Shown here piece after piece: positions 1 through 64,000 of a DNA stretch of 64,000 nucleotides. The stretch is taken from contig NZ_WPCU01000003.1 in the NCBI RefSeq assembly GCF_009742705.1, positions 261,262-325,261 on the forward strand. The letters run 5' to 3'. Each line of letters begins with the position of its first letter. The stretch's first letter is position 1. The translations under genes and the position numbers were made by a program. The notes below the pieces were generated by a model. That model was not told where the DNA came from, did no database searches, and saw only the letters and a program-made list of their open reading frames with translations. The stretch is from Auraticoccus cholistanensis (GTDB lineage: Bacteria; Actinomycetota; Actinomycetes; Propionibacteriales; Propionibacteriaceae).

Positions 1-7
1 GCCAGCG

Positions 8-205
8 CTAGCGGCCCGCGGCCGCCCCGCCGTCCTGGAAGTCCTCGGCGACCGCCTCGCGCTCGGAGTCCAGCGCCTCCCCGGGAGAGGCGGAGGCCTG
101 CTCGCCGAGCCGCGGGGTCGGCTCCCGGTCGGTCGGGACGTGCTCGTGGACCTCGCTCGCGAAGTCGTCCTGCTCACCGGAGACGTGGGTCGAGGATTCG
201 CTCAT
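8..205 (-). CDS. small acidic hypothetical protein
   Basis: A 65-residue hydrophilic protein rich in Glu, Asp, Ser and Ala, with no cysteine, signal peptide or membrane segment; it is probably disordered. I recognise no family. The stop is TAG at 8-10 and the ATG is at 205, without a convincing Shine-Dalgarno sequence. It lies 30 nt downstream of the M56 protease gene on the same strand, so it could be the last gene of that unit. Function unknown. Confidence 0.5.
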   Translation of the reverse strand: MSESSTHVSGEQDDFASEVHEHVPTDREPTPRLGEQASASPGEALDSEREAVAEDFQDGGAAAGR

Positions 206-235
206 GCCCGGCCCATACCCGTCGGCCGGTCGTCG

Positions 236-1126
236 TCACCGCCCGGCGGCGGTCGCGCGCTGCGGCGACCAGAGCAGCGGGCGCCGCGGCCGCGGCGGGG
301 GGACCGGCGAGCGTCGCAACCGCTCGGCGCGCAGCAGCATCGACTCGTCGCCCTCCCGGGTGCCGATGGTGGTCAGCGCCCGGGCCAGCGGAGCGCTGCC
401 GCACCGGCGCGCCGCCGCGTCGTCGGCGATGAGCTCCACCAGCAGACCGGTCACCCGGTGCAGCTCCCGGGCTCCCGGCAGCAGCGGCAGGCAGGCCGCG
501 TTGAGCCGGGCCAGCCGGACCAGCACCGGGTGGTGCAGCCGCAGGTGCGCCAGCTCGTGCTGCATCACCGCCCGCAGCTCGGCCGGCGTCAGCGCCCGGG
601 CCAGACCCGAGGAGACGACGACCCGGTGCCGGGCCCCAGAGCCGCCGGGCAGGCGTCCCGGCAGCGCGCAGGCCAGCGCCCGCTCCGACTCCACCACGGT
701 GATGACCATCGAGTCCGCGACCGTGCGGTGGATGCCCCGCTCGGCCACCAGGGCGCCCAGCAGCCGCCGGGTGCGGGCCTCCTCGCAGGCGATCCGGTGC
801 GACTGGGTGCTGACCACCACGGCGGCGACCCCGGCCACGGTGATGGCGACCCAGGCCAGCACCATGCCCTGCACCGGGCTCAACGACCCCGGAGGTGGCG
901 GCGCCTGCTGCTCGACCAGCACCGCGGCCAGCGCCATCGCCACCGCCAGGCTGGCCGCGGCCGCCGCCAGCCCGCTGTGCAGGGCGACGTGCCAGAGGCC
1001 GAGGGCCAGCCCGGGACGGCGGAAGCGCCACCGGCCGCGGGTCAGCAGCACCGGCGCCAGCCCGGCCATCAGCCCGGCGTGCCCCAGCAGCAGCCCGACG
1101 GCCAGCAGCGACCCCCCGACGTCCAC
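236..1126 (-). CDS. M56-family membrane metalloprotease (BlaR1-like)
   Basis: A 296-residue membrane protein with hydrophobic helices near residues 5-28, 45-72 and 85-106. It carries a zinc-protease motif HELAH at residues 190-194 and a downstream ELIADD segment near 230 that would give the third metal ligand. This is the M56 (BlaR1/MecR1) peptidase fold. The C-terminal penicillin-binding sensor domain of true BlaR1 is absent, so the signal sensed is unknown. It starts with GTG one nucleotide after the BlaI-like gene stop. By family knowledge, M56 proteins cleave or trigger cleavage of their BlaI partner to derepress target genes. Such pairs without a sensor domain are common in actinobacteria. 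Confidence 0.88.
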   Translation of the reverse strand: MDVGGSLLAVGLLLGHAGLMAGLAPVLLTRGRWRFRRPGLALGLWHVALHSGLAAAAASLAVAMALAAVLVEQQAPPPPGSLSPVQGMVLAWVAITVAGVAAVVVSTQSHRIACEEARTRRLLGALVAERGIHRTVADSMVITVVESERALACALPGRLPGGSGARHRVVVSSGLARALTPAELRAVMQHELAHLRLHHPVLVRLARLNAACLPLLPGARELHRVTGLLVELIADDAAARRCGSAPLARALTTIGTREGDESMLLRAERLRRSPVPPPRPRRPLLWSPQRATAAGR

Positions 1127-1127
1127 C

Positions 1128-1496
1128 TCAGGCCTCCGGCGGCGGGTCGAGGGCCCGGCGGAGGGCCGCGACGTCCTCGGGATCCAGGCTGCCGGCGAAC
1201 TTCAGCAGCGCGGCGGTCCGGTCCCCGGAGTCGGCCAGGGTCGCCAGCATGGCCTCACCCGTGAACTCCGACTCCGACCGGGCGGCGGCGAAACGCACCC
1301 CGCGGGCACCGCCCACCCGCACCACCTCGCCCTTGACGCGCAGCCGCTCCAGCGCGGTCAGCACGGTGGTGACGGCCGGCGTGGTGCCCGGCAGCCGGCC
1401 CGCGAGCTCCTGCGCGCTGAGCGGCTCCTCGCCCTGCCACAGGGCGCGCAGCAGCGCCGCCTCCAGCTCGCCCCGGGCCCGTCTGCGCCCCGTCAT
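1128..1496 (-). CDS. BlaI/MecI/CopY-family transcriptional repressor
   Basis: A 122-residue winged-helix repressor of the BlaI/MecI/CopY family. The N-terminal half reads as the winged helix (LEAALLRALWQGEEPLSAQE onward, then a recognition helix around TTPAVTTVLTALERL), followed by a C-terminal dimerisation helix. The ATG at 1496 has a good GGGAGG ribosome-binding site. It is the first gene of a pair with the M56 protease, the usual arrangement in which the protease inactivates the repressor. CopCD and YcnI genes lie just upstream on the same strand, which makes a copper-related role plausible, but the family regulates beta-lactam, copper and other genes, so the ligand is not established. Confidence 0.92.
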   Translation of the reverse strand: MTGRRRARGELEAALLRALWQGEEPLSAQELAGRLPGTTPAVTTVLTALERLRVKGEVVRVGGARGVRFAAARSESEFTGEAMLATLADSGDRTAALLKFAGSLDPEDVAALRRALDPPPEA

Positions 1497-1527
1497 CTCC
1501 GCCTCCCTGCTCGTGCCGCCCGGGTGC

Positions 1528-3204
1528 TCACCGGACCTCCACCGTGCCGCTGCCGACCGGCTCGCGGAACTCGTCGACGCGCACCGCGAGCTGCACCTCC
1601 CAGCTGCCGGTGACGGGCAGGTCCACCTCGCCGGTCCACCGTCCGCCGCCGTCGTCGGCCGTCAGGGGAGCGGTCAGCGGTCCCACCCCGGCGACCGGCT
1701 GGGTGAGCCGCAGCGTCGGGGCCGCGGTGGTCTGCAGCGGACGTCCGTCGGCACCGGTCAGCACCACCGACACCGTGTTCCGCCCCGTCACCCCCGGCTC
1801 CAGGGTGATGTCGGCGCGGTCGCCGGCCAGCTCCAGCTGGGTGGCGGCCGGCTCCGGCGGGGCGGACGTGCTCGGGCTGGAGGAGATCAGCAGCCCGGTC
1901 ACCGCCACCGCGGCGAGCAGCAGCGCGAGCTCGTCCAGCAGGGTCCGGCGGAGCCGGGACAGCAGGGCCGACGGGTCGCCGACCGCGGCCAGCGCGGGCA
2001 GCAGCCGCAGCCGGTTCCAGCCGGCGAGCAGCAGGGCCACCCCGACCAGCCCGAGCTTGACCAGCAGCGTCCGCCCGTAGCCGGTGCCCAGCAGCGCGTC
2101 CCAGGTCTCGAGCACCAGCACGGCCAGCACCGTGCCCGTGACGGCCAGCGCCGCCACCGACACGGCGGCGAGCGTGGAGAACCGGCCGACCACCGTCAGC
2201 GGGCCGGGGTGCCCAGGGTCCGCCCGGGACGGGGAGTAGGCGGGGCGACGCAGCACCAGCACCAGCCCGAGCAGCCCGCCCACCCAGGCCGAGGCCACGA
2301 CGACGTGCACCAGGTCCGCCCCGACCACCAGCCACGTCGGCGAGGTGCTGCGGGTGTGGCCGGTGACGGCCTGCGCGCCGATCACCACCGCCAGCGCCAC
2401 CGCGGTGGCGAGGTGCCCCGACTCCGACCGGCGCCCCCAGGCCGAGGAGCTGAGGTCGGCGGCCACCACCGCGCCCACGGCGGTCATCAGCGTCGCCGCG
2501 GTCGCGGGGTCGGCGAGGATCCGCTGCCACGCCAGGGCGGAGGCGACCGCGGCCAGGCCGGTGCCCTGCTGCACCACCCATCCCAGCGGCAGCACCACCA
2601 GCGTGGCCAGCCCGGCGACCCAGGCCGAGAGCCGCAGGGCGCGCAGCATCCCCGGCGGCTGCTCCGCACCGCGCAGCACCAGCCGGTCGAACAGCACCAG
2701 CCCCACCAGCAGCAGCACCCCGGCCAGCGTCAGCCCGCGGGCCAGCACCACGGTCCCGCTCAGCCAGGGCGAGGAGCTGCCGGCGGTGGGGGACCCGCTG
2801 TTCTCGCTGGGGGCGCCGACCGAGAAGGTCAGCACGCCGGCGATGGGGTGGCCGTCGGCCGAGACCACCCGCCAGCTCAGCAGCGAGGTGCCCTGCGGCA
2901 CCGGGGCGGGGAGCTCGACCACCACCGTCTCGTCGCGGGCGGTGGCGGGCAGCACCGTGCTGCTGCCGTCCGGGGCCAGCCACTGCGCGCCCTCCACCGC
3001 GGGCGAGACGGGTTCGTCGAAGGTCAGCGTGACGGTGCGGGGCGCCGTCGCCAGCACGGCCCCCTCGGCGGGGTCCGTGCCGATCAGCGAGGCGTGGGCG
3101 TGCCCGGGAGCGGCGGGCAGCAGCAGCCCGCCCAGCACGGCCACGGCCACGGCCGCCAGCAGCCGCAGCAGGCAGCTGCGGGCCCGGGTCGCTGCGCTGG
3201 TCAC
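1528..3204 (-). CDS. CopC-CopD fusion, copper resistance/uptake membrane protein
   Basis: A 558-residue fusion like YcnJ. A signal peptide (residues 1-35) ends at ...GHAHASL, which would expose the N-terminal histidine that forms the CopC copper site. The CopC beta-sandwich spans about 36-130. The CopD domain follows with about eight membrane helices (about 150-445). A further extracytoplasmic domain of about 110 residues (VTGRNTVSVVLTGADG region) closes the protein. The family binds Cu(II) outside the membrane and moves copper inward. It starts with GTG and overlaps the YcnI stop by 4 nt (GTGA), so the two are translationally coupled; the BlaI/M56 pair is downstream. Confidence 0.92.
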   Translation of the reverse strand: MTSAATRARSCLLRLLAAVAVAVLGGLLLPAAPGHAHASLIGTDPAEGAVLATAPRTVTLTFDEPVSPAVEGAQWLAPDGSSTVLPATARDETVVVELPAPVPQGTSLLSWRVVSADGHPIAGVLTFSVGAPSENSGSPTAGSSSPWLSGTVVLARGLTLAGVLLLVGLVLFDRLVLRGAEQPPGMLRALRLSAWVAGLATLVVLPLGWVVQQGTGLAAVASALAWQRILADPATAATLMTAVGAVVAADLSSSAWGRRSESGHLATAVALAVVIGAQAVTGHTRSTSPTWLVVGADLVHVVVASAWVGGLLGLVLVLRRPAYSPSRADPGHPGPLTVVGRFSTLAAVSVAALAVTGTVLAVLVLETWDALLGTGYGRTLLVKLGLVGVALLLAGWNRLRLLPALAAVGDPSALLSRLRRTLLDELALLLAAVAVTGLLISSSPSTSAPPEPAATQLELAGDRADITLEPGVTGRNTVSVVLTGADGRPLQTTAAPTLRLTQPVAGVGPLTAPLTADDGGGRWTGEVDLPVTGSWEVQLAVRVDEFREPVGSGTVEVR

Positions 3205-3932
3205 GACCGGGACCGCGACCCCCGCAGCAGGGCGGTGGTGCCGGCGACGAGCCCGGCCAGCCCGGCCACCAGACCGGCGATCCCCAGGGCGTCGCCGGAG
3301 CCGCCGCTGCCGCTCTCGACGCTCGCCCGCGTGGAGGCCTCCCCGTCCGGCTCCGCCGGGGTCTGGCCGTGCCCGGTGCCCTCCTCGGCGGCCGTCACCG
3401 TGAGGGTGGGCGCCGGGGTGTCGAGGCTGTGCGGGTCCTGGCCGTCGGCCGGCACCTGGATCCAGGAGGTGGAGCCGTCCTCGCAGGTCTGCACCGCCGG
3501 GAAGGCCAGCGTCTGCCCGGCGGCGTCCTCGGGCACGGTCAGCTGGATCTCGAAGGTCTGCCGGTAGCCGTCGGGGACGGGGGACTCGGCGCGGTACTCG
3601 ATCGTCTCCACCCGCTCGGTGACCTGGTTGCCGTGGCTGTCGGTGACCGGCGACGACAGCTCGGCCATCGTCTTCTCGACCTCCCAGCCCGGGGTGATGG
3701 TGGGGGTGGCGCTCAGCAGCTGCTCGGGCAGCTGGACGGCCAGAGCGGTGGTGGGGGAGCCCTCGCAGCCGTGGCTGAAGCCGAAGGTCAGCACCGTCGA
3801 GCTCCCCGCCGCGGCGGTCGAGGGCGACACGGTGACGTGGGCGTGCGCCGGGGCGGCGGAGGCCACCGCCCAGGTCAGGCCGCCGAGCAGCACGGTGGCG
3901 AGCACGGCTCGTCCTCGGTTCGGGTCCAGCAT
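3201..3932 (-). CDS. YcnI-family (DUF1775) copper-associated exported protein
   Basis: A 243-residue exported protein. The start at ATG 3932 (MLDPNRGRAV) is preferred over an upstream in-frame ATG at 3965, because GGAAGG precedes it at good spacing and it gives a clean signal peptide ending ...APAHAHVTVSPS. The DUF1775/YcnI domain covers about residues 30-180; the first mature histidine (AHAHVTV) is the conserved copper ligand of the family. A Gly/Ser-rich stretch and a C-terminal helix (GIAGLVAGLAGLVAG) with basic tail anchor it in the membrane. It is coupled by a 4-nt overlap to the CopCD fusion, the usual YcnI-YcnJ pairing, so the two probably act together on extracytoplasmic copper. Confidence 0.92.
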   Translation of the reverse strand: MLDPNRGRAVLATVLLGGLTWAVASAAPAHAHVTVSPSTAAAGSSTVLTFGFSHGCEGSPTTALAVQLPEQLLSATPTITPGWEVEKTMAELSSPVTDSHGNQVTERVETIEYRAESPVPDGYRQTFEIQLTVPEDAAGQTLAFPAVQTCEDGSTSWIQVPADGQDPHSLDTPAPTLTVTAAEEGTGHGQTPAEPDGEASTRASVESGSGGSGDALGIAGLVAGLAGLVAGTTALLRGSRSRS

Positions 3933-3997
3933 GGGCAGCCTTCCGCTCGGATCGGGTGGCCCCACCGTACCGCTGTTCTACAAGATGTAGAGAATCG

Positions 3998-4618
3998 TCA
4001 GCCGAGCAGGGCCGGCGCGGTCATCGCCAGCATCCCGACCCCCATCACGGTGTGGCTGACGTCGAAGCCCCCCGGCCGGTGGTGCGGTGCCCGCGACGCC
4101 CGCGCGTGCACGGCCGCGCTGACCGACAGCGCTGTGCCGGCCAGCAGCAGCGCGACCAGGCCCAGCCCGGTCAGCTCGGGCACCAGGCCCAGCCGGGCCG
4201 CCGTGTGGTCGTGGGCCGACCCGCCCTCCGGCGGCTCCACCGCCAGCATCCAGACCATGGCCAGCGTCATCACGACGTGGAACCAGGGCAGCCACGCCAC
4301 CGAGGCGTCCTCCGTGGCGGACGTGGCGGCGTGCCCAGTCCTGCCCGGGGACCACAGGGGTTGGCCCGGGGACCACAGGGCCCGGCCCAGGAACCACAGG
4401 CTGGACAGCGCGAACAGCACCAGCTGGGGCCACACCGGCACCGAGGACCCGTGCGTCCAGGCCATCGTCAGCATGGCCAGGCTCATCAGCAGGTGCAGCC
4501 CGTGGTCGAGCCGCTCGGGCCAGCGGGAGGGCCGCAGCGTCTGCACGGCGAACCAGCCGCCGGTCAGCGCGAACAGCGCCGAGAGCAGCACCAGGGCCAG
4601 CGGGTCGGTGACCACCAC
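3998..4618 (-). CDS. DUF5134-family membrane protein
   Basis: A 206-residue protein with about six hydrophobic helices, matching the actinobacterial DUF5134 pattern (His-containing helices such as RLDHGLHLLMSLAML and a short histidine/acid-rich loop). Function is unknown; its position beside copper genes suggests a metal or envelope link. One loop contains a threefold heptad, LWFLGRA-LWSPGQP-LWSPGRT, encoded by three 16-nt matches exactly 21 nt apart (4343, 4364, 4385), apparently a local in-frame expansion. A GGAGG lies very close to the GTG at 4618, so GTG 4615 is an alternative start. Confidence 0.8.
   Translation of the reverse strand: MVVTDPLALVLLSALFALTGGWFAVQTLRPSRWPERLDHGLHLLMSLAMLTMAWTHGSSVPVWPQLVLFALSSLWFLGRALWSPGQPLWSPGRTGHAATSATEDASVAWLPWFHVVMTLAMVWMLAVEPPEGGSAHDHTAARLGLVPELTGLGLVALLLAGTALSVSAAVHARASRAPHHRPGGFDVSHTVMGVGMLAMTAPALLG
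4343..4400. repeat. three 21-nt tandem units inside the DUF5134 gene
   Basis: GCCCGGGGACCACAGG occurs at 4343-4358 and 4364-4379, with a two-mismatch copy at 4385-4400. The 21-nt period keeps frame and encodes heptads LWSPGxx in the DUF5134 protein. Confidence 0.85.
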
Positions 4619-4697
4619 ACCTCCGGGAGCGGTCGGGGACGGACGTCAGTGCGTCACCCTAGCCCCGCCCGGGCAGGCGCGTGAGAGCCTTGAGTGC

Positions 4698-5078
4698 ATG
4701 AACCTGCCGGTCCACCCGCACCTGCTCGTGCTCCGCACCGCCGCGACGCTGGTGCTGGCGGCCCTGATCGGCCAGGCCGGCTGGGCGGCGGCGGGCATCG
4801 GCCGCGACCCGCGCTGGTTCGGCCTGCACGAGACCTTCGCCTGGGTGACGCTGGCGGTCTGCCTGGCCAGCCTGGTGGTGTACGTCGTGCTGCGCCGGAC
4901 GGCCGGACGGCTGCTGGTGACGATGGCGGCCGTGGTGGCCGTCCTGCCGCTGGTGCAGATCGGGCTGGCCGAGGCCCGCGTCATCGACGCGCACGTCTTC
5001 GTCGGGGTGCTGACGGTGATGGTGGGGACGGCGTTGACCTCCTGGACCTACCGCCACAAGCTCCCCGCCGCCGACTGA
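4698..5078 (+). CDS. small four-helix membrane protein, unknown function
   Basis: A 126-residue protein with four predicted membrane helices (about 9-29, 43-62, 70-88, 95-115) and short basic ends; no conserved catalytic motif is visible. I recognise no named family. The start is ATG 4698 and upstream sequence shows only a weak ribosome-binding site. It is transcribed away from the DUF5134 gene with an 79-nt divergent gap and ends before a strong hairpin at 5104-5143. Confidence that it is a gene comes from coherent hydrophobic segments and good codon use. Confidence 0.75.
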   Translation: MNLPVHPHLLVLRTAATLVLAALIGQAGWAAAGIGRDPRWFGLHETFAWVTLAVCLASLVVYVVLRRTAGRLLVTMAAVVAVLPLVQIGLAEARVIDAHVFVGVLTVMVGTALTSWTYRHKLPAAD

Positions 5079-5103
5079 GCGCCGCCCCACCCGGGGAAGC
5101 AGA

Positions 5104-5143
5104 GAGCCCGCCCCCGGACCGCTGGGGTCCGGGTGGCGGGCTC
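5104..5143. terminator. bidirectional hairpin terminator between convergent genes
   Basis: GAGCCCGCC (5104-5112) pairs with GGCGGGCTC (5135-5143) and CCCGGACC (5113-5120) with GGTCCGGG (5126-5133), with one bulged T and a 5-nt loop. It sits between the convergent ends of the small membrane protein and the sugar permease. No long T-run is present, as is usual in high-GC genomes. Confidence 0.8.
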
Positions 5144-5164
5144 GCGCGGTGGCGGCTCAGGCCG

Positions 5165-6073
5165 TCACTTCAGCGCGCCTCCGGTGACGGAGTTCTGCAC
5201 CTGGCGCTGGAAGATCACGTAGACGATCAGCACCGGGGTGATGGTGATGACCACCGCCGCGAACAGGCCGCCGAAGTCGATCTCGTAGCCGATCTGGCCG
5301 GCGTAGGCGCCCATGCCCTGGCTCAGCACCCAGTTCTCCTGGCGGGTGTTGATGGCCACCGGGATCAGGTACTGGTTCCACAGCCCCAGGAAGTTGAAGA
5401 TGGTCACCGACGCGAGACCGGGCTTGGCCATCGGCAGCATCACGCTGAAGAACGTCCGCCAGTCCCCGCAGCCGTCGATGGCGGCCGCCTCGGCGATCTC
5501 CTCCGGCAGCGTCCGGAAGAAGGCGTAGAGGAAGAACACCGTGAACGGCAGCGCGAAGGCCACGTAGGTCAGCACCAGCCCCGGCAGGGTGTTGAGCAGC
5601 GCCATCCCCCGCAGCACGAAGAACAGCGGCACGATGGCCAGGAACACCGGGAAGGTCAGCCCCGCCAGCATCAGGTAGTAGATGAGTCGGCGACCGGGGA
5701 AGGAGTAGCGGGCCAGCACGTAGGCGCACATGGCGCCCAGCAGCATGACCAGCACCAGGGCGGACCCCACCACCAGCACCGTGTTCAGGAAGTAGCGCCC
5801 GATCCCCGCCTCGGTCCAGGCCCGGGCGTAGTTGCCGAACAGCCACGTCTCGGGCAGCGCGAACGGCGAGCCGCTGATGATCTCGCTGGAGCTCTTGAAC
5901 GAGGACAGCAGCGACCACAGCAGCGGGATCAGGATGATGATGGTCCACACCACCAGCACCACGTGGGAGGCGACGGCCACGGCCTTGTCGCCACCGGTGG
6001 TCCTGGTCGTGCGCAGCGGCTGGGCCTCGTCCACCGTCGTCGCGGTGGGTCGGGCCTCGTCGATGGTCGTCAC
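5165..6073 (-). CDS. CUT1 carbohydrate ABC transporter permease (NgcG-like)
   Basis: A 302-residue inner-membrane permease of the MalG type with six membrane helices. The cytoplasmic EAA loop reads EEIAEAAAIDGCGDWRTFF, followed by LPMAKPG, the contact site for the ATPase. It overlaps the upstream permease stop by 4 nt (ATGA), so both subunits are coupled. It is the last gene of the rpiR-ngcE-ngcF-ngcG-like operon. No ATPase gene is in the operon, as expected for actinobacterial CUT1 importers that share an MsiK-type ATPase. The N-acetylglucosamine/chitobiose assignment rests on the binding protein upstream. Confidence 0.92.
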   Translation of the reverse strand: MTTIDEARPTATTVDEAQPLRTTRTTGGDKAVAVASHVVLVVWTIIILIPLLWSLLSSFKSSSEIISGSPFALPETWLFGNYARAWTEAGIGRYFLNTVLVVGSALVLVMLLGAMCAYVLARYSFPGRRLIYYLMLAGLTFPVFLAIVPLFFVLRGMALLNTLPGLVLTYVAFALPFTVFFLYAFFRTLPEEIAEAAAIDGCGDWRTFFSVMLPMAKPGLASVTIFNFLGLWNQYLIPVAINTRQENWVLSQGMGAYAGQIGYEIDFGGLFAAVVITITPVLIVYVIFQRQVQNSVTGGALK

Positions 6074-7083
6074 GTGCGCTTACCTTCGTCCTTCTCGGCC
6101 CCGGTCAGGCGGTTGACCACGAAGACCAGGGCGGCGAACGCGAGGGTGACGAGGGCCAGGACCACGCCCATGGCCGAGGCCTCACCCCAGCGGTTCTGGG
6201 TGAATGCGGTGCGGAACAGCTCCTGCGCCATCACCAGCGTGGAGTTGTCCGGGCCGCCGGTCGGGTTCATGGCCTGCATGAACACGAAGGCGTCCAGGGC
6301 GGCGATGCCGAGGTAGATGTAGGCGGTCTGGACGTTGTCGCGGATGAGCGGCACGGTGATCGTCACGGCGGTGCGGAAGCGACCGGCACCGTCGAGCCGG
6401 GCGGCCTCGAAGACCTCCTTGTCGACGCCGCGGATGGCGGCGACGAAGAGGACCATGTAGAAGCCCACCATGGCCCACACCATCACGAAGATGGTCGCGC
6501 CCATCGCGGTGTCGGTGTCACCCAGCCAGGGGAAGGCGGCGAACGCGTCGAACCCCAGCGCGGTCAGGAACCCGTTGAGCAGACCGCCCCGCGGGTTGTA
6601 GACCATGCCCCAGATCAGGCCGATGACGATGGCCGGGACCGCGTAGGGGAAGAACGAGACCACCCGGTACAGGCTGGAGCCGCGCAGCCCCCGCACCTCG
6701 CCGGTGGAGGAGCCGCTGACCGTCAGCACGCTGGCCAGCGCCAGGCTGAGCACGATGGTGACCAGCGGCACCACGACGACGAGGATGACGTTGTTCCGCA
6801 TCGCGCGCAGGAACGTGGCGTCGGAGAAGATGCGGGCGTAGTTGTCCAGGCCGACGAAGCCCTTGGGCGGGCTGAACCCGCTCCACGCGGTGAGCGAGTA
6901 GTAGAACGCCTGCCCGAAGGGCCACAGCACGAGACCGACGTAGATCAGCAGCGGCAGGCCGAGGAAGACGGCCATGAAGCTGATCCGGCCGAAGGACGGC
7001 CGACGGCGCCGCCGCCGGGCCACCGGGGGAACCCCCGGCAGCCCGGCGGCGGGCCGCACGTCGGCAGTGGTGCCTTGGCTCAC
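6070..7083 (-). CDS. CUT1 carbohydrate ABC transporter permease (NgcF-like)
   Basis: A 337-residue MalF-type permease. The start is GTG 7083 (VSQGTTADVRP), overlapping the binding-protein TGA by 4 nt; a longer in-frame extension upstream lies inside the binding-protein gene and is rejected. A basic stretch (ARRRRRRP) precedes the first of six membrane helices. The EAA motif is EVFEAARLDGAGRFRTAV with VPLIRDN after it. It forms the heterodimeric channel with the next permease. Confidence 0.93.
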   Translation of the reverse strand: MSQGTTADVRPAAGLPGVPPVARRRRRRPSFGRISFMAVFLGLPLLIYVGLVLWPFGQAFYYSLTAWSGFSPPKGFVGLDNYARIFSDATFLRAMRNNVILVVVVPLVTIVLSLALASVLTVSGSSTGEVRGLRGSSLYRVVSFFPYAVPAIVIGLIWGMVYNPRGGLLNGFLTALGFDAFAAFPWLGDTDTAMGATIFVMVWAMVGFYMVLFVAAIRGVDKEVFEAARLDGAGRFRTAVTITVPLIRDNVQTAYIYLGIAALDAFVFMQAMNPTGGPDNSTLVMAQELFRTAFTQNRWGEASAMGVVLALVTLAFAALVFVVNRLTGAEKDEGKRT

Positions 7084-8492
7084 TGGACTTCGATCTTCTC
7101 GACCGAGTCGTCGTTGGCCACGGCGTCGGTGAGCTCCTGCAGCCGGCTGGTCAGCTCGTCGACGCCGAAGGAGCCGTCGAGGAAGCTGTTCCAGACCGTC
7201 AGCATGTCCGCGTTCATGCCGTAGGTGCTGACGAAGTTGAACGTGAAGACGTCGGTGCCGGCCGCGTTCAGCATCTCGGTCTGGGACTGCAGCGCGGTGG
7301 AGCCGAAGCCGTCCTCGGGCACGGTGCCCTGGACGATCGTCGGGGCCAGCTTCTCCTTGGCGAAGTTGGTGGCCGCCTCCTTGCTGAGCATGGCCCGCAG
7401 CAGCTCCTTGCCACCGGCCACGTTGGCCGCCTGGCTCGGCACGATGTAGGGCTCGCCGGCGGTGCTGTGCAGCGCACCGGCGGGCAGCACGGCGGTGGCC
7501 GGGTCGACCACGAGGCCGCGGAAGCCCTTCATCTCGAAGCCCTCGGCGGTCTGGGACTTCATCTCGTTCTCGATCCAGGCGCCCGACGGGTAGAGCAGGG
7601 CCTCCTGGTCGTTGCTCCACTGGGCCTGGGCGGCGGTGAACTGGGTGCCCGCGCCGCCGGGGGCGAAGTAGCCCTTCTCCACGGCCTCGGCCATCTTGGT
7701 GAAGACGTCCTGCACGGCCGGCTTGGACCAGCAGTCCGGCTGCAGGTTCTCCAGCGCCAGGCGCACCTCGTCCCCGCCCTGCATGATGGCGGACTCGATG
7801 GCCATCGTCTGGTAGTAGGTCGCGGCCTCCTTGCCCCAGACGAAGAGGTACTTGTCCTTCTCCTTGGCCTTGGCGCCCAGCTCGAGGGCCTCGTCCCAGG
7901 TGGTGGGGACCGTCCAGCCGTTCTCCTCGAACAGCGAGGCGGAGTACCAGACGCCGTACACGGTCAGCACGTAGTTGATCGCGGCCAGCTTGTCGCCGAA
8001 GGTGCCGGGAGCCAGCACGCCCTCGTACAGGGTGTCGCGGATCGGGGTGCCCTCGTAGTTGTTGGCGTCGATGACGTCGGTGAGGTCCTCCAGCTGGTCC
8101 AGGATGGCGTTGAAGCCGATCTGCTGGGCGCCGGAGTTGTCGATCAGGTCCGGCGGGTTGCCACCGGCGAAGCGGGGCTGCAGCTCCTGGGCGATCGCCG
8201 TGGAGGGGGAGATCTTCGGGGTGACGCCCATGCTGGCGCCCATCACCTCGGCGGCGAACTCGACGTAGTCGACGCCGTAGCCACCGTTGAAGATCACCGC
8301 GTCGACGGTGCTGCCCTCGGGCACGCCGAACGGGTTGTTGTCGGTGGCCTCACCGGTCTCCTGGGGAGCGGCCGGACCGGCGCCGCTGCCGGCGCACGAC
8401 GCCAGCGCCCCGCCGACCGGCACCATCGCCGCAGCGACCAGGGAACCGCGCAGCAGGGTGCGGCGGCCCACGGTCCCGAACTGTTCACTCAT
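7080..8492 (-). CDS. sugar-binding lipoprotein, NgcE-like (GlcNAc/chitobiose importer)
   Basis: A 470-residue extracellular solute-binding protein. The N-terminus has a twin-arginine pattern (GRRTLLRG) and a lipobox LASC, so a Tat-exported lipoprotein is likely. Segments such as YGVWYSASLFEENGW, TTWDEALELG, AIESAIMQGGD and YPSGAWIENEM, and the GEPYIVPSQA stretch near the end, resemble NgcE, the N-acetylglucosamine/diacetylchitobiose receptor of streptomycetes. Its place directly after an RpiR/SIS regulator, whose ligands are usually sugar phosphates, fits amino-sugar uptake. The family (CUT1 binding protein) is secure; the exact substrate is inferred. Confidence 0.9.
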   Translation of the reverse strand: MSEQFGTVGRRTLLRGSLVAAAMVPVGGALASCAGSGAGPAAPQETGEATDNNPFGVPEGSTVDAVIFNGGYGVDYVEFAAEVMGASMGVTPKISPSTAIAQELQPRFAGGNPPDLIDNSGAQQIGFNAILDQLEDLTDVIDANNYEGTPIRDTLYEGVLAPGTFGDKLAAINYVLTVYGVWYSASLFEENGWTVPTTWDEALELGAKAKEKDKYLFVWGKEAATYYQTMAIESAIMQGGDEVRLALENLQPDCWSKPAVQDVFTKMAEAVEKGYFAPGGAGTQFTAAQAQWSNDQEALLYPSGAWIENEMKSQTAEGFEMKGFRGLVVDPATAVLPAGALHSTAGEPYIVPSQAANVAGGKELLRAMLSKEAATNFAKEKLAPTIVQGTVPEDGFGSTALQSQTEMLNAAGTDVFTFNFVSTYGMNADMLTVWNSFLDGSFGVDELTSRLQELTDAVANDDSVEKIEVQ

Positions 8493-8528
8493 CTTGATAT
8501 GCCTTCCGTTGTTGGGCTTGCGCTGTCG

Positions 8529-9521
8529 TCAACCGGCTCGGTGGTCCGGCTGGGCTCTGGTGGGGTGGTCGACGCCGACCGTCCGCCGCTCGGCGGCCGG
8601 AGGACGGTGCACCGCCCGCGGGGCGCGGCGGTGCGGGGAGACGGCCAGTGCCGTCGCGGCCAGGGTGCTGGTGGCCCGGCTGTAGTTCTGCTGGGCGATC
8701 AGCAGGTACAGCAGGTCGATCACCAGCAGCTGGACGTGCTTGGCGGCCAGGTCGTCGGGCTGCAGGAAGCGCCCGAACGCCGAGGTGGTGATCGTCAGGT
8801 CGGCGGCGGCCGCGGCCGGCGAGCTCGGGTTGTTGGTCAGCGCGATGGTGAGGGCGCCGGCCGCCCGGGCCTGCTGCAGCATCTGGATGGTCGACTCGGT
8901 GCGCCCGGTGTTGCTGATCGCCAGGGCCACGCAGTCGGCGTCCTGCACGGCCGCGCTGGTCAGCCCCGCGTGCAGCTCGCCCCAGTGGTGGCAGTTGATG
9001 CCGATGCGGTAGAGCCGGGCCTCGAGCTCCTTGGCCATCAGGGCGCTGCCGCCGACGCCGTAGATGTCGAAGTGGCGGCAGCCGGAGATCCGGCGGGCCA
9101 CCAGCTCCAGCAGCTCGAGGTCGAGCTGGGAGGCCGTCTGCTGCAGCGAGCGGGTGTGGGCGCTGATCAGCGTGCTGAGCACGGTCTGCGGGCTGTCCTC
9201 GGGACGGAACTCACCGCCGATGTCGCTCTGCCAGGCGGCGGCGCTGTCGCGGCCGACGTCGGAGGCGACGGCCACCCGGAAGGGCACGTAGCCGGCGAAG
9301 CCGAGCATCCGGCAGAAGCGGGTGACCGTGGCGGCGGAGGTGCCGGTCTCGTCGGCCAGCTCCACGATGGAGTACTGCAGCGGGGTGCGCGGGTGCTCGA
9401 GCAGGAACCGCGCGATCTTGGCCATCGCCGCCGACATCTCGGGCAGCGCGTGCTGGATGCGGCTCACGACGCTGGTCGAGGCGTCCCAGTTCTGGGACGT
9501 CGCCGTCTGCTTGGCCGCCAT
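8529..9521 (-). CDS. MurR/RpiR-family transcriptional regulator with SIS domain
   Basis: A 330-residue regulator: N-terminal HTH_6 domain (about residues 18-95, with IVELADETGTSAATVTRFC as the helix-turn-helix) and a sugar-isomerase (SIS) domain (about 130-265, with ALAISNTGRTESTI as the phosphosugar-binding loop). The last 40 residues are Arg/Pro-rich and unlike the family. It leads the operon with the NgcE-like importer 36 nt downstream, so it probably senses an imported sugar phosphate and controls its own promoter; a dyad overlapping the -10 region supports this. Confidence 0.93.
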   Translation of the reverse strand: MAAKQTATSQNWDASTSVVSRIQHALPEMSAAMAKIARFLLEHPRTPLQYSIVELADETGTSAATVTRFCRMLGFAGYVPFRVAVASDVGRDSAAAWQSDIGGEFRPEDSPQTVLSTLISAHTRSLQQTASQLDLELLELVARRISGCRHFDIYGVGGSALMAKELEARLYRIGINCHHWGELHAGLTSAAVQDADCVALAISNTGRTESTIQMLQQARAAGALTIALTNNPSSPAAAAADLTITTSAFGRFLQPDDLAAKHVQLLVIDLLYLLIAQQNYSRATSTLAATALAVSPHRRAPRAVHRPPAAERRTVGVDHPTRAQPDHRAG

Positions 9522-9552
9522 GAAAATCCTTACCCCGAAGAGCCCGATGTCC

Positions 9553-9583
9553 GGAAACTATTCTCATCGGTATCGGTGGTCAA
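9553..9583 (-). promoter_or_regulatory. rpiR-ngc promoter with putative RpiR operator
   Basis: On the minus strand a TTGACC -35 (9578-9583) is followed about 15-17 nt later by AATAGT/TAGTTT as -10. The pseudo-palindrome GGAAACTATTCTC (9553-9565), which reads GAGAATAGTTTCC on the coding strand, covers the -10 and resembles RpiR-type A/T-centred operators. A direct repeat ACCGAT-ACCGAT lies in the spacer. Confidence 0.55.
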
Positions 9584-9682
9584 GGACTCCGGGCTACGAC
9601 TTGGTAACGATGAGGTGACCAGGTGCATGGGACGTCGCGACCCGCTCCCGAGGGCGGGCGTGGCCGGCCGCGGACGGTCATT

Positions 9683-9708
9683 CTGGCACCGGCAGCCCCC
9701 GGTGTCAG
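9683..9708 (-). terminator. hairpin downstream of the Eis-like gene
   Basis: CTGGCACCGG (9683-9692) pairs with CCGGTGTCAG (9699-9708), with one G-T pair and a 6-nt loop. It lies 31 nt beyond the stop of the acetyltransferase gene on the minus strand. Confidence 0.6.
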
Positions 9709-9738
9709 GAGAATTGCGGCTGTCGGGCCGCCCAGGGC

Positions 9739-11028
9739 TCAGTACTTGGTGACCGAGTACGGGCGGCTGGGGAGCTCGGTCAGCGCGGCGAACCGCTCCA
9801 GGGCCGCGTCGTCGCCCTGCAGCCGTCCCGCCCGCCGCAGCGTGCGGGCGGTGACCCCGCCGAGGTAGAGCGAGCCGAGGGTGGCCACGTCGAGACGGAC
9901 CTCCGGCTCCTCGCCGGTCCGGGTCACCGACGCCCGCCCGGCCGCGACCTCGACGCGGAAGGTGCCGGCGGCGAGGTCCATGTCGTCCTCGACGCCGAGC
10001 ACCACCGTGCCGTCGCGGTACCACTCCCGCTGCTCGAGCGAGGCGGCCACGTCGAGCACCCGCAGCCAGATGACGTCCTCGAGCTTGCTCACCGAGTACA
10101 GCCGCGGGTCGCTCAGCGCGAACTCCAGCGGGTCCTCCATCGGGGCCCGCGAGAAGGTGACGTTCTCGACGAGGTCGATCGAGGCCAGCAGCTGCCACAG
10201 CCCCAGGTAGGCCTCGTCGCCCGCCGTGACCAGGTCGTGCACCACCAGGTGCCGCTGCCCGCCGGCCTGCCGCTCCACCCGGTAGGTGACGTAGCCGTCG
10301 ACCTCGCCCGCGGGGTCGTGGTGGACGGCGGCCCGACGGGCCTGGTCGGGCTCGTTGCTGCCCGGGTCGTAGGCCCCCGACACCACCTCGGGGTACCAGG
10401 ACGGCCGGTCGACCGAACCGCGCTGCTGGGCGTGGAAGCGGGCGAAGACGGTGCTGAACAGCTCGGCGTTGCGGTGCGGGTCCACCAGCTCCACCCGTCC
10501 GGAGGCCGGCTGGCGCAGACCGAACCGCCGGGAGGTCTCGATCGAGATGTGCCGCAGCCAGGTGGCGGGGCCGAAGCCGAAGCGGCCGTAGATGGAGCCC
10601 TCGCTGACCGTCAGCGCGGCCATCGGCAGACCGCGCTCGCGGGCCTCGGCGAGGTCGGTGGTCATCATCCGCCGCAGCAGCCCCCGGCGGCGGTGGGTGG
10701 GGCGGACGGTGACGTCGGTGATCATGTGCAGCGGCAGCAGCCGGCCCGCGCCCACGTTGAGGGTCTTGTCGAAGCTGATGAAGGTGGCGACCGGGGCCTG
10801 CGGGTCCAGCTCCAGCGGCGGCGGGTCGAGGGGGTACATGCCGCGCAGCACGGCTTCGTCGGCCTGCGCCGTGCGGACGGCCATCTCGAGCCCGTGGCCG
10901 CGCATGCGGGCGTCGTGGAAGCCCTGGGCCACGGCCTGGAACCACCGCTCGGTGGCCTCGTCCGGCACCGGGCGGCCGTCCGGTCCGGGGACGGTGCGGG
11001 CGGGCTGGGCTCTCAGGTCGTAGTCCAC
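9739..11028 (-). CDS. eis: Eis-family GNAT N-acetyltransferase
   Basis: A 429-residue protein of the enhanced-intracellular-survival family, which acetylates amines such as aminoglycosides or lysines from acetyl-CoA. The first GNAT domain carries the CoA loop VTVRPTHRRRGLLRRM and the segment SEGSIYGRFGFGPAT with the tyrosine that acts as general acid in the family. A second GNAT domain and an SCP2-like C-terminal domain follow, and the chain ends ...PYSVTKY, so the terminal carboxylate that acts as base is preserved. Start: GTG 11028 (VDYDLRAQ), chosen because the family begins here and a TACCCT -10 ends 6 nt before it (leaderless); longer in-frame sequence upstream is non-family. Divergent from the DedA-like gene. 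Confidence 0.9.
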   Translation of the reverse strand: MDYDLRAQPARTVPGPDGRPVPDEATERWFQAVAQGFHDARMRGHGLEMAVRTAQADEAVLRGMYPLDPPPLELDPQAPVATFISFDKTLNVGAGRLLPLHMITDVTVRPTHRRRGLLRRMMTTDLAEARERGLPMAALTVSEGSIYGRFGFGPATWLRHISIETSRRFGLRQPASGRVELVDPHRNAELFSTVFARFHAQQRGSVDRPSWYPEVVSGAYDPGSNEPDQARRAAVHHDPAGEVDGYVTYRVERQAGGQRHLVVHDLVTAGDEAYLGLWQLLASIDLVENVTFSRAPMEDPLEFALSDPRLYSVSKLEDVIWLRVLDVAASLEQREWYRDGTVVLGVEDDMDLAAGTFRVEVAAGRASVTRTGEEPEVRLDVATLGSLYLGGVTARTLRRAGRLQGDDAALERFAALTELPSRPYSVTKY

Positions 11029-11034
11029 CCCAGG

Positions 11035-11052
11035 AGGGTAGCGACATAGGGT
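11035..11052. promoter_or_regulatory. back-to-back -10 boxes of two leaderless divergent genes
   Basis: Only 31 nt separate the two start codons. On the minus strand TACCCT (11040-11035) ends 6 nt before GTG 11028; on the plus strand TAGGGT (11047-11052) ends 7 nt before ATG 11060. Both fit TAnnnT-N6/7-start, the actinobacterial leaderless pattern. The AGGAGG seen on the plus strand here is then the complement of the minus -10 region, not a ribosome-binding site. Confidence 0.6.
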
Positions 11053-11059
11053 GGCTGCG

Positions 11060-11554
11060 ATGAGCCTGGATCCGACCACCTGGGGATGGCCGTTCCCCGC
11101 CACGGTGGCGGCCTTCTTCGTCGTCGTGGTGCTCCGGGCCAACGCCACCTACTGGCTGGGCCGGCTGGTCCGCCGCGGCGCCGAGCGGAGCCGGGCCGCC
11201 GCGCTGCTGGCCCGCCCCGGCTACCGGCGCGCCGAGGGCTGGGTCGACCGCTGGGGGGCGCCGGCGGTCACCGTCTCCTTCCTGACCGTCGGGGTCCAGA
11301 CGCTGGTGAACCTGGCGGCGGGCGTCGGCCGGATGTCGCTGTGGCGCTACCTGCCGGCCGTCGTGGTCGGCTCGGTGCTGTGGGCGCTCGTCTACTCCAC
11401 GGTCGGCTTCGTGGGGCTGGCCGCCGTCCGGCTGCTGTGGGACCGCTCGCCGTGGCTCGTGGTCGCCGCGGCGCTGCTGCTGGCCCTGCTGCTCCTCGCC
11501 CACCTGGTGCGGGCGCGCCGACGTGCCCCGGAGCCGGCGGGGACGGCCCGGTAG
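11060..11554 (+). CDS. DedA/VTT-domain membrane protein
   Basis: A 164-residue membrane protein with four to five helices. The central segment TVSFLTVGVQTLVNLAAGVGRMSLWRYL matches the re-entrant motif of DedA/VTT (SNARE-associated) proteins, where the equivalent is usually RF.PGVRT...AG...M. The family handles phospholipid flipping or envelope homeostasis. It is shorter than typical DedA proteins (about 200 residues). An in-frame GTG at 11051 could add three residues, but it sits inside the -10 box, so ATG 11060 is preferred. Confidence 0.78.
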   Translation: MSLDPTTWGWPFPATVAAFFVVVVLRANATYWLGRLVRRGAERSRAAALLARPGYRRAEGWVDRWGAPAVTVSFLTVGVQTLVNLAAGVGRMSLWRYLPAVVVGSVLWALVYSTVGFVGLAAVRLLWDRSPWLVVAAALLLALLLLAHLVRARRRAPEPAGTAR

Positions 11555-11572
11555 CGGTCCTCGGGGCCGGGG

Positions 11573-14569
11573 TCAGCGCAGACCGGCGGCCAGCGACTGC
11601 TCCACCGGCACCGGCTGGGGGTACACGCGGGTGTCCTCGACCGGTCCGCTCAGCTCGGCCACGGCGACCCACAGCGGCATCCACTCGCCCTGCGTGATGG
11701 GTGAGAAGCCCAGCGCGGCCGCCTCGGCCCGGCTGCCGCCGACGTAGCGGACCAGCACCAGGTCCTCGACCCGGCGCAGCGGCTGGACGTCCGCCCCGCG
11801 CCAGCCGGCGAGGGTGCTCACGCCGACGGTGGCCACCACCCGCTCGGCGTCCACCACGGTCCGGCGGGTGCCGTCGGCGACCGGGTGGAACTCGGCCGGG
11901 GCCGCCACCCCTCGTCCCACCAGGACGGTGTGCCGGTCAGTGAGCACCACCGACTCGTGCAGCGTGCCGTCGTCGAGCTGGGCGAAGTGGCCGTTGTCGA
12001 GACGCCGGCCCGGCAGCGCGGCCGCGGGGGGCACCTCCGGCCCGCTCCAGGCCGCCGACCGGGCGCTCCAGGTGGCCACGTGCTCGGCGTGGCCGTCGGC
12101 GTGCAGCCGCCAGATCTCGGCCAGGTGCGGGACGGCGACCGCGCGCTGCGGCAGCAGCTCCACCTCCTCGATCGGGTGGGTGGAGGTGGATCCGGGCGCC
12201 CAGCCGGTGCCGGTCCAGGGACGGGCGTGGTCGCGGACCAGGGCCGGCAGGCCCCGGCGCGGGTCGGCCACGTCGGCGGCCACCGGGACGACCAGGTCGG
12301 CCTCGCGCACCCCGGCGAAGCGGAGCACGTCCACGCTCGCCGCGCCGGCGTCGTGCACCCGGACGGACCCGCCGCCGGGCTCGAGCAGCTCGAAGCCCAG
12401 GCCCAGGGCGCCGAACAGCTCCGCCGGAGTGCGCAGCTGGACCACCTGGGACAGCGGGTGGAGCAGCCCGGAGAGGGTGTCCTGGCGGCCGTCCAGCAGG
12501 GCCTCGGTCTGGCCGGGGGCGAGCACCAGCTGGTACGGGGTGTCCATGCCGGCCGGCAGCACGGCCAGCGGGGCCGGCTCCGGGCCGAACTGCGCCGGCC
12601 ACAGCGGCCCGCCGACGCCGCCGCCACCCAGCACGGCGGGCACCGGTCGGCGCAGGTCGGTGAAGGCGGCGGCGAGCCCTACGGCCGCGGCGGCCAGGGC
12701 CGCCCCGGTGAGCAGGGCGGTGGCCGTGCGGTCGGGATCGTCGGCCCCGGCAGCGGGCAGGGCCATCGGGTCGGGCTGCTGGGGGACCGGTGCCGGCTGG
12801 GCCGCGGCGCCGCGCTCGGGCGGTCGCGGGGCGACGACCCCGGGCTGGCCGGACTGGGCGGCCGGCGGCGCGGCCGCCGACCCCGGTGCGACCCCCGACC
12901 CGGCCGGGGGCACGGCCGCCGCCGGGGGCGCACCGGCGAAGGTCTCCCGGAGCGGGCCGTAGCCGGGGCCGGTGCTCAGCGGCGCGGAGGGGGCGGGAGC
13001 GGGCGCACCCGGGGCGATGGCGCCCGGCGCCTGCACGGCGGGACCCGGCGCCGCCGGGCCGGAGGGTCCGCCGGTGGGCGTGCCGGGGCCCACGCCGGAG
13101 GGCTGACCGGGGGCGGCGGGGTAGCCGCCGCCGGGAGCGGCCGGAGCGCCGCTGCCGGCCCCCGCACCGGCTCCGGGCGCGTTCTGCCACGGGGCCGTGA
13201 CCTCGGGCGCCGGGGCGACCCCGGCCGCGCCCGTGCCGGGCGAGGTGTCGGGAGCGGGTGGGGCGGGCTGCAGCGGCGCAGCCGGGACCTCGGGCGACCA
13301 CCCGCCTCCCGGGCCGGGCACGGCGACCGCCGGCGGCGGGGTGTGGTGCTGGTGCCCGCCGCCGGACCAGCCGGTCGAGCCGCCGGATGGACCGCGGGGG
13401 GCCTCGGCCGCGACCGGGTCCGGCGCGGCCGGCGGGGCGCCGGTGTGGACCGGTGGTGCGGTGGACGGCCAGGAGTCGTGGCGCGGCGGTGAGGCGGGGC
13501 TGGCTGGGCTGCCGAGGGGGCGGATGTCGCGGGGGCTGTCGTCCGGGTCCCGGTGACCGGGCGGGGTGTCGCCCTGACGGCCGGGGTGGTCGTGGTGCCC
13601 GCCCCGGTCGAGGGGCGCGGCGGGGTCGAGCGGCTCCTCGGGGTCCGGCCCGCCCGTGCCGGAGGGGTCGCGCGGGTCGAGCGGGGGGAGCGGGTCGCCC
13701 GGGAGCGGCAGCCCGGGCAGGCGGGGCGGCTCGGGACCCTCGCCGTCCGGGTCGAGCTCGGCGGCGGTCTGGTCCAGGTCCACCTCGGGGACCGGGGTGT
13801 CCTCGCCGGGGGCGTTGAGCAGGTCGCGGTACCGGTCCCGCAGCGCCTGCTGCTCCGGGCTGGACGCCGGCGGGGGCACCGGGGGCTCCCCGTCGACGCC
13901 GACCGGCTGCCCGTCCGGGCCGGTGACGGCCTCGGGCAGGCCGAGGTCGACCGGCACGTCGGCGGCCGGGCTCAGCCCGGCGTCGGTGAGGGGGTCGGTG
14001 CTGGTGCTGACGTTCTGCACCCCACCGCCGCCCGCGCCGGCCGCCGGTGCGGACAGGTCGGGGGAGATGGTGACGTCGAGGTCGACCGCGGCCAGGCTCT
14101 CCACCAGGGCCTCGGAGATGGCCTGGACGTGGGCGGCCGCCGCCACCTGCTGGCTGCGCAGCCGCTGCAGCAGCAGCGTGGGCGGCAGCAGGTTGCGGGG
14201 GTCGCGCAGCTCCTCGGCGGTGGCGGCCTGCAGCGCCGCGAGCACCAGGTTGCTGGCCTCCTTGGCCCGCACGACCAGCCTCGCCGCTGTCCGGCAGCCG
14301 GTGGCCAGGGTGGTGGCCCCCTCGGCCACGGCGCCGACCCACTCGCGGGTGACCGTGCCCTTGCGCTGGACGGCGTCCGCGGCGGGTCCGAGGTGGCTCT
14401 GGGCCAGCCGGTCGAACCGCTGCCGCAGCTCGCCGGCGCGCTCGTCGGCCGCGGTCGCGGCCCGGTCCCAGGTCTCGGCCAGGGCCAGCAGGCCGTCCTC
14501 GTCGGTCTCGGGGAACCGCCCCTGCCAGACCCAGTCGGGGATGGACCAGTGGTCGGCGACGGTGATCAC
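11573..14569 (-). CDS. PPE/WXG100-like, proline-rich membrane protein with unknown C-terminal domain
   Basis: A 998-residue protein. Residues 1-165 are helical with a Trp-rich start (WSIPDWVWQG) and a four-helix character like PPE or WXG100 proteins. Residues about 170-610 are Pro/Gly/Ala-rich and low complexity. A single membrane helix (ATALLTGAALAAAAVGLAAA) lies at about 615-637. The last 360 residues form a soluble domain with segments such as PGQTEALLDGRQDTL and FSPITQGEWMPLWVAVAEL that I do not recognise. It overlaps the WXG100-like gene by 4 nt. Architecture and neighbours suggest a type VII-associated envelope protein or effector, but no catalytic motif is visible. Confidence 0.8.
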   Translation of the reverse strand: MITVADHWSIPDWVWQGRFPETDEDGLLALAETWDRAATAADERAGELRQRFDRLAQSHLGPAADAVQRKGTVTREWVGAVAEGATTLATGCRTAARLVVRAKEASNLVLAALQAATAEELRDPRNLLPPTLLLQRLRSQQVAAAAHVQAISEALVESLAAVDLDVTISPDLSAPAAGAGGGGVQNVSTSTDPLTDAGLSPAADVPVDLGLPEAVTGPDGQPVGVDGEPPVPPPASSPEQQALRDRYRDLLNAPGEDTPVPEVDLDQTAAELDPDGEGPEPPRLPGLPLPGDPLPPLDPRDPSGTGGPDPEEPLDPAAPLDRGGHHDHPGRQGDTPPGHRDPDDSPRDIRPLGSPASPASPPRHDSWPSTAPPVHTGAPPAAPDPVAAEAPRGPSGGSTGWSGGGHQHHTPPPAVAVPGPGGGWSPEVPAAPLQPAPPAPDTSPGTGAAGVAPAPEVTAPWQNAPGAGAGAGSGAPAAPGGGYPAAPGQPSGVGPGTPTGGPSGPAAPGPAVQAPGAIAPGAPAPAPSAPLSTGPGYGPLRETFAGAPPAAAVPPAGSGVAPGSAAAPPAAQSGQPGVVAPRPPERGAAAQPAPVPQQPDPMALPAAGADDPDRTATALLTGAALAAAAVGLAAAFTDLRRPVPAVLGGGGVGGPLWPAQFGPEPAPLAVLPAGMDTPYQLVLAPGQTEALLDGRQDTLSGLLHPLSQVVQLRTPAELFGALGLGFELLEPGGGSVRVHDAGAASVDVLRFAGVREADLVVPVAADVADPRRGLPALVRDHARPWTGTGWAPGSTSTHPIEEVELLPQRAVAVPHLAEIWRLHADGHAEHVATWSARSAAWSGPEVPPAAALPGRRLDNGHFAQLDDGTLHESVVLTDRHTVLVGRGVAAPAEFHPVADGTRRTVVDAERVVATVGVSTLAGWRGADVQPLRRVEDLVLVRYVGGSRAEAAALGFSPITQGEWMPLWVAVAELSGPVEDTRVYPQPVPVEQSLAAGLR

Positions 14570-14898
14570 ACCGACACCTCCGGTCCGCGGTTCACCGTGC
14601 CCGAGGCGTGCACGGCGGCGTCCTCCACGTCGGCGTAGGTGCCGCCCATCACCGCCAGCCGGTTGGCCACGGCGTGCAGCTGGGTGGCGATCTGGGCGTC
14701 GTTGCCGGCCACCCTCCGGGCGGCCGGCGCGTAGCGGGCGAGCAGCGCCCGACCGGCGGCGTCGGCGCCGAAGCAGCCGGCGTGCTCGCGCAGGCCCTGC
14801 TGCACGGCCGTCCGGTCCCGTTCGGCGGCGCCGGCCGACACGGCGACCTGCCGGGCGACGTCGGCGATCTCGGACCGGTCGTGGCTGCTGATCGTCAT
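14566..14898 (-). CDS. WXG100/EspC-like small helical protein
   Basis: A 110-residue protein predicted as a helical hairpin, with QLHAVANRLAVMGGTYADVE resembling the second helix and the Y-x-x-x-E-type tail of EspC/WXG100 (ESX secretion-associated) proteins. No WXG turn is obvious. Such proteins are secreted by type VII systems as pairs with PPE-like partners. It lies 7 nt after the YbaB-like gene and is coupled by ATGA to the PPE-like gene. Confidence 0.75.
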   Translation of the reverse strand: MTISSHDRSEIADVARQVAVSAGAAERDRTAVQQGLREHAGCFGADAAGRALLARYAPAARRVAGNDAQIATQLHAVANRLAVMGGTYADVEDAAVHASGTVNRGPEVSV

Positions 14899-14905
14899 CG
14901 GGTCC

Positions 14906-15412
14906 TCACTCGAAGGGGTTGTCCGGGCGGGGCGGCTCGGCCGGCTCGGGGTCCGGGCCGGGGGACGGTTCGGGTGTGCGGAGCAGGTCGGGGCCCACCA
15001 GCTCGCTGACCTCGGGCATCCGCTCCAGCAGCGCGGCGACCGGGTCGGCCCGGGCCGACTCCCGCGCGCCGGCCTCGGCGAGCTGGGCGGCGGCGTCCTC
15101 GCTGGCGGCCCGGGCCGCGACGAGGATGGCGGTGCGGAGCTGCGCGATGGAGCCGAGCCGCAGCGCCCGTGGGTCCAGCTGCAGGTCGAGGAGCCGGTTC
15201 TGGGCGTCGACCTCCACCACCACGGCCTCGTCCTCGGCCGAGCCGCGGCCGCGGACGGTGCGCAGCGCGTCCAGGGTGGCGGCCAGGCTGCGCCGGTGCT
15301 CGTCCAGCTCGCGGTCCACCTCCTCGCGGCGGCGCCGGAGCTGGGCGATCTGGTGGTCCAGGTCGGAGTCGACCGGTCTGGCGCCCGGGCCCGCGGAGGA
15401 GGGCTGCGTCAT
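14906..15412 (-). CDS. YbaB/EbfC-like protein (EspL type)
   Basis: A 168-residue protein: an N-terminal coiled coil (about 18-60, QIAQLRRRREEVDRELDEHR), a YbaB-like core where VEVDAQNRLLDLQLDP gives the beta-strands and the following helix holds AQLRTAILVAARAA, then a Pro/acid-rich tail. YbaB-fold proteins of this type occur next to ESX substrates (for example EspL), where they act as chaperone or regulator rather than nucleoid protein. ATG 15412 has a GGAAGGA site. First gene of the three-gene ESX-like unit. Confidence 0.75.
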   Translation of the reverse strand: MTQPSSAGPGARPVDSDLDHQIAQLRRRREEVDRELDEHRRSLAATLDALRTVRGRGSAEDEAVVVEVDAQNRLLDLQLDPRALRLGSIAQLRTAILVAARAASEDAAAQLAEAGARESARADPVAALLERMPEVSELVGPDLLRTPEPSPGPDPEPAEPPRPDNPFE

Positions 15413-15490
15413 CGGCGGGTCCTTCCGGGGGCGGGCAGGGGTACGGGTCCGTTTCTACCGCGCGCCGGGTTCACCGCCGCGACGAGCGGC

Positions 15491-15502
15491 TAGCCTGCCC
15501 GG
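15491..15502 (+). promoter_or_regulatory. leaderless promoter of menB
   Basis: TAGCCT (15491-15496) ends exactly 6 nt before the GTG start at 15503; no Shine-Dalgarno sequence is present. The same TAGCCT-N6 arrangement precedes the next gene at 16496-16501. Confidence 0.55.
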
Positions 15503-16432
<930 letters not shown>

Positions 16433-16495
16433 GCCGGGCGCGTGCTCCCGGGCCCGGCGGGGCCGACCGCCGCGGCGCCCGTCGGAGGGCGGGGA

Positions 16496-16501
16496 TAGCC
16501 T
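16496..16501 (+). promoter_or_regulatory. -10 box of a leaderless epimerase gene
   Basis: TAGCCT ends 6 nt before ATG 16508, the same spacing and sequence as at menB. The 75-nt gap after menB therefore probably contains a second promoter. Confidence 0.5.
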
Positions 16502-16507
16502 CCGGGG

Positions 16508-17500
16508 ATGGACATCGTGGTGATCGGCGGCACCGGGCACATCGGCTCCTTCCTGGTGCCCCGGCTGGTGCGGGGCGGACACGCGGTGGTGACGGTGCAG
16601 CGCGGCACCCGCCAGCCCTACGTCGACGACGACGCCTGGGACGACGTGCGCCGGGTGGTGCTGGACCGCGAGCAGGCCGAGGCAGACGGCACCTTCGCCG
16701 GCGCGGTGGCCGACCTGGGCGCCGACGTGGTGGTCGACCTCACCTGCTTCACCGAGGCCTCGGCCCGCCACCTGCTCGACGCGCTGGTGGGCCGGGTGTC
16801 GCACCTGGTGCACTGCGGGACGCTGTGGACCCACGGCCCGAGCCTGCAGTCGCCGGTGGCCGAGGACGACCCGGACCGGGCGCCGGTGGGGGAGTACGGC
16901 ACCCAGAAGCTGGCGATCGAGCGGCTGCTGCTCGAGCAGTCCGGGTCGGGGCTGCCCGCCACGGTCGTCCACCCCGGCCACATCAGCGGCCCGGGATGGC
17001 CGGCGATCACGCCGCTGGGCAACCTGGACCCGCGGGTGTGGCAGCGGCTGGCCGCCGGTGAGCCGCTGCCGGTGCCGGGTCTCGGCGCGGAGGTGCTGCA
17101 CCACGTGCACGCCGACGACGTCGCCCAGCTGTTCGAGCTGGCGGTCGAGGAGCCCGGAGTCGCGGCGGGGCACGCCTTCCACGCGGTCGCGGCCCAGGCC
17201 ACCACGGTCCGGGGCCTGGCGAGCATGGCCGCCGCCTGGTGGGGGCAGCAGGCCCAGCTGGTGCCGGTGTCGTGGCAGGAGTTCCGTGCCGAGGTCGGCG
17301 AGCAGCACGCCCAGACCAGCTGGGAGCACCTGTGGCGGAGCCTCACCGGCAGCATCGAGCTGGGACGCGCGCTGCTCGGCTACCGCCCCGCGTACACCGT
17401 CGAGGAGGCGGTGCACGCCTCGGTGCTGTCCCAGGTCCGGGCCGGGACGCTCGACGTGCCCGAGCCCGGTCCGGTGGGCAGCTACTGGGTGAGCCCGTAG
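16508..17500 (+). CDS. NAD-dependent epimerase/dehydratase-like (extended SDR) protein
   Basis: A 330-residue extended SDR. The N-terminal Rossmann motif is GGTGHIGSF (residues 8-16) with an acid-poor beta2 region, and [17 protein letters not shown] follows. The usual YxxxK appears as [13 protein letters not shown]. The C-terminal half ([18 protein letters not shown]...FHAV) is the substrate-binding domain. It resembles actinobacterial proteins annotated as NAD-dependent epimerases whose substrate is unknown. Its end overlaps the convergent upp gene by 19 nt. Confidence 0.85.
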
Positions 17501-18123
17501 AGCCGGTCGCCGGCGTCGCCGAGGCCGGGGACGATGTAGCCGACCTCGTTGAGGCGCTCGTCGACCGCGGCCACCACCAGCGTGCAGGGCACCTCCAGGT
17601 CGGCGAGCACCTCCCGCAGGTGCTGCACGCCCTCCGGAGCGGCGAGCAGGCAGATGCAGGTGATGTGGTCGGCACCGCGGCGGACGAGGAACTGGATGGT
17701 GCCGGCCAGCGACCCGCCGGTGGCCAGCATCGGGTCGAGCACGTAGCACTGCCGCCCGGAGAGGTCGTCGGGCAGCCGCTCGGCGTAGGTGACCGGCTGC
17801 AGCGTCTCCTCGTTGCGCGCCATACCGACGAAGCCGACCTCGGCCGTGGGCATCAGCCGCGTCATCCCCTCGAGCATGCCCAGCCCCGCCCGCAGGATCG
17901 GCACCACCAGGGGTCGCGGGTCGGTCAGCGCCGTGCCCGTCATCGTCGAGACGGGGGTCTCCACCTGCACCTCGCGGACCCGGACGTTGCGGGTGGCCTC
18001 GTAGGCCAGCAGCGTGACGAGCTCCTCGGTCAGCCGCCGGAAGGTCGGGGAGTTCGTCTGCTTGTCGCGCAGCATCGTGAGCTTGTGGGCCACCAGCGGG
18101 TGGTCGACGACGCAGAGTTCCAC
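17482..18123 (-). CDS. upp: uracil phosphoribosyltransferase
   Basis: A 213-residue pyrimidine-salvage enzyme making UMP from uracil and PRPP. Visible motifs are [14 protein letters not shown], the PRPP loop [13 protein letters not shown] and the uracil-binding C-terminus [16 protein letters not shown]. The length is normal. The GTG start at 18123 lacks a Shine-Dalgarno sequence but has CAGGCT ending 6 nt upstream, again fitting a leaderless start with a weaker -10. The gene runs against the epimerase-like gene and overlaps its end. Confidence 0.96.
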
Positions 18124-18172
18124 GGCGCCAGCCTGTCACACGTGCGCCGTGTGCCCCGCCGCCGCAGCGGTC

Positions 18173-18844
18173 TCAGCGCCAGGTGGTGGCCGACGTGGCC
18201 GACCACTGCTTGCTGGTCTCGGCGACCACGACCCGGTAGGGCGCCTTGTCCTTGCGCTTGAGGCTGACCCGCGCCTTGCCCGAGCTGTTGAGGTCGAAGG
18301 TCTTCACCGTGTACCAGGTGCCCTTGTACTGCTTCTGCAGCTTGGCGGCGGTGTCCCAGCCGCGGTAGCGGCCCCAGGACGGGCTGTAGTAGCGCGCGAG
18401 CACGTCGAAGCCGACCCAGCTGCCGTTGCGGAAGGAGGTGACCTTGGCTCCGGTGCCTAGCTTGATCTTCAAAGCCCCCTCGGCCTGGGGGATGCTGTTG
18501 TAGTCGCGGTCGTACGCCGCGTACGGCCGGACCTTGTAGGAGCCGACTGGGTAGTTCCAGTCGTACACGTCGAGGTAGGTGGTCGTCTCGCCCTCGTCGA
18601 AGAGGAGGCCAGCGGCCTCCCCTTCCGGGCCGATGAGATCCCAGGCAGCCCAGTCGACGCGCTCACAGGGGTCGTAGAGCTTCACCGTCACCTCTTTGTA
18701 GTAACCGGTGATGGCGATCTTGCTGGGGTGGCTGGCCTTGATGGTGCACGCGGCCTGGGCCTCGGGTGCGGTGGCGACGAGACCGGTGGCGGCGACGGCG
18801 AGCGCGGCGGCGCCGACCAGGACGCGGCGGATGGTGCGGAGCAT
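18173..18844 (-). CDS. secreted protein of unknown function
   Basis: A 223-residue exported protein. ATG 18844 (MLRTIRRVLVG) has GAGGAAG at good spacing and gives a clean signal peptide cleaved near ...APEAQA-ACT; a longer in-frame upstream extension is rejected. The mature part contains two cysteines (ACTIKAS and DPCERVDW) that could pair, aromatic beta-rich segments (GYYKEVTVKLYDPC, TYLDVYDWNYPVGSYKVRPY) and a Tyr/Trp/Lys-rich end. It may be an Ig-like or wall-associated protein; no enzyme motif is visible. It is divergent from the large surface protein. Confidence 0.78.
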   Translation of the reverse strand: MLRTIRRVLVGAAALAVAATGLVATAPEAQAACTIKASHPSKIAITGYYKEVTVKLYDPCERVDWAAWDLIGPEGEAAGLLFDEGETTTYLDVYDWNYPVGSYKVRPYAAYDRDYNSIPQAEGALKIKLGTGAKVTSFRNGSWVGFDVLARYYSPSWGRYRGWDTAAKLQKQYKGTWYTVKTFDLNSSGKARVSLKRKDKAPYRVVVAETSKQWSATSATTWR

Positions 18845-19108
18845 GGGTGTCTTCCTCGGATGGTGCCCGGGCACACGCGACGGCGGTGTCGGAGCGGCTG
18901 GTGGACGTCTTGCGGGCTTCGCGGCTGCGCGGTGACCCGGGTACAGGATGGAGCCGGCGCCCGCCCTCTGCCGGGTTCTGGTCAGAGCCGAGACCAGATC
19001 GTGACCAGCGATGGCACCCGGCCCCACCGGGTCAGGGGTCGGCGCCCGCGCGGCTCGCGTTCCCGGCGACGCCGGGTGCGCCGAGGACGGACGGAGCTCG
19101 TCCGGGGG

Positions 19109-19137
19109 TTACATCGAACTTCCTCCCCGCTTACAGT
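19109..19137 (+). promoter_or_regulatory. candidate promoter of the LPXTG surface protein; 369-nt divergent region
   Basis: TTACAT (19109-19114) and TACAGT (19132-19137) are 17 nt apart and would start transcription near 19145, about 70 nt before the ATG. The rest of the 369-nt gap (18845-19213) between the two divergent secreted-protein genes shows no ORF or RNA I can support and no clear minus-strand promoter. Confidence 0.45.
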
Positions 19138-19213
19138 TCTTGCACCACCCCCTGCCCTCTGGCTCTGCCGACGGTCGCGGTGACGGGCCAGGGCTGCGTC
19201 CCGGAAGGACGTC

Positions 19214-22200
19214 ATGCCTGAACTCACTCCCGGTGCGCGCCGGGCTCCCGAGGTCCGCGGCCGCGCCCGGTCGTCCGACGGCCGCGGCAGCGCGGTGCCG
19301 CTGGCGGGGTCGCGCTGCCTGCACCTGGCTCTGGTGACGCTGCTGGTGGCGCTCGCCGCCGTCGCCACCGGACCGGCCAGGACGGCTGCCGCCGCCACGC
19401 CGTCGCCGAACCCGACCATCAGCAGGGCCTGCGGCATCGACATCACGCTGGTGCTGGACGCGTCGGGGTCGGTGCAGTCGTCGAGGGCCGTCGAGCAGGT
19501 CCGTGACGCCGCAGGGTCCTTCCTCGACGCCCTCGCCGACACGGGGTCGACGGCGCGCGTCATCCAGTTCGCCAGCACCGCCGAGGAGCTGGCGCCGCGT
19601 GGCCTGGTGACCGGTGAGAGCCTGGCCGGCGACGCCGTCTTCGGCCGGTCCGTCGCCCGCTACTACAACCCGCTGCCGCCGCGGCCGTCCGACGTCGAGA
19701 TCAAGAGGTACGTCCGCGGCAGCACCACGTCGGCGGGGAGCTTCGCCGACGCGAACAGCTACACCCAGTACACCAACTGGGACCAGGCGCTGGACCTGAC
19801 GCAGTCCGACCCGGGGGACCTGGTCGTCTTCCTGACCGACGGCGACCCGACGGCCTACGACTTCGACCGGCCGGGGGACCCGTTCAGCGCGGGGCCACCT
19901 CCGGACGTCGCCGTGGGTACCGACGGGTCCCAGGCCGCGGCGGCCACCACCCTCGACCGTGCCGTGGAGGCGGCGAACGGTGTGAAGGGCGAGGGTGCCC
20001 GGGTGCTCGCGCTCGGCGTCGGCAACGCCCTGCAGAACCAGGCCAGCGTCGACCGGCTGGTGCAGGTGGCTGGTCCGCAGGTGGCGAACAGCACCGCCGG
20101 GTTCGACGTCGAGACCACCGACGTCGCCCTCATCCGCGACTTCGCCGACCTGGCCGACGCCGTCCGGAGCCTGGTGCTGGAGCTGTGCTCACCGTCGCTG
20201 ACCATCCGCAAGTTCGCCCAGACCGCCGACGACGCGAGCTACGCGCCGCGCCCGGGCTGGGACATCACGGTCACACCGACGGTCGAGGGCGGGCGCTTCG
20301 ACTGGATCCTGCCCACGGACGCCACCGGAGCGTCGGCGAGCCTGACCACCGACGCGGACGGCTTCGCCCAGTTCCAGTGGGAGCCGGACCCCGCCGAGTC
20401 GACGTCGAGCGCCCGGGTGGAGGAGACGGTCGAGGACGGGTACGTCCCCGGCCGTCCGGGCGCCGACGACGACTTCCGCTGCGAGGCCAAGGACGCCGAC
20501 GGCAACACCCGGGTGATCACCGGTGAGCTCTCCACGACCGGAGGGAGGGCGGGCTTCAGCCTGGCGCCCATCGGTGACGAGATCGTCACCTGCTCGGTGT
20601 ACAACTCCTACGACTACGCACCCGAGATCGCGATCACCAAGGTGAACACCCCCACCGAGGTGCGCGGCGACCTCACGCCACCGTCGCAGGTGCGGTCGGC
20701 CTACGCAGTGACGAACCCCGGCAACACGCCGCTGGACCGGGTCGCGGTGGTCGACGACCGGTGTGCACCGGTCACGCCCGTCCCCAGCGACGGCCCCAAC
20801 GTGGGCGACAGCAACCAGAACCTGCTGCTCGACCCCGGCGAGGAGTGGCAGTTCAGCTGCGACCGTGAGGCCCGCGCCTCACGGCGACCGGACGGGCCCG
20901 TGAACGTCGTGAACACCGCCGACGTGGTCGGGCTCGCTCCCGACGGCCGGGTGGTCACCGACGAGGCAGACGACGACGTGGACCTGTTCTTCCCCGCGGT
21001 CCAGCTCACCAAGCTCGTCGAGGGCGCCGACGCGACGACGGTGACCGCGGGGACCGAGGTGGACTACACCTACGCCGCCACCAACACGGGCAACACCCCG
21101 CTCGGGTCGGTGAGCCTGGTGGACGACACGCCCCCCTGCGAGGACCCGACCAGGGGCGCCGACGCCCCCGGCGACGGCGACGACGTCCTCGACGTGGGGG
21201 AGACGTGGACCTACTCCTGCACGGCGGCCCCGCAGGAGTCGGTCATCAACACCGCGACCGTCACCGGTACACCGCTCAACCCCGCGGCGGACGGGGCCCC
21301 CTTCGAGGGGCGCAACCCGGTGGTGACCGACACCGACCTCGCCCAGGTCGTGGTCTTCTCCCCGGGACTGGTCCTCACCAAGGACGTGAGCCGGGACCTG
21401 GTGCTCCCCGGTACGGAGGTGACCTACACCTACACCGCGACCAACGACGGTGACGCCGATCTGCGCAACGACACGGGCGGGACCGGCTGGGTCGTCGACG
21501 ACCGGTGCCGACCGGTCGAGCAGGTCCTCGACGGCGACTCCAACGCCGGTGACGTCAACGGTGACGACCTGCTGAACCCGGGCGAGTCCTGGCAGTTCTC
21601 CTGCACGGCGGTCGTCGAGGAGGAGGTCCTGAACACCGCCACCATCGAGGCCCAGCCGGTCGTCGACGGCGACCCGGCCGGAGAGCCGCTGACCAGGACG
21701 GCGCAGGCGCTGGTCCGCGTCGTCGAGCCGGGCATCGAGGTGACGAAGCTGGCCCTCGTCGACCCCGTCCTCGACCCGGACGCGCAACCGGTGGCCGGAC
21801 CCGACACCCCCGAGCCCCGCACCGCGGACTACCAGTACGAGGTGACGAACACCGGCACGGTCCCCCTCGCCGACGTCGCCCTCACCGACGACCTGTGTCC
21901 TGAGGTCCTCCTCCTCACCGGTGACGAGGACGAGGACCAGGTCCTCGACGTCGACGAGACCTGGACCTACACCTGCTCCACGACCCTGCAGCGCGAGCAG
22001 GGCAACCGGCCCCCGCTGCCGCCGGACAGCGCGATCTCCGGACTCGTGCAGAACACCGCCACGGCGGTCGGGACACCGTTCCTGCCCGACGACCCCGGGC
22101 AGACCGGGGACCCGGTCACCGACACGGACCGCGAGCAGGTCACCGTGATCGAGCCGGGGCTGCGGCTGACCAAGACCGCCTCCACCGACGTGGTCCGCGA

Positions 22201-23599
22201 CGGCGGTGAGGTCACCTACACGTTCAGCGTGACCAACACCGGCGACGTCGGGCTCGACGTCCTCGCCCTGGTCGACGACAAGTGCCCCGACCTGACCTAC
22301 ACCGGCGGTGACCGCCGGCCCCGGAACGGGCTGCTCGACGGCGCGAACAGCGGCTCGCCGGAGACCTGGACCTACTCCTGCACCCGATCGGTGGCGGCGC
22401 CGGCCGAGCCGGAGACCGTCGACACCAACACCGCCCGCGTCGTCGCCTCGGACCCCCTGGGCAACACCTACGCCGACTCCGCCACCGCGCAGGTCCGGGT
22501 GATCGACCCGGCCATCCGCCTGATGAAGACCGTCAGCGCCTCGCTCGTCCCGGCCGGTACGGAGGTGGGCTACCGCTTCGACGTCACCAACGTGGGCACC
22601 AGCCCGGTCGCCGCCGACGACCTGCTGGCCGAGGTCGAGCTGGTGGACGTGTCCGACCCGGCGGCCCCGAGCTGCCAGAGCCCGACGCTGGTCGCCAAGA
22701 TGGGCGGGAACCAGGACGCGTACCTCGAGCGCGAACCCGCCGAGACGTGGCGGTACGAGTGCAGGTCGGTGATCACCGAACCCACGACGGACACCGCCGT
22801 CGTCGAGGCCCTCGGCGGCACGCAGTACGACCTGCAGCTGCCGGTGTCCGACTCCGACTCCGAGTTCGTCCAGCCGTTCCGCCCCGCGATCGAGGTGGAG
22901 AAGTCGGTGGACCGTGACCGCGTGGAGCCCGGCACCGCGGTCACCTACACCTACCGGGTGCGCAACACCGGTGACGTCCCCTTGTCCGGTGTGTCCGACC
23001 GGGTCGTGGACGACACCTGCTCCCCGGTGGCCTACGTCAGCGGAGACACCGACGGCGACGGCCTGCTCGACACCCCGAGGAGCATCTTCGAGGACGCGGC
23101 GGACGAGACCTGGGTCTTCACCTGCACCACCACGATCGACGAGACGACCACCAACGTGGTGACCGTCGCCGGCACGCCCACCGACCCAGACGGTGCGCCC
23201 CTCTGCGGCGACGGGACGCCCGACGGCGGCGACGCCCCCGTCGCCGGGCGCTGCGACGTCTCCGACCGGGACCAGGTCACGGTCGAGGTGGTGCCGACGC
23301 CCACGCCCACGCCCACACCCACACCGACGCCCACACCCACACCGGCGCCGGCACCGCCGACCACGCCGATCCCGGACGTGCCCGGGCCGGATGCGCCCGG
23401 GCCGGACGGGCCGGGGCCGGATGCGCCCCGCCCGCCGTCCGGCGGGTTGCCGGGCCAGGACGGCAGCCTGCCCGGCACCGGCAGCGCAGTGCCCTGGCCG
23501 GCCCTGGTCGCCGGACCGCTGCTGGTGGCCGCCGGGCTGGCGCTCGTCCTGACGCGCGGCCTCCGGCGGCCCCTGACCGGTCACGGCCGCCGTCGCTGA
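19214..23599 (+). CDS. giant LPXTG-anchored surface protein with VWA and seven DUF11-like repeats
   Basis: A 1461-residue protein for export and sortase anchoring. A long signal region (residues 1-60) is followed by a von Willebrand A domain (about 75-325) with the metal-site motif LVLDASGSVQS and FLTDGDPTAYDF. After a Cys-containing linker, seven DUF11-like beta repeats begin near residues 470, 595, 718, 840, 982, 1100 and 1225, each with the TK...G..V.YTY.VTNTG pattern and a conserved ETWTYSC. A Pro-Thr spacer (about 1357-1375) leads to LPGTG at 1419-1423, a hydrophobic helix and a basic tail. ATG 19214 follows GGAAGGA. No sortase gene lies in the window. Probably adhesion or cell-surface architecture. 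Confidence 0.92.
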   Translation: MPELTPGARRAPEVRGRARSSDGRGSAVPLAGSRCLHLALVTLLVALAAVATGPARTAAAATPSPNPTISRACGIDITLVLDASGSVQSSRAVEQVRDAAGSFLDALADTGSTARVIQFASTAEELAPRGLVTGESLAGDAVFGRSVARYYNPLPPRPSDVEIKRYVRGSTTSAGSFADANSYTQYTNWDQALDLTQSDPGDLVVFLTDGDPTAYDFDRPGDPFSAGPPPDVAVGTDGSQAAAATTLDRAVEAANGVKGEGARVLALGVGNALQNQASVDRLVQVAGPQVANSTAGFDVETTDVALIRDFADLADAVRSLVLELCSPSLTIRKFAQTADDASYAPRPGWDITVTPTVEGGRFDWILPTDATGASASLTTDADGFAQFQWEPDPAESTSSARVEETVEDGYVPGRPGADDDFRCEAKDADGNTRVITGELSTTGGRAGFSLAPIGDEIVTCSVYNSYDYAPEIAITKVNTPTEVRGDLTPPSQVRSAYAVTNPGNTPLDRVAVVDDRCAPVTPVPSDGPNVGDSNQNLLLDPGEEWQFSCDREARASRRPDGPVNVVNTADVVGLAPDGRVVTDEADDDVDLFFPAVQLTKLVEGADATTVTAGTEVDYTYAATNTGNTPLGSVSLVDDTPPCEDPTRGADAPGDGDDVLDVGETWTYSCTAAPQESVINTATVTGTPLNPAADGAPFEGRNPVVTDTDLAQVVVFSPGLVLTKDVSRDLVLPGTEVTYTYTATNDGDADLRNDTGGTGWVVDDRCRPVEQVLDGDSNAGDVNGDDLLNPGESWQFSCTAVVEEEVLNTATIEAQPVVDGDPAGEPLTRTAQALVRVVEPGIEVTKLALVDPVLDPDAQPVAGPDTPEPRTADYQYEVTNTGTVPLADVALTDDLCPEVLLLTGDEDEDQVLDVDETWTYTCSTTLQREQGNRPPLPPDSAISGLVQNTATAVGTPFLPDDPGQTGDPVTDTDREQVTVIEPGLRLTKTASTDVVRDGGEVTYTFSVTNTGDVGLDVLALVDDKCPDLTYTGGDRRPRNGLLDGANSGSPETWTYSCTRSVAAPAEPETVDTNTARVVASDPLGNTYADSATAQVRVIDPAIRLMKTVSASLVPAGTEVGYRFDVTNVGTSPVAADDLLAEVELVDVSDPAAPSCQSPTLVAKMGGNQDAYLEREPAETWRYECRSVITEPTTDTAVVEALGGTQYDLQLPVSDSDSEFVQPFRPAIEVEKSVDRDRVEPGTAVTYTYRVRNTGDVPLSGVSDRVVDDTCSPVAYVSGDTDGDGLLDTPRSIFEDAADETWVFTCTTTIDETTTNVVTVAGTPTDPDGAPLCGDGTPDGGDAPVAGRCDVSDRDQVTVEVVPTPTPTPTPTPTPTPTPAPAPPTTPIPDVPGPDAPGPDGPGPDAPRPPSGGLPGQDGSLPGTGSAVPWPALVAGPLLVAAGLALVLTRGLRRPLTGHGRRR
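23292..23350 (+). repeat. Pro-Thr dipeptide repeat in the surface protein spacer
   Basis: About nine CCCAC(G/A) / CCGACG six-base units encode a run of alternating Pro-Thr just before the proline-rich wall-spanning spacer. Slippage-prone repeats of this kind can vary in length between strains. Confidence 0.8.
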
Positions 23600-23681
23600 C
23601 GCACCGGCACGACCCCCGGCCGGCCCGAGGACGTCGGCGGGCTCGCCGCCCGCCCGGGCAGCTCGCCGTGAGCCGGGCCCG

Positions 23682-23698
23682 GACCTCCACCGGAGGTC
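23682..23698 (+). terminator. candidate hairpin after the surface protein gene
   Basis: GACCTCC (23682-23688) and GGAGGTC (23692-23698) form a perfect 7-bp stem with a 3-nt loop, 83 nt after the stop. No T-run follows. The remainder of 23600-23804 shows nothing else I can support. Confidence 0.4.
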
Positions 23699-23804
23699 GA
23701 GACCGGTCCGGACCCCGGCTTACCGGGTGTGCTGGCCCGAGGGCATCTGACACCATGGGCGCGTGCGTGCCGGGCGGCCCGCCGAACGTTGTCGAGGAGG
23801 CACT

Positions 23805-24491
23805 GTGGGAGACCACGAGGACGACATGGACAGCCTCGATCTCTCCGAGCGGTACCGCGCGTCCGGAGAGGCCCGGGGCATGGTGGCCGACGACATCGAC
23901 TTCGAGGACGACGAGGTCGCCGACGAGGACGACACGGACGACGACGACCTCGACGACGAGGACGATGACGACGAGGACGAGGACGAGGACGACCTCGAGG
24001 ACGCCACCGAGGACGAGATCGACCTCACCGTGGCGGTCTACCGGGAGGACGGCGCCGTGGTGGCGCAGGCGCTGCCGATCGAGGTGGCCAACGACCTGGA
24101 CGAGCTCATCACCCAGCTGCGCCGGATGCCGGGCGACAACGGCGCGATCGGCATGGTCTCGCTCAACGAGGAGGTCTTCGTGCTGGCGCGGGTGCGCGGC
24201 GCGACCGTGCAGGTGCTGCTCTCCGACGCCGCCGCCGCCTACGACTGGCCGATCGCCCGCGACGTGGCGGACTTCCTCGGCGCCGAGGAGCTGCCCGACC
24301 CCGACGAGGACGAGGAGCCCGTCCCCCTCGGCGACCTCGGCATGCTGGCCGACCAGGGCCTCAGCCAGTTCGAGCTGAGCCGGATCTGCGACCAGCTGGA
24401 CGAGTCCAGCGACCAGCTGCTGCTCGACATCGCCGAGCGGATCCACGTGGGCCCGCAGGTGCGGCGGGTCGTCGACGCCAGCTTCTCCTGA
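23805..24491 (+). CDS. tRNA adenosine deaminase-associated protein
   Basis: A 228-residue protein of the actinobacterial family found next to tadA. An unusually acidic stretch (residues about 28-70, long Asp/Glu runs) precedes the conserved domain (DLTVAVYREDGAVVAQALP... to the end). GTG 23805 follows GAGGAGG by 4 nt; ATG 23826 is an alternative start. An upstream in-frame ATG at 23763 is less likely. It ends 3 nt before tadA, so the two are one unit. Biochemical role is not known; partnership with the deaminase is inferred from constant neighbourhood. Confidence 0.88.
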   Translation: MGDHEDDMDSLDLSERYRASGEARGMVADDIDFEDDEVADEDDTDDDDLDDEDDDDEDEDEDDLEDATEDEIDLTVAVYREDGAVVAQALPIEVANDLDELITQLRRMPGDNGAIGMVSLNEEVFVLARVRGATVQVLLSDAAAAYDWPIARDVADFLGAEELPDPDEDEEPVPLGDLGMLADQGLSQFELSRICDQLDESSDQLLLDIAERIHVGPQVRRVVDASFS

Positions 24492-24494
24492 GCC

Positions 24495-24947
24495 GTGCCG
24501 GGTTGGCGCCAGCCGATGCGGCTCGCCCTCGCCGAGGCGACGCGGGTGGCCGGGCACGGTGACGTCCCCATCGGCGCGGTGGTGCTGGACGCCCGCGGCG
24601 AGGTCGTCTCCGCGGCCGGGAACGAGCGCGAGCTGACCGGCGACCCGACCGCCCACGCCGAGGTGCTCGCGCTGCGCAGGGCGGCGGAGGTGGTGGGGGA
24701 GTGGCGGCTGGAGGGCCACACCCTGGTGGTCACCCTCGAGCCCTGCGCCATGTGCGCGGGTGCCGCGGTCAACGCGCGGGTGGACCGGGTCGTCTTCGGC
24801 GCCTTCGACCCCAAGGCCGGTGCCGTCTCCTCGCTGTTCGACGTCCTGCGCGACCCCCGGCTCAACCACCGCCCCGAGGTGGTGTCGGGCTTCATGGCCG
24901 AGGAGTGCGCCGCCGTGCTGCGCGACTTCTTCGCCCCGCACCGCTGA
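24495..24947 (+). CDS. tadA: tRNA(adenine-34) deaminase
   Basis: A 150-residue zinc-dependent cytidine/deoxycytidylate-deaminase-fold enzyme that converts A34 to inosine in tRNA-Arg(ACG). The active site HAE is in DPTAHAEVLALR and the zinc cysteines in EPCAMCAGAAV. The length is typical. It starts with GTG 3 nt after the associated-protein gene. A tRNA-Ser gene follows 48 nt downstream. Confidence 0.95.
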   Translation: MPGWRQPMRLALAEATRVAGHGDVPIGAVVLDARGEVVSAAGNERELTGDPTAHAEVLALRRAAEVVGEWRLEGHTLVVTLEPCAMCAGAAVNARVDRVVFGAFDPKAGAVSSLFDVLRDPRLNHRPEVVSGFMAEECAAVLRDFFAPHR

Positions 24948-24995
24948 GGGACGCGGATTGGCCACCCGGGTGGCGGCGGATGTACCCTCGTCCGC

Positions 24996-25082
24996 GGTGG
25001 TGTGTCTGAGCGGCCTAAAGAGCGCGCCTCGAAAGCGCGTGTGGGTTCACCCCCACCGCGGGTTCAAATCCCGCCGCCACCG
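24996..25082 (+). tRNA. tRNA-Ser (anticodon CGA)
   Basis: An 87-nt class II tRNA. The acceptor stem GGTGGTG (24996-25002) pairs with CGCCACC (25075-25081), discriminator G at 25082. The anticodon loop CTCGAAA has CGA at 25030-25032, flanked by a CGCGC/GCGCG stem, with a long variable arm (TGTGGGTTCACCCCCAC) and a GGTTCAAATC T-loop. CCA is not encoded. It reads UCG codons. Confidence 0.96.
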
Positions 25083-25087
25083 CTGAA

Positions 25088-25119
25088 CGAACCCGTCCCG
25101 GATCCCCGGGGCGGGTTCG
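25088..25119 (+). terminator. hairpin terminator after tRNA-Ser
   Basis: CGAACCCG (25088-25095) pairs with CGGGTTCG (25112-25119), and CCCGG (25097-25101) with CCGGG (25106-25110), leaving a 4-nt loop. It starts 5 nt after the tRNA. Confidence 0.75.
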
Positions 25120-25209
25120 TCCGTTCCCGGCCGGGTCTGCCAGGGCGCCAGCGGGAGGCCAGCGCCGGGGAGGCCGCGGGGTGAGACCGTCGGCTGGCAC
25201 CCTTCGGCC

Positions 25210-26319
25210 ATGAGCGTGCAGCAGTCCGGGATGGTCGCAGCGGCGCCGGAGCGCCCCCTGGGGCTCGGCGAGGTGATGTCCACGGCGTGGCAGGCGATGC
25301 GGGCCCGGTACGGCCTGCACGTGCTCGTCTCCGCGCTGGCGCTGCTGATCGGTGCCGTCGCCCTGCTGCTCTGGGTCGGCGTGGCCGTCCTGCTGCTCAG
25401 CCGCGTCGCGGCCCCGACGGGCGACGGCTACGCCGGGCCCCTGGTGGTGCTCGGCGCGGTGCTCCTGCTGCTGGTCGCCGTCGTCGCGCTGCTGGCGATG
25501 CGCGCGGAGGCGATGCGGGTGGTGCTGGTGCGGCACACCCTCGACGGGCGGCGTCCCCGCCTCGGCGACCTGTGGCGCGACACCCGCGGCTACTGGGGAC
25601 GGGTGCTGCCCTACTTCCTGCTGCTCCTCGCCGGCGGTCTGCTCGGCGTCGTGGTGCTCGCCGTCCCGCTCGCGGTCGCCGCGGCCGGCGACGGCGACCG
25701 GGTCGCGTTCGGGGTGGCGATCGGGGCCACCATGCTGCTGTACGTGGCCTACTACGTCGGCGTCTTCTGGCTCACGGGCCGGCTCTACCCCTTCACCGTG
25801 GTGACCGCCCTGGAGCGGCACGGCGGGATGGCGGCGGTCGGCCGCGCCTGGGGGCTGACCCGCGGCCACTTCTGGCGGACGCTCGGCTACGCGATCGTCG
25901 GTGCGGTCGGACCGGCCATGGTGATCTGGATCGCCTGCGTGATCGCCTACGTGGTCAGCCTGGCCAGCACCTACACCAGCCTGTTCGTGACGCTGTCGAA
26001 CCTCGACGGTCCCGGGCTCGACGAGCAGTCGCTGGCGAGGCTGCTGGCCGTGACGGTGGCCTCGAGCCTGATCGGGTACCTGCTGCCCGGCGTCGCGACC
26101 GTGCTGGTGCAGCCCTTCGTCAGCTGCTTCAGCACCGTCTACGTCACCGACCTGGCCCGTCGCCAGGCCACCCCCCACGACCCGCCGCCCCCGTACGGCG
26201 GCTGGCTGGCCCGGCCCTACCCGCCGCAGCCGCCGGCACCGCGGTGGGGAGTCCCGCCCGCCGCGCCGTACCGGCCGCCCGCCCCGCCGTACCGCCCTCC
26301 CGCGCCGCCGTACCGCTGA
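25210..26319 (+). CDS. polytopic membrane protein with proline-rich tail
   Basis: A 369-residue protein with about six membrane helices arranged in pairs (about 37-62, 73-98, 134-170, 175-195, 225-250, 275-305), resembling the membrane domain of glycerophosphodiester phosphodiesterase-like (DUF7847-type) proteins without an enzyme domain. The C-terminus has repeats of PYRPPAPPYRPPAPPYR. Function unknown. ATG 25210 is 6 nt after CACCCT, a weak leaderless-type -10; no ribosome-binding site is visible. Confidence 0.75.
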   Translation: MSVQQSGMVAAAPERPLGLGEVMSTAWQAMRARYGLHVLVSALALLIGAVALLLWVGVAVLLLSRVAAPTGDGYAGPLVVLGAVLLLLVAVVALLAMRAEAMRVVLVRHTLDGRRPRLGDLWRDTRGYWGRVLPYFLLLLAGGLLGVVVLAVPLAVAAAGDGDRVAFGVAIGATMLLYVAYYVGVFWLTGRLYPFTVVTALERHGGMAAVGRAWGLTRGHFWRTLGYAIVGAVGPAMVIWIACVIAYVVSLASTYTSLFVTLSNLDGPGLDEQSLARLLAVTVASSLIGYLLPGVATVLVQPFVSCFSTVYVTDLARRQATPHDPPPPYGGWLARPYPPQPPAPRWGVPPAAPYRPPAPPYRPPAPPYR

Positions 26320-26373
26320 CGGCCGTACCGCTGACGCAGGGCCGCTGACGGCCGGGCCGCTCGACGGGGGACG

Positions 26374-27273
26374 TCACCCCTTCAGCGCGCCGGCGGCGAT
26401 GTTGGAGATGAAGTGCCGGGCGCCCACCAGGAAGACGACGATGAGCGGCACCACGCTGATCAGCGCCCCGGCCATGACCATCCCGTAGTCGGTGTTGTAG
26501 ATGGCGTTCAGCGACTGCAGCGCGGTCTGCAGCACCTGCCGCTGGGGGTCCACCATCACGATCAGCGGCCAGACGTAGTCGTTCCACTGGGCCACGAAGG
26601 TGAAGATGCCCAGGAACGCCAGCCCGCCGCGCAGCATCGGCAGGGCGACGTGGACGTACGTCCGGAAGAAGCCGGCCCCGTCGATGCGGGCCGCCTCCAC
26701 CAGGGAGTCCGGGATCGAGGCGGCCGCGAACTGGCGCAGCAGGAAGATGCCGAAGGCGTTGGCCATCCCCGGCACGATGAGCGCCTCGAACCCGCCGACC
26801 CAGCCCAGCCAGGACATCAGGATGAAGCTCGGCACGAGCGACAGGCTGCCCGGCACCAGGAAGGTGGCCAGCAGCAGCACGAACAGCACGTCCTTGCCGG
26901 GGAAGTCGAACTTGGCGAAGGCGAAGGCGGCCAGGGAGTCGAAGAACATCACCAGCACCGCGGAGGCCAGGGCCACGAAGATGGTGTTGAGCAGCGCCCC
27001 CAGCAGGTCGACGCTGTCGAGCAGGTTGGCCACGTTCACCCCGAACTGGTCGCCGGGCAGCAGCCGGGTGGGGTAGCCGAAGATCTCCGCCGTGGACTGG
27101 GTGGCCATCGCCACCAGCCAGTAGAAGGGGAAGACCGAGATGAGCGCGGTCAGCGCCAGGCCGACGTGGATCGCGATCCGGCCGGCGAGGCTGCGCCGGA
27201 CGGCGCTGCGGTCGGCGCGCTGCTGGCCGGGGTCGCCCAGCCGGGGCGTGGTGTCCAGGATCGTGCCGCTCAT
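26374..27273 (-). CDS. carbohydrate ABC transporter permease (MalG type)
   Basis: A 299-residue CUT1 permease with six helices; the EAA loop is DSLVEAARIDGAGFFRTYV followed by LPMLRGG. It overlaps the preceding permease by 4 nt and is the last gene of the second sugar importer. The operon has no ATPase gene, consistent with a shared MsiK-like ATPase. Substrate unknown. Confidence 0.92.
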   Translation of the reverse strand: MSGTILDTTPRLGDPGQQRADRSAVRRSLAGRIAIHVGLALTALISVFPFYWLVAMATQSTAEIFGYPTRLLPGDQFGVNVANLLDSVDLLGALLNTIFVALASAVLVMFFDSLAAFAFAKFDFPGKDVLFVLLLATFLVPGSLSLVPSFILMSWLGWVGGFEALIVPGMANAFGIFLLRQFAAASIPDSLVEAARIDGAGFFRTYVHVALPMLRGGLAFLGIFTFVAQWNDYVWPLIVMVDPQRQVLQTALQSLNAIYNTDYGMVMAGALISVVPLIVVFLVGARHFISNIAAGALKG

Positions 27274-28256
27274 CGTCCCGCCCTCCGGGTCCGTCGGTCG
27301 GCCAGGCCCTCACGCTCGCGGACCAGCCGCCAGTTGATGATCGAGAAGACCGCGGCGATGAGGAACAGCGCCCAGGCGATCGCCGAGCCGTAGCCGAAGT
27401 CGAACTGGGTGAAGGCCTGGTTGTACTGGTAGAGCACGATCGTCATCCCCGCCTCGCCCGGGCCGCCGCTGTTCTCGTTGCCGCCGGAGTTGGCCAGCAG
27501 CACCTGCGGCTCGGTGAACAGGCTGAGCCCGCCGATGGTGGAGGTGATGACCGTGAACAGGATGACTGGGCGCAGCATGGGCACGGTCACGGAGGTGAAG
27601 ATCCGCCAGGTGCTGGCGCCGTCCACCTTGGCCGCGTCGTAGAGCTCGGTGGGGATGGCCTGCAGCCCGGCGAGGTAGATGATCGCGTTGTAGCCGGTCC
27701 AGCGCCAGATCACCATCAGGACCAGGGTCAGCTTGATCGCCCAGCTCTCGGTCAGCCAGCCGATCTCCTGCGAGCCGAGCCAGCGCAGGAAGCCGTTGGC
27801 CAGCCCGAACGAGTCGGAGAAGACCGAGCCGAACACGATCGCCATGGCCACCATCGAGGTGACGTTCGGCAGGAAGAAGGCCACCCGGTAGGCGCCCTTG
27901 AAGCGGATGCTCTGGTGCAGCAGGAAGGCCAGCAGCAGCGCCAGGAACAGCATCGGCACCGTCGAGCCGATCCAGATGATGAAGGTGTTCGACACCGCGT
28001 TCCAGAACCGCGGGTCCGCCACCAGGTACTGGTACTGGCCCAGGCCGACGAAGGTCATCTCCCCGACGCCGTCCCACTCGTTGAACGAGAGGTAGATGGA
28101 GAACAGGATCGGGAACAGCCCGAAGGCCAGGAACAGCAGGTAGAACGGCGCGATCGCCACGTACTGTGGCCAGTAGCTCAGCAGCCGGCGTCGCCTGCGG
28201 ACGGGCGCGGCCGCGCTGCGGGTGGCCGGGACGGTGGCGGTCGTGGTGGCGGCCAT
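27270..28256 (-). CDS. sugar ABC transporter permease (MalF type)
   Basis: A 328-residue CUT1 permease. ATG 28256 (MAATTTATVP) shares one nucleotide with the binding-protein TGA; sequence further upstream in this frame lies inside that gene. An RRRRR stretch precedes the first helix, and the EAA loop is TELYDAAKVDGASTWRIF with VPMLRPV. It pairs with the MalG-type permease. Confidence 0.92.
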   Translation of the reverse strand: MAATTTATVPATRSAAAPVRRRRRLLSYWPQYVAIAPFYLLFLAFGLFPILFSIYLSFNEWDGVGEMTFVGLGQYQYLVADPRFWNAVSNTFIIWIGSTVPMLFLALLLAFLLHQSIRFKGAYRVAFFLPNVTSMVAMAIVFGSVFSDSFGLANGFLRWLGSQEIGWLTESWAIKLTLVLMVIWRWTGYNAIIYLAGLQAIPTELYDAAKVDGASTWRIFTSVTVPMLRPVILFTVITSTIGGLSLFTEPQVLLANSGGNENSGGPGEAGMTIVLYQYNQAFTQFDFGYGSAIAWALFLIAAVFSIINWRLVREREGLADRRTRRAGR

Positions 28257-29539
28257 CAGAGCACTCCTCGCTTGCGCAGCACGCGGTTGACCTCGGTGAC
28301 GGCGTCCTCCCAGGCCCGCTCGGGCTCCTTGCTGCCGTTGGACACCAGCCCGAGCTCGGTGCGGAAGGCGCCGACCTTGCTCTCGTGGGTGCTGATGAAG
28401 GTGGTGGGGACGGTCTGGGCCGCCTCGGAGAAGAACTCCAGCGGGTCCTGGTCGCCGAAGAAGTCGCTGCTCTCCATCACGCCCAGCTCGAAGGACTCCG
28501 GGGTGGAGGGGAAGAGCTGGACGTCGTTGAACGTCCTGGCCTGCATCTGCGGGGACTGCGCCCAGCGGATCCAGGCGAACGCGGCCTCCGGGTTCTTGCA
28601 GGTGCGGGGGACCGCGACGAAGGAGCCGCCGCTGTTGCCGGGTGGGCCGGGCTGCTGCGCGATCCGCCAGCTGCCCGCCGTCTCCGGCGCGGTGTCGACC
28701 ACGATCTCGCTCCACCAGGCCCCCTCGACCTGGCCGGCGGTGCGCCCGCTCACCCAGGCCGCGTTCTGGTCGGTGGTGCTCGAGGCCCCGGTGACCACCC
28801 CGGTCTGCACCGCCCGGACGGCGAGATCCCAGGCCTGCCGGACGGCGCTGCCCTCCTGCTCGTAGAGCGGGCGGTCGGCGGTGTCGAAGTAGCGCTCGGG
28901 CGAGGCGTTGAGGAACTGGTTGAACAGCTGGGCGGCCGTCTGCACCATGCCGGCGTCGGCGTCGCGGCGCAGCTTCTCGCCGAGCTCGATCCACTCGTCC
29001 CAGGTGCGGGTCGCCGCGGACACCTCGTCGGGCTCGGACGGCAGCCCGGCGCGCTCGAAGATGTCCTGCCGGTAGAAGAAGCCGGTGGGGCCGATGTCGA
29101 GCGGGAAGAAGCAGAACCGGCCGGTGGGGGTCTCGCCCAGGCTCCACTTCCACGGGTAGAAGTCCCGCTCCAGCTCCGCCGCACCGAGCTCGTACAGGTC
29201 CAGGAACTGGTCCTCGGCGGGGAAGTAGAGCGAGTTGTTGGAGTTGATGTTGGTCAGGTCGGGGATGTAGGCCCCGGCCGCCAGGCTGGTGCGCAGCTTG
29301 GTGTCGAAGGTCGTCCCGATGTAGTCGGCCCGGAGCCGGAAGTCCGTGCCCGGGATGCCCCGGGCCGACTCCGCCAGCAGCTCCGGGCTGGCCGAGCGGT
29401 TCCACAGCCAGAGCACCAGCTCGTGCGGGTCGCTGGAGAGCGAGACCTCCGAGCCGCAGCCGCTGAGACCACCCGCCGCCAGGGCCGCCGTGCCCGCCGA
29501 GGCGAGCCCGAGCAGCCGTCGACGCGATAACCGTGCCAC
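28256..29539 (-). CDS. extracellular sugar-binding lipoprotein
   Basis: A 427-residue CUT1 binding protein. GTG 29539 is preceded by GGGAGGTGG. The N-terminus has a Tat-like SRRRLLGLAS and a lipobox LSGC. Segments LVLWLWNRSASPELL, DLTNINSNNSLYFPAEDQFLDL, FFPLDIGPTGFFYRQDIFERAG and WSEIVVDTAPE give the two-lobe binding fold; the aromatic-rich cleft suggests a sugar, probably an oligosaccharide. No regulator or glycosidase lies in the operon, so the substrate cannot be named. A candidate operator lies about 100 nt upstream. Confidence 0.92.
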   Translation of the reverse strand: MARLSRRRLLGLASAGTAALAAGGLSGCGSEVSLSSDPHELVLWLWNRSASPELLAESARGIPGTDFRLRADYIGTTFDTKLRTSLAAGAYIPDLTNINSNNSLYFPAEDQFLDLYELGAAELERDFYPWKWSLGETPTGRFCFFPLDIGPTGFFYRQDIFERAGLPSEPDEVSAATRTWDEWIELGEKLRRDADAGMVQTAAQLFNQFLNASPERYFDTADRPLYEQEGSAVRQAWDLAVRAVQTGVVTGASSTTDQNAAWVSGRTAGQVEGAWWSEIVVDTAPETAGSWRIAQQPGPPGNSGGSFVAVPRTCKNPEAAFAWIRWAQSPQMQARTFNDVQLFPSTPESFELGVMESSDFFGDQDPLEFFSEAAQTVPTTFISTHESKVGAFRTELGLVSNGSKEPERAWEDAVTEVNRVLRKRGVL

Positions 29540-29628
29540 GGTCCACCTCCCACTCCGTCGTGGTGAGTGCCCACGGACGCCGGGGGTGACGTCCGCGTGG
29601 AGCCACCGTGGCAGCGGCTGCGGAACCC

Positions 29629-29658
29629 TGTCAACGCCCTGCGTCGAACCCTTTCGAC
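29629..29658 (-). promoter_or_regulatory. candidate -35 and LacI-type operator of the sugar ABC operon
   Basis: On the minus strand TTGACA (29634-29629) is a consensus -35, although no good -10 follows. Directly upstream lies the perfect dyad GTCGAA-CCCT-TTCGAC (29643-29658), a layout like LacI-family operators of actinobacterial sugar genes. No LacI gene is in the window. Confidence 0.45.
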
Positions 29659-29686
29659 AGCCGATCCGGTCTGGACCGCCGACCAG

Positions 29687-29748
29687 GACCTGCTCAGAGC
29701 GTGGGGCCGGCGCCCCTGAGTAGGCCGGCCCCCCGCTCTGAGCAGGTC
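29687..29748. repeat. 62-nt imperfect palindrome between divergent operons
   Basis: GACCTGCTCAGAGCG (29687-29701) is perfectly complementary to 29734-29748, and GGGGCCGGC (29703-29711) to GCCGGCCCC (29724-29732), with one mismatch pair and a 12-nt loop. It sits upstream of both the sugar ABC operon and the riboswitch promoter, so it does not follow any gene end. Confidence 0.85.
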
Positions 29749-29770
29749 CGTGCTGGGCGCGGCGACGGCG

Positions 29771-29776
29771 TATGCT
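29771..29776 (+). promoter_or_regulatory. -10 box of the riboflavin-uptake operon
   Basis: TATGCT, 19-24 nt before the riboswitch, identical to the -10 of the SRP RNA gene in this window. The -35 region abuts the end of the large palindrome and is weak. Confidence 0.5.
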
Positions 29777-29794
29777 CGGCGGCGCACAACACGT

Positions 29795-29937
29795 ACGTGC
29801 TCTGGGGTCGGTGCAAGTCCGAACCGGCGGTGACAGTCCGCGACCCGGGAGGCGCCTGGCGCGCCGAGCGGTTGACCTGGTGGAACTCCGGGACCGACGG
29901 TGAGAGTCCGGATGGGAAGAGACACGTGGTGGGCGGC
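29795..29937 (+). ncRNA. FMN riboswitch (RFN element)
   Basis: All conserved RFN blocks are present: GGGGTCGGTGCAAGTCCGAA, CCGGCGGTGACAGTCCGCGA, a variable GC-rich arm, GACCTGGTGGAACTCCGGGA and CCGACGGTGAGAGTCCGGAT ending in GGGAAGAG. The outer stem is GTGCTCT (29797-29803) with AGAG(A)CAC (29928-29935). It binds FMN and represses downstream expression when flavin is plentiful. Between it and GTG 30021 lies a GC-rich stretch with further possible hairpins (for example GGCGG...CCGCC around 29960-29985) that may form the expression platform. Confidence 0.96.
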
Positions 29938-30020
29938 CGTGCGGCCGTCCGCTCCCGGCGGTGCGCACCCGCGCGCCGCCGTCCCCGGGGACCCGTGCGT
30001 CGTGACCCGGGAGGACGGAC

Positions 30021-30836
30021 GTGGCTGAACCCGCTGCCAGTGGCGCCCTGCGCCGGCGTGCCCGCGCGCGCCGGGCCGCGCTGCCCGCGGTGGTCGCCGG
30101 CTCCGGGCCGCTGCCGGCCCTGGTGCTCGGCGTGGTGCTGGTGCTGGTGTGGTGGGCGGTGACCGCGACCGGGACGGTGACGCGGATCGTGCTGCCGCCC
30201 CCGGCCGACGTCGTGGCCACCCTGGTCGAGCTGGCCGCCACCGGCGACCTGCTGCCCGCCGTCGCCGCCACCTTCAGCGCCGCCGGCCTCGGGGCCGTGC
30301 TGGGGGGAGCGGTCGGGCTGCCGCTGGCCTGGGTGCTGGTGCACGGCCGCTGGTTCGCCGCAGCGCTCGAGCCCTACGTCGCGGCCTCGCAGGCGGTGCC
30401 GGCCATCGCGCTGGCCCCGCTGCTGGTGCTGTGGATCGGCTACGGGCTGCCGTCCATCGCAGTGCTCTGCGCGCTGCTGGTGTTCTTCCCGATCGTCATC
30501 GCCACCACCCTGGGGCTGCGCACCCTCGACCCCGAGGTGGTGGCCGCCGCCCGGGTCGACGGGGCCAGCGGCTGGCGGCTGCTGCGCCACATCGAGGGTC
30601 CGCTGGCGTTGCCGGCCGTGCTGTCGGGGCTGCGCAACGGGGTGACCCTCGCCGTCACCGGCGCGGTGGTGGGGGAGTTCGTGATGGGCGGGGAGGGGCT
30701 GGGGCTGCTGCTGGTGGCCCAGCGCGACCGCTCCGACACCGCCGGCCTCTTCGCCACGCTGCTCGTGCTCTGCGCCCTGGCCACGGCGGCCTACGCCCTG
30801 GTCCGACTGCTCGAACGACGATGGGAGAACTCATGA
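30021..30836 (+). CDS. ribX: riboflavin ABC transporter permease, RibX type
   Basis: A 271-residue permease of the SsuC/ThiX/TauC family with six helices; the EAA loop is PEVVAAARVDGASGWRLLRH. GTG 30021 has GGGAGGA upstream. The FMN riboswitch directly in front and a THI5-like binding protein behind identify it as RibX of the RibXY riboflavin importer predicted from riboswitch-linked genes. The expected ATPase subunit is not in the operon or nearby. Confidence 0.85.
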   Translation: MAEPAASGALRRRARARRAALPAVVAGSGPLPALVLGVVLVLVWWAVTATGTVTRIVLPPPADVVATLVELAATGDLLPAVAATFSAAGLGAVLGGAVGLPLAWVLVHGRWFAAALEPYVAASQAVPAIALAPLLVLWIGYGLPSIAVLCALLVFFPIVIATTLGLRTLDPEVVAAARVDGASGWRLLRHIEGPLALPAVLSGLRNGVTLAVTGAVVGEFVMGGEGLGLLLVAQRDRSDTAGLFATLLVLCALATAAYALVRLLERRWENS

Positions 30837-31852
30837 CACCCGCTGCCCCCGCCTCCGCGCTGACCCGGCGGACCCTGCTCGCCGCAGGTGCCGGCCTGCT
30901 CGGGGCCGGCCTCGCCGCCTGCGGCGGGCAGCAGCCGGAGCAGCCGGCGGCCAGCCCCGGTGCCATCCCGCTGACCCTCGGCTTCAGCTACATCCCCGAC
31001 ATCCAGTTCGCGCCCTTCTACGCCGCCGACGCCCACGGCTTCTACCGCGAGGCCGGGCTGGACGTCACGCTGCGCCACCACGGCGGCTCCGAGTCGCTGT
31101 TCGGAGCCCTCGAGCAGGGCCAGGAGGACCTGCTCGTGGCCAGCGGGGACGAGCTGCTGCAGGCGTGCTCGGCCGGGTCGGAGCTGGTGTCGGTCGCCCG
31201 CGTGTACCAGACCTACCCGGTGGCCCTCATCGTGCCGGCGGACTCCGACATCCAGACCGCGGCCGACCTGCGCGGCCGGACGGTCGGCACGCCCGGGCCC
31301 TACGGCGGCAACTGGTTCGCGCTGCTCGCCATCCTGGCCGGTGCCGGTCTGACGCCGGAGGACCTGACCATCGACTACATCGGCTTCACCCAGCAGGCCG
31401 CGCTGACCACGGGCGCGGTGGACGGGGTGATGGGCTACCTCAACAACGAGGCGGTCCGGCTCACCGCGGCGGGCACCCCGGTGCGCACCATCACGCTGCC
31501 CGAGGACGCCGCCCTGGCCAGCATCGCCATCAACACCACCCGGGCGCTGACCCAGCAGCAGCCCGACGCGGTGCGGGCCTTCGTGGCGGCCTCGCTGCGC
31601 GGCATCCGCTCGGTGGTCGAGGACCCGGCCGGAGCGGTCGAGCTGAGCGGGGACTACATCCCCGGGCTGACCGCCAGCGCCCGCCGCGACGCCGAGGCGA
31701 CCCTGGCCGCCACCATCCCGCTGCTCGGCGACGCCTCCGGGCGCCACGACCTGCAGCAGTGGGAGCGGATGGCGCAGTTCATGGCCGAGGCGGACCTGCT
31801 GGAGGGCGAGGTGGACTGGTCGCAGGCGGTCACCAACGACTTCCTCCCCTGA
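30833..31852 (+). CDS. ribY: riboflavin-binding lipoprotein, RibY type (NMT1/THI5-like)
   Basis: A 339-residue binding protein of the NMT1/THI5 (SsuA-like) family. ATG 30833 overlaps the permease stop by 4 nt. The signal has a twin-arginine (TRRTLLAAG) and lipobox LAAC. The mature start LTLGFSYIPDIQFAPFYAADAHGFY and AGLDVTLRHHGG are typical of the family, whose members bind pyrimidine or flavin precursors. Placement under an FMN riboswitch supports riboflavin as ligand; this is inference from regulation, since ThiY-like thiamine-precursor binders look similar. Confidence 0.85.
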   Translation: MTPAAPASALTRRTLLAAGAGLLGAGLAACGGQQPEQPAASPGAIPLTLGFSYIPDIQFAPFYAADAHGFYREAGLDVTLRHHGGSESLFGALEQGQEDLLVASGDELLQACSAGSELVSVARVYQTYPVALIVPADSDIQTAADLRGRTVGTPGPYGGNWFALLAILAGAGLTPEDLTIDYIGFTQQAALTTGAVDGVMGYLNNEAVRLTAAGTPVRTITLPEDAALASIAINTTRALTQQQPDAVRAFVAASLRGIRSVVEDPAGAVELSGDYIPGLTASARRDAEATLAATIPLLGDASGRHDLQQWERMAQFMAEADLLEGEVDWSQAVTNDFLP

Positions 31853-31948
31853 CCCCCCGGCCTCCCGGGACGCGGAGCCCGCCGGCACCGCGCGGGTGGC
31901 CGTGGTCGCCGACGCGCGGCTGCAACACGGCACTGGAAGAATCGCGCC

Positions 31949-33454
31949 ATGATCGACCTCGACGGCCTCCTGCTGGTGGGCTCGGCCGTCCTGCTGGTCT
32001 CGATCATGGCCGCCCGGCTGGGGTCGTCGCTGGGGCTGCCCGCGCTGCTGCTGTTCCTCGGCCTGGGCATGGTGCTGGGGGAGGCCGGGCTCGGCGTCCA
32101 GTTCGACGACCCCGACCTGGCCCACGCGCTCGGCTTCGGCGCGCTGGTGCTGATCCTGGCCGAGGGCGGGCTGACCACCCGCTGGGGCGCCATCCGCGAC
32201 AGCGTCAGGGTGGCCGGGCTGCTGGCCACCGTCGGCACCGGGATCAGCCTCGGGGTCACCGCGCTGTTCGCCCACTACGTGCTGGGGCTGCCGCCCTGGA
32301 TCGCCGTGCTGCTCGGCGCCGTCTGCTCGCCGACCGACGCCGCCGCCGTCTTCGCGGTGCTGCGCCGGGTGCCGCTGCCCGAGCGGCTGCGGGGCACCCT
32401 GGAGGCCGAGTCCGGGCTCAACGACGCCCCCACCGTGCTGCTGGTGGCCCTCGCCAGCGCGGCCGCGCTCGGGCACGAGCCCTCCGGCGGCGTGCTGGGG
32501 CTGGTGGGGCTGATCGTCGCCGAGCTGGTCGGCGGGGTGCTGATCGGCGGCGGCGTCGGCTGGCTCGGCGCGCAGGTGCTGCGCCGGGTCGCGCTGCCGG
32601 CGTCCGGGCTGTACCCGCTGGCCACCGTGGGCTGGGCCGTGCTGGCCTACGGGGTGGCGGCCGTCGCCCACACCAGCGGGTTCGCCGCCGTCTACGTGTG
32701 CGCGCTGCTGCTCGGCAACAGCGCCCTGCCGCACCGCTCGGCCACCCGTTCCTTCGTGGAGGGGGTCGGCTGGATCTCCCAGATCGGGCTGTTCGTCATG
32801 CTGGGCCTGCTGGCCTACCCCTCGCGGCTGAGCTGGCGGGTGGTCCTGGTCGCGCTCGCCGTGGGCGTCTTCCTGACCGTGGTGGCCCGCCCGCTGTCGG
32901 TGCTGGCCTGTGCCCTGTGGTTCCGGGTGCCGGTGCACCACATCGCCTTCATGTCCTGGGCCGGGCTGCGCGGCGCGGTGCCGATCGTGCTGGCCACCAT
33001 CCCGCTGTCGGAGGGGGTGCCGGGGGCGGACTTCCTCTTCGACGTGGTGCTGGTGTTCGTCGTCGTGTTCACCCTGGTGCAGGCCCCGACGCTGCCCTGG
33101 GCGGCGCGCCAGCTCGGTCTCGACCGGGGGCTGCTCGCCGACGTGGAGGTGGAGTCCGCGCCGCTGGACAAGGTCTCGGCCAGCCTGCTGCAGATCCGCA
33201 TCCCGGTCGAGTCCCAGCTGCACGGGGTGATGGTCTCCGAGCTGCGGCTGCCGCGGAACGTCGTCGTCTCGCTGGTCATCCGGGGCGAGCAGATGTTCGC
33301 CCCCAGCGGGCGGGAGCGGCTCCGCTCCGGCGACGAGCTGCTGGTCGTCGCCCCCGCCGGGCTGTCGGCGACGGTGGAGCGGCGGCTGCGCGCGGTGGGC
33401 CGGCGCGGCCGGCTGGCCAAGTGGTGGAACGAGTCCGGCGGGGACCAGCCCTAG
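31949..33454 (+). CDS. CPA1-type K+/H+ antiporter with TrkA_C domain (NhaP2/CvrA-like)
   Basis: A 501-residue transporter. About 12 membrane helices (residues 5-390) include the CPA1 ion-site motif SPTDAAAVFAVLRRVP and ESGLNDAPTVLL, where the two Asp residues carry the exchange. A C-terminal RCK_C/TrkA_C domain (about 405-480, ELRLPRNVVVSLVIRG) would bind a nucleotide or ligand and gate transport. The combination is that of bacterial potassium/proton antiporters. ATG 31949 follows GGAAGA. Confidence 0.92.
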   Translation: MIDLDGLLLVGSAVLLVSIMAARLGSSLGLPALLLFLGLGMVLGEAGLGVQFDDPDLAHALGFGALVLILAEGGLTTRWGAIRDSVRVAGLLATVGTGISLGVTALFAHYVLGLPPWIAVLLGAVCSPTDAAAVFAVLRRVPLPERLRGTLEAESGLNDAPTVLLVALASAAALGHEPSGGVLGLVGLIVAELVGGVLIGGGVGWLGAQVLRRVALPASGLYPLATVGWAVLAYGVAAVAHTSGFAAVYVCALLLGNSALPHRSATRSFVEGVGWISQIGLFVMLGLLAYPSRLSWRVVLVALAVGVFLTVVARPLSVLACALWFRVPVHHIAFMSWAGLRGAVPIVLATIPLSEGVPGADFLFDVVLVFVVVFTLVQAPTLPWAARQLGLDRGLLADVEVESAPLDKVSASLLQIRIPVESQLHGVMVSELRLPRNVVVSLVIRGEQMFAPSGRERLRSGDELLVVAPAGLSATVERRLRAVGRRGRLAKWWNESGGDQP

Positions 33455-33475
33455 CGCGGCCGGCGGGGGGCGGGC

Positions 33476-33997
33476 TCAGCCGGCCGGGCTGGGGCTGGAG
33501 CTGGCCGGCAGGCAGACCGACTCCGTCTCCAGCTCGATCGCCTCGGGGGCGTCCCCGTGCATGCCGGCGTAGGCCGAGCCGATCAGCACGTCCACGATCC
33601 CGTCGGGCCGGTTGTCGGGACGGGCCTCGGCCTTCTTGAAGTGCTCCAGCGTCAGCCGCACGGCCGGGTCGTCGGCGCTGACACCCACCACGGTGGTCAC
33701 GGTGACCGGCTCGTCGGTGTTGCCGACCGACTCCACGACGAACCCGGCCGCCTCCAGGGCCTGGCCGACCTCGGCCGCCTTGCCCCGCTCGGCCCCGCCG
33801 TTGAACACCCGGACGCTGACCTGGCTCGACTCCAGCTGCTCACCGACCTCCTGGGGCACGCAGGGCTCCACCGGAGGAGGCGGCGGCGGCTTCATCACGT
33901 TGGTGTAGCCCCAGTAGGCGCCGAAGGCGAGGATGCCCAGCAGGACCAGCAGCGTCAGCGGGGTCCTCAGGACCCGCCACAGCTCTGCTCCCTGCAT
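33476..33997 (-). CDS. LytR_C-domain membrane-anchored protein
   Basis: A 173-residue protein: one N-terminal membrane helix (about 12-32), a proline run (PPPPPPVEP), then a LytR C-terminal domain (about 55-145, VSVRVFNGGAERGKAAEVGQ... and a repeated VES/VTVTTVVG beta pattern). LytR_C domains occur on wall-polymer ligases and on stand-alone actinobacterial proteins like this one. Two cysteines (CVPQEV near 43 and VCLP near the end) flank the domain. It converges with the antiporter gene. Confidence 0.88.
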   Translation of the reverse strand: MQGAELWRVLRTPLTLLVLLGILAFGAYWGYTNVMKPPPPPPVEPCVPQEVGEQLESSQVSVRVFNGGAERGKAAEVGQALEAAGFVVESVGNTDEPVTVTTVVGVSADDPAVRLTLEHFKKAEARPDNRPDGIVDVLIGSAYAGMHGDAPEAIELETESVCLPASSSPSPAG

Positions 33998-34072
33998 CGA
34001 TGCTCCTCGCCTTCCGCCCCGCCCGGGGCCGTGTCCGGCACCACCCCGGGCGGGTGGGCGCGACTGGTGGTC

Positions 34073-34366
34073 CTAGCTGAGCTCCAGCACCCTGGCGTGC
34101 ATGGTCTGGCGCTGCTGCAACGCCGCGCGCAGCGCACGGTGCAGCCCGTCCTCCAGGTACAGCTCGCCCCGCCAGGAGACGACGTGGGCGAAGAGGTCGC
34201 CGTAGAAGGTCGAGTCCTCCTCCAGCAGGGCCTCCAGGTCCAGGGTCCGCTTGGTGGTGACCAGCTGGTCCAGGCGCACCTGGTGGGGCGCGATCGCCGC
34301 CCACTGCTTCTGGGCATAGCCGTGATCCGGGTAGGGACGGACGTCGCCGACTCGCTTGAAGATCAC
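34073..34366 (-). CDS. conserved actinobacterial 97-residue protein
   Basis: A 97-residue soluble protein beginning VIFKRVGDVRPYPDHG. The sequence (LDQLVTTKRTLDLEALLEED, FYGDLFAHVVSWRGELYLED, DGLHRALRAALQQR) is of a type I know as widely conserved in actinobacteria without assigned function; the GELYLEDGLHRALRA part recalls ParB-like or antitoxin folds, but this is not secure. GTG 34366 is chosen because conservation begins there and TACAGT ends 6 nt upstream, a leaderless layout. It is divergent from the HerA-like gene. Confidence 0.8.
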   Translation of the reverse strand: MIFKRVGDVRPYPDHGYAQKQWAAIAPHQVRLDQLVTTKRTLDLEALLEEDSTFYGDLFAHVVSWRGELYLEDGLHRALRAALQQRQTMHARVLELS

Positions 34367-34469
34367 GCGGCCACTGTAGTGGCTGGCCCTCCACGGCTCC
34401 GCGCACGGCGTCGTAACGATTTCGCCCCGCCCCCGCCGGGGAGCGGCGCCGCTGTGCCACGCTGTGCGC

Positions 34470-36065
34470 ATGGAGCCTGGGCCGAGCACGCCGCCCGCCG
34501 ACGACGTCGCCGCGGTGCGCGCCGGCTACACCGCCGCGGTGCGCGCCGGCTACACCTTCGACGGGCCGGTGGTCGAGCTCGGTGTGCTGGCGGTCGGGGA
34601 CGAGCCGTTCCCCGACGTGCGGATCGGCCTCCCGCTGGCCATGCTCAACCGCCACGGGCTGGTCTGCGGTGCGACGGGGACCGGCAAGACCGTCACCCTG
34701 CAGGTGCTGGCCGAGCAGGTCTCGGCCGCCGGCGTGCCCGTGTTCGCCCCCGACATCAAGGGCGACCTGTCCGGGCTGGCGATCCCGGCGACCGGGTCGG
34801 AGAAGCTGCTGGCGCGGACGTCCCGGCTCGGCCAGCGGTGGAGCCCGGCCGCCAGCCCGGTGGAGTTCCTGGCCCTCGGCGGCGTCGGGGTCGGGGTGCC
34901 GGTGCGGGCCACCGTCACCTCCTTCGGGCCGCTGCTGCTGGCCAAGGTGCTCGACCTCAACGAGACCCAGGAGTCCTCGCTGGTGCTGGTCTTCCACTGG
35001 GCCGACACCACCGGGCTGCCGCTGGTCGACCTCGCCGACCTCCGGGCGGTGCTGCAGCACCTGACCAGCGACGAGGGGAAGGAGCAGCTGGCGGCCCTCG
35101 GCGGGCTGTCCAGCGCCTCGGTCGGCGTGATCCTGCGCAAGATCAGCGCGCTCGCCGCGCAGGGGGCGGAGGTGTTCTTCGGGGAGCCCGAGCTGGACCT
35201 GGCCGACCTGACCCGGCGCACCGTCGACGGCGCCGGCGTCATCTCGCTGCTGGAGCTGCCCGAGCTGCAGGACCGCCCGCAGCTGTTCTCGACCTTCCTG
35301 ATGTGGTTGCTGGCCGAGCTCTTCGAGACGCTGCCCGAGGTCGGCGACCGCGACCGCCCGGAGCTGGTGTTCTTCTTCGACGAGGCGCACCTGCTGTTCA
35401 GCGACGCCTCACCCGCCTTCCTCACCTCCGTGGCCCAGACGGTGCGGCTGATCCGCTCCAAGGGGGTGGGCGTCTTCTTCGTCACCCAGTCCCCGCGCGA
35501 CCTGCCGGAGGAGGTGCTGGCCCAGCTGGGCTCGCGGGTGCAGCACCAAGTGCGTGCACACACCCCCGACGAGGCGAAGGCGCTGCGCCAGACGGTGGCC
35601 ACCTACCCGCAGTCGGCCTACGACCTGGCGCAGGTGCTGCAGTCGCTGGCCATCGGTGAGGCGGTGGTGACGGTGATGGACCCCGACGGCGCCCCGACCC
35701 CGGTGGCCCGGACGCGGGTCTTCGCGCCCCGCTCGGTGATGGGTCGCGTGCCGGCCGAGGTGCTGCAGCCCGGCATCGCCCGCTCCGAGCTGATGGCCCG
35801 CTACGGGCAGGCCGTCGACCGCGAGTCCGCCCGAGAGCTGCTGGCCGCCCGGGTCGCCCGGGAGGCGCCGGAGCCGGTGGCCGTCCCGCAGCGGCGGGCG
35901 GCCCCCGACGGCGCGGCCCCGCGCGCGCCCGGACGCCCGCGCGCGCCGCGTCCCGAGCCGTCGGTGCTCGAGCAGCTCAGCCGCAACACCCTCGTCCGCC
36001 AGATGGCCCGCACCGCGGGCCGGGAGATCCTGCGCGGGCTGTTCGGCACCCGCCGCCGCCGCTGA
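34470..36065 (+). CDS. HerA-like helicase/ATPase (DUF853 family)
   Basis: A 531-residue cytoplasmic ATPase of the HerA/YjgR family. Walker A is GATGTGKTVTLQ (about residue 70), Walker B is ELVFFFDEAHLLF (about 300), and FVTQSPRDLPEEV follows as a sensor region. The C-terminal 90 residues are Arg/Pro-rich and end RRRR, probably for nucleic-acid or partner binding. A 24-nt tandem duplication encodes AAVRAGYT twice near residue 15. ATG 34470 lies 6 nt after CACGCT (weak leaderless -10); GTG 34464 is an alternative. Its exact role is unknown; family members are linked to DNA processing. Confidence 0.88.
   Translation: MEPGPSTPPADDVAAVRAGYTAAVRAGYTFDGPVVELGVLAVGDEPFPDVRIGLPLAMLNRHGLVCGATGTGKTVTLQVLAEQVSAAGVPVFAPDIKGDLSGLAIPATGSEKLLARTSRLGQRWSPAASPVEFLALGGVGVGVPVRATVTSFGPLLLAKVLDLNETQESSLVLVFHWADTTGLPLVDLADLRAVLQHLTSDEGKEQLAALGGLSSASVGVILRKISALAAQGAEVFFGEPELDLADLTRRTVDGAGVISLLELPELQDRPQLFSTFLMWLLAELFETLPEVGDRDRPELVFFFDEAHLLFSDASPAFLTSVAQTVRLIRSKGVGVFFVTQSPRDLPEEVLAQLGSRVQHQVRAHTPDEAKALRQTVATYPQSAYDLAQVLQSLAIGEAVVTVMDPDGAPTPVARTRVFAPRSVMGRVPAEVLQPGIARSELMARYGQAVDRESARELLAARVAREAPEPVAVPQRRAAPDGAAPRAPGRPRAPRPEPSVLEQLSRNTLVRQMARTAGREILRGLFGTRRRR
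34509..34556 (+). repeat. perfect 24-nt tandem duplication in the HerA-like gene
   Basis: The unit 34509-34532 is repeated without mismatch at 34533-34556 and keeps the reading frame, doubling the peptide AAVRAGYT. The absence of divergence suggests a recent event. Confidence 0.95.
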
Positions 36066-36105
36066 CCACCGCGCGAGACGCTCGTCACACCCGCTGGCCA
36101 ACGAT

Positions 36106-36124
36106 CAAGGTTCGGCTTACCTTA
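36106..36124 (+). promoter_or_regulatory. IdeR/DtxR-type iron box over the -10 of the siderophore operon
   Basis: CAAGGTTCGGCTTACCTTA matches the DtxR/IdeR consensus TTAGGTTAGGCTAACCTAA at 14 of 19 positions, with dyad arms AAGGT and ACCTT. TACCTT (36118-36123) inside it is a -10 placed 6 nt before GTG 36130. Iron-loaded repressor bound here would block the promoter directly. Confidence 0.8.
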
Positions 36125-36129
36125 CTTAG

Positions 36130-36972
36130 GTGATCCTTTCCGGGGGTGTGGCGCTGAGCAGCGCCGGGGTGTGCATCGGCTACGGCCACGGCGACGTGGT
36201 CTCCGACGTCTCGCTGCAGCTCGAACCGGGCCGCGTGACGGCGCTGGTCGGGCCCAACGGCAGCGGCAAGTCGACCCTGCTGCGTGGGCTCGCCCGGCTG
36301 CAGCGGCTCTCGGCGGGCACGGTGCGCGTCGGCGACCACGAGGTCGACGCGCTCTCCTCGCGCGAGCTGGCCCGCCGGCTCACGGTGCTGGCCCAGAGCC
36401 GACCCACCCCGCAGGGCATCACCGTCCGCGACGCCGTCGAGCTCGGCCGCCACCCGCACCGTGGCCGCTGGCGGTCCCGCGACCCGCACGGCCCGGCCGT
36501 GGTGGAGCGGGCGATGGGCCTCACCGGTGTGGCGGCGCTGGCGGAGGAGGACGTCGACTCCCTCTCCGGCGGCCAGCTGCAGCGGGTCTGGCTGGCCAGC
36601 TGCCTGGCCCAGGACACCGCGGTGCTGATGCTCGACGAGCCCACCAACCACCTCGACCTGCGCTACCAGGTCGAGCTGCTCGACCTGCTGCGCGACCTCG
36701 CCGACGACCACGGCGTCACCATCGGGGTCGTCCTGCACGACCTGAACCACGCGGCCCGGGTGGCCGACGTCATCGCCGTGCTGGCCGAGGGCCGGGTCGT
36801 CGCCTGCGGCGCCCCCGAGGACGTGCTCACCGCCGACGTCCTCAGCGAGGTCTACGGCATCGACATCGCCGTGGCCCGCGACCCCGAGCACGGCCACCTC
36901 GAGGTGCGCCCCCGCTCCCGCGGCCGCGGTCCCGGCCGCCTCCACGGCGACCGCGCGCTCGTCGCGGTCTGA
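36130..36972 (+). CDS. iron-siderophore ABC transporter ATP-binding protein (FecE/FhuC type)
   Basis: A 280-residue ATPase: Walker A GPNGSGKSTLL, Q-loop in LTVLAQSRPTPQGITV, signature LSGGQLQRVWLA, Walker B VLMLDEPTNHLDL and H-loop VLHDLNHAAR. The HLDL and HDLNHAARVAD features are those of iron-siderophore and cobalamin importers. It is the first of four genes (ATPase, binding protein, fused permease, siderophore reductase). GTG 36130 sits 6 nt after the -10; GTG 36148 is possible. A basic, Arg/Gly-rich 25-residue tail is unusual. Confidence 0.95.
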   Translation: MILSGGVALSSAGVCIGYGHGDVVSDVSLQLEPGRVTALVGPNGSGKSTLLRGLARLQRLSAGTVRVGDHEVDALSSRELARRLTVLAQSRPTPQGITVRDAVELGRHPHRGRWRSRDPHGPAVVERAMGLTGVAALAEEDVDSLSGGQLQRVWLASCLAQDTAVLMLDEPTNHLDLRYQVELLDLLRDLADDHGVTIGVVLHDLNHAARVADVIAVLAEGRVVACGAPEDVLTADVLSEVYGIDIAVARDPEHGHLEVRPRSRGRGPGRLHGDRALVAV

Positions 36973-37048
36973 CCAGCTCTCCCCGGCCCACGGGCGGCCG
37001 GGTCCCCGACGCCGGTCGCGTGACCGGCCCCGACAGAAGGACACCACG

Positions 37049-38035
37049 ATGCGTCTGCGCACCGCGCTGGTCGCTGCCCTGGCAGCGGCCCTCAGCCTCA
37101 CCGCGTGCGGCACCACCGACGCGCCCGTCACCGACGCCGCGCCGTCGACCGGCTCGGGCGAGGCCGCGATCACCGTCACCGACGGGCGGGGGACCGAGGT
37201 CACCCTCGACGGCCCCGCCACCCGGGTGGTGACGCTGGAGTGGGCCTCCACCGAGTACGTCGCCAGCCTCGGCGTGATGCCGGTGGGCGCCTCCGACGTC
37301 GAGGGCTACAGCTCCTGGGCCAGCGCCGCACCGCTGGACGACACCGTGCAGGACGTCGGGGTGCGCACCGAGCCGAGCATCGACTCCGTGGCCCAGCTCG
37401 AGCCGGACCTGATCCTGGGCGACCTCACCTCCGTCCCGGAGGAGGCGATGGCCCAGATGGAGCGCATCGCCCCGGTGGTGCTCCTCGACGGGGCGAACAC
37501 CGAGGACCTGGTCGGGCTGGTCAAGCAGAACCAGGCGCTGGTGGGCACCCTGCTGGGCAAGGAGGCCGAGGCCGAGCAGCTGGCCGCCGACTTCGACGCC
37601 CGCATGGCCGAGCTGGCCGACCGGGTCGACGCGGCCGGGCTGACCGGCACCCCGATGGTGTTCACCTACCCCTACGCCGAGGCCAACTCGATCTCGATCC
37701 GGATGCACGGACCGGGCTCCGCGCCCTCGGTCGTCGGCGGCCTGATCGGGCTCGAGGACGCCTGGACCGAGCCCGGTGACGCCGCCTACGGGCTCTCCTC
37801 CGCCGACGTGGAGGGCCTCACCCGGCTGCCGGACGACACCCGCTTCCTGTACTGGGGCAACGAGGGCGAGGAGGACCCGGTCGAGGGCGTGCTGGCCGAC
37901 AACGCTGTCTGGCAGCAGCTGCCCTTCGTCGAGGCCGGGCACGTGCACCGGGCCGGGGTCGGCATCTGGGTCTACGGCGGCACCCCGTCGCTGGCGCAGC
38001 TGGCCGAGGACATCGCCACCCAGATCGGCGCCTGA
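37049..38035 (+). CDS. iron-siderophore-binding lipoprotein (FecB/FhuD type)
   Basis: A 328-residue periplasmic-binding-protein-like lipoprotein; the signal peptide ends at lipobox LTAC. The class III fold is seen in VTVTDGRGTEVTLDGPATRVVTL, a helix backbone spanning the lobes and DLILGDLTSVPEEAMAQMER. ATG 37049 follows AGAAGGA. It hands ferric siderophore to the fused permease gene 5 nt downstream. Conserved acidic residues that contact the permease arginines are present (EGEEDPVEG region). Confidence 0.94.
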   Translation: MRLRTALVAALAAALSLTACGTTDAPVTDAAPSTGSGEAAITVTDGRGTEVTLDGPATRVVTLEWASTEYVASLGVMPVGASDVEGYSSWASAAPLDDTVQDVGVRTEPSIDSVAQLEPDLILGDLTSVPEEAMAQMERIAPVVLLDGANTEDLVGLVKQNQALVGTLLGKEAEAEQLAADFDARMAELADRVDAAGLTGTPMVFTYPYAEANSISIRMHGPGSAPSVVGGLIGLEDAWTEPGDAAYGLSSADVEGLTRLPDDTRFLYWGNEGEEDPVEGVLADNAVWQQLPFVEAGHVHRAGVGIWVYGGTPSLAQLAEDIATQIGA

Positions 38036-38040
38036 GGCCG

Positions 38041-40149
38041 ATGACCACCACCAGCCCCGCCCCCGCGGCGGCACCCGCGGAGGAGACCCCCGGCGCGGTG
38101 CGGCGACGCCGCGGGTCGGTGGCGATGACCGCGCTGGTCGTCGGGCTGGTGGGCTGGCTGGTGGTGGTCGCGGTCGTGCACGTCACCCAGGGCAGCGCCG
38201 ACGTGGGCGCGGCGGACCTGCTGGCGCTGGTCACCGGGCGTGGCACCGACGAGACCACCGCCGTGGTCGTCGCCTCCCGGCTGCCGCGGCTGGTGGCCGG
38301 GCTCGCGGTGGGCCTCGCCCTGGGGGTGGCCGGGGCGGTCCTGCAGTCGGTCGCCCGCAACCCGCTGGCCTCGCCGGACACGCTGGCGGTCAATGCCGGG
38401 GCCTACCTCGCCCTCACCGTGGTGGCCGCGGCCGGCGTCACGCTGCCGCTGCTGTCCAGCGCGGCGGTCGCCTTCCTCGGCGGGCTGCTGACCGCGGCGC
38501 TGGTGCTCGGGCTCGCCTCGGGGGCGGGCTCGTCGGCGATCCGGCTGGTGCTCGCCGGCTCGGTGGTCACCCTGGGCTTCCACGCCATCGCCTCGGTGCT
38601 GCTGCTGCTCTTCCCCTGGCAGACCCAGGGGCTGTTCGCCTGGGGTGCCGGCTCGCTCGGGCAGGCCGGGCTGGACGGGGTGCTGCGGCTGCTGCCCGCC
38701 CTGGTGCTGGCGCTCGCGCTCGCGCTGCTGCTCGGTCGCTGGCTCGACCTGCTGCAGCTCGGCGACGACGCGGCCAGCGCGCTGGGGCTGAACGTCCGGC
38801 TGGCGCAGACCGTGATGGTGGTGCTGGCGGTGCTGCTGTCGGCCGTGGCCGTGACGGCCGCCGGCCCGATCGGCTTCGTCGGCCTCGCCGCGCCGGTGCT
38901 GGTGCGGCTGCTGGTCCGCTGGGTGCGACCGCTGCGCCGGCACCGCGTGCTGCTGGCCGTGAGCGGCCTGGCCGGGGTGGCGCTGGTGCTCACCGCCGAC
39001 GTCCTGCTGCGGGCCCTGTTCGGGTCGCTGGAGGGAGTCAGCGTGCCCACCGGCGTGGTCACCTCGGTCATCGGGGCGGTGTTCATGGTCGCGCTGGCGC
39101 AGACGGTGCGGACCGGCATCGACGCCGACAGCCTGGTCACCATGCGGGCCGGCACCCGGCTCGGGCTGCGGCACCCGCGGCTGCTCCTCGGCGGCTGCGC
39201 CGTGCTGCTGCTGGCCGCCGTGCTGGGCTCGGCGCTGCTCGGCGACGCCCTGCTGCTCGCCGGCGACGTCCTCAACTGGCTCCGCGGCATCTCCTCGGTC
39301 CGGGTCGACATCATCCTCGACTCCCGGATGCCCCGGGTGGTGGCCGCGGTGCTGGCCGGGGCCTGCCTGGCGCTGGCGGGCTCGGTGGTGCAGGGCGTCA
39401 CCCGCAACCCGCTGGCCGACCCCGGCATCCTGGGCGTCTCCGGCGGCGCCGGCGCGGCCGCCGTGCTGATGCTGGTGGTGCTGCCCAACCCCGGCTTCTG
39501 GTCGCTGCTGGTCGGCGCGCTGCTCGGCGCCCTGCTGGCCGGGGCGCTGGTGTTCGGGTTCTCCGCCCGCGACGGCGTCGACCAGGCCCGGATGGTGCTC
39601 GTCGGCATCGGGGTGAGCGCCGGCACGTCGGCGCTGATCACCCTGATGCTGGTGCGCACCGACCCGTGGAACCAGAGCAAGGCGCTGACCTGGCTCGGCG
39701 GGTCCACCTACGGGGTCGGCTTCTGGCAGTCGGTGCCCATGCTGGTGGCCCTCGTGCTGGCCGCCGTGGCGCTGGCCGGCAGCCGTCGCGACCTCGACCT
39801 GCTGCAGCTGGACGAGACCACCCCGCGGGTGCTGGGGGTGGCCACCGGGCGCGCCCGGCTGCTGGTGCTGCTGGCCGCCGTGGTGCTGACCGCGGCCGCC
39901 ACCGCCTCCATCGGCGTGATCGCCTTCGTGGGGCTGGTCGCCCCGCACGCCGCCCGGCTGCTGATCGGGCGCCGGCACGGACGGCTGCTGCCGCTGTCGG
40001 CCCTGCTCGGCGGGCTGCTCGTGCTCGTCTCCGACACGGCCGGGCGGACCGTGATCGCCCCCGACCAGCTGCCTGCCGGGCTCACCGCCTCGCTGGTCGG
40101 CTGCCCCTACTTCCTGTGGTTGCTCTGGAGAATGAGAGTGAAGACATGA
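38041..40149 (+). CDS. fused FecCD-type iron-siderophore permease (FhuB-like)
   Basis: A 702-residue permease made of two FecCD domains in one chain (about residues 20-350 and 360-700), each with about ten helices and the signature GxxLQxxxRNPLAxPxxLGV: VLQSVARNPLASPDTLAVNA in the first half and VVQGVTRNPLADPGILGVSG in the second. Each half also has its APxxxR-type ATPase-contact motif (GFVGLAAPVLVRLLV; GFVGLVAPHAARLLI). Most systems use two separate genes; FhuB is the known single-chain form. It overlaps the reductase gene by 4 nt. Confidence 0.95.
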   Translation: MTTTSPAPAAAPAEETPGAVRRRRGSVAMTALVVGLVGWLVVVAVVHVTQGSADVGAADLLALVTGRGTDETTAVVVASRLPRLVAGLAVGLALGVAGAVLQSVARNPLASPDTLAVNAGAYLALTVVAAAGVTLPLLSSAAVAFLGGLLTAALVLGLASGAGSSAIRLVLAGSVVTLGFHAIASVLLLLFPWQTQGLFAWGAGSLGQAGLDGVLRLLPALVLALALALLLGRWLDLLQLGDDAASALGLNVRLAQTVMVVLAVLLSAVAVTAAGPIGFVGLAAPVLVRLLVRWVRPLRRHRVLLAVSGLAGVALVLTADVLLRALFGSLEGVSVPTGVVTSVIGAVFMVALAQTVRTGIDADSLVTMRAGTRLGLRHPRLLLGGCAVLLLAAVLGSALLGDALLLAGDVLNWLRGISSVRVDIILDSRMPRVVAAVLAGACLALAGSVVQGVTRNPLADPGILGVSGGAGAAAVLMLVVLPNPGFWSLLVGALLGALLAGALVFGFSARDGVDQARMVLVGIGVSAGTSALITLMLVRTDPWNQSKALTWLGGSTYGVGFWQSVPMLVALVLAAVALAGSRRDLDLLQLDETTPRVLGVATGRARLLVLLAAVVLTAAATASIGVIAFVGLVAPHAARLLIGRRHGRLLPLSALLGGLLVLVSDTAGRTVIAPDQLPAGLTASLVGCPYFLWLLWRMRVKT

Positions 40150-41042
40150 CCGTGACCGAACGTCCGCGTCGCACCGCCACCTACCGGCTGTTCGCCGTCA
40201 GGCTGGCCGCCCGGCAGCAGCTCAGCCCGTCCTTCGTCCGGCTCACCTTCACCGGCGAGGACCTCGACGAGTTCGGCGGCACCTGCCTGGACCAGCGCAT
40301 CAAGCTGCTGCTGGCCGACGAGGACCAGCTCGCCGCCGCCCGCTCCGCCGGGGAGGACTGGTACGGCTGGTGGCTGGCCGAGCCGGAGCAGCGGCGTCCG
40401 GCGATGCGCACCTACACCGCCCGGGCGGTCCGGCCGGGGCTGCGGGAGGTGGACGTCGACTTCGCCTGCCACGGCACCGAGGGCCCGGCCAGCGCCTTCG
40501 CCCAGCAGGCCCCGCTGGGCAGCCCGCTGCTGCTCGTGGGTCCGGACGCCGGCGTCCCCGGCTCGGAGAGCGCCGGGCTGGGCTGGCACCCCGGGGAGGC
40601 CTCGGAGGTGGTGCTGGTCGGCGACGAGACGGCCGTGCCCGCCATCTGCGGGATCGTCGAGCAGCTGCCCGCCGACGTCGTCGGCCGCGTGCTGGTGGAG
40701 GTGCCGAGCATCGCCGACGCCCTCCCGCTGTCCGCGCCGCCCGGGGTGCAGGTGACCTGGCTGGCGCGGGGCGGACGCCCCCACGGCGAGGCCCTCGAGC
40801 AGGCCGTCCGGGAGTGGACGTCCGAGCTCGGCACCGCCGTCGTGGACGGGCCCGGCAGCGTCCCCGACGAGGTCGAGGACGTGCTGTGGGACGAGGTGGA
40901 GGCGGCGGGGCAGCGCTACGTCTGGGTGGCGGGGGAGTCCGGCGCGGTGGCCCGGATCCGGCGCCACCTGGTCCGCGGGTGCGGCCTCGACCGCCGCAGC
41001 TGCGCGTTCATGGGCTACTGGCGGGCCGGGGTCGCCGGCTAG
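40146..41042 (+). CDS. siderophore-interacting protein (ferric-siderophore reductase)
   Basis: A 298-residue flavoprotein of the SIP family that reduces ferric siderophores in the cytoplasm to release iron. The FAD domain (about 15-135) holds RTYTARAVR, the flavin-binding R-x-Y-T motif, and HGTEGPASAFAQQA; the NAD(P)H domain (about 150-290) has VGDETAVPAICGIVE and a C-terminal GYWRAG. ATG 40146 overlaps the permease stop, so it is co-expressed with uptake under the iron box. Its end overlaps the convergent glycosyltransferase by 4 nt. Confidence 0.94.
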   Translation: MTVTERPRRTATYRLFAVRLAARQQLSPSFVRLTFTGEDLDEFGGTCLDQRIKLLLADEDQLAAARSAGEDWYGWWLAEPEQRRPAMRTYTARAVRPGLREVDVDFACHGTEGPASAFAQQAPLGSPLLLVGPDAGVPGSESAGLGWHPGEASEVVLVGDETAVPAICGIVEQLPADVVGRVLVEVPSIADALPLSAPPGVQVTWLARGGRPHGEALEQAVREWTSELGTAVVDGPGSVPDEVEDVLWDEVEAAGQRYVWVAGESGAVARIRRHLVRGCGLDRRSCAFMGYWRAGVAG

Positions 41043-41968
41043 ACCCGCTGCGCCGCCTCGGCGCGCTGCGGCCGGCGCAGGGTGGCGTAGTGGGCCTCGT
41101 CCAGCACCCGCAGGTCGGCGTCCAGCTGCGCCGGCATCACCGAGCGGTCGCGCAGCACCGCCGGCATCCCGAGCAGCGCCCACAGCACCCCACGCCAGCG
41201 GCCGGGGCGGCGTCGCGGGTCGCGCAGCACGAACCAGGTCCAGCGCAGGGCGCTGCCGAGGGGGCGGTGCAGCCACGCGTTCCACAGCGTGTTGCGCATC
41301 CCGTAGGGGCGGACGGCGTCGACGTTCGCCCGGCTCGGGCGGTGCTGCACCACGACCTCGGGCACGTAGCGCATCTGCCAGCCGGCGCGAAGCAGCGGCA
41401 GCGCCAGCGTCTCCTCCTCCCCGCCGATGAAGAACCGCTCGGCGTAGCCGCCGACCTGCAGGTAGGCCGACCGGCGCACCACCACGGCGCCGGCCATGAA
41501 CCCCATCAGCACCGTGCCGGGGAGGTCGTGGCGGTCCGGCAGCGGGCTGTCGGCCATCACCGCCGAGATGGGGTCCAGCCGCTGCTCCGGACCGACCAGG
41601 ATCCGGGCGTTGACGACCGCCAGCACCGGGTGGCGGTCCATCAGGTCCGCGGCCAGCACCAGCCCCTCGCGCTCGTACCAGCCGTCGTCGTCGCAGCAGG
41701 CCACGTAGGGGGTGCGGGCCAGCTCCACCCCCACGTTGCGCGCGGCGGCGCCGATGTTGCGGGGGAGCCGGTGCACCTCCACGCCGCGGCGGCGGAGGAC
41801 GTCGACGGTGCCGTCGCCGGAGGCGTTGTCCACGGCGACCAGCGGCACCCCGAGCGCGAGCAGGTGGTCGAGCACCTCGTCGAGGCGGTGGGCGCAGTTG
41901 TAGGTCAGCAGCACCACGGTGACGCGCTGCGCCAGCGGCACCGGGGCCTGCGGGGTCTCAGTGGTCAT
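41039..41968 (-). CDS. family 2 glycosyltransferase
   Basis: A 309-residue GT-A enzyme: VVLLTYNCAHRLDEVLDHLL at the N-terminus, VDNASGDGT as the nucleotide-sugar strand, and ACCDDDGWYEREGL with the DxD-type metal site. The remainder includes MGFMAGAVVVRRSAYLQVGG and FFIGGEEETLAL, the acceptor/EED region typical of rhamnosyl or other wall-sugar transferases. No membrane helix is seen. It overlaps the fucosidase gene by 11 nt and is probably translated with it. Confidence 0.9.
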   Translation of the reverse strand: MTTETPQAPVPLAQRVTVVLLTYNCAHRLDEVLDHLLALGVPLVAVDNASGDGTVDVLRRRGVEVHRLPRNIGAAARNVGVELARTPYVACCDDDGWYEREGLVLAADLMDRHPVLAVVNARILVGPEQRLDPISAVMADSPLPDRHDLPGTVLMGFMAGAVVVRRSAYLQVGGYAERFFIGGEEETLALPLLRAGWQMRYVPEVVVQHRPSRANVDAVRPYGMRNTLWNAWLHRPLGSALRWTWFVLRDPRRRPGRWRGVLWALLGMPAVLRDRSVMPAQLDADLRVLDEAHYATLRRPQRAEAAQRV

Positions 41969-43238
41969 CGGGACGCTCCGTCGGGGCGGTGTAGCCCTCG
42001 GGGATCTGCGGGCGCCGGGTGACGCCGGTGTCGTGCAGCGCCACGCCGGCCAGCACCGCCCCGGGGCCGTCGAGCTCGACCACCAGCTCCTCGAGCCGGC
42101 TGCGGGGGACGGGGACGAGGCGGCGGTGGCCGATGCTGGCCCCGGCGGCCAGCTCGCTCCCGCCGGCGAGGACGCGGAAGCCGGTCACCCGCTGCCCGCG
42201 GGTCAGGTCCTCGCGCAGCTCGACCACGTCGACCGCGGTGGGGGCCGGGGCCTCGGCCCGCCAGCGGCCGTCGACGCGGGTGGGGGTGAGGGTCACCGGA
42301 CGGCCGTAGCGACGCCCCACCTCGGCGCCGTACTCCGCGACGCGGGCGGCGTCGGCCGGGTCGACGGTGCCGGAGGTGGTGGGCGGCACGTTGAGCAGCA
42401 GGTTGGCGCCCAGCCCCACCGACCGCTCGTGGATGGCCAGCAGGTGCTCCAGCGTCTTGGGCTCGTCGTCGGGGTGCCAGAACCACCCCCGGCGCAGCGA
42501 GACGTCGCACTCCGGGGGCAGGTAGAGGGCGTCGCCCAGCTCGGCGCGGACGTCGGTGTACTGGCTGAGCTTCGTGCCGGCCACCGCGTAGGAGTTGGGG
42601 TCGGCGGCCAGCCCGTCCTCGTTGCCGACCCAGCGGATGGTGGGACGGCCCATGTTGAACACCATGGCCTGCGGCTGGTGCTCGTCGGCGACGGCCATGA
42701 TGGCGTCCCAGTCGTAGCGGTAGCCCTCGGAGCCGGCACCGTCGAACCAGAGCTCGACGAGGTCGCCGTAGCGGGTGCAGAGCTCGGTGAGCTGGCGGGT
42801 GTAGAAGGCGCTGTAGGCGACCGGGTCGGGGTAGCAGGCCGCGTTGCGGTCCCAGGGGGAGAGGTAGAGACCCAGCCCGATCCCCGCCTCGCGGCAGGCG
42901 GCGGCGACCTCCTCGACCACGTCGCCGCGTCCGCCGCGCCAGGGGCTGGAGCGGACGGAGTAGTCGGTGGTGTCGGTGGGCCACAGGCAGAAGCCGTCGT
43001 GGTGCTTGGCCGTCAGCACCAGGTAGCGGGCCCCCATCGCGACGGCGGTGCTGACCCAGTCGCGCGCGTCCAGGCCGGCAGGGTCGAAGCTGGCGGCGGG
43101 CAGGGTGCCGTCGCTCCACTCCAGACCCGCGAAGGTGTTGAGCCCGTAGTGGACGAACATCCCGGTCTCCAGCGCCTGCCACGCCAGCTGCTCGGCGGTG
43201 GGCACGGGGACGTGGGGAGGAGCCAGCGGGTCGGTCAT
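41958..43238 (-). CDS. GH29-family alpha-L-fucosidase
   Basis: A 426-residue GH29 enzyme releasing alpha-linked fucose. Typical segments are FVHYGLNTFAGLEW, LVLTAKHHDGFCLWPT, DVVEEVAAACREAGIGLGLY and VELWFDGAGSEG, in which the Asp of WFDG is the family nucleophile. The catalytic barrel fills residues 15-310 and a short C-terminal beta domain follows. No signal peptide, so it acts inside the cell, perhaps on imported oligosaccharides. ATG 43238 has no ribosome-binding site; CAGCAT ends 6 nt upstream (weak leaderless pattern). Confidence 0.92.
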   Translation of the reverse strand: MTDPLAPPHVPVPTAEQLAWQALETGMFVHYGLNTFAGLEWSDGTLPAASFDPAGLDARDWVSTAVAMGARYLVLTAKHHDGFCLWPTDTTDYSVRSSPWRGGRGDVVEEVAAACREAGIGLGLYLSPWDRNAACYPDPVAYSAFYTRQLTELCTRYGDLVELWFDGAGSEGYRYDWDAIMAVADEHQPQAMVFNMGRPTIRWVGNEDGLAADPNSYAVAGTKLSQYTDVRAELGDALYLPPECDVSLRRGWFWHPDDEPKTLEHLLAIHERSVGLGANLLLNVPPTTSGTVDPADAARVAEYGAEVGRRYGRPVTLTPTRVDGRWRAEAPAPTAVDVVELREDLTRGQRVTGFRVLAGGSELAAGASIGHRRLVPVPRSRLEELVVELDGPGAVLAGVALHDTGVTRRPQIPEGYTAPTERPDDH

Positions 43239-43300
43239 GGCTCGATGCTGTCAGTCCGGCGGGCGGGCCCGCACCTCGGCGCCGGAGGGTGGGACGAGCA

Positions 43301-43342
43301 GCGGGCACGGTCGCCGACCGGGGAGGTCGGGACCGTGCCCGC
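43301..43342 (-). terminator. strong terminator of the small-ORF unit
   Basis: GCGGGCACGGTC (43301-43312) pairs perfectly with GACCGTGCCCGC (43331-43342), and CGACC (43315-43319) with GGTCG (43325-43329). It lies between the 68-residue ORF and the fucosidase gene, separating their transcripts. Confidence 0.8.
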
Positions 43343-43368
43343 GGGGTGTGGTCCTGGCGGCGCGCCGC

Positions 43369-43575
43369 TCAGGCACTGCGTGCGGTCAGCTCGAGACCGC
43401 GGGGAGCGATCCAGCGGGCCAGCTGCAGGCGGGCGCCGTGGAGGCGGTGGCCGCGGCCGGCACGCAGGTGCTCGGTGAGGGCGTACCGCTCGGCGGCGCG
43501 CCGGCTCCGCTCCAGGTCGGAGGGAGAGGTGAGGTCGACGGGCAGGTGGACAGAGGTGTGCAGCTGTGCGTACAC
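43369..43575 (-). CDS. 68-residue basic small protein, unknown
   Basis: A 68-residue protein starting at GTG 43575 (MYAQLHTSVHLPVD), with GAAGGA about 8 nt upstream. The C-terminal two thirds are Arg/His/Leu-rich and likely helical (ERSRRAAERYALTEHLRAG, RLQLARWIAPRG). No membrane helix or known family. It is the second ORF of a short unit with its own promoter and terminator, so it is probably expressed. Confidence 0.55.
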   Translation of the reverse strand: MYAQLHTSVHLPVDLTSPSDLERSRRAAERYALTEHLRAGRGHRLHGARLQLARWIAPRGLELTARSA

Positions 43576-43664
43576 GGCAGTTCCTTCACAAGGAGTGGGA
43601 GGTCGAGAGGGCCCGTGGGCAGGCCCGGACGAGGTCTCCGGGCGGAGACCGGGATCGGGCGGGG

Positions 43665-43751
43665 TCAGCGCTGCTGACGGCGGGAGGCGCCGGCCAGGAT
43701 GGCGGCGTCACACGGCTCGGTGCCGCGGATCACGTCCGGGGTGTCTGTCAT
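43665..43751 (-). CDS. 28-residue ORF, possible leader or peptide gene
   Basis: ATG 43751 opens a 28-codon ORF (MTDTPDVIRG..., one Cys at position 14, C-terminus RRQQR) with a strong GAGAGGAGG ribosome-binding site. It begins about 40-50 nt after a promoter-like sequence and precedes the 68-residue ORF by 89 nt. It shows no run of one amino acid as attenuator leaders do. Function unknown; it may be a peptide precursor, a leader or a small regulator. Confidence 0.5.
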   Translation of the reverse strand: MTDTPDVIRGTEPCDAAILAGASRRQQR

Positions 43752-43803
43752 CAACTGGGGGCCTCCTCTCGAGGTGCTCGTGCTGCGTGCGGCTACGACA
43801 GGG

Positions 43804-43833
43804 AACCTAGTGACGGGGCCGCGGGCGGGGCAA
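43804..43833 (-). promoter_or_regulatory. candidate promoter of the small-ORF unit
   Basis: On the minus strand TTGCCC (43833-43828) and TAGGTT (43809-43804) are 18 nt apart, giving a start site about 45 nt before the 28-residue ORF. A GCCGCGGG/CCCGCGGC inverted repeat (43818-43825 and 43843-43850) brackets the -35. Confidence 0.5.
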
Positions 43834-43915
43834 CGGGTTTTTCCCGCGGCGCCACGGCGACGGACCGGGCCGCGGCGACGGAGGCGGTCGGCTGGTCCGG
43901 AGCAGGAGGGAGGCA

Positions 43916-43939
43916 CCGCGCGTCCCGGTGGACGCGCGG
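43916..43939 (-). terminator. terminator of the KDG kinase-aldolase operon
   Basis: CCGCGCGTCC (43916-43925) and GGACGCGCGG (43930-43939) form a perfect 10-bp stem with loop CGGT, 21 nt after the stop of the 60-residue ORF. Confidence 0.75.
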
Positions 43940-43959
43940 CTGCCGTCGACCTCGCGGGC

Positions 43960-44142
43960 TCAGTCCTCGGTGTTGGCCCGGAAGGCGGCCGTGGTCTTGT
44001 CGGGGACGGCGTCCGCGCCGCCCAGGTTGGACTCGTGGGTGCTCAGGCTGTTGGGGCCGTCGGAGATCTGGCCCTGACCGTCCTCGTCGCGGGTGCGGTC
44101 GTCGTCGTCGCTGTCCTTGGGCTTCTGCGTCTGCGGGCTCAT
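43960..44142 (-). CDS. 60-residue acidic hypothetical protein
   Basis: A 60-residue hydrophilic protein (MSPQTQKPKDSDDDDRTRDE...) with no hydrophobic core, probably disordered. Its ATG overlaps the KDPG aldolase stop by 4 nt (ATGA) and a terminator follows directly, so it is the last gene of the kdgK-aldolase unit and likely translated by coupling. I know no function; its relation to sugar-acid metabolism may be accidental. Confidence 0.6.
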   Translation of the reverse strand: MSPQTQKPKDSDDDDRTRDEDGQGQISDGPNSLSTHESNLGGADAVPDKTTAAFRANTED

Positions 44143-44765
44143 GCGCCCAATGTACGGCGGCGCCCCACGAGCTCGGCGAGCAGGCGGAGCTGGCGCTCGT
44201 CGGCCAGCGCCGAGCCGACCGCGACCACCTCGGCGCCGCCGTCGAGGAACCGCTCGGCGTTGTCGGCGTCCATGCCGCCGGTGGCCACGAACCGCGCGCC
44301 GGGGAAGGGGCCGTGCATGGCCGAGAACCAGCCCGCTCCCAGCTGGGCGGCGGGGAAGGCCTTGAGCCAGCGCAGCCCCGAGGACATCGCCTGCTGCACC
44401 TCGGTGGCGGTGGCCACCCCGGGCAGGTGCGGGACGCCGAGGCGGCGGCTGGCCTCCACCACGTCGGCGTCCAGGCCCGGGGCGACGGTGAACGCGGCGC
44501 CGGCCGCGACGCCCTGCTCCAGCAGGCCGGTGCTGACGACCGTGCCGGCCCCCACCAGCCGACCGGCCTCGCGGCCGGCGGCCACCGCGGCGCGCAGCGA
44601 GGCGAGGTCGTGCTCACCCTGCACGGGCACCTCGAGGCAGGTGACGCCGAGGGACCAGGCGGTCCGCGCCAGCTCGACGGTGCGCTCGGGGCCGAAGCCG
44701 CGCAGGATCGCCATCACCGGCATCGACGACAGCTGCTGGTCGAACCAGCGGTTCAGCTCCTCCAT
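44139..44765 (-). CDS. eda: KDPG aldolase (2-keto-3-deoxy-6-phosphogluconate aldolase)
   Basis: A 208-residue class I aldolase of the KDPG/KHG family, which splits KDPG to pyruvate and glyceraldehyde 3-phosphate. The family motifs are VMAILRGF, LEVPVQGEH, VGAGTVVS, APGLDADVV, the Schiff-base lysine in LKAFPAAQLG and FVATGGMDADNA. ATG 44765 follows GGAGGA. It is downstream of a KDG kinase, so the pair would degrade 2-keto-3-deoxygluconate from uronates or related acids. The related galactonate aldolase (DgoA) is a less likely alternative. Confidence 0.9.
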   Translation of the reverse strand: MEELNRWFDQQLSSMPVMAILRGFGPERTVELARTAWSLGVTCLEVPVQGEHDLASLRAAVAAGREAGRLVGAGTVVSTGLLEQGVAAGAAFTVAPGLDADVVEASRRLGVPHLPGVATATEVQQAMSSGLRWLKAFPAAQLGAGWFSAMHGPFPGARFVATGGMDADNAERFLDGGAEVVAVGSALADERQLRLLAELVGRRRTLGA

Positions 44766-44797
44766 CGCGGGTCCTCCGGGGTCGGGTCCGTGGCCGG

Positions 44798-45694
44798 TCA
44801 CGTGCCGGCCGGGGCGGGGGCGAAGTCGCTGGTGCTGGACAGCGCGCGGGCGGCCAGCCGGTGCCCGCGGCGCAGCCGCTCGGCGGGGTCGGCGCCGTCG
44901 AGCAGGCCGTCGAGGTAGCCGGCGGCGAAGGCGTCCCCGGCGCCCACCGGTTCGACCACCTCGACCGTCGGGGCCTCCAGGAAGGTGGCGGTGTCCCCGG
45001 CGAACTCGGTGGCGCCCACGGGGCCGTCCTTGACCACCACGGTGACCGGGTCGGGGAGCAGGGAGCGGACGTCCTCGGCGGTGGCCGCACCCCACAGCGT
45101 CTCGGCCTCGTCGCGGCCCACCAGCACCAGGTCGCAGCGGCGGGCCAGCTCCAGCAGCACCGGTCCGGCCTGCTCGACCGGCCACAGCCCGGGTCGGTAG
45201 TTCACGTCGAAGGACACCAGGGTGGAGGTGCCCGCCAGCCGCGCCACCAGGGCCTCGACGAGGTCGGCGCAGCTGGCCGACAGCGCCGGGGTGATGCCGG
45301 ACAGGTGCACCACGTCGGCCTCCTCCAGCGGCAGGGCGGCCAGGTCGTCCGGGCCCATCCGGGAGGCGGCCGAGCCCGCCCGGTAGTAGTGCACCGCCGT
45401 CGCGCCGGGAGCCGGGTCCTTCAGGTACAGCCCGGTGGGGGCGCCTGGGTCGGTGCGGACCCAGCCGGTGTCGACGCCGCCGGCGTCCAGCGTGCTGAGG
45501 ATGCGCCGGCCGAGCGGGTCGTCGCCGAGCCGGCTGACCCAGCGGGCGTGCCGGCCGAGCTCGGCCAGGTAGAGCGCGACCGTCGACTCCGCGCCGCCCA
45601 TGTCGAGGCGGCAGAGGTCGGCCTGCTCCAGCGGCACCGGCTCGACCGGGGTGACGAGCGCCATCGTCTCGCCGATGCACACCACCTGCTTCAC
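44798..45694 (-). CDS. kdgK: 2-keto-3-deoxygluconate kinase (PfkB family)
   Basis: A 298-residue ribokinase-fold enzyme. MGGAESTVALYLAELG is the substrate lid region, FDVNYRPGLW a typical KdgK segment, and VEPVGAGDAFAAGYL contains the anion hole and catalytic aspartate. GTG 45694 follows GGGAGG. Together with the aldolase 32 nt downstream it converts KDG via KDPG to central metabolites. No uptake or dehydratase gene for the sugar acid is next to it. Other PfkB sugar kinases cannot be fully excluded, but the aldolase partner argues for KDG. Confidence 0.88.
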   Translation of the reverse strand: MKQVVCIGETMALVTPVEPVPLEQADLCRLDMGGAESTVALYLAELGRHARWVSRLGDDPLGRRILSTLDAGGVDTGWVRTDPGAPTGLYLKDPAPGATAVHYYRAGSAASRMGPDDLAALPLEEADVVHLSGITPALSASCADLVEALVARLAGTSTLVSFDVNYRPGLWPVEQAGPVLLELARRCDLVLVGRDEAETLWGAATAEDVRSLLPDPVTVVVKDGPVGATEFAGDTATFLEAPTVEVVEPVGAGDAFAAGYLDGLLDGADPAERLRRGHRLAARALSSTSDFAPAPAGT

Positions 45695-45822
45695 GGTCGG
45701 CCTCCCGGGGCGGGGCGGCGGGCGGGGACGGCGACGTCGGGCATGGCGGCGAATCTAGCAACGCCGCGGTCCCCGGTCAGCCGGCCGGTGGAGCGGCCTG
45801 CCGCCACCGCCCTGAGCGGCCC

Positions 45823-46563
45823 TCAGCCGCCGAAGTGGGCGGCCACCCGCTGCACCACCTCGCGCTTCGCCGGGGGCAGCGCAGCCACGTGGTCCTCGAT
45901 CAGCAGCCGCGCCAGCGGGTCGGCCCCCTGCTGCTCGCCCGCGCCGACGTCCTGCAGGTGGGTGGCGAAGAGGTCGACGAACTCGGCGACCACGGCGTCG
46001 ACCTCGGCGCGGTCGGCCTCCTCCAGCTGCTCGAAGCGCTGCCACGCCCGCAGCAGGCGTTCCGAGAGCGCGGGGTCGTCGAAGCCGGCGTAGAAGTCCG
46101 CCACGGTCCAGGTGCTGGTGCCGCGTCCGCCGACCGCCTCCGCGAGCAGCACCGCGTCCCGTTCGGCGGCGATCGCGGACTCGGGCACGCCGGCGCTCCG
46201 GAGCCGCTCCGCCAGCGGGTGCAGGTGCGCCGGGATGCGCGGGTCGGTGCCGCGCAGCCGTGCGATCACGGCCCGGTGGCCGGCGATGCGCTCGGCCTGG
46301 GCGGCCAGCTGCGCGTCCAGGTCGTCGAGCGTGCGGGCGAGCTCGGAGCGGGGCGCATCCAGCAGCCGGTCGACCTCGGTCAGCGGGATGCCGATCTCGG
46401 TGAGCCCGCGGATCCGCAGCAGCCGGATCAGGTGGGCCGAGGTGTAGCGGCGGTAGCCGGAGGCGTCGCGGCCGGGTTCGGGCAGCAGACCACGCTGGTG
46501 GTAGTAGCGCACGGTCCGCACCGTCACCCCCGCGAGCTCGGCGAGCTGGCCGACGGTCAGCAC
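45823..46563 (-). CDS. MerR-family transcriptional regulator
   Basis: A 246-residue regulator. The N-terminal MerR helix-turn-helix and wing are VGQLAELAGVTVRTVRYYHQ and ASGYRRYTSAHLIRLLRIRG; a dimerisation coiled coil follows (about 75-105), then a C-terminal effector domain of about 130 residues without cysteine clusters, so not a metal sensor. GTG 46563 overlaps the MFS gene stop by 7 nt. It probably activates the shared promoter upstream of the MFS gene in response to a small hydrophobic ligand. Confidence 0.92.
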   Translation of the reverse strand: MLTVGQLAELAGVTVRTVRYYHQRGLLPEPGRDASGYRRYTSAHLIRLLRIRGLTEIGIPLTEVDRLLDAPRSELARTLDDLDAQLAAQAERIAGHRAVIARLRGTDPRIPAHLHPLAERLRSAGVPESAIAAERDAVLLAEAVGGRGTSTWTVADFYAGFDDPALSERLLRAWQRFEQLEEADRAEVDAVVAEFVDLFATHLQDVGAGEQQGADPLARLLIEDHVAALPPAKREVVQRVAAHFGG

Positions 46564-47789
46564 CGCTGCTCCGCGGGCGTCTCCTCGCACGTCGTCGCCG
46601 GCTCGTCCAGCGACCGCATCCCGGGCACGAGCGCACCGTACAGCGCGGTCGCCAGCCAGAGGGCCGTGGCGGCGTAGAAGGCCCACTCCAGGGAGCTGGC
46701 CGCGACGGCACCGGCCAGGCCGACGGCCAGCGGCGCCAGCAGCATGACGACCGCGTTCTGGACCCCGAAGACCCGGCCGCGGTGCGACTCCGGCACCCGC
46801 CCGGCCACGACGACCGGCACGACGGGGCTGAGCAGCCCCGAACCGAGCCCGCAGACGAACATGGCCAGCGCCACGACGAGCGGGTGGGCCAGGGAGGCGA
46901 GCAGCAGCATGCCGGTGGAGACGCACAGCAGGCACAGCAGGTAGGCGGTGCGGCGCCGCATCCGGCCCGCGGCCACGGCGTAGGTGCCGGCGCCGACCAG
47001 CGTGCCGAGCGCCAGCGCGCTCAGCGTCAGCCCGAGCGCCGCCGAGGACCCCGTGGTGGAGAACCAGGCGGGCAGCAGCAGGGCCTGCAGCGGTCCGAGC
47101 ACGGCCGCGGAGCCGATGCTCAGCACGGTGACGGCCCGCAGCAGCGGGTCGGCGGCGACGACCCGCAGCCCGCCCAGCAGCTGGCGGGCGGCCGGCTCGG
47201 CGAGGGCGTCGGCCGAGCGCCGGCCCACGGCCGCGGGGATGAGCAGCGTGCACAGCGCCGCGAGCGCGCTGGCCGCCGCCGTCACCACCAGCACCGCGGT
47301 GGGCTCGAAGGCGGTGAGGGCCAGACCGGCGAGGGCCGGGCCGGCCAGGAAGGTGACGCCGAACAACCCCTCCCGCACCCCGGAGAGGCGGTCGAGCGAC
47401 ATCCCACCCGCCCGGGCGACGTCGGGCAGCAGGGACTCGCGCGCGGTCATGCCCGGCACGTCGAAGAGGGCCCCCAGGGCCCCGAGCAGGACGAACCAGC
47501 CCAGGTCGAGCCCGGCCGTCGCGTCGACGAGCGGGATGGCCGCCACCGCCAGGGCGCTGCCCAGGTCGCTGATGATGCTGATCCGCCGCCGCCCGACGCG
47601 GTCGACGACCCAGCCGCCGACGAGCGCGGCGATCACGGCCGGCGCGGCGGTCGCGGCCGCGACCACACCGGCGGCCGCCGGGTCGCCGGTCCTGGCGAGC
47701 ACCAGCCACGGCAGCACGACGGCGATGAAGGAGTTCCCGAGCAGGCTGGCGGCGTCGGCCAGCAGGAAGAGGATGGTGCTGCGTCTCAC
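46557..47789 (-). CDS. MFS transporter, drug-efflux-like
   Basis: A 410-residue major facilitator protein with 12 helices. The loop 2-3 motif reads GGWVVDRVGRRRISIISD and the mid-protein loop GLLSPVVPVVVAGRVPESHRGRVFGV; the pattern is that of macrolide/DHA3-type efflux pumps. It is encoded with a MerR regulator, as many multidrug pumps are. GTG 47789 lies 6 nt after the proposed -10 CACGGT, so the message is probably leaderless. Confidence 0.9.
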   Translation of the reverse strand: MRRSTILFLLADAASLLGNSFIAVVLPWLVLARTGDPAAAGVVAAATAAPAVIAALVGGWVVDRVGRRRISIISDLGSALAVAAIPLVDATAGLDLGWFVLLGALGALFDVPGMTARESLLPDVARAGGMSLDRLSGVREGLFGVTFLAGPALAGLALTAFEPTAVLVVTAAASALAALCTLLIPAAVGRRSADALAEPAARQLLGGLRVVAADPLLRAVTVLSIGSAAVLGPLQALLLPAWFSTTGSSAALGLTLSALALGTLVGAGTYAVAAGRMRRRTAYLLCLLCVSTGMLLLASLAHPLVVALAMFVCGLGSGLLSPVVPVVVAGRVPESHRGRVFGVQNAVVMLLAPLAVGLAGAVAASSLEWAFYAATALWLATALYGALVPGMRSLDEPATTCEETPAEQRC

Positions 47790-47795
47790 GGGTCC

Positions 47796-47827
47796 ACCGT
47801 GCAGGGGTGACGCAGCGTCAGGGTCAA
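47796..47827 (-). promoter_or_regulatory. MerR-type promoter with elongated spacer
   Basis: On the minus strand a TTGACC -35 (47827-47822) and a CACGGT -10 (47801-47796) are separated by 20 nt instead of 17. The perfect dyad TGACGC-T-GCGTCA (47820-47808) fills the spacer. An over-long spacer holding the operator is the hallmark of promoters activated by MerR proteins through DNA untwisting, and a merR gene is in the transcript. Confidence 0.75.
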
Positions 47828-47850
47828 GCCGGCGGGTCCGGCACCAGACG

Positions 47851-47890
47851 CGGACGCCGCCCGTGCTCGGGGAGAGCAGGGCGGCGTCCG
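47851..47890 (-). terminator. hairpin terminator of tRNA-Ser(GGA)
   Basis: CGGACGCCGCCC (47851-47862) pairs with GGGCGGCGTCCG (47879-47890), and TGCTC (47864-47868) with GAGCA (47874-47878). It lies 14 nt beyond the 3' end of the tRNA on the minus strand. Confidence 0.8.
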
Positions 47891-47904
47891 GTCAGCAGGT
47901 CTGG

Positions 47905-47989
47905 CGGAGGATGGGGGATTCGAACCCCCGAGGGCTTGCACCCAACCCGCTTTCCAAGCGAGCGCCATAGGCCACTAGGCGAATCCTCC
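47905..47989 (-). tRNA. tRNA-Ser (anticodon GGA)
   Basis: An 85-nt class II tRNA. Acceptor arms GGAGGAT and ATCCTCC pair at the ends, the anticodon loop is TTGGAAA with GGA, a long variable arm follows, and the T-arm is GGGGGTTCGAATCCCCC. CCA is not encoded. A TATCCT -10 (48002-47997 on the minus strand) lies 7 nt upstream. It reads UCC and UCU. Confidence 0.96.
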
Positions 47990-48094
47990 GCCGGTGAGGA
48001 TACGCGATCGCCGCGGGCGCGGCCAATCCGCGACGAGGCCGGTCCGCGACGGTGCGGGTTGGGGGTCGGGCGCCGGGTCGGTATGCTGGCTGAC

Positions 48095-48182
48095 GGTCCC
48101 CCGCGCGGCGGTACCTCGCCCAACCCCCCCAGGGCCGGAAGGCAGCAAGGGTCAGTGAGCTCTGTCGGGTGCGCGGGGGGCC
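48095..48182 (+). ncRNA. ffs: signal recognition particle RNA, small bacterial type
   Basis: The ends GGTCCCCCGCGC (48095-48106) and GCGCGGGGGGCC (48171-48182) form the closing helix. The conserved Ffh-binding domain with the GGAA tetraloop and asymmetric loop is GGGCCGGAAGGCAGCAAGGG (48132-48151). A TATGCT -10 at 48082-48087 places the start near 48094. Position before dnaX-ybaB-recR is the usual actinobacterial order. Confidence 0.95.
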
Positions 48183-48217
48183 CCTTCATGTCCGGGCCCG
48201 TGCCGCCTCCGGCGCGG

Positions 48218-48640
48218 TCAGAGCCGCCGCAGCGTCTCCGGGTCCGGCTCGCCGCCGAAGTAGCGCTCCAGCACCTCGACGAACACGGGCTCGTCCGGGT
48301 CGGCGGCGGCGAACAGGGTCATCGAGGAGCGCAGCTTCACCGCGTCCACCGGCCCCATCAGCGTCTCGGCGTCATCCGCCGGGCCGGAGGCGACGACCCG
48401 GCTGTCCTCCCGCAGCCGCGGGCCCAGCACCGGGTGGGCGAGGTAGGCCCGCGCCTCCTCCAGCGAGGCGAGCGCGAAGAACCGGGCGGTGCTGCTGCGG
48501 CCCAGACCGGCGAGCTGGGGGAAGACGAACCACATCCAGTGGCTCTGCTTGCGGCCGCGGCGCAGCTCCTCACGGGCGCGGGCGTGCGTGCCGCCCTCGT
48601 CCTGGGCCCGGACGAAGCGCTCCAGGTCGTGCTCGCTCAC
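48218..48640 (-). CDS. DUF1810 family protein
   Basis: A 140-residue soluble helical protein with the DUF1810 hallmarks LERFVRAQ, GRKQSHWMWFVFPQLAGLG, LASLEEARAYLAHPVLGPRL and DAVKLRSSMTLF. The family is related to calpastatin-annotated bacterial proteins and has no settled function. GTG 48640 follows AGGAGGA. It lies alone on the minus strand between ffs and dnaX. Confidence 0.93.
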   Translation of the reverse strand: MSEHDLERFVRAQDEGGTHARAREELRRGRKQSHWMWFVFPQLAGLGRSSTARFFALASLEEARAYLAHPVLGPRLREDSRVVASGPADDAETLMGPVDAVKLRSSMTLFAAADPDEPVFVEVLERYFGGEPDPETLRRL

Positions 48641-48714
48641 GGTTCCTCCTGCTGGTCGGGGCGGCGGTGACGACGGGCATGCGGCTGTCGGAGGGGGCGT
48701 CTAGGGTGACCGGT

Positions 48715-51132
48715 GTGGACGACACCCTGACTGACCCGGTGGCGGGGTCCGTTCTGCCCGAGGTGCCGACGCCGCCGCTCGCGCTGTACCGACGCTACCG
48801 CCCCGACACCTTCGCCCAGGTGATCGGCCAGGAGCACGTCACCGAGCCGCTGCAGCGCGCGCTGGTCAACAACCGGGTCAACCACGCCTACCTGTTCTCC
48901 GGCCCCCGCGGCTGCGGCAAGACGACCTCGGCGCGCATCCTGGCCCGGGCCCTCAACTGCGAGCAGGGCCCGACCCCGACGCCCTGCGGCACCTGCCAGT
49001 CCTGCCGCGACCTCGCCCGCGGCGGGCCCGGCAGCATCGACGTGATCGAGATCGACGCCGCCAGCCACGGCGGTGTCGACGACGCCCGAGACCTCCGCGA
49101 GCGGGCCTTCTACGCCCCGGTGCACAGCCGCTACAAGGTCTACATCATCGACGAGGCGCACATGGTGACCACGGCGGGCTTCAACGCCCTGCTGAAGCTG
49201 GTCGAGGAGCCGCCGCCGCACGTCAAGTTCGTCTTCGCCACCACCGAGCCCGACAAGGTCATCGGCACCATCCGCAGCCGGACCCACCACTACCCGTTCC
49301 GGCTCGTGCCGCCGAAGGTGCTGGGCGCCTACCTGGCCGAGCTCTGCGAGGCCGAGGGCATCGCGGTCGAGCCGGCCGTGCTGCCGCTGGTGGTGCGCGC
49401 CGGCGGCGGATCGGTGCGCGACTCCCTCTCCGTGCTGGACCAGCTGCTCGGCGGCGCCTCCAGCGAGGGGGTGTCGTACCGGCAGGCCGCGGCGCTGCTG
49501 GGCTACACCCCCGACTCGCTGCTCGACGAGATGGTCGACGCCTTCGCCGCTGGTGACGGGGCCAGCGTGTTCGCCGCCGTCGACAAGGTGATCGAGGTCG
49601 GGCAGGACCCCCGCCGCTTCGCCGAGGACCTGCTGCGCCGCCTCCGCGACCTGGTCGTCGTCAACGCGGTGCCCGACGCCGTCAGCTCCGGGCTGGTGGA
49701 GGCCTCGGACGACCAGGCCGAGCGGCTGCGCAACCAGGCGGCCGGGCTGGGCGCCGGCGAGCTGGCCCGCGCGGCCGAGGTGATCGCCAGCGGGCTGACC
49801 GAGATGCGGGGCACCACCGCGCCCCGGCTGTACCTGGAGCTGATGTGCGCGCGGGTGCTGCTCCCCGGCGCGGACGTCGACTCCCGCGGCGTGCACGCCC
49901 GGCTGGACCGGCTGGAGCGCCGGCTCGGGATGGACCCGGCCGCCCAGCAGGGCCACACCGGTCCCGCGCAGGCCCGACCCGACCTCGTGACCCCGCCGGA
50001 GCAGGAGCGGCCGGCGCGCCCGGCCCGGCCTGAGCCCGCGGCTTCGGCTGCCCCGCCGGCCCGCCGGCCCGACCCCCAGCCCGCGCCGGTCGAGCCGCAG
50101 GCCGCGCCCCAGCGGGCCGCGGAGCCGGTGCCGGCCGCTCCTGCCGCCGAGCCGGTGCCAGCGCCGCAGGCCGCGGAGCCGGCGCCACCGCCCGAGCAGC
50201 CCGCCCAGCCGACGGCCTCCGGGCCGGCGCCGACCCAGCCCGCCCCGGCCGGCGCCCGGCCGGGCCGCCCGGGTGCGGCTCCGGCCGCCCGTCCGTCGGC
50301 CCCGAGCGGTGCCGGCTCCGGTGGCGGTGGTGGGTCCCGCGGTCTCGACGTGGCCGACCTGCGCCGGCTCTGGCCGGAGGTGCTCGAGGAGGTCAAGCGG
50401 CAGCGTCGCTTCACCTGGATCCTGCTGAGCCAGAACTCCCACGTGATGGGCGTGGACGACGGCGTGCTGACCCTGGGGCTGACCAACGTCGGCGCCCGCG
50501 ACTCCTTCTCCCGCGGGGGCAGCGAGGACGTCCTGCGCGAGGCCCTGGTGCAGGTGCTGGGGGTCGACCTGCGGGTGCAGGCCATCGTCGACGACGGCAC
50601 CCCCGGCGCTGCCCCGACCGAGACGGTGGGTCGTGCCACCCGTCCGGGCGCCCGCCCGGGCTCGGCCGCCTCCCCGGCGGCCGCCTCACCCGTCTCGGCC
50701 GGCGTCCCGGCGGAACCGGCCGACGTGGCGGGGTGGGCTGCTGAGCCGCAGTCGCCGCCGCCGGCCGGTGGTGGGGACTGGGCGCCGCGCGACGCCGCCC
50801 CGGCCGCCGGTCCGAGGCCGGAGGCGGCCGTGCCCGCGGCGGGTCCCGGCGGGGCAGCGTCGCCCGGCGACGGTGCCTCCTCGGCGCTCTCGGCCGACGG
50901 TCCCGGCGGTCGGCCCGGCGGCGGTCCGACCGCGCCGCTGTCCGCGGCCAGGTCCGAGGCCCGGGCCAGCATCCGGCCCACCCGCTCGGGCAGCCGGGAG
51001 AGCGGCCCGGACCCCGACGAGGACGCCCGCCGCGACGACACCGACCTCGACGACCTCGTGGCCAGCCACGACGAGCTGCTCGCGCTGCACCTCGGGGCGG
51101 AGCTGATCGCGGAGGAGACCGAGGACCGCTGA
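48715..51132 (+). CDS. dnaX: DNA polymerase III subunits gamma and tau
   Basis: An 805-residue clamp-loader ATPase. Walker A is GPRGCGKTTSARI, the zinc cysteines are in CEQGPTPTPCGTCQSC, Walker B is YIIDEAHMVT and the sensor region is FATTEPDKVIGTIRSRTHHY. A Pro/Ala-rich linker (about 425-535) and a tau-type C-terminal part follow, including a DnaE-binding-like domain (VADLRRLWPEVLEEVKRQRR). A Pro/Gly-rich stretch precedes the acidic C-terminus. GTG 48715 is preferred over GTG 48706 because the latter lies inside a TAGGGT -10 (48702-48707) that places the leaderless start at 48715. No frameshift site was sought. Confidence 0.96.
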   Translation: MDDTLTDPVAGSVLPEVPTPPLALYRRYRPDTFAQVIGQEHVTEPLQRALVNNRVNHAYLFSGPRGCGKTTSARILARALNCEQGPTPTPCGTCQSCRDLARGGPGSIDVIEIDAASHGGVDDARDLRERAFYAPVHSRYKVYIIDEAHMVTTAGFNALLKLVEEPPPHVKFVFATTEPDKVIGTIRSRTHHYPFRLVPPKVLGAYLAELCEAEGIAVEPAVLPLVVRAGGGSVRDSLSVLDQLLGGASSEGVSYRQAAALLGYTPDSLLDEMVDAFAAGDGASVFAAVDKVIEVGQDPRRFAEDLLRRLRDLVVVNAVPDAVSSGLVEASDDQAERLRNQAAGLGAGELARAAEVIASGLTEMRGTTAPRLYLELMCARVLLPGADVDSRGVHARLDRLERRLGMDPAAQQGHTGPAQARPDLVTPPEQERPARPARPEPAASAAPPARRPDPQPAPVEPQAAPQRAAEPVPAAPAAEPVPAPQAAEPAPPPEQPAQPTASGPAPTQPAPAGARPGRPGAAPAARPSAPSGAGSGGGGGSRGLDVADLRRLWPEVLEEVKRQRRFTWILLSQNSHVMGVDDGVLTLGLTNVGARDSFSRGGSEDVLREALVQVLGVDLRVQAIVDDGTPGAAPTETVGRATRPGARPGSAASPAAASPVSAGVPAEPADVAGWAAEPQSPPPAGGGDWAPRDAAPAAGPRPEAAVPAAGPGGAASPGDGASSALSADGPGGRPGGGPTAPLSAARSEARASIRPTRSGSRESGPDPDEDARRDDTDLDDLVASHDELLALHLGAELIAEETEDR

Positions 51133-51254
51133 GCGCGGCTGCGGCGACCACGCCGGTCCTCGCATAGATTTGGGGTTGCACGGTGCGCCGTGCGGAGGCT
51201 GCAGGGCGCAGTCCACCGGGCCGAGGCCCGGGAGCGAGCAGGGAAGAGGACGCG

Positions 51255-51566
51255 ATGCTGCCCGAGGGAACGGACATGTCGGGGCTGCTGGCGCAGGCCC
51301 AGGCCATGCAGAGCCAGATGATGCAGGCGCAGGAGGAGCTGGCCCGGACGACGGTCGAGGGCACCGCCGGCGGCGGGCTGGTCACCGCGGTGATGAGCGG
51401 CACCGGTGAGCTCAACTCGCTGACCATCGCCCCCGAGGCCTGCGACCCGTCGGACACGGAGTCGCTGGCCGACCTCGTCGTCGCCGCCATCCGCGACGCC
51501 TCCAAGAAGGGTCAGGAGCTGGCTGCCGCCAAGATGGGTCCCCTGGCCGGAGGCCTGGGGTTCTGA
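51255..51566 (+). CDS. YbaB/EbfC nucleoid-associated protein
   Basis: A 103-residue dimeric DNA-binding protein: an N-terminal helix rich in Gln/Met ([20 protein letters not shown]), a beta hairpin ([20 protein letters not shown]) and a C-terminal helix. ATG 51255 has GAAGAGGA upstream; an in-frame ATG/GTG further upstream is not supported. The dnaX-ybaB-recR order is conserved across bacteria. Confidence 0.94.
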
Positions 51567-51567
51567 G

Positions 51568-52167
51568 TTGTACGAGGGTCCGGTCCAGGAGCTGATCGAC
51601 GAGCTGGGGCGGCTGCCCGGCGTCGGTCCCAAGAGCGCGCAGCGGATCGCCTTCCACCTGCTGTACGCCGGCTCGGAGGACGTCGAGAAGCTCGCCGAGG
51701 CGCTGCTGAAGGTGAAGCAGACCGTGCGCTTCTGCGAGGTCTGCCACAACGTCTCGGCCGAGGAGCGGTGCCGGATCTGCCGCGACCCGCGCCGCGACCG
51801 GACGTCCATCTGCGTGGTCGAGGAGTCCAAGGACGTGGTGGCGATCGAGCGCACCCGCGAGTTCCGCGGCACCTACCACGTGCTGGGCGGGGCGATCAGC
51901 CCCATCGACGGCATCGGCCCCGCCGACCTCACCATCCGCGAGCTGGTGATGCGGCTGGGTGACGGGACCGTCCAGGAGGTCATCGTGGCCACCGACCCCA
52001 ACCTGGAGGGCGAGGCCACCGCCACCTACCTGAGCCGGCTGCTGCTGCCGATGGGGGTCCGGGTGGCCCGGCTCGCCAGCGGCCTCCCGGTCGGCTCCGA
52101 CCTCGAGTACGCCGACGAGGTCACCCTCGGCCGCGCCTTCGAGGGCCGCCGCTACGTCGAGGCCTGA
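51568..52167 (+). CDS. recR: recombination protein RecR
   Basis: A 199-residue recombination mediator that works with RecO and RecF at gaps. The helix-hairpin-helix is [17 protein letters not shown], the zinc finger is [16 protein letters not shown], and the Toprim domain starts at [15 protein letters not shown]. The start codon is TTG 51568, one nucleotide after the ybaB stop; all known family sequence begins at this codon ([13 protein letters not shown]). The GGAGG in the end of ybaB serves as ribosome-binding site. Confidence 0.97.
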
Positions 52168-52218
52168 GCCCGCCGTCCCGCCCGCGCCCGCCCCAGCCTC
52201 AACCGCTGTCCGGGCACC

Positions 52219-52573
52219 TCCACAGCCCCTCCGGTCCCGTTTCACAGCCGTCCCGGTGCCGCTTCACAGCCGCACGTGGCCCTTCACAGCCGTTGCAGCT
52301 GCTGTGGAGCCGACGCACGGGCTGTGAAGCGCACGATGCCGCCCGCACGGAGCTGGGGACGTCCACGCCCGGGATCTGGCTCCGGCCACTCCGACGCCGC
52401 GCCTTCACAGCCGTCCGTGGTGCTCCACAGCCGTTCCAGCGGCCGTGAAGGGGACCTAGCGGCTGTGAAGGGGACCTAGCGGCTGTGAAGCGGCGCCGGA
52501 GCTGCTGTGAGGGGAGCGAGCGGCTGTGGAGCGGCGCCGGAGCGGCTGTGAAGGTGCCCCGAGGGCTGTGAAG
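52219..52573. repeat. array of about 15 short motifs (TTCACAGCCG) phased near 21 bp
   Basis: The 445-nt gap between recR and oleD holds no gene but about fifteen copies of a 10-11 bp motif. Forward copies (TTCACAGCCG or TCCACAGCC) start at 52219, 52241, 52263, 52283, 52404 and 52424. Reverse copies (CGGCTGTGAAG and variants) start at 52299, 52319, 52440, 52460, 52480, 52502, 52521, 52543 and 52563. Neighbours of the same orientation are 19-22 nt apart, about two helical turns. Two perfect 20-nt units GGGACCTAGCGGCTGTGAAG stand in tandem at 52451-52490. The spacing is not a multiple of three, so it is not a coding repeat. Confidence 0.9.
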
Positions 52574-52612
52574 GCGGATGGGTGGGACGGGTCCGGCGGG
52601 CGGAGGCGCGCG

Positions 52613-53611
52613 TCAGGCGTCGGGGTGCTCGGCGTACCAGGCGGCGAGGCGCCGGAAGCCCTCGTCCAGCGGGACGCGCGGCCGCCAGTCGAGCAGCTCC
52701 CGGGTGCGGCGCTGGTCGAACCAGTGCGCGGTGGACAGCTGCTCGGCCAGGAAGCGGGTGATCGGCGGGTCGGACTCCACGTCGTGGCCGAGACGGCGAC
52801 GCAGCGCGACGGCGCCCTCCACCACGGAGCCGGCGGCGACGGCCAGACCCGCCGGCACCCGGCGCTGCGGACGCGGGACGCCGGCGGCGGCGCACATGCC
52901 GGCCAGGATCTCGCTGATCATCCGCGGCTCGCCGTTGCTCACCACCAGCGGCTCCCCGGAGGCCACGTGGGCTCGGTCCACCGCCGCCACGACCGCCTCG
53001 GCGGCGTTGTCGACGTAGGTGGTGTCCATCATCGCCGCGCCGTGGCCCAGCAGCGGCAGCCGTCCCCGCCGTGCCCGGGCCACGATCCGGGCCACCAGCT
53101 GGGTGTCACCGGGACCCCACACCAGGTGCGGTCGCAGCACCGCCACGGCCAGCCGGCCCGGGTCGGCCGCGGCCAGCGCCACCCGCTCGGCCATCGCCTT
53201 GCTGCGCGCGTACGGCCCGCGGGCGCGCTGGGGGTCCGCGGGCTCCGCGGGCACCCCGACCAGGGCGTGCCCCGCGTGGGCCACCGACGGTGAGGACACG
53301 TGCACCAGCCGCCCCACCCGGTGACGGCGGCAGGCCACCACGACGTTGCGGGTGCCGTCGACGTTGGTCGCGGCGTACTCCTGCCAGGGCCCGACCACGT
53401 TGACCTTGGCCGCCAGGTGCACCACGGCGTCCTGCCCGGCGACGGCGGCGGCCACCGCGGCCGCGTCGCGGACGTCGCCGCGCCGCTCGCGCACGCCCTC
53501 CACGCTGGCGGGCCGGCGCTGCAGCACGGTGACCTCGTCGCCGCGCGCGACCAGCGCACGGGCCACCGCACCGCCCAGCATCCCGCTGGCCCCGGTCACC
53601 AGGATCCTCAC
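52613..53611 (-). CDS. oleD: 2-alkyl-3-oxoalkanoate reductase (extended SDR)
   Basis: A 332-residue extended SDR: Rossmann motif VTGASGMLGGAVA, VHLAAKVNVVGPW, the catalytic serine in HVSSPSVAH and the YxxxK as GPYARSKAMAE. The 3-beta-HSD-like C-terminal part includes MMDTTYVDNAAEAVV. In head-to-head hydrocarbon synthesis OleD reduces the beta-keto acid made by OleA to a beta-hydroxy acid with NADPH. GTG 53611 overlaps the oleBC stop by 4 nt. It is the last gene of the ole cluster. Confidence 0.9.
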   Translation of the reverse strand: MRILVTGASGMLGGAVARALVARGDEVTVLQRRPASVEGVRERRGDVRDAAAVAAAVAGQDAVVHLAAKVNVVGPWQEYAATNVDGTRNVVVACRRHRVGRLVHVSSPSVAHAGHALVGVPAEPADPQRARGPYARSKAMAERVALAAADPGRLAVAVLRPHLVWGPGDTQLVARIVARARRGRLPLLGHGAAMMDTTYVDNAAEAVVAAVDRAHVASGEPLVVSNGEPRMISEILAGMCAAAGVPRPQRRVPAGLAVAAGSVVEGAVALRRRLGHDVESDPPITRFLAEQLSTAHWFDQRRTRELLDWRPRVPLDEGFRRLAAWYAEHPDA

Positions 53612-56319
53612 CGGCGACGCCCCCGCAGCCGCAGGCGCGGCCGGCGCGGCACCAGCGCACCGGCCCGACCGCCCGCCAGCACCGTCGCGGCCCAGCGCGA
53701 GACGGCCGTCCGGTCGATCTTCGACTGGTGGCGGATGTCGACCGGCAGCGCCGGCACGCACAGCACCGCGGCCACCGGCACCCCGGCCAGCTCGCGCACC
53801 GCGGCCGCCAGCTCCGGCGGGGCGGGCGGCGTCCTCGGCGTGCCCTCCTCCGGCACCACGACGACGACCACCTGCTGGGTCCCGGCCGGACCGACGCCGG
53901 CCACGCAGGCCTGCCGGACGGCGTCCAGGGTCTCCACCCGCTGCTCGATCCCCACCGGGGTGACCGGGCCGTCGGCGGTGTGCACGACGTGCACCCGCCG
54001 GCCCTCCACCCAGACGCGGCCGTCGGCGTCGAGGTGGCCGACGTCGCCGGTGCGGTGCCAGCGCGGCTCGGGGGTGGCGGCGTGCTGGGTGGCCCACAGC
54101 CGGTCGTAGCGGTCCTTGACGTGGGCGGCGGTGACCTCGAGCTCGCCGGTGGTCCCCGGGGTGGTCACCGGGTCGCCGTCCGGCTCGCCGGGGGTCCGCG
54201 GCAGCGGACGGACCCGCAGCTCCACACCCGGGCGCGGACGTCCGACGCAGACGCCGTCGCCGGTGCCGACCTCCTCCAGCTCGGTCAGCGTGATGTCGGT
54301 CAGCGGCAGCGCCTCGGTCATCCCGTACGGGGTGTGCAGCTCGGCGGCGGGGACCAGCCCGGTCAGCCGCCGCAGCAGCGACACCGGCACCGGGGCACCG
54401 GCCGACATCAGCCGCCGGACACCGGCCAGCGCCTGCCGCTGGCCCGGGGTCAGCTCGTCCGCGGTGCGGACCACGCTGGCCAGGGCGGCGGGGGAGGCGA
54501 ACACCACGGTGGCGCCCAGCCGCGACACCGCGTCGGCCAGGGTGGCGGCGGTCAGCGTGCCGGGGGCGGTGACGTCCATGTCGGGCACCGAGGCCGGGAC
54601 CCCGAGCGCCGGCCCGTAGAGCGCGAACGGCGCGAACGCCGCCACGAAGCGGTCGTGCTCGCCGAAGCCCATGGTCTCGCGCAGCACCTCCAGCTGGGCG
54701 GCCAGCTGGCTGAGCCGGTACACCACGCCCTTGGAGGGACCGGTGGCGCCGGAGGTGAAGAGCACCGCGCAGTCGGCGTCGCCGTGCGCGTCGAGGGCCG
54801 AGCGGCGGACCGCCTCGAGGTCGGCGTCGGAGCGGCGGCCGGCCGCCCGCAGGCCGGCCAGGTCCTGCTCGACGCGGAGCGCCCGACGCAGCCGGGGGGC
54901 CAGCTCGCCGGCGACGACCCGGCGTCCGGGCACCCGCATGGCACGGGTCGCGGCCAGGGCGGCCGGGATGCCGACCACGACGTCCGGCCCGGCGCCGCGG
55001 AGCGCCCGGGCGAGGGGACGCAGCCCCAGACCGGCGTCGGCGACCACGATGACCGCCCCGATCCGCCAGCAGGCGTAGACCAGCACGGTCAGGTCGATGC
55101 CGGGCGGGACGAGGGTGGCCACCCGCTGCCCGGGCCGGACCCCGAGGGACAGCAGGCCGCGGGCCACCGCGGTGACGTCGGCCTCCAGCTCGGCGAAGGA
55201 GATCGTGCGTCCCGAGGCCACCTCGACCACGGCGGTGGCGGGGTCGTCGGCGCGCGCGCTCTGGCGCCACCACGGCGGCCGGGGCGAGCCGTCCGCCGCC
55301 GCCGCACCCGGCTCGGCGTCAGCCGCTGCGACGCCCTCGGGCCCCGGCGGCTGCGCACGTCGCGGCGCCGGCTCGCGGTCGACCCGCTCGGCCACCCAGG
55401 CCCAGACGGTGCCGGCGTACTCGGGGCGGTCCTCGGTCACCAGGTGGGACGCGCCCTCCCAGCGGTGCACGTCGGCCTGCGGCAGCCGGGCCATCAGGTC
55501 GCGCAGGTGGGCCTCGGTGAAGACCGGGTCGCGGGGCCCGCGCAGCAGCAGGGCGGGGACGTCGAGCTCGCGCACCGCCTCGGCCACCCGGTCGAGCTCC
55601 GCCCGCGTGGGGTGGTCCCGCTCCAGCGGCACGTCGGCCACGAACTGCCCGATCCGGCCCCGGTCGGCGGGGGAGCGGTAGGGGCGCAGCAGCCCCGCCC
55701 GGACCGCCCGCGGCAGCGGCGGCCGGGAGAGCGCCGCCGCCCCGTGGACGAAGGTCGGGGTCCGCACGCACACGGTCTCGAGCAGGGCCGGGGTCCGGGC
55801 CAGCCGGATCAGTCCGGAGAAGGTGACGGCCGGGTCCTGGTGGAGGGCGGTGTTGGCCAGCACCAGCCCGCGGAGCAGCTCGCGGTGCCGGGTGGCCCAG
55901 CCGCTGACGACCGGGCCTCCCCAGTCGTGGCCCACGGCGACCACGGGGCCGGAGAGCCCGAGCGTGCCGGTCAGCCGGGTGAGGTCCTCGACCCGCTGCG
56001 CCATCCGGCGCGGGGAGTCCAGGTCACCGGCGGCCGGCTCGGAGAAGCCCATGCCCAGCTGGTCGGGGGCGATCACCCGCCAGCCCTCCGGGCAGGTGGC
56101 CAGCAGCCGCCGCCACAGGTAGGACCAGGTGGGGTTGCCGTGCACGCACAGCAGCGTCGGCAGCGCCGCCACCTCGGCCGGCGGCCGGGCGGCGTGGGTG
56201 TCGAGCAGGTGCCAGCGGCGGAGGGTGCCCTCGGCGTCCGGGGACTCCACCGTCCGCGACCAGGCGGGGTCGAGGTCGCCGGGCCAGTCCCCGGCCGGCG
56301 GTCGCGGCGGGGTGCTCAC
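53608..56319 (-). CDS. oleBC: OleBC fusion: beta-lactone decarboxylase plus beta-lactone synthetase
   Basis: A 903-residue two-domain enzyme. Residues about 1-315 are an alpha/beta hydrolase of the haloalkane-dehalogenase type: VHGNPTWSY oxyanion strand and nucleophile Asp132 in VGHDWGGP, with the His in GASHLVTED. This is OleB, which decarboxylates beta-lactones to cis-olefins. After an Ala/Pro linker, residues about 356-890 are an AMP-dependent synthetase (ADCAVLFTSGATGPSKG, HTPYGMTEALP, RWHRTGDVGHLDADG, and a C-terminal SKIDR), the OleC beta-lactone synthetase. Fused OleBC is known from other actinobacteria such as Micrococcus. GTG 56319 overlaps the oleA stop by 4 nt. Confidence 0.92.
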   Translation of the reverse strand: MSTPPRPPAGDWPGDLDPAWSRTVESPDAEGTLRRWHLLDTHAARPPAEVAALPTLLCVHGNPTWSYLWRRLLATCPEGWRVIAPDQLGMGFSEPAAGDLDSPRRMAQRVEDLTRLTGTLGLSGPVVAVGHDWGGPVVSGWATRHRELLRGLVLANTALHQDPAVTFSGLIRLARTPALLETVCVRTPTFVHGAAALSRPPLPRAVRAGLLRPYRSPADRGRIGQFVADVPLERDHPTRAELDRVAEAVRELDVPALLLRGPRDPVFTEAHLRDLMARLPQADVHRWEGASHLVTEDRPEYAGTVWAWVAERVDREPAPRRAQPPGPEGVAAADAEPGAAAADGSPRPPWWRQSARADDPATAVVEVASGRTISFAELEADVTAVARGLLSLGVRPGQRVATLVPPGIDLTVLVYACWRIGAVIVVADAGLGLRPLARALRGAGPDVVVGIPAALAATRAMRVPGRRVVAGELAPRLRRALRVEQDLAGLRAAGRRSDADLEAVRRSALDAHGDADCAVLFTSGATGPSKGVVYRLSQLAAQLEVLRETMGFGEHDRFVAAFAPFALYGPALGVPASVPDMDVTAPGTLTAATLADAVSRLGATVVFASPAALASVVRTADELTPGQRQALAGVRRLMSAGAPVPVSLLRRLTGLVPAAELHTPYGMTEALPLTDITLTELEEVGTGDGVCVGRPRPGVELRVRPLPRTPGEPDGDPVTTPGTTGELEVTAAHVKDRYDRLWATQHAATPEPRWHRTGDVGHLDADGRVWVEGRRVHVVHTADGPVTPVGIEQRVETLDAVRQACVAGVGPAGTQQVVVVVVPEEGTPRTPPAPPELAAAVRELAGVPVAAVLCVPALPVDIRHQSKIDRTAVSRWAATVLAGGRAGALVPRRPRLRLRGRRR

Positions 56320-57353
56320 CAGACGATGTCGGCGAAGGAGGTGTTCAGACCGGAGCCGATGCCCAGCAGCATCACCCGGTCGCCGCTGCGGAAGCGGTCC
56401 TGCGAGGCGGCCAGCGTGAACGGCGCCGCGGCCGGGCCCATGTTGCCGAACTCGGGCAGCGAGAGCGGGAACTTCGCCTGGTCCAGCCCCAGCTTCTGGC
56501 ACAGCGCGGTGATGTGCACCAGCGAGGTCTGGTGGGAGACGAGGTGGTCGACGTCGCTCCAGCCGAACTCCTCCTCGGACTCGAGGAAGGTCTCCAGGGC
56601 CAGCTGCAGCCCGGCCTCGAAGAGACCCCTGGTGTCGGTGCGCATGAACGACATGTCGCCGACGCAGAGGTTGTTGTGGTGGGTGGCGGCCCGGTGGGAG
56701 CCGCCCAGCAGACGGTGCCCGCCGCTGACCTTGTCGGCGCGGCCCAGCACCATCGCCGTCGCCCCGCAGCCCAGGGTCAGGGTGGCGAACTGCTCGCGCA
56801 CCTCGGCCACGGTGGTCTCCGGGCGCTGCAGCCGGGCGATCGCCTTCTCCTGCAGACCGCGGACGTTCTCGCTGTTGACGATCAGCGCGTAGTCGATCTG
56901 GCCGGCGTCGATCATCGTGCCCGCCACCTGCATGCCGTTGATGAAGCCGAGGCAGGCGTTGGACAGGTCGAAGTTGAGGCAGGTCCGCGACAGCCCGATG
57001 GCGTCGTGCACCTGCACGGCCGCCGACGGCTCGAGGTGGTCGTGGCTGACCGAGCTGTTGATCAGCAGACCGACCTGGCCCGGCTCGACACCGGCCTCGG
57101 CCAGCGCCTTGGCCCCCGCCTCGGCGGCGCCCTCGGAGAAGCTGACCCCCTCGGGCCACCAGCGGCGGGCGACCACGCCGGCCAGCTGCTCGAACTTGCC
57201 CGGGCTCATGCCGAGCCGCTGGTAGGTCTCGGCCAGCTGCTCGTCGATCCACGCCGAGGTGACCCGCTCCGGGGCCTCCACGGCCGTCGCGGAGCAGATG
57301 ACGGTGTTGCTCAGCCTGTAGGTGCCGTCGTGGTGCTGTGCGTCACTGCCCAT
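56316..57353 (-). CDS. oleA: OleA, acyl-CoA head-to-head condensing enzyme
   Basis: A 345-residue thiolase-fold enzyme that joins two long-chain acyl-CoAs to a 2-alkyl-3-ketoacid. The catalytic residues are Cys134 (DLSNACLGFING), His274 (LVSHQTSL) and Asn304 (EFGNMGPA), and the OleA-specific glutamate is in HDHLEPSAA (Glu108). ATG 57353 (MGSDAQHHDG) follows GAGAGAGG; a longer in-frame extension upstream is not family-like. It is the first gene of oleA-oleBC-oleD. FabH-like enzymes look similar, but the neighbours settle the call. Confidence 0.94.
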   Translation of the reverse strand: MGSDAQHHDGTYRLSNTVICSATAVEAPERVTSAWIDEQLAETYQRLGMSPGKFEQLAGVVARRWWPEGVSFSEGAAEAGAKALAEAGVEPGQVGLLINSSVSHDHLEPSAAVQVHDAIGLSRTCLNFDLSNACLGFINGMQVAGTMIDAGQIDYALIVNSENVRGLQEKAIARLQRPETTVAEVREQFATLTLGCGATAMVLGRADKVSGGHRLLGGSHRAATHHNNLCVGDMSFMRTDTRGLFEAGLQLALETFLESEEEFGWSDVDHLVSHQTSLVHITALCQKLGLDQAKFPLSLPEFGNMGPAAAPFTLAASQDRFRSGDRVMLLGIGSGLNTSFADIVW

Positions 57354-57438
57354 GGCAGGCCTCTCTCCCGGTGCCGATACCACCGGGCCCCCGACCGCTA
57401 CGCCAGCGTGGGAGGGACCTGGTGCTCGGGTCAGTGTT

Positions 57439-58800
57439 TCACGCCGCCCCAACCCCGCCGGTGCGGCCCGGTCGCTCGCGGGAGGTGAGGGCCACCGCCA
57501 CCAGGCCCGCGAGCACGGCCGCGCCGAGCAGGTTGACCGAGGGGTAGCCGCCCACGGCGAGCACCGGCCCCGACAGCGCCGCCATCGCGGCGGCGACCAG
57601 GTTCATCGCCGAGTCCACGGTGCCCTGCAGCCGCATCCGGGCCTCGTCCGGACCGCCCTGGGCCATCAGCGCCGAGCCCCCGATCAGGCAGGCCGACCAG
57701 CCGAGCCCGAGCAGGCCCAGCGCGACCGCCAGCCACCAGTGACCCCCGCCCTCGGCGCCGTGCCCGGCGGGGGAGAAGGCGCCGCCCAGGAAGGCCAGCA
57801 CGAACAGCACCACGCCGACGGCCAGCACCGTCCGGGCCCCGGCCCGGTCGGCGAGCCAGCCGAAGAGCGGGCTGGCGGCGTACATGCCCAGGATGTGCAC
57901 GCTGATCACCAGCCCGACCAGGTTGAGCGACATCCCGTGGTGGGTCATGTGGACCGGGGTCATGACCATCACCGAGACCATCATCGCGTGGCCGGCCACC
58001 ACGGCGACGATCCCCAGCCGGGTGGCCGGGTGGCGCAGCGCGGCACCGACGACCACCCGGGCGGGCGTGCGCGGGGCCGCGTCGGCGGACGTGCGGGTGC
58101 GGGTGGGTGGGATGCCCACCACCAGCACCAGGGCGGAGGCCGCGAACACGACCAGCGAGAACAGGTACGGCCCGGCCGGTGCGGGGACCCCGAGCCCGAC
58201 GCCCAGGTCGGAGCCGACCTGGGACAGGTTGGGCCCGATCACCGAGCCCACCGTGGTGGACCAGATGACCAGCGACATGGTCTGCGCCCGGCGTCCGGGC
58301 CGGGCGAGCTCGGCCGCGGCGTAGCGCGACTGCAGACCGGCCGCGGTGGCCGAGCCGAACAGCAGCATGCCCAGCAGCATCAGCACGAACCAGCCCAGCA
58401 CGGCCGACACCAGGACGGCCAGCGCGCCGAGGGCACCCAGGCCGAACCCGACGCCGAGCCCGATCCGCCGGCCGTGGCGCGAGGCGAGCTCCGACAGCGG
58501 GATGGCGACGAGCCCGGCGCCCACGATGGAGGCCGTCTGCGCGGTCCCGGCCGCCGAGGCGGTCCCCGCGAGCTGCTCGGCCAGCACGCCGCCGACGGCC
58601 ACCCCCGAGGCCACGCCGACCCCTGACAGCAGCTGGGCCGCGACGAGCACGGCCACCCGACGGCCACCGCCGGGCGGATCGGTGACGGGCTGCCCGCCGG
58701 CCGGTGGTGCGGCGGCGGTCTCGTCCAGCGGTGCGACCACCCCCGGCTCGCCGACCACCGGCGGCTCGTCCTGCGACGTCGTCCCCGGACGCTCGCTCAC
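57439..58800 (-). CDS. MFS transporter
   Basis: A 453-residue major facilitator protein with 12 helices after a 50-residue hydrophilic N-terminus. The loop 2-3 motif is LSELASRHGRRIGLGVG and loop 8-9 has GWLADRAGARTVLAVG. His-rich loops (MTPVHMTHHGMS) and a MSVMVMTP segment recall the actinobacterial YfiS/drug-type group with unknown substrate. GTG 58800 overlaps the ABC ATPase stop by 4 nt, tying it to the peptide-transport operon; oleA follows after 85 nt with no clear terminator. Confidence 0.88.
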   Translation of the reverse strand: MSERPGTTSQDEPPVVGEPGVVAPLDETAAAPPAGGQPVTDPPGGGRRVAVLVAAQLLSGVGVASGVAVGGVLAEQLAGTASAAGTAQTASIVGAGLVAIPLSELASRHGRRIGLGVGFGLGALGALAVLVSAVLGWFVLMLLGMLLFGSATAAGLQSRYAAAELARPGRRAQTMSLVIWSTTVGSVIGPNLSQVGSDLGVGLGVPAPAGPYLFSLVVFAASALVLVVGIPPTRTRTSADAAPRTPARVVVGAALRHPATRLGIVAVVAGHAMMVSVMVMTPVHMTHHGMSLNLVGLVISVHILGMYAASPLFGWLADRAGARTVLAVGVVLFVLAFLGGAFSPAGHGAEGGGHWWLAVALGLLGLGWSACLIGGSALMAQGGPDEARMRLQGTVDSAMNLVAAAMAALSGPVLAVGGYPSVNLLGAAVLAGLVAVALTSRERPGRTGGVGAA

Positions 58801-59825
58801 GCCACGACCTCCTCCAACGGGTAGTGGCATTCGACCACGTGCCCGGTGGAGGAGACCAGCCGCGGCGGCGCCACCTCGGCGCAGGTGGCGGTGGCGATCG
58901 GGCAGCGGGTGCGGAACCGGCAGCCGCTGGGGATGGCGGTCGCCGAGGGGATCTCGCCCTGCAGCAGGACGCGCTCGCGACGGTAGGTGGGGTCGGCCAC
59001 CGGCTGCGCCGAGATGAGCGCCTTCGTGTAGGGGTGCGCCGGGGCGGAGAAGATCTCGTCGACCGGCCCCTGCTCGACGACCCGGCCCAGGTACATCACC
59101 CCGACCGTGTCGGCGATCTGGCGCACGACCGGCAGCCCGTGGGCGATGAACAGGTAGGTGAGCCCGAGCCGCTCCCGCAGCTCGGCGAGCAGGTTGGTGA
59201 TCTGGGCCTGCACCGAGACGTCCAGGGCCGAGACGGCCTCGTCGGCCAGCAGCAGTCGCGGCTCCAGGGCGATGGCGCGGGCGATGCCGACCCGCTGCCG
59301 CTGCCCGCCGGAGAGCGCCTTGGGGCGCTGGCGCATGCGGGAGGTGTCCAGCCCGACCTGCTCGAACAACGCCGCCACCCGGTCGTCGAGCTCGCTGCCC
59401 CGGAGGCCGCGGTGCACCCGCAGCGGCTCGGCCACGATGTCGGCGACGCTCATCCGCGGGTCGAGGGACCCCAGCGGGTCCTGGAAGACCACCTGCATCT
59501 GCTGGCGGGTCCGGCGCAGCTGGCGGGGCGACATCGCGGTGAGGTCGCGGCCCTCGAAGTGGACACGCCCGCTGCTCGGCTCCGTCAGCCGCAGCGCCAG
59601 CCGGCCGAGGGTGGACTTGCCCGAGCCGGACTCCCCGACCAGGGCGAAGGTGTGGGCGGGGGGCAGGTCGAGGGAGACGTCGTCGACGGCTGTCAGCGTC
59701 CGCCGCGAGAACAGCCCGGCGCCCTTCGTGGTGAAGTGCTTGCTGACGTGGTCCAGGCGCACCAGCGGGGCGGTGGGGGGCCGCACGGCACGGTCGCCGC
59801 CGGGGACGGTGGTGGTGGTGCTCAT
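58797..59825 (-). CDS. peptide/nickel-type ABC transporter ATP-binding protein (DppF/OppF type)
   Basis: A 342-residue ATPase: Walker [14 protein letters not shown]-loop VVFQDPLGSLDPRMSV, signature LSGGQRQRVGIA, Walker B LLLADEAVSALDVS and the oligopeptide-transporter C-terminal domain with CRFRTRCPIATATC, which holds iron-sulfur-type cysteines in the family. Two changes stand out: DEAVSALD replaces the usual DEPxSALD, which is common in this branch, and the H-loop reads FIAHGLPVV instead of FIsHDLxVV. ATG 59825 overlaps the preceding ATPase stop by 4 nt. Confidence 0.93.
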   Translation of the reverse strand: MSTTTTVPGGDRAVRPPTAPLVRLDHVSKHFTTKGAGLFSRRTLTAVDDVSLDLPPAHTFALVGESGSGKSTLGRLALRLTEPSSGRVHFEGRDLTAMSPRQLRRTRQQMQVVFQDPLGSLDPRMSVADIVAEPLRVHRGLRGSELDDRVAALFEQVGLDTSRMRQRPKALSGGQRQRVGIARAIALEPRLLLADEAVSALDVSVQAQITNLLAELRERLGLTYLFIAHGLPVVRQIADTVGVMYLGRVVEQGPVDEIFSAPAHPYTKALISAQPVADPTYRRERVLLQGEIPSATAIPSGCRFRTRCPIATATCAEVAPPRLVSSTGHVVECHYPLEEVVA

Positions 59826-60874
59826 CGGGACAGCTCCTCGGCTCGCCAGCAGGCGGATCGTCGGCCGCCGTGGTCGGCCAGCTCGGGCACCCGGTCCGCG
59901 CACAGGTCGACCGAGTGGGGGCAGCGCGGGTGGAACGAGCACCCGGTGGGCAGGGCGGCCGGTGAGGGCACCCCGCCGGGGATGGTGACCAGCCGTGCGG
60001 GCCGCTCGTCGACCATCGGCGGGATGCACCGCAGCAGCCCGCTGGTGTAGGGGTGCAGCTGCTGGTCGAACAGGGCGACCGGTGCGGCGTCCTCGACCAC
60101 CCGTCCGGCGTACATCACCACGACCCGGTCGGCCAGCTCGGCGGCCACCGCCATGTCGTGGGTCACGAGCAGCACGGCCATCTGCTCCTCGGTGCGGAGC
60201 CGGTCGACCAGCTCCAGGATCTGGGCCTGGATGGTGACGTCGAGGGCGGTCGTCGGCTCGTCGGCGATGAGCAGCCGCGGTGCGCAGGCCAGGGCCTGGG
60301 CGATCATCACCCGCTGGCACATGCCCCCGGAGAGCTGGTGGGGGTAGGTGTCGAGGACGCGCCGGCCGTCGACGATCCCCACCTCGGCGAGCAGCTCGGC
60401 GAGCCGGCTGCGCTCGGCCTGCCGGGAGGCCTTCCCGTGGCGACGGCGCAGCGCCTCGGTGAGCTGGGTGCCGACGGTGCAGACCGGGTCGAGGGAGGAC
60501 ATCGGCTCCTGGAAGACCATGGCCAGGTCGCGACCCCGGAGCCCGGCCGTGACCGAGGGGTCGGAGACGATGTCGTGGCCCAGCACCTCGGCCCGGCCGC
60601 CGACGGCCATCGCGGGGTCGCGCTGGGTGAGGCCCATCACCGTGCGGGCGGTGACGGACTTGCCGGACCCGGACTCCCCGACGAGGCAGACGATCTCTCC
60701 CGAGCGGACCTGGAAGCTGGCCTCCCGGACCAGCGGCAGCCGGTCGCCGGCGGGGGTGCGGAAGGTGACGGTCATGCCGTCGAGGGCGAGCAGGGTCTCC
60801 CGGGTGGGTGCCTCCTCGTGGGACGCCGCCGCGAGGGCGGGCGGTTCGGTCGTGGGGCTGCTGCCGATGCTCAT
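59822..60874 (-). CDS. peptide-type ABC transporter ATP-binding protein (DppD/OppD type)
   Basis: A 350-residue ATPase: Walker [14 protein letters not shown]-loop [16 protein letters not shown], signature [15 protein letters not shown], Walker [15 protein letters not shown] and H-loop [10 protein letters not shown]. The C-terminal domain has [14 protein letters not shown]. The signature Cys in GGMCQRV replaces the usual R or C of the family. It starts one nucleotide after the DppC-type permease stop. It acts with the DppF-type ATPase as heterodimer. Confidence 0.94.
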
Positions 60875-60875
60875 C

Positions 60876-61739
60876 TCAGACCTCCAGTCGGTCGCGCAGG
60901 GAGTCGCCGAGCAGGCTGATCGCGATCACGGTGAGCGTGAGCACGAGGCCGGCGATGGTGGTGATCCACCAGGCGGTGGCCATGTAGGGCTGGCCCGTGG
61001 ACAGCACCTGCCCCCAGTCGGGCACCTCGTTGCGCGGGCCGAGGCCGAGGAAGCTCAGCGAGGCAGCGAGCACGATGGAGGTGCCGACGTTGATCGTGCC
61101 GAGCACGACCACCGGGGCCAGCGAGTTGGGCAGCACGTGCCGCCACAGGATCCGGAAGGCGGAGAAGCCGTTGCTGCGGGCGGCCTCGACGAAGAGCCGG
61201 CTGCGGATCACCATCACCTGCCCGCGCGCCACCCGGGCGAAGACGGGGACCAGGGCGAGCCCGACGGCGAGCACCAGGTTGCGGGTGCTCGGCCCCAGCG
61301 AGGCCGCGATGAGCAGGGCGGTGAGGATCCCGGGGAAGGCCATCAGCACGTCCAGCAGCCGCCCGACGAGCATGTCGACCCATCCGCCGGCGTACCCCGC
61401 GACGAGTCCGATCGCGGACCCGACCACCAGGCCGAGGACCGTGCTGCAGACCCCGATGAGCAGGGCGCTGCGGGTGCCGTGCACCATCAACGTGTAGAGG
61501 TCGCGGCCGTACTGGTCGGTGCCGAAGACGCCCTCCCCCGGCGGCATCAGCACCAGCGAAGGGCGCAGCCGCGTGGGGTCGTCCGAGGCGAGCAGGCCCG
61601 GGGCCACCGCGGCGAGCAGCAGCAGCAGCACCCAGACCGCGGCCACCCAGGTCACGCCGGAGTGGCCACGCAGCCGGCGCAGTCCCGGGACCCGGCCGGC
61701 GAGGCTGACCGGCAGCGCCGGCGTCGTGGTGATCGCCAT
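60876..61739 (-). CDS. ABC transporter permease, DppC/OppC type
   Basis: A 287-residue permease with an N-terminal helix (about 31-50), the typical GTDQYGRDLYTLMVHGTR and five further helices. The EAA loop is RLFVEAARSNGFSAFRILW followed by HVLPNSLAPVVV. It begins 1 nt after the amidohydrolase stop, so it is co-translated with it. It pairs with the DppB-type permease at the right edge. Confidence 0.94.
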   Translation of the reverse strand: MAITTTPALPVSLAGRVPGLRRLRGHSGVTWVAAVWVLLLLLAAVAPGLLASDDPTRLRPSLVLMPPGEGVFGTDQYGRDLYTLMVHGTRSALLIGVCSTVLGLVVGSAIGLVAGYAGGWVDMLVGRLLDVLMAFPGILTALLIAASLGPSTRNLVLAVGLALVPVFARVARGQVMVIRSRLFVEAARSNGFSAFRILWRHVLPNSLAPVVVLGTINVGTSIVLAASLSFLGLGPRNEVPDWGQVLSTGQPYMATAWWITTIAGLVLTLTVIAISLLGDSLRDRLEV

Positions 61740-61740
61740 C

Positions 61741-63069
61741 TCAGCGCTCCTGCCCGGGAGCCGTGGCCACCAGCGCCTGCTGCTCGGTCTCGAGCAGCTC
61801 GGTGGTGACCTCGGTGCGGACGTGGCGGCCGAGCAGCTCCTTGGGCTTGGTGCTCAGCACCATCTGCTTCTGCGCCTCGGTCAGGGTGGGCATCGCCGGC
61901 AGCGGGTCGGGGGTGAACGGGGTGCCGGCGGTCATCACCCAGCGCAGGTCGTGCAGCGCGGCGACCCCCTTCCTCGGGTCCCCGGCGACGGCGATCAGGT
62001 CGGCGGAGTGACCCACCGACAGCCGTCCGGTCACGTCGGCCAGACCGAGGGCCTCGGCGGCCAGCGAGGTCGCCGCGACCAGCACGTCGGCGGTGGGCAT
62101 GCCGGCCTGCTCCATGCCGACCAGGCCGTGCACCAGCCCGTAGTGGGGGTTGTTGTTGATGCCCGCGTCGGTGGAGGCGATCACCTTGCCGCCCATCGCG
62201 TTGATCTCGACGTAGGGCGGCGGACCCTCGTCGAGCAGGTCCGCGATGACGGGGCCGAGGTGGCTGGCGGTCGGCGAGACGTAGATGCCGCGGTCGACGA
62301 TGCGCTGGGCGAGCTCGCGGTCGAAGCTCCGGCTGCCGTCGGTGCGCACGAAGGAGCAGTGCTCGAGGGTGTCGACGCCGGCCTCGACGGCCCGGGCGAT
62401 GCCCTCCACCCCGTGCGCGTGGGCGGCCACCCGCAGCCCCACCCGGTGCGCCTCGTCGACCACCGCCGTCAGCTGGGGGGTGACGAACTGGGCGAACCAG
62501 GGGGCGCTCCCGCGGGTCATGAAGCCACCGGTGGACATCACCTTGATCAGGTCGACACCGTGCTTGTGGTGGCGTCGGACGACCTTGCGCACCTCGTCCT
62601 CGGTGTCGGCCTCCCCGCCCATGTACCAGCAGTGGCCGCCGGTGACGGTGATGGGGGAGCCGGCGGTCAGCATCCGGGGTCCACGGGCGTCCCCGGCGGC
62701 GATGGCGTCGCGGACGGCGAGGTCGAGGTAGCCGCGGGCGCCCAGGTCGCGGGCGGTGGTGACCCCGGCGCTGAGCAGCTGCCGCGCGCTGCGCAGCATC
62801 AGCGCCACCTGCCGGGCGTCGTCCTCGGCCAGCATCCGCGCCACCGGGTCGTCGGAGCCGTCGAAGCACAGGTGGACGTGGGCGTCGATCAGCCCGGGCA
62901 TCACGGTGACGGCCCCCAGCGCGGTGACGGGCAGCTGCCCGTGCTCGGCGGGCAGCTCCGCGGCCGGGCCCAGCCAGGCGATGCGGCCCTCCAGCACCAC
63001 CAGGGCGCCGTCGTCGACCTGCTGGCCGGTGGCCGGGTCCTGGATCCGGTCGGCGGTGATCACGCTCAT
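61741..63069 (-). CDS. metal-dependent amidohydrolase (M38/imidazolonepropionase-like)
   Basis: A 442-residue enzyme of the amidohydrolase superfamily. The N-terminal metal site is GLIDAHVHLCF (His64, His66); the carboxylated lysine is in VDLIKVMSTGGF; further ligands are in RVAAHAHGVEG, TLEHCSFV and ASTDAGINN. The sequence is of the group annotated as Xaa-Pro dipeptidase-like or imidazolonepropionase-like. No signal peptide, so it is cytoplasmic. It sits between the two permease genes of a peptide importer, which suggests it hydrolyses the imported compound (a dipeptide or cyclic amide), but the substrate is not known. Confidence 0.9.
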   Translation of the reverse strand: MSVITADRIQDPATGQQVDDGALVVLEGRIAWLGPAAELPAEHGQLPVTALGAVTVMPGLIDAHVHLCFDGSDDPVARMLAEDDARQVALMLRSARQLLSAGVTTARDLGARGYLDLAVRDAIAAGDARGPRMLTAGSPITVTGGHCWYMGGEADTEDEVRKVVRRHHKHGVDLIKVMSTGGFMTRGSAPWFAQFVTPQLTAVVDEAHRVGLRVAAHAHGVEGIARAVEAGVDTLEHCSFVRTDGSRSFDRELAQRIVDRGIYVSPTASHLGPVIADLLDEGPPPYVEINAMGGKVIASTDAGINNNPHYGLVHGLVGMEQAGMPTADVLVAATSLAAEALGLADVTGRLSVGHSADLIAVAGDPRKGVAALHDLRWVMTAGTPFTPDPLPAMPTLTEAQKQMVLSTKPKELLGRHVRTEVTTELLETEQQALVATAPGQER

Positions 63070-63181
63070 GCTGGGTTCCCTTCGTGGTGTTCGGGACGGG
63101 CGGTGGGGCTGGTGCCGGCGGCCGGCGGGGGAGCGGCGGCGGGCCGGGTGCCTGGTCGGCGCGACGGGGTGGGCACCGGCC

Positions 63182-64000
63182 TCACCCCTTGCCCACGGCG
63201 ACGCGGATGCGCGGGTCGATGACGGAGTAGGAGACGTCGACCACGATGTTGATGAGCACGTAGAGCACGGCGATGACCAGCACGACGCCCTGGATGACGG
63301 GGAAGTCGCTGGTCGACACGCCCTGGACGAGCATCTGGCCGATGCCGCGGCGGGCGAAGACCGTCTCCACCACGACGGCGCCGGCGATCAGGGCCCCCAG
63401 CTGCAGGCCGACGATGGTGACGGTGGGGATGATCGCGTTGCGCAGCACGTGGCCGACCACCACCTGGCCCCGGGTGAGGCCCTTGGCGTACAGGGCGTCG
63501 ACGAAGGTCTCACCCATCAGCTCGAGCATGCTGTTGCGGACCAGCCGGGTGACCGTGCCGGCCGCGGACAGCCCGAGGGCCAGGGCGGGCAGCACCAGGG
63601 CGCGCACGCCGCCGCTGCCGGTCGCCGGGAAGAGCGGCAGCGTGAAGGAGAACAGCATCAGCAGGATCAGCCCCACCCAGAACGAGGGCATCGCGGTGCC
63701 GACCAGCGACAGGGTGCGGATCAGGGCGTCCGGCCAGCGGTTGCGCCACACGGCGGCCACGGTGCCGAGCAGGATCCCCGCCACCGCCGAGACCGCCGCG
63801 GCGGCCACCGCGAGCTGCAGCGTGGGGCCGATCTGCTGGCCGATCATCGTCAGCACCGGCTGACGGCTGGCGTAGCTGGTGCCCAGGTCGAGGGTGAGGG
63901 CGTCCCCGACGAACTTGAGGTACTGCAGCCACAGCGGTTGGTCCAGCCCGAACTGCAGCCGCAGCGCCTCCTGCGCCTCGGGGGTGGTGGGAGCACCGGC
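63182..64000 (-). CDS. ABC transporter permease, DppB/OppB type (5' end outside window)
   Basis: The open frame runs to the right edge. The visible 272 residues start near ...TPEAQEALRLQFGLDQPLW and GTSYASRQPVLTMIGQQ, the periplasmic part of a DppB-type permease, so about 30-50 N-terminal residues are missing. Helices and the EAA loop (ETFVDALYAKGLTRGQVVV, HVLRNAIIPT) are complete, and the chain ends SYSVIDPRIRVAVGKG. An internal ATG at 63856 is not the true start. It is the upstream gene of the peptide-transport operon as far as seen; a binding protein is expected beyond the edge. Confidence 0.93.
   Translation of the reverse strand, partial: AGAPTTPEAQEALRLQFGLDQPLWLQYLKFVGDALTLDLGTSYASRQPVLTMIGQQIGPTLQLAVAAAAVSAVAGILLGTVAAVWRNRWPDALIRTLSLVGTAMPSFWVGLILLMLFSFTLPLFPATGSGGVRALVLPALALGLSAAGTVTRLVRNSMLELMGETFVDALYAKGLTRGQVVVGHVLRNAIIPTVTIVGLQLGALIAGAVVVETVFARRGIGQMLVQGVSTSDFPVIQGVVLVIAVLYVLINIVVDVSYSVIDPRIRVAVGKG

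What the first reader, a model, noticed from the sequence alone, without database searches (positions are those of the whole stretch)
52168..52612. Phased array of about 15 inverted and direct TTCACAGCCG motifs downstream of recR
The gap between recR and oleD is filled with a 10-11 bp motif in six forward and nine reverse copies. Same-orientation neighbours are 19-22 nt apart, close to two DNA turns, so bound proteins would sit on one face of the helix. The order is forward block, reverse block, forward pair, long reverse block. Two perfect 20-nt tandem units show local expansion. It is not CRISPR-like and not coding. I saw no further copies elsewhere in the window. It could be a binding array for a chromosome-organising or regulatory protein, or a family of short dispersed repeats.
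Basis: seen in the sequence. Interest (0 to 1): 0.72.

Follow-up and report, generated by a model that had tools for sequence, protein, structure and literature searches.

The report
Species-specific phased repeat arrays between genes
The gap after the recR gene holds one of about 16 similar clusters of a 10-letter DNA word that this one bacterium carries between its genes, laid out with near-perfect mirror symmetry and two-helix-turn spacing, which suggests a protein landing pad of unknown purpose; its sister species has different mirror-symmetric repeats instead.

Summary
The array is one of 16 intergenic arrays in this genome. All share one architecture. In 23 of 23 dyad centres two copies face each other exactly 16 bp apart, usually around NTGCAN. 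The next copy outward lies 20 bp away in 44 of 45 arms, and the one after that 22 bp away in 13 of 17. The words are conserved between loci (87% identity) while spacers are not (44%; shuffled 32%). Opposing arms do not covary, and unpaired outer copies keep the word just as well. This points to a sequence-specific double-stranded DNA site for a protein rather than an RNA hairpin, terminator or CRISPR. Arrays avoid genes, mostly follow stop codons, and sit beside unrelated genes. The centre is absent from 197 other genomes of the family, the sister species included, and occurs in an 85,000-species collection only as five isolated hits. The sister has other dyad families, in the orthologous gap at two loci. 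Best reading: a lineage-specific, REP/BIME-like extragenic repeat family without a RAYT gene, built from cooperative protein-binding half-sites. Binder and function are not shown.

The parts
52168..52612 (.). Intergenic gap between recR and a convergent minus-strand gene, occupied by the array
52219..52228 (+). Forward copy, outermost on the left (TCCACAGCCC, 2 mismatches)
52241..52250 (+). Forward copy, outer extension, exact
52263..52328 (.). First 66-bp dyad core: + 52263, + 52283, centre TTGCAG, - 52299, - 52319 (spacings 20, 16, 20)
52293..52298 (.). Centre of first core (TTGCAG; NTGCAN class)
52404..52469 (.). Second 66-bp dyad core: + 52404, + 52424, centre TTCCAG, - 52440, - 52460 (spacings 20, 16, 20)
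52434..52439 (.). Centre of second core (TTCCAG; one of the centres that departs from TGCA)
52440..52489 (-). Tandem of nearly identical 20-nt units (CGGCTGTGAAGGGGACCTAG and a one-base variant), a sign of local expansion
   Evidence: family D1
52480..52572 (-). One-sided outer extension of the second core: reverse copies at 52480, 52502, 52521, 52543, 52563 (steps 20, 22, 19, 22, 20) with no forward partners

Best explanation
The array is one member of a species-specific family of extragenic repeats. It works like REP/BIME clusters in where it sits and how it is dispersed, but its unit is a non-palindromic half-site, YY-CACAGCCG (TT, CT or TC at the first two positions). Shown: 16 loci; a 66-bp dyad core with copies at +20, 16 across the axis, and +20; outer copies added in steps averaging about 21 bp; conserved words and diverged spacers; location between genes, usually just after a stop codon. 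Inferred: a sequence-specific DNA-binding protein recognises the half-sites. Two dimers would fill the dyad core, and further subunits would stack outward on the same helical face in 42-bp (20+22) steps. Arrays grow by tandem duplication, and the words are then kept by selection while spacers drift. Most likely consequence, also inferred: an architectural or insulating complex at gene ends (a DNA-bound roadblock, supercoil barrier or bridging site) rather than promoter control.
For: Genome-wide enrichment over control: 53 v 3, and 79 v 2 for spaced pairs. Centres: 16 exact, and 23 within 3 mismatches, v 5 control. Invariant geometry: 23/23 centres at 16, 44/45 first steps at 20, 13/17 second steps at 22. 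Between-locus identity is 0.87 for words, 0.44 for spacers and 0.32 for shuffled spacers. Left and right spacers pair no better than arms swapped between loci (78 v 89.7 of 200), and word variants do not covary even with G-U allowed. Forty unpartnered outer copies keep the word (identity 0.86, spacers 0.47). Position 1-2 variants are TT 70, TC 32, CT 31, CC 1. In the tandem contexts counted the array hugs the upstream stop codon; only two loci are divergent.
Against: No binding protein has been identified. A conserved actinobacterial regulator is unlikely, because the sister species has no copy of the word. Spacers retain some shared ancestry (0.44 v 0.32), so part of the sameness comes from copying, not selection. 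Sites were collected with a cut-off of 2 mismatches, which hides decayed outer copies. Steps of 14, 24 and 25 occur. Phase compensation beyond the second step is only suggestive (P = 0.057). No strain-level, expression or binding data exist.
Confidence: 0.55

Rival explanations
1. RNA-level element: the dyad cores act as stable 3'-end hairpins (terminators without a U-tract, or mRNA stabilisers) at gene ends.
For: The cores fold very stably (mean z -6.3; about -34 to -62 kcal/mol), and most arrays follow stop codons or lie between convergent genes.
Against: No covariation in words or spacers. Forty copies without a partner keep the word. The same word recurs at all loci, which a hairpin does not need. 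Two arrays lie between divergent genes. No T-run terminator was found, and no Rfam family reached its gathering score at the arrays.
Confidence: 0.2
2. Selfish or neutral dispersed repeats (a REP/MITE-like family spread by an unknown enzyme, then expanded by tandem duplication) with no host function. The enzyme's own recognition of the word keeps the words uniform.
For: Species-restricted. Spacers share residual ancestry; some loci share spacers at 70-75%. Tandem duplications of about 20, 126 and 154 bp occur inside arrays. The same genome has another repeat family with long inverted ends and one copy that holds a nuclease-like gene.
Against: Old copies with random-looking spacers keep the words intact, which passive copies should not. 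No Y1/RAYT transposase is in the genome. No target-site duplication was seen by eye in the aligned flanks.
Confidence: 0.2
3. Binding sites of a known conserved actinobacterial factor such as MtrA (mycobacterial box: direct repeats of GTCACAgcg) or DnaA.
For: TTCACAGCCG/CTCACAGCCG resembles GTCACAgcg (PMC4285127), and some variants contain TCCACA.
Against: The word occurs 0 times in the sister species, where such factors would be expected to be conserved (not tested). MtrA sites in Streptomyces are half-sites 5-6 nt apart (PMC13189361), not 20-22 bp steps with a dyad. Flanking genes are not an MtrA or DnaA regulon.
Confidence: 0.05

Closest known systems
REP elements, REP dimers (REPINs) and BIMEs (GTAG- and CGTC-tagged families, PMC3733652)
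   Same: Extragenic, species-restricted, in both orientations and in clusters; next to the 3' end of the upstream gene or between convergent genes; some REP superfamilies (CGTC) also have no known transposase.
   Different: A REP unit is itself a 20-40 bp palindrome with a GTAG or CGTC tag. Here the unit is a non-palindromic 10-mer, no RAYT is present, a fixed 66-bp dyad core recurs, and outer copies are phased at about 21 bp. Actinobacteria are not mentioned in that survey's main text.
Centromere-like or iteron arrays (ParR/parC, plasmid iterons)
   Same: Direct repeats about two helical turns apart for cooperative protein binding (from general knowledge).
   Different: Here 16 chromosomal loci, two-sided around a dyad, no partition or replication gene recognised next to the arrays examined, and no match in plasmid or phage records at the sensitivity used.
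MtrA boxes of mycobacteria
   Same: Direct repeats of a similar word, GTCACAgcg (PMC4285127).
   Different: Different spacing, dyad organisation and location; not conserved in the sister species.
Intrinsic terminators
   Same: GC-rich dyads at gene ends.
   Different: No T-tract, no covariation, and unpartnered copies are conserved.

Membership tests
REP/BIME (GTAG- or CGTC-tagged) | Unit is itself a 20-40 bp stem-loop | tested here: not met
   The 10-bp unit is not self-complementary; only two facing units form a dyad
REP/BIME (GTAG- or CGTC-tagged) | GTAG or CGTC tag at one end of the unit | tested here: not met
   The frequency table of 136 sites shows no conserved GTAG or CGTC
REP/BIME (GTAG- or CGTC-tagged) | RAYT (Y1 transposase) in the genome (GTAG type) | tested here: not met
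   PF01797: no match in G000 or G001; found in 5 of 14 control genomes
REP/BIME (GTAG- or CGTC-tagged) | Extragenic, mostly after a stop codon or between convergent genes | tested here: met
   No array lies inside a conserved gene; tandem-context arrays are nearer the upstream stop (8/8, sign test 0.004); divergent 2 of 14 v about 40% of intergenic length (P = 0.04)
REP/BIME (GTAG- or CGTC-tagged) | Dispersed, species-restricted, both orientations, clustered | tested here: met
CRISPR array | Identical direct repeats with unique spacers of uniform length | tested here: not met
   10-bp unit, two orientations, mostly 9-14 bp spacers
Intrinsic terminator or structured RNA | Stem maintained by compensatory changes; U-tract or Rfam match | tested here: not met
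MtrA box | Direct repeats of GTCACAgcg bound by MtrA | not testable with these tools
   Word is similar, spacing differs; binding cannot be tested here

The most novel reading that the evidence does not exclude
The arrays are platforms for an uncharacterised, fast-evolving DNA-binding protein that assembles at gene ends by nucleating on a four-half-site dyad and spreading in 42-bp steps. Related bacteria use the same kind of layout with entirely different recognition words: the sister species has 57-58 bp and 62 bp dyad families, and another genus of the family has 19-bp phased arrays. The recognition code would turn over between sister species while the architectural job stays.
Probability: 0.25. 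Interest if true: 0.8.

Novelty: new variant of a known kind. Interest (0 to 1): 0.58.

Why it matters
Extragenic repeats are usually treated as hairpins or as debris of mobile elements. Here the geometry (16, 20 and 22 bp) is kept almost without exception at 16 loci while spacers drift, which is what a cooperative protein complex would demand. If the binder is found, this would be a chromosome-wide architectural or insulating system whose recognition word is private to one species. With the differing families in the sister species it would offer a direct test of how such systems change their code.

Tried and rejected
RNA hairpin or terminator: rejected as the main reading (no covariation, unpartnered copies conserved, no T-run). 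RAYT mobilisation: no Y1 transposase. Plasmid, phage and viral origin: no match. Regulon of one transcription factor: flanking genes are unrelated (recR, purA, transaldolase, arginine deiminase, DNA polymerase IV and others, named by reading the translations, not by a family search). Ori or ter clustering: orthologues of the flanks are spread over the sister's chromosome. Co-occupied gaps as proof of a shared function: two orthologous gaps hold sister-species dyad families (recR gap; Nudix-dinB gap), but the number of sister loci is not fully known, so this is only suggestive. A search for G005-type arrays across relatives used a badly built pattern and returned nothing even for G005, so it is uninformative. 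Extra CACAGCC pairs at C5:624010, C5:738964 and C17:643045 were checked as possible partners of a nuclease gene and were not.

Full report
What is there. The gap 52168-52612 lies between recR (51568-52167, plus strand) and a convergent minus-strand gene. The sites form two symmetric cores, 52263-52328 and 52404-52469, with outer copies to the left of the first and to the right of the second.

It is one of 16 arrays. In the window's genome (G000, 3.80 Mb, 17 contigs) the exact word occurs 53 times against 3 for its reversed control. Facing centres CACAGCCG-NTGCAN-CGGCTGTG occur 16 times exactly. Spaced direct pairs occur 79 times against 2. They fall into 16 intergenic loci on contigs C5, C6, C7, C8, C9 and C17. 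A few isolated words (for example C5:68516 and C9:592264) are not in arrays. Contig C6 ends inside an array.

Architecture. Over 136 sites and 23 dyad centres: facing copies are always 16 bp apart (23/23); the next copy outward is 20 bp away in 44 of 45 arms (21 in the other); the one after that is 22 bp away in 13 of 17, so that the cumulative distance is 42 bp, four turns at 10.5 bp per turn; third copies cluster at 61-64 bp. The smallest arrays are exactly the four-site, 66-bp core (L054, L059, L120, L121). Outer copies are often on one side only. The word is C-[TT/CT/TC]-CACAGCCG; CC in the first two positions was seen once in 136 sites.

Constraint. Between loci the words are 87% identical and the spacers 44%; shuffled spacers are 32%. 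So the modules share some ancestry, but the words have been kept while the spacers drifted. The two spacers of a core do not complement each other more than spacers swapped between loci (78 v 89.7 of 200), and variants of facing words do not covary, with or without G-U pairs, on either strand. Forty outer copies that have no partner on the other side keep the word as well as the partnered ones. The cores would fold into stable RNA hairpins (mean z -6.3), but that follows from the symmetry alone. This pattern is what a double-stranded DNA site for a protein would show. A caveat: sites were collected with at most two mismatches, which favours conserved copies; the core copies are less affected, since 45 of 46 arms have their second copy at the expected place (within 1 bp) and the remaining arm is cut by a contig end.

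Context. No array lies inside a conserved gene. In the tandem contexts (gene calls by a simple codon-usage script) the array lies closer to the upstream stop codon (18-62 bp) than to the downstream start; four loci are convergent, two divergent (L055, L059), and one (L122) is unclear. For L053 the predicted reading frame runs through the array, but comparison with the sister gene suggests that the true end lies about 26 bp before it, after a frameshift. The flanking genes are unrelated household genes (translations). Orthologues of the flanks are scattered over the sister's chromosome, so there is no ori or ter cluster.

Distribution. None of 56 relatives shows comparable enrichment, and the sister species G001 (recR 94-95% identical) has no copy of the exact word. 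The centre, with up to one mismatch, is found in 1 of 198 genomes of the family, the window's own. An exact scan of 85,000 species found five isolated centres, none in an array. Viral contigs, plasmids and phages gave nothing.

Sister species. G001 has its own dyad families. One is CGAGTGCGGCC..GATCGTCG, a 16-18 bp centre, then CGACGATC..GGCCGCACTCG; 19 modules were read, one of them (L083) weak, and the arms do not covary (286 v 288.6). Another is a 62-bp dyad bounded by GGCGASTCGCC. The first lies in the recR gap of the sister, where the gene on the far side differs; the second lies in the orthologous Nudix-dinB gap. A genus further away (G005) has 19-bp phased arrays of CGCCTGCCGGTT in both orientations in 3 places of a 400-kb sample, and G004 has hairpins of CTCCCAACACGCCGTC. 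Lineage-specific extragenic dyads may thus be common in this family of bacteria; this was sampled, not surveyed.

Comparison with known kinds. Location and dispersal match REP/BIME elements (PMC3733652), but unit palindromy, the GTAG/CGTC tag and the RAYT gene were tested and not met, so I do not file it as a REP. It works like REP clusters in position, and like a cooperative binding platform in anatomy.

Organism. Not named by the tools. Genome sizes and kinship groups suggest a high-GC actinobacterium of the Propionibacteriales; this is inference.

Judgement. The feature is real and highly ordered. That it is a protein-binding platform is likely, not shown; the binder and the function are unknown.

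Noticed in passing
G001 (sister), L125-L133 and L080; e.g. L080 4372-4680: A different dyad family (57-58 bp; outer CGAGTGCG, inner GTCG) in at least 9 loci, six of nine contexts convergent, one of them the gap after recR.
   Followed up: partly
G001, L089 18347-18700, L090 16800-17200, L144 3580-3900: A further 62-bp dyad family bounded by GGCGASTCGCC; 19 exact pairs in G001, none in G000; present in the gap orthologous to a G000 array.
   Followed up: partly
G000, e.g. L206 2015-3110, L207, L208, L209; about 20 or more copies: A roughly 220-250 bp element with long inverted ends (TGTATGTCGTCGCGGTC), also in G001 in fewer copies. One 1.08-kb copy (C9:517016-518096) holds a gene with a weak DUF559/MTES_1575 nuclease match; possibly a MITE family with a gene-bearing copy.
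   Followed up: partly
G005, L146 5280-5656, L155 1650-1976, L160 14914-15056: 19-bp phased arrays of CGCCTGCCGGTT in both orientations with recurring inverted spacings (30 and 52).
   Followed up: partly
G004, L167, L171, L183: Six copies of a REPIN-like hairpin CTCCCAACACGCCGTC...GACGGCGTGTTGGGAG in a 400-kb sample.
   Followed up: no
G000 C6:124640-124924 (L051): The contig ends inside a TTCACAGCCG array with a 126-bp tandem duplication; the array probably broke the assembly.
   Followed up: no
L053 near 4384-4475: Apparent frameshift at the 3' end of the gene before the array, compared with its sister-species orthologue.
   Followed up: no
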